A DNA stretch of 32,505 bases from Chloroflexota bacterium (GTDB lineage: Bacteria; Chloroflexota; Anaerolineae; UBA1429): assembly GCA_021372475.1 (NCBI GenBank), contig JAJFUJ010000215.1:1-32505 (forward strand), in the 5' to 3' direction. A program made the translations under genes and the position numbers. Below the pieces are notes generated by a model. The model was not told the DNA's origin and did not search any database. It saw nothing but the letters and a program-made list of their open reading frames with translations. Position 1 is the stretch's first letter; each line of letters begins with the position of its first letter. Below are positions 1-32,505 of the stretch, in pieces.

Positions 1-735
1 CTCTCGAAATCCCCATTTTGTAAACAGGCGTTCCCCGGTTGCCACGGGAATGCTGGTAGCGCGCGCGATAGTGACCATTGTATCCACATTCTCCGGCAGA
101 CAAGGCTCCTCGATGAACATCAAGCTATACGGTTCGAATGCCCTGGCGGCCTGCACAGCCATCGCCGGACTGACCCTGCCGTGAAAATCGACCGCGATAT
201 GCATCTTCCAGCCAACCGCTTCGCGCAGCGCTGCCAACTGCTCCGTAATATTCCGCAGAACATCCGGGGTCTCCACAATACGCATAGCCCCAAAGGAACC
301 GGTCTTGAAGGCATCAAAACCTTGGGCATGTTTGGCGCGGGCATTCCGGCCGATCTCTTCGGGAGTGCTGCCGCCGACATGCGCATACACGCGGATACGT
401 TCACGACAGGCTCCCCCAAGTAGCTGATATACGGGCACACCAAGCGCTTTGCCGGAAATATCCCACAGGGCTTCTTCTATGCCGCTAATGGCGCTGGTGA
501 GCACGGGTCCGCCGCGATAAAAGGCGCCGCGGTACATCGCCTGCCAGTGGTGGTTGATCAACCGAGGGTCCTGGCCAAGCAGATACTCCTCCAGTTCGTG
601 AACAGCGGTTTCAACGGTACGAGCATGTCCCTCGACAATTGGTTCACCCCAGCCCGTAATGCCTTCATCGGTGCTGATTTTACAGAACAACCAGCGCGGC
701 TTGACATGAAATGTCTCGATCTTGATAATCTTCAT
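1..735 (-). CDS. dgoD: D-galactonate dehydratase, N-terminal 245 residues (runs off the left edge)
   Basis: This is an enolase-superfamily acid-sugar dehydratase. Known members convert D-galactonate to 2-keto-3-deoxy-D-galactonate in the cytoplasm. I translated it by hand from the ATG at 735, and it stays open to base 1. The protein starts MKIIKIETFHV and matches the DgoD pattern throughout, with WGEPIVEGHART, FYRGGP and ALWDISGKALGVPVYQLLGG. The metal ligands fall at D183, E209 and E235, with H185 beside D183. As I recall, E. coli DgoD uses the same numbers, which argues for DgoD rather than a generic mandelate racemase relative. A GAGAG run lies close to the start. The gene follows the VTT membrane protein by 25 bp on the same strand, so it is probably the last gene of the run. 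No other galactonate gene is visible. The C-terminal third is outside the window. Confidence 0.9.
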   Translation of the reverse strand, partial: MKIIKIETFHVKPRWLFCKISTDEGITGWGEPIVEGHARTVETAVHELEEYLLGQDPRLINHHWQAMYRGAFYRGGPVLTSAISGIEEALWDISGKALGVPVYQLLGGACRERIRVYAHVGGSTPEEIGRNARAKHAQGFDAFKTGSFGAMRIVETPDVLRNITEQLAALREAVGWKMHIAVDFHGRVSPAMAVQAARAFEPYSLMFIEEPCLPENVDTMVTIARATSIPVATGERLFTKWGFRE

Positions 736-760
736 ATGTTCTCTCGCACTATTTAGGCTC

Positions 761-1345
761 CTAACGGATAAACCAGTGACTGACAGCCGTAAAGAATCCG
801 GCTCCCAGGAGCGCCAAGGCGGTCGCTTTGAATGTTTTCCCCAGCCAGCAAGCCAGCAGGAATTTCCAGACTGGAAACCGCATCGCTCCTGCGGCCATCC
901 CAGCTAAATCAAAGATTGGATTAGGGAGCGCAGAGAGCAGAAATATGGTCAGGAATCCTTTTTTCTGCATCCACTGCTCAACCTTGGCATATTGAGGGCG
1001 ATTCTCGACCACTGCACTCCCGCCATATCCAGCCATATATCCGCTCAGCTCGCCTATTGGTTCCGCCACACCTGCTACGAGGCCAACGATGAAGGGATTG
1101 AGCACACTGCCACTGGCAAAGTTTATTGCCAAGCTTGGTATCGGGAGTAAAACTGTAGCATTGCCTAGAACGTCAATAATGAAAACACCCAGATAGCCCC
1201 ACTTGGACAGCTTGAGTATTTCACCCCGGAAAACGATCACAAGAATCGTCAGGATTATTGAAAACGCCAATGCGAGCACTTGCTTATAATGCTCGCTAAC
1301 ATATTTTGTGAACTTACTCCAGGACGAAGGAACCGAAGCTTCCAT
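761..1345 (-). CDS. VTT-domain (TVP38/TMEM64, DedA-like) membrane protein
   Basis: A 194-residue integral membrane protein of the VTT/SNARE-associated Golgi family (PF09335). Relatives are implicated in lipid scrambling and undecaprenyl-phosphate recycling, but the substrate here is unknown. A hydrophobic segment near residues 22-42 is followed by the re-entrant VTT region with the glycine-rich GELSGYMAGYGG motif and the LSALPNPIFDLAGMAAG motif. Hydrophobic C-terminal helices complete it. The ATG overlaps the TAA of the upstream cyclophilin gene by one base (TAATG), so translational coupling is likely. Its place in a run with a WecA-type transferase and an O-antigen ligase fits a role in lipid-carrier handling, but this is inference. 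Confidence 0.85.
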   Translation of the reverse strand: MEASVPSSWSKFTKYVSEHYKQVLALAFSIILTILVIVFRGEILKLSKWGYLGVFIIDVLGNATVLLPIPSLAINFASGSVLNPFIVGLVAGVAEPIGELSGYMAGYGGSAVVENRPQYAKVEQWMQKKGFLTIFLLSALPNPIFDLAGMAAGAMRFPVWKFLLACWLGKTFKATALALLGAGFFTAVSHWFIR

Positions 1346-1851
1346 TATTTTTCGATTATCTCAATCGCGTTTATTGTATCGCCCGGAAGCACAGCGCGCA
1401 TTGGGTCACGCAAACTTATCTGGCGCAGCACATCCATTCCGGAAACAACCTTTCCAAATATATTATACCCGCCGTCCAGGTGAGGTTGCGGCCCAAAAGT
1501 AATATAAAATTGGCTGCCATTGGTATTCCGACCGGCATTGGCCATGGCAACAACACCTTCGCTATCATGTTTGAGCGCCACATCAAACTCGTCAGCAAAA
1601 AGATACCCCGGACCGCCTCTACCCGTACCAGTAGGATCCCCAGTCTGCGCCATAAAATCCTTGATCACCCGATGGAAGGTCACGCCATCATAGAAATGTT
1701 CGCGTGCCAGAAATACAAAGTTGTTTACGGTAATCGGCGCCTTATCGGCGTATAGATGAATGTTGATACCTCCCTTGGCAGTATGTATGATGGCTTCATA
1801 CGTTTTAGTCGGGTCCAGAACCATTGTCGGGGGATGGGGCCATTGCTTCAT
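1345..1851 (-). CDS. Cyclophilin-type peptidyl-prolyl cis-trans isomerase
   Basis: A 168-residue single-domain cyclophilin, which isomerises Xaa-Pro bonds. The core motifs are clear: FHRVIKDFMAQTGDPTGTG holds the catalytic arginine, ANAGRNTNGSQFYITF forms the substrate pocket, and HLDGGYNIFGKV follows. The usual Trp/His position of the last motif is Leu, as in many bacterial cyclophilins. The frame stays open upstream to 2022, but that stretch overlaps the small membrane protein gene in another frame. I therefore start at the ATG at 1851, which has AGGAG about 10 bases ahead (MKQWPHPPTMVLDP). No signal peptide follows from this start, so the protein is probably cytoplasmic. The gene lies 47 bp after the preceding gene and overlaps the next by one base. 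Confidence 0.9.
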   Translation of the reverse strand: MKQWPHPPTMVLDPTKTYEAIIHTAKGGINIHLYADKAPITVNNFVFLAREHFYDGVTFHRVIKDFMAQTGDPTGTGRGGPGYLFADEFDVALKHDSEGVVAMANAGRNTNGSQFYITFGPQPHLDGGYNIFGKVVSGMDVLRQISLRDPMRAVLPGDTINAIEIIEK

Positions 1852-1898
1852 AGCTGCATTTCTCCTGATAATATATTGAGGTAAAGCCGTAACAGTCG

Positions 1899-2120
1899 TT
1901 AGGTTCCCGGTGTAGCTGTCACTACCGTTAGTGGGGGCGTCTGCGCAGGTTTGGTAACAGTAAAATAGTAAAAAAGCACAAAACCGATAATTATCAACGC
2001 GACAATGGCCACCGCAGACCACAGCTCACGCTGTGCCTGCTTTTTCCGCTCTGCTGAATTAAGCTGCGCAGTATGTTGCTCGCTAGGATGATGGCTTGTC
2101 GTCTTGCGCTTCTTGGACAT
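1899..2120 (-). CDS. Small single-pass membrane protein, function unknown
   Basis: A 73-residue protein. A strongly basic and polar N-terminus (MSKKRKTTSHHPSEQ, then AERKKQAQRE) is followed by one hydrophobic helix at about residues 35-54 (VAIVALIIIGFVLFYYF) and a short Thr/Pro/Val tail. By charge rule the N-terminus should be cytoplasmic. The ATG has a clear AGGAG at 6 bases, and spacing to both same-strand neighbours is short, so this is a real gene. I do not recognise the family. It could be an assembly or scaffold partner of the neighbouring glycan genes, or a membrane-anchored companion of the downstream cyclophilin. Nothing in the sequence decides between these. Confidence 0.7.
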   Translation of the reverse strand: MSKKRKTTSHHPSEQHTAQLNSAERKKQAQRELWSAVAIVALIIIGFVLFYYFTVTKPAQTPPLTVVTATPGT

Positions 2121-2149
2121 AATCGCTCCTGAAAGTGAGATCTCTATTC

Positions 2150-3151
2150 TTATTGAATCAGATTCTTGCTCTCAAACCGGAAAATCGCGTATAGCGCCAA
2201 TGCGGCGACACCTCCCGCTACAAGATAGCCTTCCAGGATGCCAGCTTGTGTGAGATATACTGCGGTCATCCCAAAACCGCAGCTAACCAGGTACAGGATC
2301 AAAACAGCTTCGCGGCTGGTAAAACCTTTACGCACCAGGCGATGCGAAGTGTGGTCCTTCCCTGGAGTTGTCAGCGGATTCAGGTGCCGGCGCAAGCGCG
2401 AAATGAAAACCAGCGTCGTATCAAAGATCGGCAGCCCCATTACCAGCACGGGGATCATCCAGGTAATAAAGGTAACATTCTGCGGGAAGCGCAGCTTGAT
2501 TCCAACAGCCGCCAACAGAAATCCGATGAAAAGGCTGCCGGTATCCCCCATAAAAATACTGGCTGGGTTTCTGTTATACACCAAAAAACCGATACAGGCG
2601 CCTAAAAGGGCAGCAGCCAACGCTCCTACCAGATATTGCCCGGAGAGCGCCGCCAGCAGTAAAAAGAACGCCGAGCATACGGCGGCTATTCCGGCTGATA
2701 AACCATCCATATTATCCAGCAGATTCATCGCATTGGTGATGCCGACTATCCACAGCACCGTAATCGCTATATTCGCGGCAGGCCACGGTAGGAGCTGAAC
2801 CTGTACACCGCTAAGGACCAGCACAGCCGAGGCGATGAGCTGTCCGCCCAGTTTGACGAGAGCCGGCAAATTACGGCGGTCATCGACCAAACCGATAAAC
2901 GAGCAGATACTTGCACCGAGCAGTATGCCGACCAGCTCGCGAATATAAAAGCGCTCGCCGAACAGCACCAAAGCGATGATGAAAGCCAAGTAGATAGCCA
3001 CACCACCTAAAAGAGGTATGGGGTGGGAATGGATTTTGCGAGCCGAAGGTTTGTCAACAATCCCCAATTTAACTGCCAGCCAACGCACCACCGGGGTCAC
3101 TCCTACGGCAAGAGCAAAAGCGCTGACGCCAATCAACAGGAATCGCGGCAC
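2150..3151 (-). CDS. WecA/TagO-type undecaprenyl-phosphate glycosyl-1-phosphate transferase
   Basis: A 333-residue polytopic protein of glycosyltransferase family 4 (MraY/WecA). Such enzymes transfer a sugar-1-phosphate, usually GlcNAc-1-P from UDP-GlcNAc, to undecaprenyl phosphate at the inner membrane. About ten hydrophobic segments are seen. Family motifs are [10 protein letters not shown] with the LLGG turn (33-50), the metal-binding LVDDR (D90-D91), [12 protein letters not shown] (140-151, with D146 and D149), FMGDTGS, and a His-rich loop KDHTSHRL. The start is GTG at 3151, with GAGGGG 7 bases upstream. It lies one base after the TAG of the ligase gene, so the two are probably coupled. 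A longer reading to 3250 overlaps the ligase TPR region and has no support. The sugar specificity cannot be told from sequence alone. Confidence 0.92.
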
Positions 3152-3152
3152 G

Positions 3153-6100
3153 CTAGTTCCCCTCGTTGATGAGTTGTTCGAGTTGGGTGATGTAGGCTGA
3201 CATGCTTGTCTTTTGCTCCTCCGGGGCGACGGTAAGCGCCTGCTGCGCATAACTCAATGCTTGCGTCAGGTTGCCTTGTTTCTCATATAACAAGGCCAGG
3301 TTCTTTAACGAGTTGTAGTCGGAAGGATAGAATGAAACGACCTTTAGATTTGCCTCTATCGCCTTATCCACCTGGCCAAGCTGCGCATAAGCATAAGCCA
3401 AAGCAGACCAGGCGGCAGCCGCCTCGTTATCGAAGGTCAACCCCTTCTCATAATACTGCGCCGCTTCCTCGAACTGGCTGGCATTGAGTTTAGCATCGCC
3501 CAGATAGAAATACGTGTTGGCATATTCTGAGTCGATTGCCAGGGATTCCTGGTATTTTTGAATCGCGCGGTCGGTGTTGCCGCCTACAAAATAGGCCTGA
3601 CCCCATTCATCGATGATTTGCGCATTATTGGGGCTTAATTCGTTCGCTTGTTGGTAATAGGCGAGTGCGGTCTCTATTTTCGCTGCCTTCGACTGGTTAT
3701 CGGTATCCATTTCAGCCCAGGTGCGGTAAAAACGCGCCAGGTTGGCAGTATGGTCGGTATTCAGGGGATTAAGCCTCTGCGCCTCCAGCAGCACTTTGAG
3801 CGTTTGCTGCATATAGGTCTCGCGAGCAGTCGCATTCTCCTCGACGCGCGCACGTTCCATCAGCACTCGGCCATAAAACAACCAGTAATAATCCTCCTTG
3901 GGAGCAGCGGTAACGGCGCTGTTATAGATCTGAATTGCGGCATCCCAATCCTGCCCCTCATCGTAAGTCAAGCCTTGTTTATAAATAATATCCGCTTTAA
4001 TGGGCTGGATATTAAGGCTGTCAACAAGCACAGATCCCGTTATCGCTAATACCAGGGCAAGCACAAGGCTCCAACCACTGCCGGATGCTCGCGGCTTGGG
4101 GAGCAAGAAATAGTAAAGAGTTGCGAATGATAACCAAAACAATGCAGTCCAGGTGTAAAAGCTGTAGATGATTGTCGAGATATCCGTTACAGTAATGAGT
4201 CTAACCGCATGCGATGCAGCGAATACAAAAGCGATCACCACAGAGATACCAAGCATTGTACCGATACGCTTAAGCAGTTCACTGGATTTTACAGGCGCGT
4301 TATCGACACCTATCTCTGCCAGCGAGACGGTGCAGCCGAAAAACAGTGTACTTAACATGAGCCACAGCATACCAAGGCTGTGCACCTCGGGCTGTTTCTT
4401 GGCAGCAAAGGTCGTGAATGAATTCACGAGAACCGTGATCAAGTCAGTATCGCGGTTTGCATTGGTGACAAAGGTCCAAGACATCACCGATAGAATATAA
4501 CCAAGAATTAACGCCATCATCACGAGCCGCGCTCGAGCCGGCTCTCTCGATTCAGTTTCAACCGCTGCAGAAACTGCTGCTTTGGTTGAAACAGCCGAAG
4601 TATGCTTATGTTTCGCTGGGTGACGCAGCGTAGATGTCGGCTTATATCTAGGTGTGGTCACATCATATGCGCCAGCAGCCGATGATACGCTCAACGGAAC
4701 AATCCCGAGCACTTCAATCAAGGCCAAGTACACCCAAAACAAAGTCCGAGTGGAGGCTATAGCAATCCCAAAGTTGATTTCGACCAGATGAGCCAGCACT
4801 GCTGAAGCAAGCGCTGCCAGCCAGATAAACTTCCAGTTATCGACCTCTGGGAGGGCCAGCCTTTCTTTTGAAACTGCAATCGCTTTGGGGATGATATAGC
4901 AAAACAGGCCGGCAACGAACCCAATCATTGTACCGACGCCGCTGTAGGTGCCCTTACTATCTACCAAAAAAGGTATCACCAATCCCAGCAGGGTTCCAGC
5001 AGCCAGGAAAATACCAAAAGACCGCTTATCTTTACCGCTTTGAATCAAGCCAAGCCACTGCAAGGCATAATAAAATATGGATGCAAATATCAAAACATAC
5101 GCTAGGAATCCAAACACGCCAGTTATAACAAATGAATCCAACGTCTCATTATGAGAGCGGTCCGGTGAAGCATTGCGGGCTTCATAATGAGCCAATTCGG
5201 GCGGGTAGTACTTGTTGTATGCGACATACATCGTCTCAGGGCCGTAACCCACCAACGCCCTTAGCGGGTTTGCCTTGATCAGCTTGATAGCCCCTTCCCA
5301 AATGAGCAGACGCACCTTGCCCGTGCCCCCGCTCGTTTCCAGCAGGTTGCCTAGCCGTCCCAGGTAGGGCATTGAACGCAAGCTCTGCAGCGGTGTAGCG
5401 GGGAGATTAAAGACGATGAGAAAGGCTGCCACCACTGCCCCGCCCGCCAACCATGCCCACACAGCTTTGGACCAGCGGCGGATAATAAAATACAAGAGAA
5501 TGAATAGCGCCGCTCCCGCAATCATGCCGAGCTGCGGCCCGCGGCTCTGGCTATATATCAGGCACATCGCCTGAACACTGAGAATAAACTGGTAACAGGC
5601 GAGGAGAATATACTGAGCAGGTGTTTTTTTCAGGTAACGCGCCAGCAGCCAAAAAGCGGCGACAGCCAGGAGCCCCATCCCCAGGCCGCGTTCCAAACCT
5701 CGGCTCAGCCAGGCCACAAGTTCGGCTGCAAATACAGCTACCAGGGCCGCAATCATCACCCATTTGGTCTTTTTACCCAGCTCGCGGGTTATCTCTTGGG
5801 AAGCAAGCACCAAACGAGCCAGCGTGAGCGGTATCGCCATGATAATAAAGGCGCCCACAAAAATAGCATTGCCCATATTGGAAGTAACACGAGCCGTAAC
5901 ATCCGAGCCCCACGGCATCGCGTCGATACCATAATGCTGGATAATGCCATACAGGGAAACCGGAAAGCTCACTAGAATAATGGTAGTGATCAGGCGTTCG
6001 AACTGCTCTTTGCGCTTCAACTCGTGCATCACGATCAGCGCAATGACAATGTAACTATAAGTTGTGAATGTGCCCTGTAAACGCTGATATGAACCTAACC

Positions 6101-6428
6101 AGCTAGTGCGGGGAGCTATCGAAAACAGCGAGGAAATGAGATACACCACGATGATAATAAGCGTAGGTATGATAAATGGCCGGCGCAGCCGGTTCATCGG
6201 AGCCGGTTCACTCATAGGCGCCTGTTTGTGCTCGCCAAACCAGTTGGTGCTCCGCTTAACCAACCAGGTTGCGCCCATAAAAAGCGCAATTGAGCGCAGC
6301 AAGGTGAGTTTGTCAGGTTCGAATACGCGACTGGAATAGATATTAAAAAAGAGAGGAGTAACAACTACAGCAAGCAGCCATCCCCCTTCGAGGATCCTAT
6401 CGCAAAACGTGCCTATCTTGGTTCGCAT
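3153..6428 (-). CDS. O-antigen ligase/polymerase-like membrane protein with C-terminal TPR domain
   Basis: A 1091-residue protein. Residues 1-580 hold many membrane helices and the Wzy_C/WaaL-type region: SQSRGP at 293-298, LLIWEGA at 374-380 and GYGPETM at 394-400. A long external loop carries SHNETLD at 425-431, where H426 is the likely catalytic-loop histidine. A Lys/His/Ala-rich linker (about 590-632) follows, then a second block of five or six helices (635-805). A TPR array at about 810-1085 has classic repeats such as [12 protein letters not shown] and [12 protein letters not shown]. Ligases and polymerases of this family join lipid-linked glycans to acceptors at the outer face of the membrane. 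The start is the ATG at 6428 with AGGAG 5 bases ahead; an ATG ten codons upstream has no such site. The downstream wecA-type gene is almost fused. About twice the usual family length. Confidence 0.88.
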
Positions 6429-6467
6429 CGAGACTCCTGTATATGGAGCGGCTAGCAATCCGCGGCA

Positions 6468-6489
6468 AGTATATCCCGGCCGATATACT
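6468..6489. repeat. 22-bp perfect inverted repeat (8-6-8) upstream of the ligase gene
   Basis: AGTATATC and GATATACT flank a 6-bp CCGGCC centre in the 79-bp gap between the coiled-coil gene and the ligase gene. Each arm contains TATACT on one strand, so either could also act as a -10. No T-run follows on the minus strand, so it is not a typical terminator. It could be an operator for a dimeric regulator or an RNA stem in the ligase leader. Confidence 0.5.
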
Positions 6490-6507
6490 AAGTGTTCATG
6501 ATCGTTT

Positions 6508-7065
6508 TTATCGTTGGGTCATAGTTGTCAGCACTGAATCACGTTTGGGCGGTTCTGTAGCCTGCTCCGTATCTGGAGCCGTACTGTTTGCTTCGCCTTT
6601 TTGCGCCCGTTTGCTGCGCCGGCTTGCCAAAGCATGGAGGCCGTTTTGTATGACCGAGTTAAGCTGCGCGACGCTTTGCGCCAATTGGCGCAAGCTCTCC
6701 TCGGCATAATCATCAGCTCCGCTGATTATATTGGCAGCCTCGTCATTTGCATCCTGCAGAATCGTGCTTGCTTCCTGCTCCGCCTGCTGTACAAGTACGT
6801 GGTCGCTGAGGTGCTGCGATGCTTTAACCTGCGCTTGACGAATGATACTGGCAGATTCATCGTGAGCCTGGTTGAGCATCTGTTGGCGGTCAGCTAACAC
6901 TTGCTGCGCTTGCTTGACTTCGGAAGGTATGGCCATGCGCATCTGCTCTATCAGGTTGGTTAGTTCATTTTGGTCCAATACCACCTTGCCGCCTGGCAAG
7001 TGCATGGCTTTGCCCACCAGCCGTTCCATATAATCGATGAGTTGCTGGATGTCGATAGTAGCCAC
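6508..7065 (-). CDS. Coiled-coil protein encoded beside coaD (often annotated as ATPase)
   Basis: A 185-residue soluble protein. The N-terminus (IQQLIDYMERLVGKA, then KVVLDQNELTNLIEQMRMAIPSEVKQAQQVLADRQQML) is the pattern of a short coiled-coil protein that I remember next to coaD in Clostridia. It is often mislabelled as an ATP synthase b subunit or ATPase. The middle (about 55-125) is Ala/Glu/Gln-rich and helical. The tail from about 150 is polar and probably disordered. No nucleotide-binding motif is visible, so the ATPase name is not supported. The start is GTG at 7065, just after AGGAAGG, 13 bp from the coaD stop. The DivIVA/b-subunit-like helix suggests a structural or membrane-site role; function unknown. 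Confidence 0.75.
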   Translation of the reverse strand: MATIDIQQLIDYMERLVGKAMHLPGGKVVLDQNELTNLIEQMRMAIPSEVKQAQQVLADRQQMLNQAHDESASIIRQAQVKASQHLSDHVLVQQAEQEASTILQDANDEAANIISGADDYAEESLRQLAQSVAQLNSVIQNGLHALASRRSKRAQKGEANSTAPDTEQATEPPKRDSVLTTMTQR

Positions 7066-7078
7066 CCCCCTTCCTAAA

Positions 7079-7558
7079 TCATCTACGGCAGTGCGCTGCT
7101 AGCGCTCTAGCAACCACCTCAGGGACGAACTCTGAGACACCGCCGCCCGCACTCGCAACGTCTTTCACAATCGTCGAGCTGATAAACGCATAATCCAGAC
7201 TGGTCATCAGGCAAACCATGTCAATCTCAGGTGAGAGCCGCCGGTTTGTCAACGCCATCTGGTACTCTAGCTCAAAGTCCGAAATAACGCGCAAGCCGCG
7301 CACGATAACCTGAGCGCCCATCCTGCGGCAAAACTCAACCGTTAGTTCATCATAGCGCACAACTTTAATGTTAGGGATATCCTGCAGCACTTCTTTAGCT
7401 AGATCTAGCCTTTCATTAACAGAGAACATCAAATTTTTATTAGGACGGTCATATATGCCGACAATGACTTGGTCAAAGATGCGCGCTGAACGCAAAGCGA
7501 TATCGATATGCCCATTGTGAATCGGGTCAAAGGTGCCTGGATAAACTGCGGTTACCAA
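7079..7558 (-). CDS. coaD: Phosphopantetheine adenylyltransferase
   Basis: A 159-residue enzyme for the fourth step of coenzyme A synthesis: 4'-phosphopantetheine + ATP gives dephospho-CoA + PPi. It has the nucleotidyltransferase motif TFDPIHNGH (9-17, with the TxGH signature H17) and the ISSTIVKD motif near the C-terminus. The ILPxxK-like region and VIVRGLRVISDFELEYQMALTN are also present. Length is normal for bacterial CoaD. The start codon is TTG at 7558, supported by a perfect AGGAGG five bases upstream and by the position of the first strand (VTAVYPGTFDP). It sits 9 bp after recG, inside the asp23-fakA-degV-recG run. Confidence 0.96.
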   Translation of the reverse strand: MVTAVYPGTFDPIHNGHIDIALRSARIFDQVIVGIYDRPNKNLMFSVNERLDLAKEVLQDIPNIKVVRYDELTVEFCRRMGAQVIVRGLRVISDFELEYQMALTNRRLSPEIDMVCLMTSLDYAFISSTIVKDVASAGGGVSEFVPEVVARALAAHCRR

Positions 7559-7567
7559 AGGAACCTC

Positions 7568-10048
7568 CTAATAACTAATATCTCTAGTATGCCACAAAAC
7601 GCTCATCTTTGCCTTAAGCTGCTGATGCTCAGGCCGTTCAAGCGTGGGATCTTGCGCCAATACCCTGCCTGCAGCTTGGCGCGCATCTTCCAGGACAACG
7701 AGGTCGCTCAGGCTGGCCACCCGCAGCAGCGGCAGTCCATGCTGCCTATATCCCAGAAAATCTCCGGGACCGCGCAGTTCCAAATCCTTTTGGGCGATCT
7801 CAAATCCATCCCTCGATTCCTCCAGGATTTGCAGCCGCGCCAGGGTTTCTTCCGACGATTCATCGCTCAACAGGATGCAGTACGATTTATGCTGTCCCCG
7901 GCCAACCCTTCCGCGAAACTGGTGTAGCTGCGCCAGGCCAAAGCGTTCCGCACCCTCGATCAAAATCACTGTGGCATTGGGGATATCAATCCCCACCTCG
8001 ACGACGGACGTTGCGACAAGGATATTATATTTCTTCTCCCTAAACTCCAACATTACCCTGTCTTTATCTGCAGCGCTCATACGGCCGTGCAGCAGACCAA
8101 CTTGACATCCCTTGAAAACATGCCGCTGCAAGCGTTGCTGCTCTGCTACAGCAGCCTTTGTGGTCTCATCGCTGCCAGTTTCCACCAGCGGGCAGATGAC
8201 AAATGCCTGCCGGCCAGATTCTATCTCCTGGCGCATAAATGTATAAACACGCTCGCGCCCTGCAGAGTCGCGCACGCGTGTAATAATCTTTTGCCGGTTA
8301 GGCGGGAGCTCATCGAGAATTGATACATCCAGGTCACCGTATACCGTCAGTGCAAGCGACCTGGGAATGGGCGTAGCGCTCATTGCTAATAGATGCGGCT
8401 CGCATTGCGCCCCCTTGGCGCGCAGCTCGGCTCGCTGCGCAACGCCAAAACGATGCTGTTCATCGACGATGATCAAGCCCAGGTTTGCGAAACTCACTTC
8501 CTGTTGGATAAGCGCATGCGTCCCGATAGCGATGTTGACGGCGCCGGAGGCGATATCGCTGTGAACGCGTTCTTTATCGCTTTGCGAAAGGCTCCCTACC
8601 AGCAGTTCGCAGCGAATATCGCCGTATGGCGCCAGCAACTGGCTAAAAGTGCGGTAATGCTGTTCGGCCAGTATGGATGTCGGCGCCATGACGGCTACCT
8701 GCAGCCCATTACGCACTACGGCCAGGGCAGCCATCACGGCCACTATGGTCTTCCCGGAGCCCACCTCGCCCTGCAGCAAGCGGCTCATCGGGCAAGCTCG
8801 CGACATATCGTCCAGTATCTCGCGCACAGAACGCTGCTGTGCATTGGTGAGTTTGTACGGCAACCTTTCTGTAAAAGCCTGGAGCGCTTGATGGGGTATC
8901 TCCAGCGCCCGCCCGGGTTGCGCCAGCCTATCATTCCTGCGGCGGAGCATGCCCAACTGCAGCAACAGGAATTCTTCAAAACAGAGCCTATGTCTTGCCT
9001 GTTGCAAGGACGCGGTGCTGGTCGGAAAGTGCATCTGTATCAGAGCTTGCCCTAGAGGCATCAAATCGTGCTCCTGACGCATTGCCTCGGGTATCGATTC
9101 GGGGATGCGGGATTCCCAGTAATCCAGCACTCCCTTGATTATCTTACGCAGGGCGTGCCTTCCAAGCCCTTCGGTCAGCCGGTAAACGGGCACCATGCGC
9201 GCCGTGTGCAGCAATTCGCGCTCGAGCGGCTCCCATTCCGGAGATGCCAGCACAAGCCGCCCGAGATGCTCGCTGACTTGGCCGCTCAGCACGATTTCGC
9301 TGCCTACATGCAGTTGGCGTTCCAGGTAAGGTTGGTTGAACCAGCTAACCTCGATGGAACCCGTGTCATCGCGGATAATAGCTCGCGTAAGATACCGCCC
9401 TTTGCTGATGCGCTGCGCCTTTACCTGGCTAACACTGCCCACGATGGTAGCCTGTTCACCGAGTGCTAGCTGGTTGATCGTACGCATCGTAGAGTAATCG
9501 TCATAGCGATAGGGAAAGTAGTAAAGCAAATCCCGCAGGCTGTGAATCTCCAAGCGGGCTAAACGTTCTTGAGTGACTGTACTCACACCGCGAATTACGG
9601 TTACATCGGCATCCAGCGACGAGGGATCAGGCACGATAACTTGCTGGGGCTGTTTGTGCGGCCATGAAACAATAGGTCCCTTCGTAGTATCGGCTACCTC
9701 TTTCTGGCCTGTAGATACATCACGAGGAGACGGCAACTCGTTCAATACGGCGGATTGCGGGTCAGTGGCCGATGAAACGCCGCTATCATGGCTATCCAGC
9801 AATTCGAGAGCTCGCGCAACCGCGCTTTTCCGCAAGGGGAGGGATTTTAGCTTGTATTGATACAGCATTTCAGACAAGCTAGAGGTGAGAGCGGGGGCGT
9901 CGCTACCACGATAGCCCTGCGCCCGAATATCATCTTGTAGGAAGTGCGCCAGGAATGCATCCAGGCCCCCGATGACTGCACGATCGCGGTAACCAAGCTC
10001 CTGCTCAAGGACAAGAATACGGCGCAGCGTGTCATATACGCTTGACAT
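7568..10048 (-). CDS. recG: ATP-dependent DNA helicase RecG
   Basis: An 826-residue helicase that remodels stalled replication forks and Holliday junctions. Order of parts: an N-terminal extension of about 130 residues (LRRILVLEQELGYRDRAVIGGLDAFL), of a kind I associate with Chloroflexota RecG; a wedge/OB domain starting near VIRGVSTVTQERLARL; then the superfamily 2 motor. The motor shows Walker A LQGEVGSGKT, the DEQH box, SATPIPRSL, ATSVVEVGIDIPNA and the GRVGRG arginine-finger motif. The C-terminal region LELRGPGDFLGYRQHG is typical of RecG. The ATG at 10048 has only a weak ribosome site, so the exact start is less sure. Flanked closely by coaD and the degV-like gene. Confidence 0.97.
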   Translation of the reverse strand: MSSVYDTLRRILVLEQELGYRDRAVIGGLDAFLAHFLQDDIRAQGYRGSDAPALTSSLSEMLYQYKLKSLPLRKSAVARALELLDSHDSGVSSATDPQSAVLNELPSPRDVSTGQKEVADTTKGPIVSWPHKQPQQVIVPDPSSLDADVTVIRGVSTVTQERLARLEIHSLRDLLYYFPYRYDDYSTMRTINQLALGEQATIVGSVSQVKAQRISKGRYLTRAIIRDDTGSIEVSWFNQPYLERQLHVGSEIVLSGQVSEHLGRLVLASPEWEPLERELLHTARMVPVYRLTEGLGRHALRKIIKGVLDYWESRIPESIPEAMRQEHDLMPLGQALIQMHFPTSTASLQQARHRLCFEEFLLLQLGMLRRRNDRLAQPGRALEIPHQALQAFTERLPYKLTNAQQRSVREILDDMSRACPMSRLLQGEVGSGKTIVAVMAALAVVRNGLQVAVMAPTSILAEQHYRTFSQLLAPYGDIRCELLVGSLSQSDKERVHSDIASGAVNIAIGTHALIQQEVSFANLGLIIVDEQHRFGVAQRAELRAKGAQCEPHLLAMSATPIPRSLALTVYGDLDVSILDELPPNRQKIITRVRDSAGRERVYTFMRQEIESGRQAFVICPLVETGSDETTKAAVAEQQRLQRHVFKGCQVGLLHGRMSAADKDRVMLEFREKKYNILVATSVVEVGIDIPNATVILIEGAERFGLAQLHQFRGRVGRGQHKSYCILLSDESSEETLARLQILEESRDGFEIAQKDLELRGPGDFLGYRQHGLPLLRVASLSDLVVLEDARQAAGRVLAQDPTLERPEHQQLKAKMSVLWHTRDISY

Positions 10049-10075
10049 CCCATCGTCTCACTGATACGTGCGGCG

Positions 10076-10921
10076 CTAAGCTTCGCAGGCGAAGATGCAT
10101 ATAGCCGTAGGCCCGGTCAAGCTACCCAGGACCGGTCCGTACACTTTTTGATGGATGATCTCCCGCGGGAAAATACCTGCAAGCTGGTCAGCAAACTCGC
10201 AGGGTGGGGGATTGATACCGCTGGTTAACACCTCAATGCGTTTGAGACTCGGAAACTCGGCTACGAACCCTACCAGGCGCTCGAACTGCGTGCCCCGGTT
10301 ACGTTGCAATTGTAAGGGCACAATCTCACCTTCCTCCAACAACAAAACGGGGCGGTTACCGGTCGCAATCGACATGGATTCGTAGGAAGGGGGCACAAGG
10401 TGATGACAATCCAGGAACTCGGTGCTATCAACATAGAAGGCAAAATAAGAATGCGCAACTAAGCCGCGCACCAGTCGAGTAATCTCCAAGGCACTGGCGC
10501 CTTCACAACTCGCCTTGGCAGCCTCGATGACCAGGCCGCCAAGGGCAGCAGAAACAAATTGCGAATCCAGCACAGAAATATTATACCGTCCCATAAGGCT
10601 GGCCTTGGCCTTGTTAGCTGTATTAACAGCGGGAGACAGTTCGGAGGATAGATGGATAGATACGACTTCGGTATTATTGGCTGAGAGCTGCGTATAAAGC
10701 GAGATGAACTCTGCAACTGTAGGCGTGATAATCCTGGGCGCAGCATGGCTCTGCGCTAAGCGTTGGTGAAAGCCTGGGCAGCGAAGATTTGGACAATCAT
10801 CGATGATCTCGTCGCCTATTTGTAGTTTCAGTGGGATGACGCTGATACCATATTCTTCGACCAGCTCAGCCGGTAAATCTGCTGAGCTATCTGTGACAAT
10901 CCTTGTCCTGACCGCCGCCAT
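10076..10921 (-). CDS. DegV family fatty-acid-binding protein (FakB-like)
   Basis: A 281-residue DegV protein. Family members such as FakB bind a fatty acid and present its carboxylate to the kinase FakA, giving acyl-phosphate for phospholipid synthesis. The N-terminus RIVTDSSADLPAELVEEYGISVIPL is diagnostic. The carboxylate-binding regions appear as ITPTVAEF (normally TSQPS...F) and LSSELSPAVNTA. The C-terminal half has the usual VLTSGI and GPVLGSLTGP segments. The start ATG has GGAGGCGGAGGC directly upstream. Directly following the FakA-like gene by 20 bp, it is most likely its dedicated partner. The changed TSQPS motif is a mild oddity. Confidence 0.9.
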   Translation of the reverse strand: MAAVRTRIVTDSSADLPAELVEEYGISVIPLKLQIGDEIIDDCPNLRCPGFHQRLAQSHAAPRIITPTVAEFISLYTQLSANNTEVVSIHLSSELSPAVNTANKAKASLMGRYNISVLDSQFVSAALGGLVIEAAKASCEGASALEITRLVRGLVAHSYFAFYVDSTEFLDCHHLVPPSYESMSIATGNRPVLLLEEGEIVPLQLQRNRGTQFERLVGFVAEFPSLKRIEVLTSGINPPPCEFADQLAGIFPREIIHQKVYGPVLGSLTGPTAICIFACEA

Positions 10922-10941
10922 GCCTCCGCCTCCACAACTAC

Positions 10942-12639
10942 CTATTCGATCGAGATGATATAATCATAATGCGCCTGCCCGCCATCCAGCACCTCTACTT
11001 CGAGCGTGGGATATTTCCCCCGGATACTCTCCGCCAACCCGGCCGCCTGTTCAGCCGAAGTATCCTCCCCATAGTAAATGGTGACGATTTCATATGCTGA
11101 AATATCCAGGTGCCGCTGGATTACCTCGCAAACAACACTTTGGGCGTCCTCGCCGGCCGACACGAGCTGATCATTCAGCAGGCCAATTGTTTGACCTTCG
11201 TGCACCTTTAAGCCATTTACCTGAACAGAGCGTACTGCACGGGTAACTTCTACAGTCTGTACATGTTGGCTGGCTTCGGCCATCGCATCCGTATTATCTT
11301 CAAGACTCGCTTGGTAGTTGAACGCGAGCAGGGCAGCAATTCCCTGCGGGATCGTCCGCGTTGGCACAACAACAGCCTGGCGCTGCGACAGCGCTTGAGC
11401 CTGTTCCGCTGTAAGAATAATATTGCTATTGTTGGGTAAAATGATGACCTTTTCCTGTTTGAGGCTATCGACCGCCTGCAGTAAATCCTGGGTGCTCGGA
11501 TTCATCGTTTGCCCGCCCGGCACGACAAAGCCCGCTCCCAAGCTTTCGAAAACACGAGCTAATCCCGCGCCAGAAGCGACAGCAACGATACCAATTTCCC
11601 CCGTCGCTGCGGCGGGCACAGTAATCGGCCTAGCTACCTCTGGAACGGAATTCGCAACCTTGAATTGCTCGAATTGCTCCTGCATATTCTCGATAATGAC
11701 GGCGGTTAGCTGCCCCTGAGCGATCCCATAGCTGAGCACCTCGCCAGGATTATCGCTGTGCACATGAACCTTGACCGCATCCCCATCGCCCACGACCAGC
11801 ACAGAGTCGCCAAAAGAGGCGATCCCGGCCCTGAGGCTCTCTACATTAAGATTATGTCCTTTGATGATAAATTGGGTGTCATAATTATAAGTAGCTTCCG
11901 AAATATGCACATGTTCTATAGATATTTCTTGTTTATTTGCTAGTTGCATTTTCTCGCCATTCAGATAGCGAACCACTCCCTCCAATAAGAAAGTATATCC
12001 CTGGCCGCCAGCATCAACCACTCCCGCCTCAGCCAGCACAGGCAGAAGGTTGGGTGTACGCGCTAGAGAACGTTTAGCCTCACTATAGGCTACGTGCAGC
12101 CATTCCTTTATTGGCATTCCCTGCTCTACAGCACTGGCGCCGGCCTGGGCAGATTCACGTACTACCGTGAGAATTGTGCCCTCAACGGGCTTCATCACAC
12201 CCTTATAAGCAGTTGTCGCGGCTTCGATCAACGCCTTGGCAGCTTGTTCCGTGTTGCATACCTTGAGATCATCCAAACCTCGGGCAAAACCCCGCAAGAC
12301 CTGCGAAAGTATCACCCCCGAATTGCCGCGAGCGCCCATCAGGGCGCCATGAGCGACTGTGCGCGCCAGTTCGGATACACTGTCAAACGATTTGCCCTTT
12401 GTCTCTTCGAGAGCGGCCTTCATCGTTAGAAACATATTAGTGCCAGTATCGCCATCAGGCACTGGGAAGACGTTCAGCGAATTAACCAACGGAACCTGGC
12501 CTTCGAGCCATTTATAGCCAGCCATCAGCGCCGCTAGAAGCCGATCTACATCGCAAACCTGGGCATCATCGAGCCCAATCTCTTCCGGTCCCTGGTTAAC
12601 TTCCTCTGTAGGTTCTGAGGGTGGATTGCAACTGCTCAA
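10942..12639 (-). CDS. fakA: DAK-phosphatase-domain protein, fatty acid kinase FakA / YloV-like
   Basis: A 565-residue protein. The N-terminal DhaL-type kinase domain shows VFPVPDGDTGTNM (the Asp triad for Mg-ATP), GALMGARGNSGVILSQ and VVDAGGQGY. The middle domain has DAVKVHVHSDNPG, matching the His pair of the FakA metal site. The C-terminal domain is typical of YloV, ending in LEVEVLDGGQAHYDY. Known FakA phosphorylates FakB-bound fatty acid, and the FakB-like gene is next. An upstream GTG at 12654 is open, but a strong GGAGGT lies just after it, 7 bases before the TTG at 12639, so I chose the TTG. The order asp23-yloV is the same as in Bacillus. Confidence 0.9.
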   Translation of the reverse strand: MSSCNPPSEPTEEVNQGPEEIGLDDAQVCDVDRLLAALMAGYKWLEGQVPLVNSLNVFPVPDGDTGTNMFLTMKAALEETKGKSFDSVSELARTVAHGALMGARGNSGVILSQVLRGFARGLDDLKVCNTEQAAKALIEAATTAYKGVMKPVEGTILTVVRESAQAGASAVEQGMPIKEWLHVAYSEAKRSLARTPNLLPVLAEAGVVDAGGQGYTFLLEGVVRYLNGEKMQLANKQEISIEHVHISEATYNYDTQFIIKGHNLNVESLRAGIASFGDSVLVVGDGDAVKVHVHSDNPGEVLSYGIAQGQLTAVIIENMQEQFEQFKVANSVPEVARPITVPAAATGEIGIVAVASGAGLARVFESLGAGFVVPGGQTMNPSTQDLLQAVDSLKQEKVIILPNNSNIILTAEQAQALSQRQAVVVPTRTIPQGIAALLAFNYQASLEDNTDAMAEASQHVQTVEVTRAVRSVQVNGLKVHEGQTIGLLNDQLVSAGEDAQSVVCEVIQRHLDISAYEIVTIYYGEDTSAEQAAGLAESIRGKYPTLEVEVLDGGQAHYDYIISIE

Positions 12640-12677
12640 GAATACTACCTCCACAAGAATCGAGACGGAAAGAACAA

Positions 12678-13034
12678 CTAATCGTTATCACTAATCCTCA
12701 AGCCCTGGATATGGACATTCACCTCAGCAACCGGCATACCGAGCGCCTTTTCCACACTAAATTTGACGCTCTGCATAATATTCTGGGCAACCTCAGAGAT
12801 ACGTGTGCCGTATTCGACGACAACATACAGGTCGATCGCAATATGTCCTTCGACAGACCTTACCTCAACACCACGATAATAGGCACCAACCTGCAGGATT
12901 TCCGCGATGCCGTCGCGCAGTGTGGCAGTCGACATGCCCACGACACCATAACAACTGAGAACAGCCTCGCTGGCGATACTGGCTATCGCGCGAGGTGATA
13001 CCTGAATCTTGCCTATGGTCAAGTCTTCACTCAT
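12678..13034 (-). CDS. Asp23/Gls24 family protein (YloU-like)
   Basis: A 118-residue alkaline-shock-type protein. The pattern GKIQVSPRAIASIASEAVLSCYGVVGMS, then VEVRSVEGHIAIDLYVVVEYGTRISEVAQNIMQSVKFSVEKALGM, then VAEVNVHIQGLRI is the full Asp23 fold. Relatives form membrane-associated scaffolds or affect envelope stress; the biochemical role is unclear. ATG at 13034 with AGGAG about 9 bases ahead. It is the first gene of the long minus-strand run. In Firmicutes the same gene precedes yloV/fakA, which supports a shared role with lipid metabolism. Confidence 0.92.
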   Translation of the reverse strand: MSEDLTIGKIQVSPRAIASIASEAVLSCYGVVGMSTATLRDGIAEILQVGAYYRGVEVRSVEGHIAIDLYVVVEYGTRISEVAQNIMQSVKFSVEKALGMPVAEVNVHIQGLRISDND

Positions 13035-13085
13035 TATCTGTTACTCCTGGTCATCGTCAGAAACACGCGACTTAGCCGAGCAGAT

Positions 13086-13114
13086 ATTATACGAAATGTA
13101 TATTTTGCGCACAA
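13086..13114 (-). promoter_or_regulatory. Sigma-70-type promoter for the asp23-fakA-recG-coaD run
   Basis: On the minus strand, -35 TTGTGC (13114-13109) and -10 TATAAT (13091-13086) are 17 bp apart. The -10 is perfect. The start of transcription would be near 13079, about 45 bases before the asp23 ATG. Its -35 overlaps that of the rpmB promoter. Confidence 0.7.
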
Positions 13115-13133
13115 TTATCTTTTATGGTATCAT
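13105..13133 (+). promoter_or_regulatory. Sigma-70-type promoter for rpmB
   Basis: TTGCGC at 13105-13110 and TATCAT at 13128-13133 with a 17-bp spacer. The expected start site near 13140 leaves a leader of about 55 bases. Two bases of the -35 are shared with the opposing asp23 promoter. Confidence 0.65.
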
Positions 13134-13194
13134 ATCTAATGCTTTGAAAGCAAATATACGCGCAGCAGTTATAACGCGAGGAAAGAGGCAGATG

Positions 13195-13380
13195 ATGGCT
13201 AAATGTGATATGTGCGGCAAAGGCCCGCAATTTGGGCATAATATCAGTCACTCTAAACGACATACCAACCGTCGGTGGATGCCTAATATTCAACCGGTGC
13301 GCCTGGTCGTGAATGGCCAGGAGCGCAAGTATAACTTGTGCACGCGTTGTATGCGCACTCTCAGCAAAACTGAAGCGTAA
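13195..13380 (+). CDS. rpmB: 50S ribosomal protein L28
   Basis: A 61-residue ribosomal protein, MAKCDMCGKGPQFGHNISHS followed by NRRWMPNIQ and the C-terminal CTRCMRTLSK. Two CxxC pairs make it the zinc-binding (C+) form of L28. The frame is open further upstream to 13009, but the family start is the ATG at 13195. GAGG lies 6 bases before it, and an ATG directly in front at 13192 is too close to the site. It stands alone with its own promoter and a strong terminator, divergent from asp23. Confidence 0.96.
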   Translation: MAKCDMCGKGPQFGHNISHSKRHTNRRWMPNIQPVRLVVNGQERKYNLCTRCMRTLSKTEA

Positions 13381-13397
13381 TTATCCCTTCGAATCAC

Positions 13398-13428
13398 AAG
13401 CCAGCCTGCTTTTCGGCTGGCTTTTTTG
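13398..13428 (+). terminator. Rho-independent terminator of rpmB
   Basis: A perfect 9-bp stem, AAGCCAGCC (13398-13406) with GGCTGGCTT (13415-13423), has an 8-base loop and a T-run to 13427. It starts 17 bases after the rpmB stop. Read on the minus strand it has no T-run, so it is not a clear terminator for the convergent rpe gene, whose stop codon abuts it at 13429. Confidence 0.92.
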
Positions 13429-14139
13429 TTACCTCGCGAGCATCTGCAATTGCTTACGAAGGCCTTGAATTGCGCCGGCAATGCCATTCGGAGCTGCAAA
13501 GATAGCTGCCCCCATCACCAGGATATCTGCACCGGCAGTCACAACCGCAGGGATGGTCGAGGCGTTCACCCCACCATCCACCTCAATGGGGATACTTAAC
13601 CCGCGTTCTCCAATCATATTTCGCAAGCGCGTGATTTTAGAGAGCGTGGCCGGAATTAACTTCTGCCCGCCGAAGCCAGGATTCACGGTCATCACCAGCA
13701 CCATATCAACCAGATGCAGGATTTCCTCCAAGGCTATCAACGGCGTTGCTGGATTAAGCGTCACACCCGGACGAGCCCCCCCCTCAACAATCTGCTGCAG
13801 CGTCCTCTCCAGGTGCGGGCACGTCTCTGTATGGACGATAATCATATCACTGCCGGCGCGGCAGAAATCCTCGATATAACGCTCAGGCTGTTCGATCATG
13901 AGATGTACCTGCAATGGTAGTTTGGTCACCGGCCGCAGCGCCTGTACGACCAGCGGACCGATGGTGATATTCGGAACAAAATGCCCGTCCATGACATCCA
14001 CATGGAGATAGTCCGCGCCGGCAGCCTCTGCCTCCTTAACTTGCTCGCCCAGGCGTGCAAAATCAGCCGAAAGTATCGATGGCGCGATTTGGACACGGTG
14101 AATGCCGGCATCAGTTGGTTCGGACACATTATTGTTCAT
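13429..14139 (-). CDS. rpe: Ribulose-phosphate 3-epimerase
   Basis: A 236-residue TIM-barrel enzyme interconverting ribulose 5-phosphate and xylulose 5-phosphate in the pentose phosphate pathway. Motifs in order: IAPSILSADFARLG, HVDVMDGHFVPNITIG (catalytic Asp and metal His), HLMIEQPERYI, VNPGFGGQKL, and IEVDGGVN (second catalytic Asp). The frame runs upstream to 14310 inside rlmN, without support. Candidate ATGs lie at 14139, 14145 and 14151. The one at 14139 has GAGG six bases ahead and is preferred. The gene overlaps the rlmN stop by 11 bases and is the last of its five-gene run. Confidence 0.95.
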   Translation of the reverse strand: MNNNVSEPTDAGIHRVQIAPSILSADFARLGEQVKEAEAAGADYLHVDVMDGHFVPNITIGPLVVQALRPVTKLPLQVHLMIEQPERYIEDFCRAGSDMIIVHTETCPHLERTLQQIVEGGARPGVTLNPATPLIALEEILHLVDMVLVMTVNPGFGGQKLIPATLSKITRLRNMIGERGLSIPIEVDGGVNASTIPAVVTAGADILVMGAAIFAAPNGIAGAIQGLRKQLQMLAR

Positions 14140-15190
14140 CTTCATCCTCATCTGCGAGTTCCATACCGCGCAATTGGCCGCAGCCGGCAGAGATATCTCC
14201 GCCGCGCCGCAGACGGATAGTTGTACGGATACCTGATTTCTGGAGAACCTCCTCGAATGCCAATATCCTGTCCATCGCAGAAGGTTTATAGTTGCAGCCG
14301 AGAGTCTCATACAAAGGTATCAGATTAACGTGGCAATATAGGCCAGCTAATAGCTGGGCGGTACGCTGCGCTTGCTCCATACTATCGTTGATTCCGGCAG
14401 CTAGCGCGTATTCAAAAGTCACCCTTCGCCCGGTATGCTTGGTAAACTTGGCCGCAGCAGTGATAAGCCTTGCCAGCGGATAACGGCGGTTCAGCGGAAC
14501 CAGCTTGCTGCGCAGCGCATCATCGGGAGCATGCAGCGATATAGCCAGCTTGACGCCGAGGTCCTCCTCAGTCAAGCGTTCGATGCCAGGGATAACGCCG
14601 GCCGTCGATATGGTAATACGCCTGGCGCCGATTCCCAATCCAGCCGGATCCGTGATAAGCCGCAGCATCTGACGTACTGCATCGTAATTCAGCAGTGGTT
14701 CTCCCATCCCCATCAGCACGACATTCGTGATGTGCCTTTCTTCTTGCTTGAGCTGCCTGCTGAAATAGAGCAACTGCGATACCATCTCACCTGCGCTGAG
14801 ATCGCGCACAAAGCCGCTCTGGCCGGTCGCGCACAGCAAGCACCCCAGCGCGCAACCGACCTGGGATGACAGGCATACCGTACAACGTTCCGCATAGCTC
14901 AGCAAAACAGATTCGATATATTGCCCATCTTTTGTTTGGAACAGGATTTTCTCGGAAAGGCCATCATCGGCCACAGATATGCGCTCTACCGCCAGATTAT
15001 CCAAAACAGCTCGCTGGGTTATCATCGTTCGCAATGTTCGCGGCAGGTTGCGCATTCCGTCAATGTTATCGACCAGGCCCTTGTATATCCAGTTATAGAC
15101 CTGGGCGCCACGAAACGCCGGCTCGCTCCACTGCGTCATGAGCTGGCGCAACTCGCCCGAAGTTAGGCCCGTTAGTTCTATAGTGTCCAT
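14129..15190 (-). CDS. rlmN: 23S rRNA (adenine-2503-C2)/tRNA-adenine-37 methyltransferase RlmN
   Basis: A 353-residue radical-SAM methyltransferase acting on 23S rRNA A2503 and, in some bacteria, tRNA A37. The iron-sulphur cluster motif CxxxCxxC is at C113, C117 and C120 (CALGCLLC). The GMGEPLLNYD motif and ISTAGVIPGIERL follow. The second mechanistic cysteine (methyl carrier) is C337 in SAGCGQL. N-terminal region WIYKGLVDNIDGMRNLP is typical. An acidic tail (DEDEDEQ) ends the protein. The ATG overlaps the TAA of the upstream peptidase gene by one base. The Cys pair distinguishes it from Cfr only weakly, but the housekeeping context favours RlmN. Confidence 0.95.
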   Translation of the reverse strand: MDTIELTGLTSGELRQLMTQWSEPAFRGAQVYNWIYKGLVDNIDGMRNLPRTLRTMITQRAVLDNLAVERISVADDGLSEKILFQTKDGQYIESVLLSYAERCTVCLSSQVGCALGCLLCATGQSGFVRDLSAGEMVSQLLYFSRQLKQEERHITNVVLMGMGEPLLNYDAVRQMLRLITDPAGLGIGARRITISTAGVIPGIERLTEEDLGVKLAISLHAPDDALRSKLVPLNRRYPLARLITAAAKFTKHTGRRVTFEYALAAGINDSMEQAQRTAQLLAGLYCHVNLIPLYETLGCNYKPSAMDRILAFEEVLQKSGIRTTIRLRRGGDISAGCGQLRGMELADEDEDEQ

Positions 15191-15888
15191 TATCTCCGCC
15201 GACGGCCGCCAAGCAGGAATAGATAATAGAATATCGTTGAGACCGCCTGCGCAGCGGCGGCCACATAGGTTAAGGCCGCTCCAGAAAGCACCTTTTGCAC
15301 GGCATCCTGCTCCTCCAGCGTGGTGATGGTGCCGCTTGAGGTAAGCAACGCAACAGCCCTTTTGCTGGCATTGTACTCAACCGGCAGCGTTACCAGGCTA
15401 AAGACGGCCGTCAAGGTAAACAAAATGAGCCCGATTGCGGATAAAGGTGTAACGGAGATGAGTAATCCCAAGACAAAGATGATGGGCCCCAACCATGAGC
15501 CTACCTGCACGATTGGCACCAACCCGGAGCGCAGCTTGAGCGGTGCGTAGCCCTCCGCATCCTGAACAGCATGTCCAACTTCGTGCGCAACGATGCCAAT
15601 AGCCGCAACTGACGGCATATGCGCTACGTTCGCTGACAAATACAGCTTTTTGGAACGAGGATCATAGTGGTCGGAGAGCGTCCCTGAAGTCTCCGCAACG
15701 CCAATGTCCGTCAACCTGGCTGCCTTGAGCAACCGTTCGGCTGCTTCATATCCCGTCAAATTGGTAGAGTTACGCACCTGCATGTAGCGCTCATACGAGC
15801 TGCGTACCTTGTACTGCGCATATAGGCCCAGCAACAAAGCCGGGAGTGCAAAAAGATAATATGTAGGATTATATAGAGCGTAATACAT
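15190..15888 (-). CDS. YugP-like neutral zinc metallopeptidase, membrane bound
   Basis: A 232-residue protein of the Zn_peptidase_2 family (PF04298). It has an N-terminal hydrophobic segment (about 9-25), a conserved block YMQVRNSTNLTGYEAAERLL, and the LSDHYDPRSKKLYLS segment. The HEVGHAVQ zinc site lies at about residue 102. Hydrophobic helices follow around 130-172 and 205-225. The Arg-rich tail GGRRRR should be cytoplasmic. Function in bacteria is poorly known; membrane protein quality control is one idea. ATG at 15888 follows an excellent AGGAGGTG about ten bases upstream. Confidence 0.92.
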   Translation of the reverse strand: MYYALYNPTYYLFALPALLLGLYAQYKVRSSYERYMQVRNSTNLTGYEAAERLLKAARLTDIGVAETSGTLSDHYDPRSKKLYLSANVAHMPSVAAIGIVAHEVGHAVQDAEGYAPLKLRSGLVPIVQVGSWLGPIIFVLGLLISVTPLSAIGLILFTLTAVFSLVTLPVEYNASKRAVALLTSSGTITTLEEQDAVQKVLSGAALTYVAAAAQAVSTIFYYLFLLGGRRRR

Positions 15889-15930
15889 ATGTATCTACAC
15901 CTCCTAAGATATTAGCAATGTAGCCGGAAA

Positions 15931-16749
15931 TCAGTGAATTACCAACTTTTCATTCAGCGCCTGCTGCCAGTCTGCTATCAATGCTGGGATATCCTGGTAG
16001 GTAAAATCCGGTTTGATATCCGAAAGAGCGATATCTTTAGTAGTGGTAACCCCGGTCATCACCAGAATGGTTGTCATACCCAGACGCTGGCCGCCCAGGA
16101 TGTCTGTTTCCAGGCGATCGCCGAGAGAGGCTGCTTCTGATGGCATGATGTCGAGTTCCTGTAACACCTGGTGGAAAATTGCCGGCTCGGGCTTGCCGAT
16201 ATACAGCGGTTCCTGGTCGGTGGCAGCTTCGATCGCCGCGATGATGCTACCTGCTCCCGGAATTAGCTCGTTTTCTACAGGGAATGTCTTATCAGGATTG
16301 GTGCCAATAAACGTGGCGCCGTGCCGTATCGCGATAGTTGCCGTCGTCAGCTTTTCAAAAGATATCGTTCGATCAAGGCCAGCGACTACATAATCTGCAT
16401 CTTGGCCGGCTAACCTGAAGCCGCGCTTGACAAACTCCTGTACCAGCGCTTCCTCGCCAACGACAAATACTCCCGCGCCCGCGGGCGCCTGCTCAGCGAG
16501 GTACGCTGCCGCTGCTGCACCGGAGGTCAGGATTTTATCTGCTGCCAGATCGATTCCCATCGCCTGCAATTTTGTCATTACGGAATCCTGGTTCATGGTG
16601 GCATTATTGGTCACCGCTTTATACCTGATATTGTTTTTCTCAAGAAACGCGAATAGTTGCGCACAACCTGGCAAGGCCTTCTTGCCGCGGTACAGCACAC
16701 CATCCATATCGGTCACCAAAGCCTTAATTTTAGCCAATTCGGCTTGCAT
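15931..16749 (-). CDS. HAD-IIA family phosphatase (NagD/AraL-like)
   Basis: A 272-residue haloacid dehalogenase-type sugar or nucleotide phosphatase. Motif I is TDMDGVLYRGKK, with the nucleophile D14 and acid D16. Motif II is TNNATMNQ. The IIA cap carries GEEALVQEFVKRGFRLAGQDADYVVAGLDR. Motif III/IV appear as GKPEPAIF and SLGDRLETDILGG. Substrates of such proteins are broad, so I give no specific one. The frame extends to 16779, but AGGAG five bases before the ATG at 16749 sets the start. It begins 11 bp after the amidohydrolase stop, and 42 bp separate it from the peptidase gene. Confidence 0.92.
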   Translation of the reverse strand: MQAELAKIKALVTDMDGVLYRGKKALPGCAQLFAFLEKNNIRYKAVTNNATMNQDSVMTKLQAMGIDLAADKILTSGAAAAAYLAEQAPAGAGVFVVGEEALVQEFVKRGFRLAGQDADYVVAGLDRTISFEKLTTATIAIRHGATFIGTNPDKTFPVENELIPGAGSIIAAIEAATDQEPLYIGKPEPAIFHQVLQELDIMPSEAASLGDRLETDILGGQRLGMTTILVMTGVTTTKDIALSDIKPDFTYQDIPALIADWQQALNEKLVIH

Positions 16750-16760
16750 ACCAGCTCCTA

Positions 16761-18092
16761 TCAACTTAATCTTTGCCATAGAATTGTTGTTACTTCACGC
16801 GCGTGCGCAACTATTTGCTCCACATCGACGGTTTGGTATTTACCTTGGCGGTATAAAACTTTGCCACCCACGATGACGGTATCCACCCGCATCCCATTGT
16901 TGCCAAGCAACAATTGCCTATACAGCTCGGGCACATTATCTGGCCAAGAACCGAACATATCGATCAGTATCAGGTCGGCGAGTGCGCCCACCTCCAGGCT
17001 GCCGATCCGTTCGCCTGTCAGCGTCGAAGCCATCATTGCGTTTGTTTTGGTAAGCACCTTTGCAAAGAATGCCAACGTGGCCTCTCGGTCCGGCAGCGTT
17101 GCCTGCATCTGGGCATACAAGGCAGCCTGCGCCTCACCAAGCATATCATATGCTACACCATCTGTCCCCAGGCAAATGGCCTGTCCCTCGGCTGCATATT
17201 CGAGGATACGCGCTAAGCCCACACCGGTTATAATATTGGCATGGGGAACGTGTGCCAGCCAGGCGCCGCTCTGCCGGAGCAAGTCGCGATCCTGCTGGCT
17301 AAGGTAAACCGCATCGGCCAGCAGTGTACGCTTGCTCAGCACGCCCCAACGGCGTAAACGAGCGGTGGGAGAAACACCATAACTGAGGGCGCAATCTCGG
17401 CCGGCATACAGGCTCTCGCCAACTATACCATGGAAGCCAATCCGAGCGATTGCCGCAGCCCCCACAGCATAAGACAACGCTGTGTCAGATATAAAATGGC
17501 AGGTATCCAATCCCATGCTTGCTGACAACAACGCTTCGCCCCTCGCGCGCTCTGCAAAGCGAATGTTCTCATCGACGGCCACCCTGCCGGAAGCGCTACC
17601 CTCATGGTCCGAGACAGCATAGGCAATGTTAGCGCGCAGCCCGACCTGGAGCACCGCCTCAGCAACTGCATCCAACGCGTAGCGAACGGCGCCTGGAGCA
17701 GAAAGCAGGTCAAAAACACAGGTTGTGCCGTAACGCAGCGCTTCCACTGCCGATAACAGCGCACTATAACGAATCGCCTTGTAATCAAGCGCGGATGCGT
17801 AACGGCGCCAAAATTCGAGCGTCTCACCGCCGGCCGCCACCCGATCTAGCGCTGGTAGCCTATATCCGCGGGCGAGAATGCGGCTCATGCGTGTGTGGGC
17901 GTTGATGAAACCTGGCATGAGCAGTTTCTGCTGGCCATCCAGGCGTGGTTCGTTCGGAAATTGTGCGGCGAGCTCCGTTGTTGTACCAATGCGCGCGATT
18001 CGTCCACTAGAAATTAGCAGCGCTCCGTCAGCAATTGGCGCCATTTCCGCATTTAGGGCTGGAATAGTTATATGAGTAATGAGCATCGCCAT
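16761..18092 (-). CDS. SsnA-like amidohydrolase family protein with a degenerate metal site
   Basis: A 443-residue TIM-barrel protein of the TRZ/ATZ/SsnA amidohydrolase group, with N- and C-terminal beta pieces ending in GSLEVGALADLILID. Segments such as LRANIAYAVSDHEG, DENIRFAERA, LSQQDRDLL and LGTDGVAYDM follow SsnA of E. coli as I remember it. Most metal ligands are gone. HxH reads H66-T-R68; the FHIH-type histidine is I223 in FHGIVGE; the third-strand histidine is D260 in LLADAVY. E226 and D311 remain. Three codons checked on the DNA are CGC, ATA and GAT. A classic zinc hydrolase activity is therefore unlikely. It lies divergent from yedF, another gene of the same selenium-associated set. 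The ATG at 18092 has a weak ribosome site; a second ATG lies two codons on. Confidence 0.85.
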   Translation of the reverse strand: MAMLITHITIPALNAEMAPIADGALLISSGRIARIGTTTELAAQFPNEPRLDGQQKLLMPGFINAHTRMSRILARGYRLPALDRVAAGGETLEFWRRYASALDYKAIRYSALLSAVEALRYGTTCVFDLLSAPGAVRYALDAVAEAVLQVGLRANIAYAVSDHEGSASGRVAVDENIRFAERARGEALLSASMGLDTCHFISDTALSYAVGAAAIARIGFHGIVGESLYAGRDCALSYGVSPTARLRRWGVLSKRTLLADAVYLSQQDRDLLRQSGAWLAHVPHANIITGVGLARILEYAAEGQAICLGTDGVAYDMLGEAQAALYAQMQATLPDREATLAFFAKVLTKTNAMMASTLTGERIGSLEVGALADLILIDMFGSWPDNVPELYRQLLLGNNGMRVDTVIVGGKVLYRQGKYQTVDVEQIVAHAREVTTILWQRLS

Positions 18093-18158
18093 AACTACCG
18101 GCTTCCGTGATCCGCCAGGGGCACCGCCTACATGCCACTAGACTACCTATCAGCAATC

Positions 18159-18187
18159 TTGATGATATTACTATAAATTGGTATACT
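18159..18187 (+). promoter_or_regulatory. Sigma-70-type promoter for yedF
   Basis: TTGATG (18159-18164) and TATACT (18182-18187) are separated by 17 bp. Start of transcription is expected near 18194, giving a leader of about 20 bases that contains the GGGAGGG ribosome site. Confidence 0.75.
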
Positions 18188-18193
18188 TGTCGA
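18165..18193 (-). promoter_or_regulatory. Possible promoter for the SsnA-like / HAD / yugP / rlmN / rpe run
   Basis: On the minus strand TCGACA (18193-18188) and TAATAT (18170-18165) are 17 bp apart. It overlaps the yedF promoter almost completely, face to face. The start would be near 18158, about 65 bases before the ATG. Confidence 0.45.
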
Positions 18194-18214
18194 GAATTCA
18201 GTCGGGAGGGATTT

Positions 18215-18811
18215 ATGCACACTATTGATGCCCGAGGGCTAGCCTGTCCTCAACCCGTAATAATGACACGCAACGAAATGCTGCGATGCGATGAGCTACA
18301 AGTGCTTGTTTCAGGCCAGGACTCTGTCAATAATATCCGAAGACTGGCCGATAAATCCGGTTGGCTGGTCGAGGTCTCCCAACGCAGCGGGAGTTTTGAA
18401 CTAACTCTGAAAAAGGGCAATAGCGCCGTAGAACCACTCATCACACCGGATGTCGAGCAGTCTTGTGAGCTCTCCAGCAAGTCTGTTATTCTCGTCGCGA
18501 GCCGCGAGATGGGACGAGGTAATACTGAGCTGGGTGAAATCCTCAGCAAGAGCTTTTTTTACGCACTAAGCGAAGCGAACACTAAACCACAAACTCTTAT
18601 CTTGATAAACTCAGGCATAACGCTAGCCATTCAAGATTCGCCAGTGCTGGAAGCGCTCCAAAAACTGGCTGCCAAGGGAGTCGAAATATTGGTTTGCGGA
18701 ACCTGCCTGGGCTACCTGAACCTCCGTGAAAAGCTGGCAGTAGGCTCCGTTACGAATATGTACACCATCGTCGAGATACTGCTCTCCGCCGGGCATACTA
18801 TCACTCTGTAG
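18215..18811 (+). CDS. yedF: YedF, selenium-metabolism-associated sulfurtransferase-like protein
   Basis: A 198-residue two-domain protein. Residues 1-70 are a TusA/SirA domain with the key cysteine C11 in ARGLACPQPV. Residues 87-198 are a DsrE-like domain with ILINSGITLA, DSPVLEALQKLAAKGVEIL and a CxxC pair C161/C164 in CGTCLGYLNL. This is the architecture of the YedF family linked to selenium use and selenium-dependent molybdenum hydroxylases, where SsnA also occurs. It probably carries persulphide or perselenide. The frame is open back to 18107, but GGGAGGG five bases before the ATG at 18215 and the promoter place the start there. Convergent with the next gene with a 6-bp gap. No selD or hydroxylase gene is in the window. 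Confidence 0.93.
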   Translation: MHTIDARGLACPQPVIMTRNEMLRCDELQVLVSGQDSVNNIRRLADKSGWLVEVSQRSGSFELTLKKGNSAVEPLITPDVEQSCELSSKSVILVASREMGRGNTELGEILSKSFFYALSEANTKPQTLILINSGITLAIQDSPVLEALQKLAAKGVEILVCGTCLGYLNLREKLAVGSVTNMYTIVEILLSAGHTITL

Positions 18812-18817
18812 CGTCAG

Positions 18818-19714
18818 TCACGCTTTAACAGGGAGCTCGCAGTTCGATAATTGTTCGATCACTTTGACAACAGCGGAGTGGTCGAGGTCACCCCAACCGT
18901 TGGCCAGCATAGCAGAATATAATTCGTGAGCGAGCGCCGATGCTGGAAGACTTGCCCCATAAGCCCTGGCCGTTTCACGAATGATGTTCAGGTCCTTATA
19001 ATGGAATCGGCTGCGGAACCCGGGGGTATAGTCGCCCTTGAGGATACGCGGACCGCGCACATCCATCACCCTCGTCTGGGCATAACCTGCCGAGAGCACC
19101 TGGATGATGATTTCAGGATCCACGCCGGCCTTGGCGCCGAGCACCAACGCTTCAGACATGCCGATCAAGTTAAGGGCCACCTGTATCTGATTACAGGCTT
19201 TGACCACCTGGCCTGAGCCGGATGGTCCGCACAACGTCGCTTTCCCCAGCAGACTAAACACGGGCAAGGCACGTTCGTAGAGCGCCGCTTCTCCCCCCAC
19301 CATAATTGAGAGACGCGCTTCGCGGGCGCCTACCTCGCCACCGCTCACCGGAGCATCCAGCATAGGGCAATTGGTTTGCGCCGCAGCTTCAGCGACTCGC
19401 TTCGCCATTACAGGACTTATCGAAGACATATCAATTAGCAGTGTGCCTGGCTTGACCGCGGAGAGAACTCCGCCCTCCCCCAGATAAACCTTTTCCACAT
19501 CAGGCGAATCAGGCACCATGCTGATAACAATCGCCGCTGTAGAAACGGCCTCGCTAATACTCTTGCAGCCGACTGCGCCTTGGATTATCGCTCGTTCAAC
19601 GTTGGCAGGCTGCAAGTCGTATGCCTTAACGGTATAGCCGCCTTTCAGTAAATGTCCGGCCATCGGCATCCCCATGATACCGAGACCGATAAAGCCTATT
19701 ACTCCCTTATTCAT
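18818..19714 (-). CDS. NAD(P)-dependent beta-hydroxyacid dehydrogenase (3-hydroxyisobutyrate dehydrogenase family)
   Basis: A 298-residue two-domain dehydrogenase. Rossmann motif GFIGLGIMGMPMAGHLLKGG starts at residue 6. MLDAPVSGGEVGAREARLSIMVGG is the substrate-binding signature. The catalytic lysine is in SGQVVKACNQ, and the C-terminal helix domain ends with HKD-like FHYKDLNII. Family members reduce tartronate semialdehyde or oxidise 3-hydroxyisobutyrate or related acids; which one is not decidable. Start: the ATG at 19714 with AGGCGG just ahead; the longer frame to 19765 crosses the promoter. Monocistronic, with its own near-consensus promoter. Confidence 0.93.
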   Translation of the reverse strand: MNKGVIGFIGLGIMGMPMAGHLLKGGYTVKAYDLQPANVERAIIQGAVGCKSISEAVSTAAIVISMVPDSPDVEKVYLGEGGVLSAVKPGTLLIDMSSISPVMAKRVAEAAAQTNCPMLDAPVSGGEVGAREARLSIMVGGEAALYERALPVFSLLGKATLCGPSGSGQVVKACNQIQVALNLIGMSEALVLGAKAGVDPEIIIQVLSAGYAQTRVMDVRGPRILKGDYTPGFRSRFHYKDLNIIRETARAYGASLPASALAHELYSAMLANGWGDLDHSAVVKVIEQLSNCELPVKA

Positions 19715-19744
19715 TTCGCCGCCTTTTGAGTAAAATATAGGTGA

Positions 19745-19772
19745 ATTATAAGATTGGCTTGGCAAGCGTCAA
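19745..19772 (-). promoter_or_regulatory. Sigma-70-type promoter of the beta-hydroxyacid dehydrogenase gene
   Basis: Minus strand TTGACG (19772-19767), a 16-bp spacer and a perfect TATAAT (19750-19745). The start site would be near 19738, about 24 bases before the ATG at 19714. Confidence 0.7.
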
Positions 19773-19826
19773 TCACCCTAAGCGGGGCAGCCTAAATACC
19801 GAAAACACCAACGGAATGCGAGTAAT

Positions 19827-20537
19827 ATGGAAGTTCAGATAGGTGTCGCCAAAGTAAGCAAGTATGCCAGCTCCGAATCAGGAGATACGGTAGAGACGAT
19901 TGAACGCCCAGGAGGGGGGATATCGATTGTCCTCGTGGATGGCCAACGCAGCGGCCGCGCTGCCAAGATAATCAGCAATATCGTCGCCCGTAAGGCAATA
20001 TCGCTGCTTGGTGAGGGCGTGCGCGACGGCGCAGCCGCCCGAGCAACGCACGATTACCTGCGCATGCACCGCAATGGACAGGTTTCCGCCGACTTGGAAC
20101 TTGTCTCGGTAGATCTGCGAACGCGCTCGGTTGTTATTTCACGGAATACACGCTGCCCCATCCTTTGTTCACAGCAAGGCGCTATGCGTATGCTGGACGA
20201 AGAGAGTGAACCGATTGGAATTCATCCGAACACAAAACCGGTCATCGTCGAGCTAGAGTTGCAGGCCGGCACCTATATTGCTGCTTACACCGACGGTGCA
20301 GCCGAAGCGGGCGCTGGCGGTGCGGGGCGACTTGATTTAGCCCAATTCGTTATACAGGCAGCACGGGATCAACTGCCAGCTCAGGAATTGGCAGACCAGA
20401 TGTTAGGAGCTGCCTTGATTGCCGATTCAGGCCGCCCCAATGACGACATCAGCATTGCCGTGCTATCGATACTGCCGCGGGAAGTACCGACAGGGGCGCG
20501 CCGCCTGAGTGTATATTTCCCAATACCATCAGGATAA
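19827..20537 (+). CDS. SpoIIE/PP2C-type serine phosphatase domain protein
   Basis: A 236-residue stand-alone phosphatase domain without any sensor. Metal-binding acidic positions are visible as VLVDGQRSG (D38-G39), AAYTDGAAEAG (D156-G157) and RPNDDISIAVL (D206-D207). A conserved EGVRDGAAARATHDYL block and ISRNTRCPIL lie between. SpoIIE-type enzymes dephosphorylate serine on anti-sigma antagonist proteins, so a regulatory role is likely. The first motif reads DGQRSG where DGxGxG is common, so one glycine is Arg. No anti-sigma antagonist or RsbW-like kinase is encoded nearby. ATG at 19827 has only weak ribosome-site pairing (GGAA). The small P-loop gene follows by 12 bp. Confidence 0.82.
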   Translation: MEVQIGVAKVSKYASSESGDTVETIERPGGGISIVLVDGQRSGRAAKIISNIVARKAISLLGEGVRDGAAARATHDYLRMHRNGQVSADLELVSVDLRTRSVVISRNTRCPILCSQQGAMRMLDEESEPIGIHPNTKPVIVELELQAGTYIAAYTDGAAEAGAGGAGRLDLAQFVIQAARDQLPAQELADQMLGAALIADSGRPNDDISIAVLSILPREVPTGARRLSVYFPIPSG

Positions 20538-20549
20538 CTAACAGGCAAA

Positions 20550-20948
20550 ATGGGACGCTTAGCCGCAATCCCGCTGCCGCCTTTGATACCAGGGCGTATC
20601 ACGGTGGTGGGCGTATGCGGAGCCGGCAAGAGCTCACTTGTTGCCGAGTTGTGCGCAAGAGGCTACGACGCGCACGAGTGCCTGCAAGAGCATTCATTTC
20701 TTGCTGATATGTGGCGGCGTGTTTCACGGCCACAAGTGCTGGTTATGCTACATGCTGCTCGTCAGACATTACTTTTACGGTCGTATAGTTATGTATCCCC
20801 CGCATTGTACCAGGATCAAATTAACAAATTGGCTCACGCATGTGCACACGCGCAGATTTATGTAAATACGGATAACCTAGAAATTCAGTCAGTGGGCAGC
20901 TTAGTTTTGAGCTATTTAGCCTTACACCACATACCTTCCAGATTTTGA
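20550..20948 (+). CDS. Small P-loop NTPase, kinase-like
   Basis: A 132-residue protein with a Walker A GVCGAGKSS (21-29) right after a short strand, then a QEHSFLADMW motif (46-55). After it comes VLVMLHAARQTLL in the place of a Walker B strand, and QIYVNTDNLEIQSVGSLVLSYLAL at the end. The layout resembles small nucleoside-kinase or adenylate-kinase-like folds that I recall as uncharacterised proteins in Chloroflexota. Their arginine-rich lid (RRR) is missing here. No substrate can be named. It probably forms an operon with the SpoIIE-type phosphatase. Its stop codon lies inside the -35 of the secD promoter. Confidence 0.75.
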   Translation: MGRLAAIPLPPLIPGRITVVGVCGAGKSSLVAELCARGYDAHECLQEHSFLADMWRRVSRPQVLVMLHAARQTLLLRSYSYVSPALYQDQINKLAHACAHAQIYVNTDNLEIQSVGSLVLSYLALHHIPSRF

Positions 20949-20972
20949 CAGAGTTTCGGCTCAAGCTATACT
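20945..20972 (+). promoter_or_regulatory. Sigma-70-type promoter for secD-secF-thiI
   Basis: A perfect -35 TTGACA (20945-20950) overlaps the TGA of the P-loop gene. It is followed after 16 bp by TATACT (20967-20972). Start near 20979, leader of about 40 bases. Confidence 0.75.
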
Positions 20973-21018
20973 CATACCCTGGTGTTCATACCCGCAACTC
21001 GGTATTGAGAGGAAGAGC

Positions 21019-22383
21019 ATGCAGAAACGCGATATCCGGTTGCTTGTCTTGATTGCAATAATTACAGCGCTAGCAATCTGGGTAGTGCTTCCCACAAATC
21101 CAGGTATTCATATACGTCTTGGAGAAACCACACTCGACCGCGATATCAAGCTGCTGCTAGGCCTCGATCTACAAGGCGGAATGCAATTATTGCTTCAGCC
21201 GGACATCCCAGCCGGACAAACTGTCTCTGCAGAAGACATGCAGGCCGTCAAGAAAATCGTGGAAAACCGCGTCAACGGCATGGGCGTCACCGAGCCGGTC
21301 GTCCAACTGGTTGGCGCAGACCGCATCCTGGTGGAGATGCCGGGCATCAAAAACTCGGAGGAGGCCGTCGCCAGTTTACGCCAAACCGGCTCAATGGAGT
21401 GGGTAGATGTCGGCAACCAGTATTTCCCAGCGGGCACAGCCATTTCGACTACCTATCAGCTCTATGGAACGCTCGATACCATTACTTCGACCACCCCTCT
21501 TACGGATGTTTATAAAACAATACTCACCGGTAAATATTTAAAGACAGCGCAAGTTGAGTTCAGCAACACCGGCGCCCCCATGATTGCATTTCAACTAAAC
21601 TCTGAAGGTGCACAGATTTTCGTCGATCACACCACTAACAATATCGATAAATACATCGCTATCGTTCTAGATGGCGTGGTTATCTCTTGCCCGCGTATCA
21701 ATTCGGCTATTCCAGACGGCTCCGGTGTCATCGAAGGGCAGTTCACGGCAGATGAAGCGACGGCTCTGGTGCTACAACTGCGTTACGGCGCGCTACCCGT
21801 TGCGCTCAAGGTTGTCGATACCCGGGAGATTGGTCCATCATTGGGCCAGGATTCCATCACTAAAAGTGTGAAGGCCGGCATTATCGGCTTGGTGGTAGTG
21901 TTGCTCTTTATGATGATTCACTACCGCCTGCCCGGTTTTCTGACGGACCTATCTCTGATTATCTATGCTCTTATCACGGTAGCGCTTTACAAACTGATCC
22001 CAGTTACTCTGACTTTGCCAGGTATCGCTGGCTTTCTGCTCTCGATTGGTATGGCTGTAGACGCAAATGTGTTGATTTTTGAACGTATGCGCGAGGAGCT
22101 ACGCGCCGGGAAGACTTTACAGAGAGCAATTAACTCCGGATTTAAGCGCGCATGGTCGGCTATCCTGGATTCAAATATCTCCGTCTGGATTACCTGTTTT
22201 ATCCTGTACATGTTTGGCAACAGTTTTGGCGCCAGCACCGTCAAGGGATTTGCTATTACCCTGGCATTGGGCGTGCTGGTGAGCATGTTTACGGCCGTTA
22301 CGGTAACCAGGACTTTTGTGAGCGTGGCCTTTGCTATCGGCGGCGAAAAGATACGCGAGCACAAATGGCTGCTCGGGATATAA
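21019..22383 (+). CDS. secD: Protein translocase subunit SecD
   Basis: A 454-residue RND-like membrane protein. With SecF it uses the proton gradient to help SecYEG-exported proteins leave the outer side. An N-terminal transmembrane helix (about 7-25) is followed by the LLGLDLQGGMQLLL motif and the P1 domain (VVQLVGADRILVEMPGI). Next come the head region (FQLNSEGAQIFVDHTTN, then LDGVVISCPRINSAIPDGSGVIEGQFTADEA) and five C-terminal helices with GFLLSIGMAVDANVLIFERMREE, a family signature with the conserved Asp. The ATG at 21019 has AGAGGAAGAG upstream. Length is normal for the separate-subunit form. Confidence 0.97.
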   Translation: MQKRDIRLLVLIAIITALAIWVVLPTNPGIHIRLGETTLDRDIKLLLGLDLQGGMQLLLQPDIPAGQTVSAEDMQAVKKIVENRVNGMGVTEPVVQLVGADRILVEMPGIKNSEEAVASLRQTGSMEWVDVGNQYFPAGTAISTTYQLYGTLDTITSTTPLTDVYKTILTGKYLKTAQVEFSNTGAPMIAFQLNSEGAQIFVDHTTNNIDKYIAIVLDGVVISCPRINSAIPDGSGVIEGQFTADEATALVLQLRYGALPVALKVVDTREIGPSLGQDSITKSVKAGIIGLVVVLLFMMIHYRLPGFLTDLSLIIYALITVALYKLIPVTLTLPGIAGFLLSIGMAVDANVLIFERMREELRAGKTLQRAINSGFKRAWSAILDSNISVWITCFILYMFGNSFGASTVKGFAITLALGVLVSMFTAVTVTRTFVSVAFAIGGEKIREHKWLLGI

Positions 22384-22402
22384 GGATGGAGAGCAAGTAA
22401 CG

Positions 22403-23323
22403 ATGCTAAAACTCGTCGAGAAAAAACGTTGGTACTTTATAATCTCAGCCATCATGATTATCCCGGGGTTGATTAGTATGATTGTCACTACAATCGGCAC
22501 CGGCTCTCCGTTCAGAACCAGCATCGACTTTAACGGCGGTTCTCTCTGGGAAGTTCAATTCACCCAGCCAATAACGCCTTCTGAAATTATGACTATCTTT
22601 AAGGATAACGGTTATTCGGATGTCACTGTTCAGACGGTTACCAATGACCGCACAGTATCAATTCGCACAGTCACGCTTGAACAGGAAGAGAAACAGGCCT
22701 TGCTTGCAAAACTCCAGGAAAAGTATGGTGAAGCCACCGAGCTGCGCTTCTCCAGCGTTGGGCCTTCAATAGGCCAGGAGACCACCCGGGCAGCCGTAGT
22801 GGCCATTATCGCCACTTCGCTTGCAACGCTTCTTTTTGTCGCGCTGGCATTCCGTAAAGTACCGCATGCCTTCCGTTACGGTGTTTGCGCAACGTTAAAA
22901 ATGGTTCATGATATTCTATTTCTGCTAGGTCTGGCCAGTATTCTGGGCAATCTTGTCGGATGGGAGGTCGATTCGCTCTTTTTGACGGCAGTACTGACGG
23001 TTGTTGGGTTCTCTGTGCAAGATGTGATTGTCGTTTTTGACCGCATCCGCGAAAACGTACAAAAGTACAAGGGTGAAGACCTGGACACAATTATTGATCG
23101 CAGCCTCACGGAGACACTCAAGCGTTCACTTACTACCCAGTTGAATTCTATATTCGTCATGGTCGCGATCATACTCTTTGGCGGTGTGACAATCCGCCAA
23201 TTTCTATTGACCATGTTGATTGGCATGGTTGCAGGAACCTATTCATCTCTCTTTTTTGCTGTACCCTTGCTCTCGGTATGGAACAATCGGGTACTGCGAC
23301 GACAACAACATGGTACTGCTTAG
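22403..23323 (+). CDS. secF: Protein translocase subunit SecF
   Basis: A 306-residue partner of SecD. An N-terminal helix (about 10-35) leads to TSIDFNGGSLWEVQF, the periplasmic domain with FSSVGPSIGQETTRAAVVA, and five helices. These carry the VVGFSVQDVIVVFDRIRENV motif (conserved Asp) and the SLTETLKRSLTTQLNSIFVMVAIILFGG segment. The frame extends upstream into secD, but the family start is the ATG at 22403, 19 bp after the secD stop, with GGAGAG about ten bases ahead. Confidence 0.97.
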   Translation: MLKLVEKKRWYFIISAIMIIPGLISMIVTTIGTGSPFRTSIDFNGGSLWEVQFTQPITPSEIMTIFKDNGYSDVTVQTVTNDRTVSIRTVTLEQEEKQALLAKLQEKYGEATELRFSSVGPSIGQETTRAAVVAIIATSLATLLFVALAFRKVPHAFRYGVCATLKMVHDILFLLGLASILGNLVGWEVDSLFLTAVLTVVGFSVQDVIVVFDRIRENVQKYKGEDLDTIIDRSLTETLKRSLTTQLNSIFVMVAIILFGGVTIRQFLLTMLIGMVAGTYSSLFFAVPLLSVWNNRVLRRQQHGTA

Positions 23324-23342
23324 CTATTTCTCTAGCGTTTGG

Positions 23343-23395
23343 CCGGGAGCACAGCCTGTATAACCAGGTAGGCTCCCGGTTTCTTAATCCGGGAG
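23343..23395 (+). promoter_or_regulatory. Switchable hairpin in the secF-thiI gap that can bury the thiI ribosome site
   Basis: Three segments: CCGGGAGC (23343-23350), GCTCCCGG (23372-23379) and CCGGGAG (23389-23395). The middle one pairs perfectly with either neighbour. Pairing with the first gives an 8-bp stem followed by a weak T-rich run (TTTCTT). Pairing with the last gives a 7-bp stem with a 9-base loop that covers the GGGAG ribosome site of thiI. The two folds exclude each other. Whether this regulates anything is inference. Confidence 0.5.
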
Positions 23396-23399
23396 TACA

Positions 23400-24530
23400 A
23401 TGGGTTTCATCTTACTACGCTACGGGGAAGTTGCCCTAAAAGGCAGCAATCGGTTTTTATTCATTCGCCAGTTACGCCATAACGTTCGGGCAACCCTCAA
23501 GGCTAACCAGATCGCCGGCGAGGTAGTCTCACGCGGGCAGCGCATCTATGTCTATACTAACGAGGTTGACCGCGCTCTGGAGCCGCTAACACGCGTTTTC
23601 GGGTTGGTATCTCTTAGCCCAGCGAATGAAGTTGCCCGCGAGCAATCCGCCATTAACGCTGCGTGTGTGCAAGCGGCTCTCAAAGCCGGGGTATGCCCGC
23701 AGGTTTCATACCGCGTGCGCGCCAGACGTAGCGACAAGGGCTACCCGCTAACTTCACCCGAAATCAGCAAGAGCGCGGGCGAAGCGATCCATGCAGCCAC
23801 CGGCGGCATAGTTGACCTTAACGATTCGGCGCAAGTGACCATCGGCGTCGAAATAACGATGGATAGCGCCATTATCTTTGGCCGGTCTCTCCCGGCAGCA
23901 GGCGGAATGCCCGTGGGCGTCGAGGGGCGAGCAATCGCCCTGCTATCCGGCGGTATCGATTCTCCCGTCGCAATATGGATGATGTTGAAGCGGGGATGCA
24001 GTGTTATCCCTTTGCACTTTTATTCCAGCGAGCAGGAATTGGCCAAGGTGCTGGATAATATTCAACAACTGCAGCGTTACTGCTACGGTTGGCAATTGCG
24101 TCCAACGATTCTCGACCATACTGAGATCATCGCCCCGCTTCTCGAACAATTACAAGCAATCAGGGAAACACGTTGGAACTGTATCTTTTGTAAGCGGACG
24201 ATGCTGAGCAAAGCTAGCGAGTTAGCGCATGAGCTGGGAGCGCAAGCCATCGTATTAGGTGATTCATTGGGGCAGGTTGCCAGTCAGACGCTGACAAATA
24301 TGGCGGTTATTTCAGAAGGCCTCGACATGCCGATTTTGCGTCCGTTAATCGGCATGGATAAAACCGAAATAATGGCTATTGCCCGTAAAATCGGCACGCT
24401 GGATATTTCTATCCGGTCTTCCTCCGTGTGCCGTTTTCTACCGAATCATCCGGTAACGCAAGGCAGCCTGGAACACCTGCACCGTATCACAGCGCAGCTC
24501 GTGTCCGCAGATCAGAGCTTGGAAATCTGA
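23400..24530 (+). CDS. thiI: tRNA sulfurtransferase ThiI (short form without rhodanese domain)
   Basis: A 376-residue enzyme that adenylates tRNA U8 for 4-thiouridine formation and may supply sulphur for thiazole. The N-terminal ferredoxin-like domain starts LLRYGEVALKGSNR. A THUMP domain covers about 60-165, and the PP-loop ATPase motif LLSGGIDSPVA is at 182-191. Cysteines sit at C261/C264 (CIFCKR) and C344 (SSVCRFLPNHP). The E. coli C-terminal rhodanese domain is absent, so sulphur must come through another carrier; a TusA-like protein such as YedF is one possible idea. GGGAG lies 4 bases before the ATG. The gene's last 19 bases overlap the convergent phosphoesterase gene. Confidence 0.95.
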   Translation: MGFILLRYGEVALKGSNRFLFIRQLRHNVRATLKANQIAGEVVSRGQRIYVYTNEVDRALEPLTRVFGLVSLSPANEVAREQSAINAACVQAALKAGVCPQVSYRVRARRSDKGYPLTSPEISKSAGEAIHAATGGIVDLNDSAQVTIGVEITMDSAIIFGRSLPAAGGMPVGVEGRAIALLSGGIDSPVAIWMMLKRGCSVIPLHFYSSEQELAKVLDNIQQLQRYCYGWQLRPTILDHTEIIAPLLEQLQAIRETRWNCIFCKRTMLSKASELAHELGAQAIVLGDSLGQVASQTLTNMAVISEGLDMPILRPLIGMDKTEIMAIARKIGTLDISIRSSSVCRFLPNHPVTQGSLEHLHRITAQLVSADQSLEI

Positions 24531-24997
24531 ACCAGGTTTGCGCCGGTATCATATATAGCGTAACTCACCACGCCGAATCTGCCCATCACTTCTCCCGGGT
24601 TTACCAGCCATGTATCGCCAGTTTGTTCTGTCGTGCCACGATGGTCGTGGCCATAACACACAACAGCGTATTGACCGCTGGCGGCTAGCGGCCGAGCTAT
24701 CTCAGGATAATGGCTAATCGCTATCTTGCGGTTATCCACCTCCAGGTGAGCGAAAAGGCCGTGCAGAGTCACATTGCCTGCTTTTTCGGCTGCGCGTGTC
24801 AGGAGCAGCTTATCGCCGTCATTGTTGCCCCACACTACATGCACCAGCCCCTTGAAACCCGCGCCGATGGCAGCCAGTGTAAACGGGCTGCATATATCTC
24901 CCAGGCAGAGGAGGATATCACAGTCGGTGAGGCGCGCCAACACTCGCTCGAGCGTCCACAAGTTATCGTGAATATCTGAAATAATGGCGATTTGCAT
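24512..24997 (-). CDS. YfcE/MJ0936-type metallophosphoesterase
   Basis: A 161-residue calcineurin-like phosphoesterase. Metal ligands can be read in order: SDIHDN, LGDICSP, GNNDGD, ISHYPEIA and YGHDHRG, then the closing VNPGEVM. Such single-domain enzymes hydrolyse phosphodiesters with low specificity, and the true substrate is usually unknown. The ATG at 24997 has GAGGAG five bases upstream; a GTG two codons earlier is less likely. It is the last gene after the PHP and PrsW-like genes, 91 bp from the latter, and its 3' end overlaps thiI by 19 bases on the opposite strand. Confidence 0.93.
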   Translation of the reverse strand: MQIAIISDIHDNLWTLERVLARLTDCDILLCLGDICSPFTLAAIGAGFKGLVHVVWGNNDGDKLLLTRAAEKAGNVTLHGLFAHLEVDNRKIAISHYPEIARPLAASGQYAVVCYGHDHRGTTEQTGDTWLVNPGEVMGRFGVVSYAIYDTGANLVQISKL

Positions 24998-25088
24998 ATA
25001 CACTCCTCAAGATGCCGCGTTAAACGCGCACAATACGCACACCTGCTATTCCAGAACACAACGGCCGTATCGTGCGAGATCCAGCTCT

Positions 25089-26072
25089 CTAGAGCAGAGC
25101 GGCGAGTTGGCCGTTGAGTTCTTGTAAACGGCTGCGCAGGCTCGCGATGATGTGACCGTTACGTCCTTCATCGCCTATCCGGTTGTACTGGTGTTTCTTA
25201 AAGGCGAGCTCTGTAGCTGTACGGCTAATCTCTCGCCATACCTGAAGCTGCCGCTTGGTTTGGGCATTTAATTCCTGCTTAGAGGGGCCGATATGTTTAT
25301 GTTTGCTAATCGCATCGTACTGCGCCTGGCTGATAATGCCAAGAGAGACCTCCTCCTGGAGGTAAATACTTGTAATATCCCTTTCATTCTTCCAACAAAG
25401 GACAACGATGAGCAGTAGCACCAGCACCCCGCCCCAGTCAATCAAAAAACCGAGAAGACAAGCTTCAGCGCCAGAGACCAGAGCATTATGCAGCATATGG
25501 ATGATAACCGCCGCTCCATATCCGAGCAGGAAAATGAGCCAGCGGGAAGCAGTTCCCTTTCGTAAACGCGCGTAGCCTAAAGCAGCTCCGGTGATAGCGG
25601 TATACAACGCATGATTCAGACCAAAGGCAACTCCGCGCACCAGCACCAGGCTTGTCCAGCTTGAGAGCCCACCCTCTGACCATGCGCTGATATAGTAGAT
25701 AATGTTTTCGGTCATCGCAAAACCAAAACCGATGGCCGAGCCGTATATTATCCCGTCCAATACTCCATCAAACTCACTGCGGAAAAGCCAGAATACCAGC
25801 AGCAGCGCCGCGCCTTTACAGGCTTCCTCAACCACCGGCGCGATGATATTGGTATTTAGCTGCTCGCTGGCTTGCGCCCCGCCTCCCAGTAGCGCTGATA
25901 CGGTCTCGGCCAACAGCGAGGCGAGGACCGCGGGGATAGCGCCCCAAAGGAATGCAGCCAAAAACAGTGGCAGCGGCTCCTTCTCATAGCGATCCACGCG
26001 CCACAATATCGCAACATACAGCACTGTTGGGATAATTGAGGCGAGACTTGAGAGAATTACATTGGTTAACAA
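25089..26072 (-). CDS. PrsW-like intramembrane protease family protein
   Basis: A 327-residue membrane protein of the PrsW/CAAX-type superfamily. Seven or eight hydrophobic segments span residues 1-225. Catalytic-type motifs are VVEEACKG (glutamate pair), FAMTENIIYY, FGLNHALYTAITG and IHMLHNAL. The residues after 225 are a charged, soluble tail with LQEEVSLGIISQAQYDAI and ending in RSRLQELNGQLAALL. PrsW cleaves an anti-sigma factor in B. subtilis. An ECF/anti-sigma pair lies 3 kb away, but a link is only a guess. The start is TTG at 26072 with a weak ribosome site; no better start exists near the first helix. Confidence 0.88.
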   Translation of the reverse strand: MLTNVILSSLASIIPTVLYVAILWRVDRYEKEPLPLFLAAFLWGAIPAVLASLLAETVSALLGGGAQASEQLNTNIIAPVVEEACKGAALLLVFWLFRSEFDGVLDGIIYGSAIGFGFAMTENIIYYISAWSEGGLSSWTSLVLVRGVAFGLNHALYTAITGAALGYARLRKGTASRWLIFLLGYGAAVIIHMLHNALVSGAEACLLGFLIDWGGVLVLLLIVVLCWKNERDITSIYLQEEVSLGIISQAQYDAISKHKHIGPSKQELNAQTKRQLQVWREISRTATELAFKKHQYNRIGDEGRNGHIIASLRSRLQELNGQLAALL

Positions 26073-26094
26073 AGCGCATCAATCCCCAGCAATC

Positions 26095-26754
26095 TCAAGC
26101 GCGGGCAATACCTTGAAGCCGTTTACGCGTGCGCGCCAGAGTACTGGCCGCGTGAACGATAGGCGAAGAAGGTCTACCGCAAGCACGGGCTTGAGCCAGT
26201 GCGGATAAAAAAGCATCCCGCCCACCGAAAGGCGGCATCTCGAGGTAAGCACTACCGACCTCGCGGACAAGATGGGCGTCACTGCCAGCGCCAGCAAGTT
26301 TGCCATAATGTCTGGCTAAATCTTCCGCTAGCTTGTTCTCTGAATGTCGTATCACCCGTGCATTCAATACCTCAACAATATCAACCAAGTCCATTAAGGC
26401 TGGCGTAATATCTGGCCCAAGAGCTGAGTGGCGCAGCGAATCGTATGGATGAGGCAGCATCACTATCCCTCCCTGCTTGTGGATGCGCTGCGCCGTATCC
26501 AATGCGCTCTCGCCCGGCGGCACACATTCGCGCAAAAACAAGCCGATGAGCTCGCCCTCACGTGTGCTAATCTCTTCGCCGATAATTATTGGCAACTCGG
26601 AACAAACAGCCATAGCACGCGCCATGGTGATGGTATTATGATCGGTGATAGCCAAAACATTGAGGCCGCGGCGCACAGCCCAGTTGGTAATCTGCTCCGG
26701 TTTGGATAAAGAATCAGGTGAAGCGCAGGTATGAATATGAAGGTCGACGCGCAT
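26095..26754 (-). CDS. PHP-domain phosphoesterase
   Basis: A 219-residue stand-alone PHP domain. Metal-binding motifs in order are DLHIHTCASPD, AITDHNT, GEEISTREGE, LPHPYDS and GSDAHLVREVG. This set is found in small PHP proteins related to nucleotide- or polyphosphate-cleaving phosphoesterases and to the DNA polymerase III/X PHP domain. A Pro/Ser/Thr/Arg tail follows. ATG at 26754 with GAGGAG five bases before. It heads a three-gene run with the PrsW-like (22 bp on) and YfcE-like genes. Confidence 0.92.
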   Translation of the reverse strand: MRVDLHIHTCASPDSLSKPEQITNWAVRRGLNVLAITDHNTITMARAMAVCSELPIIIGEEISTREGELIGLFLRECVPPGESALDTAQRIHKQGGIVMLPHPYDSLRHSALGPDITPALMDLVDIVEVLNARVIRHSENKLAEDLARHYGKLAGAGSDAHLVREVGSAYLEMPPFGGRDAFLSALAQARACGRPSSPIVHAASTLARTRKRLQGIARA

Positions 26755-26784
26755 ACCGCTCCTCGAATGCGTAACAACTCCCTG

Positions 26785-26813
26785 ATACTAATAAAAAGAG
26801 GGCAGCTTATCAA
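26785..26813 (-). promoter_or_regulatory. Possible promoter of the PHP-PrsW-YfcE run, inside the preceding terminator
   Basis: On the minus strand TTGATA (26813-26808) and TAGTAT (26790-26785) are 17 bp apart. The -35 covers the loop of the EF-G-like terminator. The start near 26778 would leave about 24 leader bases with GAGGAG. Confidence 0.4.
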
Positions 26814-26820
26814 GCTGCCC
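26793..26820 (-). terminator. Rho-independent terminator of the EF-G-like gene
   Basis: Minus strand: GGGCAGCTT, a 3-base loop GAT, AAGCTGCCC, then TC and five T. The 9-bp stem is perfect and begins 15 bases after the stop codon at 26836. Confidence 0.93.
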
Positions 26821-26835
26821 CATATCTAGATCAGC

Positions 26836-28911
26836 TTATTCCTTGGCTTCCTGCCGTTTAGCAGCGGAAGCTGCGGCTATCTTTTCGACCAACTGCGTAG
26901 GCACAATATCGTAATGTGAGAAGGACATGCTATAGATGCCGCGTCCCTGGGTCATTGACCGTAGATCAGTAGCATAGCGCTGGATTTCAGCAAGCGGAAC
27001 CTGGGCAGTAACCACACCGTTACCGCGAACCTGTTCCATGCTGAGTACGCGACCGCGCCGTGTGTTTAAATCGCCCAGGATAGCGCCCATGAAGGCCTCC
27101 GGAACCGTGACTTGAATCTGCATCACTGGCTCAAGTAGAACCGGCCCGGCTTGCGGGATGCCAGCTTTGAAGGCGAGATGGCCTGCCAACTTGAAGGCCA
27201 GTTCGGACGAATCGACCGGATGGTACGAGCCATCGTAAATAACCGCACGAAAATCAACCGTGGGATATCCGGCGATGACGCCCTGCATCATAATCTCGCG
27301 TATACCCTTTTCGACCGCAGGAATAAAGTTCTTGGGCACCGCCCCGCCAAACACCTCGCTGGTAAACTCAAATCCTGCGCCGCGCTCGCGTGGTTCAAAA
27401 CGAACCCAGCAATCCCCAAACTGGCCGCGACCACCGGTTTGTTTCTTGTGGCGCCCTTGCGCCTGAGCGATCTTGGTGATTGTCTCGCGATACGGGATGG
27501 TGGGCACATCGGTAGTGATATCCACGCCAAACTTCTGAGCCAGTCGTCGGGCAGCTATCTGGATATGCGACTCGCCCATGCCGGATAAAATCGTCTCGTT
27601 GGTCTCTACATTGCGTTCCAGACGCAAGGTGGGATCCTCCTCCACCAAGCGCGTCAGCGCAGCCCCCAGTTTATCAAGGTCGGCCTTGCTTTTGGGGAAT
27701 ACGGCGGCGGAATAGAGCGGGTCCGGGTAAACAATAGGATCCATGACAAAAGGAGCACCTTTATCGCATAGCGTTTCGCCGGTGGTCGTGACTGAGAGCT
27801 TGGCCACTACGCCAATATCGCCCGCGGTAATCCGGGCAGCATTAATCTGCTCTTTGCCGCGCGGGATGTACAGTTGTCCCAGGCGTTCCTCAACTCCCTT
27901 GTTGGCGTTCCATATCCTGGAATCGGAGGCTATCACACCGGAAAATACTCGGAAATAGGTCAGCCGGCCGACAAAAGGATCGGCCAGGGTCTTGAATACC
28001 TGCACGACAAGCGGTGCAGCTATGGAAGCGACCAATTCCTGATTCTCATTAGTGGCCGCAGAAACTGCCTGGCGCTTGACTTCGGCCGCATTCGGGCTGT
28101 ATGATAGCACTATATCCAGCAGTTGGCGCACACCAATGTTCCGCGTTGCAGCCCCAATCGCTACTGGAACAAGTCTCCCTGATTTGACGCCTTGCGCCAG
28201 AGCTCCGATGACTTCGTCACTGGTCAGGTCTTCGCCATCAAGGTATTTCAGCATCAGCTCATCATCAATTTCAGCAGCGTTTTCGACCAATTGCTGCCTC
28301 GCAGTATCCGCTTCGGCTTGCATCTCCGCAGGAATCGGCGCCTCAGTACCCTCAGACCCCATATAGGCCTTCATCGCAACCAGGTCAATGATGCCTGCAA
28401 AAGTATCGCGTGAGCCAATCGGAAGTTGAATCGGGGTAAAAACAGCATCGAATTTGGTACGAAGCTGATTGAGCGTATCGCTAAAGTTGGCGTTTTCACG
28501 ATCCATCTTGTTGATGAAGACAAAACGCGGTAGTGCGGATTCGTCCAGGAAGGACCAATCGAGTTCAGCACCCACCTCGACGCCTGCCGCCGCATCTACT
28601 ACCACAATGCCGGCGTCTGCGACGCGGATAGCAGATTTTACTTCGCCAACAAAATCGATGTAACCAGGTGCATCGATGAGGTTGACTTTGCACCCTTTCC
28701 ACTCCAAAGGCAACACGGAGACATTCACCGACAGACCGCGAGCGTGCTCTTCATCATCGAAATCTGAAACCGTGTTACCATCTTCTATTTTACCAAGACG
28801 GGTAATGGTTCCGGAATCAAAAAGGAGAGCCTCGCTCAAAGAGGTTTTGCCGCTCCCACCGTGGCCAACGATTACCACATTGCGAAGCTCCTCGGGTTTG
28901 TATTCCTTCAT
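26836..28911 (-). CDS. EF-G-like translational GTPase (EF-G2 type)
   Basis: A 691-residue paralogue of elongation factor G. The G1 loop is GHGGSGKTSL (16-25) where true EF-G has AHIDAGKTT; G3 is DAPGYIDF and G4 is NKMD. Domains II-V follow, including the FGDCWVRFEPRERGAGFEF segment in domain IV and the C-terminal MTQGRGIYSMSFSHYD. The altered G1 and the divergent switch I (DGNTVSDFDDEEHARGLSVNVS) match the EF-G2 group, whose members may not replace EF-G in translocation. No rpsL/rpsG/tuf neighbours are present, which also speaks against the main EF-G. Start: ATG at 28911 with AGGGAG six bases ahead; the ATG two codons earlier is too near this site. Confidence 0.92.
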   Translation of the reverse strand: MKEYKPEELRNVVIVGHGGSGKTSLSEALLFDSGTITRLGKIEDGNTVSDFDDEEHARGLSVNVSVLPLEWKGCKVNLIDAPGYIDFVGEVKSAIRVADAGIVVVDAAAGVEVGAELDWSFLDESALPRFVFINKMDRENANFSDTLNQLRTKFDAVFTPIQLPIGSRDTFAGIIDLVAMKAYMGSEGTEAPIPAEMQAEADTARQQLVENAAEIDDELMLKYLDGEDLTSDEVIGALAQGVKSGRLVPVAIGAATRNIGVRQLLDIVLSYSPNAAEVKRQAVSAATNENQELVASIAAPLVVQVFKTLADPFVGRLTYFRVFSGVIASDSRIWNANKGVEERLGQLYIPRGKEQINAARITAGDIGVVAKLSVTTTGETLCDKGAPFVMDPIVYPDPLYSAAVFPKSKADLDKLGAALTRLVEEDPTLRLERNVETNETILSGMGESHIQIAARRLAQKFGVDITTDVPTIPYRETITKIAQAQGRHKKQTGGRGQFGDCWVRFEPRERGAGFEFTSEVFGGAVPKNFIPAVEKGIREIMMQGVIAGYPTVDFRAVIYDGSYHPVDSSELAFKLAGHLAFKAGIPQAGPVLLEPVMQIQVTVPEAFMGAILGDLNTRRGRVLSMEQVRGNGVVTAQVPLAEIQRYATDLRSMTQGRGIYSMSFSHYDIVPTQLVEKIAAASAAKRQEAKE

Positions 28912-28949
28912 GCACATCTCCCTTTATTCGCCAAATGTAACGGTTTGTG

Positions 28950-28978
28950 ATTATACCATAGGCTTATGAATGCATCAA
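28950..28978 (-). promoter_or_regulatory. Sigma-70-type promoter of the EF-G-like gene
   Basis: Minus strand TTGATG (28978-28973), a 17-bp spacer and a perfect TATAAT (28955-28950). Start near 28943, about 32 bases before the ATG. Confidence 0.78.
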
Positions 28979-29016
28979 GATAAGCAACTGATAGTACTAC
29001 ACAATTGGCACAAGAC

Positions 29017-29046
29017 TGCAACCTGTAACACAAGATAACGTATAAT
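29017..29046 (+). promoter_or_regulatory. SigW-like ECF promoter before the ECF sigma gene
   Basis: TGCAAC (29017-29022), 16 bp, then CGTATA (29039-29044). This matches the SigW-type pattern TGAAAC-16-CGTA with one mismatch. The same place contains TATAAT (29041-29046), which could serve sigma-70, but no good -35 stands 17 bp before it. Autoregulation by the downstream sigma factor is suggested. Confidence 0.6.
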
Positions 29047-29092
29047 ATGTGAGGCGAGAGCGATTGGGTTCGTAAATATGGAGGCTAGAACG

Positions 29093-29707
29093 TTGTCGGC
29101 TGAATTGGAACGGGAATGGGCTGAAGCCGCTGCCACTGGCGATGAAGATGCTTATGCCAAACTGGTTGAGGCCTATCAACTACCGGTCTTCAATCTAGCG
29201 TACCGCATGTTGGGTAACGCCAACGAAGCCGAGGACGCCGCGCAGGAGACCTTTATCCGTGCCTATAATCGCTTACATACTTATGACCCGGAGCGCAAGT
29301 TTTCGAGCTGGATTTTATCGATTGCATCGCACTATTGCGTCGATAGGCTCCGCCGGAGGCGAGGTCCCGTGCTTTCGATGGAAGAAATAATGGGTCAGCG
29401 TTGGATTCCAGACGAACACCCCAAACCCGAAGATCAGGCGCTGCAGCACGAAGAACATGCTTTTGTCCGTCAGACGTTGGAAGAGCTGCCTGCGCCCTAT
29501 CGGTTGGTAATAGTGCTTCGGTACTGGAATGACCTAGGATATGAAGAGATTGCAGAAATCACCAATGAAACCGTCAGCGCAGTCAAGTCGCGTCTGCACC
29601 GGGCGCGTGAGATGATGTCGCAACACCTGCGCAGCATCGAATCCGGGACGAGTACAAAAAAGCACGAAAGGAGGGTGACAGGAAATGCGCTGTCAAGATG
29701 CTTCTGA
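29093..29707 (+). CDS. ECF-type RNA polymerase sigma factor (SigW/RpoE-like)
   Basis: A 204-residue ECF sigma factor. Region 2 runs from about residue 18 (YAKLVEAYQLPVFNLAYRMLG, then NEAEDAAQETFIRAYNRL, then FSSWILSIASHYCVDRLRRRRG) and binds the -10 and core enzyme. Region 4 is LPAPYRLVIVLRYWNDLGYEEIAEITNETVSAVKSRLHRAREMM, a helix-turn-helix for the -35. The start is uncertain. An ATG at 29078 has no ribosome site, but GGAGG just after it lies 8 bases before TTG 29093, which I prefer. The stop lies inside the anti-sigma gene (23-base overlap), so the two are translationally linked. Confidence 0.93.
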   Translation: MSAELEREWAEAAATGDEDAYAKLVEAYQLPVFNLAYRMLGNANEAEDAAQETFIRAYNRLHTYDPERKFSSWILSIASHYCVDRLRRRRGPVLSMEEIMGQRWIPDEHPKPEDQALQHEEHAFVRQTLEELPAPYRLVIVLRYWNDLGYEEIAEITNETVSAVKSRLHRAREMMSQHLRSIESGTSTKKHERRVTGNALSRCF

Positions 29708-30251
29708 ATTGCTATCGCAGCAGATGGATTGCCCACTGGATGAGAGCGAACAGCATGAACTGGATACCCATCTGGCTGAATGTGAATCATGTCAACATGA
29801 GGCGGCGTTGATGCGGCAAGCTGATACCATCTACGCCCATGCCAAGTTCGCTCAACCACCGCCCGATTTCGCAAATAAGGTAATGGAGCGGATACGACAA
29901 CGCAAGCTACGGCGCAGTTTGTTACGTGGCGGTTTGATGATATGTGGAATCAGCCTGTTAATCGTGCTGGGGCTGGGATTACTCACGCTGGCGTTCTCAC
30001 CGCTGCTGCGCTCATCCGCCCAGTATCCTTCTCTGGCCTACATCATCAACGTACTGAACGGCCTGGTTTCCATATTCCATACCTTTGATTATGCAATCCG
30101 CTTAACATTTACCGCCACCGCTAAAAGCGGCTTCCCATTTATTATGATCGGGTACCTCTTTTTAGCAATTTTCCTTATAGTAGTGTGGGCGCGCGTATTA
30201 CTGGTACCCAAATCGGGGCTTAGCCAGGTATCAGAAAACAGGCAGGAATGA
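29685..30251 (+). CDS. Zinc-binding membrane anti-sigma factor
   Basis: A 188-residue protein. The N-terminal zinc anti-sigma domain (zf-HC2) has C3, H29, C33 and C36 in HLAECESC. A helical linker with MERIRQRKLRR follows, then hydrophobic segments at about 81-107 and 145-175. It should hold the sigma factor at the membrane until a signal triggers release. The segment between the two helices would be outside. AGGAGGG lies 9 bases before the ATG. It overlaps the sigma gene by 23 bases and the next gene by 4 (ATGA), a typical regulatory operon. A protease such as the PrsW-like protein could cleave it, which is untested. Confidence 0.9.
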   Translation: MRCQDASELLSQQMDCPLDESEQHELDTHLAECESCQHEAALMRQADTIYAHAKFAQPPPDFANKVMERIRQRKLRRSLLRGGLMICGISLLIVLGLGLLTLAFSPLLRSSAQYPSLAYIINVLNGLVSIFHTFDYAIRLTFTATAKSGFPFIMIGYLFLAIFLIVVWARVLLVPKSGLSQVSENRQE

Positions 30252-31201
30252 AGGTGAAGCGGTTGATGAGAGCGCTAAAGATACTGCGATATTTAATCAT
30301 ATTATGCTGCTGTACATTGTTACTCGCTGCCCCTGCGTTAGCCGAGGGTAGCGAGCCGATAACTGTTGTCGGCCAGGATTATATTGTTGACGATGGCAAT
30401 GTGGTAAACAGCGACCTAGTGGTTGTCGGCGGCAATCTGACACTGCAGCCTGAGAGCCAGGTGAACGGCCAGATAGCAGTAACGGGAGGGGACGTGACCG
30501 CTGCCGGCACAATCAATGGCAACCTGGTAGTAATCGGCGGTCACGTCCAACTATCTAGCTCAGCGACCGTAAACGGCGACATCATCAGCTCGGGATCGGT
30601 GGAGAAGGCTGATGATGCGGTAATTAACGGGCGCATTATCTCCGGGCTGGATGCCGCCGCAGACTCCAGGTTCACGAATCGCCTATTGTCGCTTGGGCAC
30701 ATCACGGACCGTCACCTACCCGGAGCAGCTCGCGTCCTAGGGACTATAGCCCTTGTGGTGCTGTATGTTTTGCTAAACATACTCGTTTATTATGTGGCAA
30801 CAAGAAATGTACTCAAAATAACACAGATTGTACGCCGTTCCTGGTTGCCCAGCCTCGGCGCAGGGCTACTAACGGCTCTCGTATGTGTCGTACTAGTACC
30901 AATACTTGTTGTTATTTGCATTGGCATCCCGGTCGCGGTGGTACTTGTCATTGCCTTGTTCGTCACTTTGATGGTCGGCAGCACCGCCCTCACAAAGTTA
31001 ATCGGTCATCAAGTGCTGGCCTGGTTCAAGGCCTCGGCTTCACCTGTTCTCGAGGTAGTATGCGGCGCTGGTATCATGGCGCTGATTGCGCTTGTACCGT
31101 GTGTCGGCGCTATTGTAGCCGCAATCGCTGGCGCCGTTGGCATCGGGGCGACCATGCTATCCCACTTTGGCACCAGGGATTACCCGCTTTCAGTTGAATA
31201 G
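30248..31201 (+). CDS. Membrane protein with exported beta-helix (bactofilin-like) repeat domain
   Basis: A 317-residue protein. A hydrophobic N-terminal signal or anchor (about 12-32, ending AAPALAEG) is followed at 36-140 by short repeating strands such as SDLVVVGGNLTLQPES, GQIAVTGGDVTAAG and GNLVVIGGHVQLSSS. These read as a right-handed beta-helix of the polymer-forming type, probably on the outside. Residues 160-310 hold four or five membrane helices. Similar proteins follow ECF sigma and anti-sigma genes in Chloroflexota, to my memory. It could sense envelope state or form a surface polymer. It overlaps the anti-sigma gene by four bases. The 213 bp after it to the next start hold nothing I can name with confidence. 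Confidence 0.8.
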   Translation: MKVKRLMRALKILRYLIILCCCTLLLAAPALAEGSEPITVVGQDYIVDDGNVVNSDLVVVGGNLTLQPESQVNGQIAVTGGDVTAAGTINGNLVVIGGHVQLSSSATVNGDIISSGSVEKADDAVINGRIISGLDAAADSRFTNRLLSLGHITDRHLPGAARVLGTIALVVLYVLLNILVYYVATRNVLKITQIVRRSWLPSLGAGLLTALVCVVLVPILVVICIGIPVAVVLVIALFVTLMVGSTALTKLIGHQVLAWFKASASPVLEVVCGAGIMALIALVPCVGAIVAAIAGAVGIGATMLSHFGTRDYPLSVE

Positions 31202-31414
31202 CTCATTCTGGATATGACAGCATAGGTCGTATGCGTGCCAGGTTGCAGATGCTGCCCGCACCTCAGCACGTTTGAAATAATCTCCGGCATTTCTTTTTGC
31301 GTTTCGCATTTTATCCGTGTATCCTGTTTACGTGTTGCATTGATAGCGCGGCCAGGTTACGGATTGGCTGCACAAGCCCTCCGGCCCTCAGCCGCGATGG
31401 GATACATCAGATAG

Positions 31415-32505
31415 ATGGTAATACTCGACCAGCGCTTGCGTACCTGGCTGCCTTTGGCGTTAACCGTCATCTTATTGTTGCTGCACATATTCTCCCCATC
31501 GCGAGCCACCTTTTTTATCATGGTTACCTTGTTGTGTGTTCACCTGGTTTCCTACTACTGGGCTCGCGAGCTAGCCAAAGGGTTGCATATGCAGCGTATG
31601 CACCGCTATGGTTGGGCACAAGTCGGCGATGTAATCGAAGAACGGTTTGTGCTGCACAATGATTCCTGGCTGCCGGCTATCTGGCTCACCGTCTATGACA
31701 AGTCGAACCTGCCGGGTTACCATGTCAGCCGCGCTACAGGCATCGGGGGGCACAGTTCGATACGCTGGAGCACCGAGGGGTTTTGCGAGCGCCGCGGCAT
31801 TTATACTCTGGGGCCAACCGAGCTATATACCGGCGATCCTTTCGGTTTGTTTGAGATAGTGCTCAAACACGACTACCATGAAACCTTTGTTGTATACCCG
31901 CCCATCGCAGCGCTTCCCCGCATTATTGAACCGCGCGGCCTGGAGCGCGGAGACGCGCGCACCCATATTCGTACCCTCGACCTAACCACTAACTTTGCCT
32001 CGGTGCGCCAATATGTGCCGGGCGACGCCCTTAACCGCATCGCCTGGCGCACTACTGCACGTCGTTCAACCAGTGGCAATGAGAATATATTTGTCAAAGA
32101 ATTCGACCTGGAACCCTCCGGTGATATATGGTTCTTTATCGATATGGACCGCGACGCGCATTTTGGGCAGGATGCGGATTCCAGCGAAGAGTTGGCGGTG
32201 GTGCTGGCAGCCTCGCTTGCTAACCAAATGCTGCGAGATAATCATGCCGTGGGTTTGGCCAGCTATGACGGCGAGTCTCTTATTCTGCCGCCACGGAAGG
32301 GGCATGACCAACTATGGGAAATACTGCGCATCCTGGCCGGCATTCATGCCAGTTCGCCGGTCTCCCTAAGTAAGCTGATTGAGCTTTCTGAGCCGGTTAT
32401 TAACCGCGGGGTGACGGTTACGCTCTTAACGCCATCATTCAACCCAGATTGGGTTGGCAAGGTGGGATCGCTTTTAAGACGCGGCACTTTTGTCACCGCG
32501 ATATT
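31415..32505 (+). CDS. DUF58 family protein, 5' part (runs off the right edge)
   Basis: At least 363 residues remain open at base 32505. Two hydrophobic N-terminal helices (about 8-22 and 30-50) precede a beta-rich region with RFVLHNDSWLPAIWLTVYD and GIYTLGPTELYTGDPFGLF. The DUF58 signature VRQYVPGDALNRIAWRTTARR and a VWA-like strand IWFFIDMDRD follow, with FVKEFDLEPSGD. DUF58 proteins usually pair with a MoxR ATPase; none is seen before it here. The ATG at 31415 follows an in-frame TAG and has no strong ribosome site, so the start is moderate. It is probably read together with the ECF operon or from its own promoter in the 213-bp gap. Confidence 0.88.
   Translation, partial: MVILDQRLRTWLPLALTVILLLLHIFSPSRATFFIMVTLLCVHLVSYYWARELAKGLHMQRMHRYGWAQVGDVIEERFVLHNDSWLPAIWLTVYDKSNLPGYHVSRATGIGGHSSIRWSTEGFCERRGIYTLGPTELYTGDPFGLFEIVLKHDYHETFVVYPPIAALPRIIEPRGLERGDARTHIRTLDLTTNFASVRQYVPGDALNRIAWRTTARRSTSGNENIFVKEFDLEPSGDIWFFIDMDRDAHFGQDADSSEELAVVLAASLANQMLRDNHAVGLASYDGESLILPPRKGHDQLWEILRILAGIHASSPVSLSKLIELSEPVINRGVTVTLLTPSFNPDWVGKVGSLLRRGTFVTAI

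Follow-up and report, generated by a model that had tools for sequence, protein, structure and literature searches.

The window, the whole stretch of 32,505 nucleotides that was analysed, holds a gene for an SsnA-like protein that is followed by a HAD-IIA phosphatase gene and lies divergent to yedF:

15931–16749, minus strand: HAD-IIA phosphatase gene with an intact DMDG motif, directly downstream of pseudo-SsnA
16761–18092, minus strand: pseudo-SsnA, 443 aa, an SsnA-like protein of amidohydrolase fold in which the canonical metal site is missing
18093–18214: divergent intergenic region of 122 bp shared by pseudo-SsnA and yedF
18215–18811, plus strand: YedF, the divergent neighbour (TIGR03527, 192 bits; cut-off 110)

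We found that the first-pass annotation of this DNA was exact in its gene coordinates and residue numbers. Its claim of a frame without a frameshift was also borne out, as the 443 codons on the minus strand form one open frame with no interruption. The likely start of the HAD gene, at 16749 behind GGAG, lies 11 nt after the SsnA stop, and a gap of this size suggests translational coupling; the longest ORF of this gene starts at 16779 and overlaps. The likely start of yedF is the ATG at 18215 behind GGGAGG. Elsewhere in the window (10076–12654) a FakA-like (DAK2/YloV) gene is followed by a DegV/FakB-like gene and then RecG, an order that is the same in G008, a genome of the same taxonomic family.

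The best family models for the window protein are those of SsnA (NF005540, 277.8 bits; TIGR03314, 269.4 bits). Both scores fall under the curated cut-offs (444 and 455.5 bits, respectively); the scores of three canonical SsnAs from the class to which the window belongs are 525–579 bits, above both. The match to PF01979 (Amidohydro_1) is 94.6 bits against a cut-off of 25, and the protein has the full barrel and composite domain of the amidohydrolase superfamily. Consistent with the earlier claim of an intact barrel, AlphaFold2 predicted one with a mean pLDDT of 93.4 and a pTM of 0.94, a high confidence that is partly expected from an input alignment of canonical homologues. Foldseek matched the model to 7ww2, 4gbd, 4dyk and 4f0r at TM scores of about 0.82–0.85. 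Tree support and synteny with HAD both indicate common descent with SsnA. No intact SsnA paralogue was found elsewhere in the window genome (G000 in the pairwise comparisons below), where the sole other match is a 26% relative.

We aligned the window protein with 126 other SsnA-like proteins. The canonical columns, namely the HxH, the strand-5 histidine, the glutamate, the strand-6 histidine and the strand-8 aspartate, correspond to window residues 66, 68, 223, 226, 260 and 311. Of the 126 others, 125 read H, H, H, E, H, D at these columns; the window copy reads H, R, I, E, D, D, so that HxH has become H-R and the later ligands I, D and D, with the catalytic glutamate kept. The one departure in the comparison set, and the sole SsnA there from outside the family to lack a ligand, is in an Armatimonadetes MAG (L032, gene at 2620–3879) with N at the strand-5 histidine column. 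A phmmer alignment to the Zn-bound adenosine-deaminase-type structures 4f0r and 4dzh gave the same ligand correspondence. The six ligand residues that the first-pass annotation had named hold good against both SsnA and the deaminase structures, and misaligned ligands are ruled out by the multiple alignment together with the alignment to Zn-bound structures. No alternative ligands were found elsewhere in the window protein, and other conserved pocket histidines are also lost.

The taxonomic family of the window spans 13 genera with 15 genomes, which are also all those of its order, and was searched completely. An SsnA-like gene is present in 5 of the 15. Four copies, from four genera, are complete; the fifth (G003) is the C-terminal part of a gene that runs into a contig end, and with Y at the 311 column it is without D311. 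No SsnA-like gene was found in the remaining 10 genomes, in some possibly through incomplete assembly. The complete members are 39–48% identical to their nearest family members, and their signatures at the six columns are HRIEDD (window), HRVEGA (G008), HRTGHG (G005) and HHNPHG (G011). The residues in question are as follows, all on the minus strand:

17895–17897, minus strand: H66, first histidine of HxH, present in each of the four complete members of the family
17889–17891, minus strand: R68 in place of the second HxH histidine; R also in G008 and G005
17880–17882, minus strand: R71 in place of S/G; common to G008 and G005
17505–17507, minus strand: D196 in place of an invariant pocket histidine; common to G008 and G005
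17424–17426, minus strand: I223 in place of the strand-5 metal histidine; V, T and N in the three relatives
17415–17417, minus strand: E226, kept in the window copy and G008; G in G005, P in G011
17313–17315, minus strand: D260 in place of the strand-6 metal histidine; G in G008, H kept in G005 and G011
17160–17162, minus strand: D311, strand-8 metal/catalytic aspartate, kept only in the window copy; A, G and G in the complete relatives

The strand-5 histidine is the only ligand lost in all four. G011 keeps HxH and H260, and on these residues a residual one-metal site is possible there.

In a tree built without the metal-ligand columns the four complete members form one clade (support 99/98). 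Its sister is a group of 47 canonical sequences of the same class (84/82), and the clade and the canonical class sequences group together against other phyla (99/96). Since four differently broken members form one clade, the ligand losses most probably date back to the common ancestor of the four and then took a separate course along each branch. A lone variant had been considered in the first-pass annotation; we found ligand losses in the sister genomes too, with R68 recurring in G008 and G005. A lone mutation or an assembly error is ruled out, as independent genomes show related losses.

SsnA was earlier grouped with selenium-dependent molybdenum hydroxylases (PMC2276186). More recent work has shown that it acts in reductive uric-acid degradation, opening the ring once YgfK or UacX has reduced yanthine, and it has served as a marker for uric-acid-degrading gene clusters; UacX near SsnA is said to be lacking in Chloroflexota (PMC12507026, 2025). 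At two loci, L127 (4071–5507) and L123 (11729–13216), a YqeC fused to a MobA-like NTP transferase lies beside SsnA and a UacX-like protein. None of the 15 genomes of the window's family has YqeB, a selenium-dependent molybdenum-hydroxylase factor, or a YgeW-like protein; among 45 others in the class, 27 have YqeB and 38 have a YgeW-like protein at E below 1e-25. A UacX-like protein is likewise absent from the family, where the best matches are 31–39% and mostly of the PyrD kind. Because these three are absent, the reductive uric-acid pathway seems to have been lost in the family.

SelD is present in 15 of 15 family genomes, and 14 of these (loci L137–L150, including L144) have an in-frame TGA, probably selenocysteine; G003 has a partial match only. 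A tRNA-Sec scores over the gathering threshold in 12 of 15 genomes and YedF over its cut-off in 13 of 15. With SelD, tRNA-Sec and YedF widely present and the YqeB, YgeW-like and UacX-like genes absent, selenium use therefore persists in the family while the uric-acid route appears lost. The selenium link that the first-pass annotation drew from the neighbouring yedF stands only in part: YedF is adjacent, but YqeB is absent from all 15 genomes and SsnA now belongs to uric-acid degradation as its ring-opening step (PMC12507026).

We next considered the substrate pocket, taken as those positions in the strand-end loops, 31 in all, that at least 90% of canonical SsnAs conserve, and judged from sequence. 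The four complete proteins keep 13, 12, 8 and 15 of the 31; the average for canonical members of the class is 99%. Outside the pocket loops, 36–43 of 57 conserved positions are kept. The window protein carries the changes H129L, H130L, H196D and H263Y and has also lost S285 and N289; the substrate pocket is therefore gone too. Pairs of canonical SsnAs with similar divergence are 65% (sd 5) identical in the pocket and 43% elsewhere. The G005–G011 pair has 28% in the pocket vs 51% elsewhere, and in the G000–G008 pair the pocket is only modestly higher (51% vs 44%). Judged by these conserved positions, constraint has shifted from the pocket to the scaffold. Constraint on a new pocket was considered and rejected, there being no significant excess of shared derived residues.

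It is conceivable, if unlikely, that the protein is a ligand sensor or binding protein, in which the pocket of G000 and G008 was rebuilt as a small polar or anion site (R68, R71, S70, S131, D196, Y263) and possibly signals to the HAD phosphatase. The two proteins have 14 derived pocket residues in common, R68, R71 and D196 occur in G005 as well, and the pocket identity of the pair exceeds that elsewhere. However, the pocket shows no significant enrichment of shared derived residues over the rest of the protein (Fisher p 0.41), and G011 is without R68, R71 and D196.

Between the window copy and G008, at 46% amino-acid identity, dN is 0.59 and dS 2.6 (NG86), the synonymous sites being saturated. 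When neutral evolution was simulated to the same third-position divergence, copies had a mean of 13 stops (minimum 2) and about 11% identity; the observed pair has 0 stops and 46% identity. This indicates purifying selection and agrees with the earlier claim that the gene is not decaying, as four frames are open and identity is far above the neutral expectation. Frame decay is ruled out by the open frames and the simulation. The dN of pseudo-SsnA is about twice that of its HAD neighbour (0.27) and somewhat above that of YedF (0.47).

Slow decay, in which a functionless leftover of the lost uric-acid pathway is gradually disappearing, fits this faster protein evolution relative to HAD and the absence of the gene from 10 of 15 family genomes, in some by clean deletion between HAD and YedF. 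It has to be set against four full-length frames that are all open after synonymous saturation and 39–48% identities far above neutral expectation, and we regard it as quite improbable. The least likely reading is a re-engineered enzyme, with metal-independent activity or a new metal site from H66, D260 and D311, part of which the first-pass annotation had offered as a D260/D311 site: H66, H221, E226 and D311 are still in place and D260 could serve as a metal ligand, but the nearest relative, G008, has G260 and A311, the other two complete members have lost E226 and have G311, and the conserved substrate-pocket residues are gone as well, which makes such a site very improbable.

The window protein is thus, in our view with good confidence, likely unable to carry out metal-dependent hydrolysis, its metal and substrate residues being lost and its fold kept. 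We favour, with moderate confidence, the reading of a pseudo-amidohydrolase that descends vertically from SsnA, has lost its zinc site and substrate pocket and is retained as a folded, non-catalytic protein. The earlier suggestion of a pseudo-hydrolase turned to another job accords with this: the loss runs through a clade of four genera, whose intact frames bear the mark of purifying selection, with constraint now on the scaffold instead of the pocket.

What that job is can be addressed through the neighbours. A HAD-IIA gene with the DMDG motif directly follows the SsnA-like gene in 5 of the 5 genomes that keep the latter. In four further genomes HAD and YedF are direct divergent neighbours with no SsnA between them (L215 in G010, L216 in G012, L217 in G014 and L218 in G004, where YedF is a fragment), the picture of a clean deletion. 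The SsnA-like gene therefore appears to have been deleted in these four and to be dispensable there; and since HAD persists where SsnA is gone, any dependence of HAD on the SsnA-like protein is not universal. Two canonical relatives (G036 and G019) have SsnA, a UacX-like DHO_dh protein, a YqeC–MobA fusion and HAD in one cluster. Because HAD was already near SsnA in these relatives, the adjacency may simply be inherited.

We tentatively suggest that pseudo-SsnA works by binding a protein or a ligand, and that its most plausible role is to scaffold or regulate the co-transcribed HAD phosphatase. In this proposal SsnA would have been inherited vertically in a family lacking the reductive uric-acid partners, its zinc site and substrate pocket would have been lost while selection kept the folded scaffold, and the protein would now bind or scaffold. 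Among the neighbours HAD-IIA alone is conserved in all five genomes, which makes it the best candidate for the partner. The specific form of this idea, in which a uric-acid-pathway hydrolase was exapted to serve a phosphoglycolate-phosphatase-like HAD-IIA enzyme as a non-catalytic subunit or as an allosteric regulator, is doubtful.

If the pseudo-amidohydrolase reading is true, ligand loss has been caught at different stages in sister genera. The clade starts from a defined enzyme with a known reaction, whose metal site was lost stepwise across genera with the scaffold under selection, and it offers a natural series for the study of the change from enzyme to non-enzyme. It is also a warning for SsnA as a uric-acid marker, as these family genomes have an SsnA-like gene apparently without the chemistry.

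To our knowledge, few pseudoenzymes are known in the amidohydrolase superfamily (pseudo-dihydroorotase and the CRMPs). The CRMP/DRP proteins have lost metal ligands in an amidohydrolase fold, as the window protein has, and serve as binding proteins; in contrast to it they are eukaryotic and derived from dihydropyrimidinase. The nearest solved folds, the TRZ/ATZ and MTA/SAH deaminases (4f0r, 4dyk, AtzA 4v1x; TM 0.82–0.85), all keep the metal site and are only 20–25% identical to the window protein. With SsnA (TIGR03314/NF005540) it shares the fold, full-length similarity (269–278 bits), monophyly with the class SsnAs and an inherited locus by HAD; it differs in lacking three metal histidines and most substrate-pocket residues, and its genome lacks the partner genes for YqeB, YgeW-like and UacX-like proteins. 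The closest functional parallel would be the pseudo-dihydroorotase (pDHO/PyrC') of Pseudomonas, which is inactive and without zinc ligands, yet is needed for assembly of aspartate transcarbamoylase (ATCase) (PMC7053772) and so offers a precedent for a pseudo-amidohydrolase that supports another enzyme. It belongs to another amidohydrolase subfamily, and in the window the candidate partner, known by gene adjacency, is a HAD phosphatase instead of ATCase. If the proposed role with HAD holds, pseudo-SsnA would extend the pseudo-dihydroorotase principle to another amidohydrolase subfamily, as its second example in bacteria.
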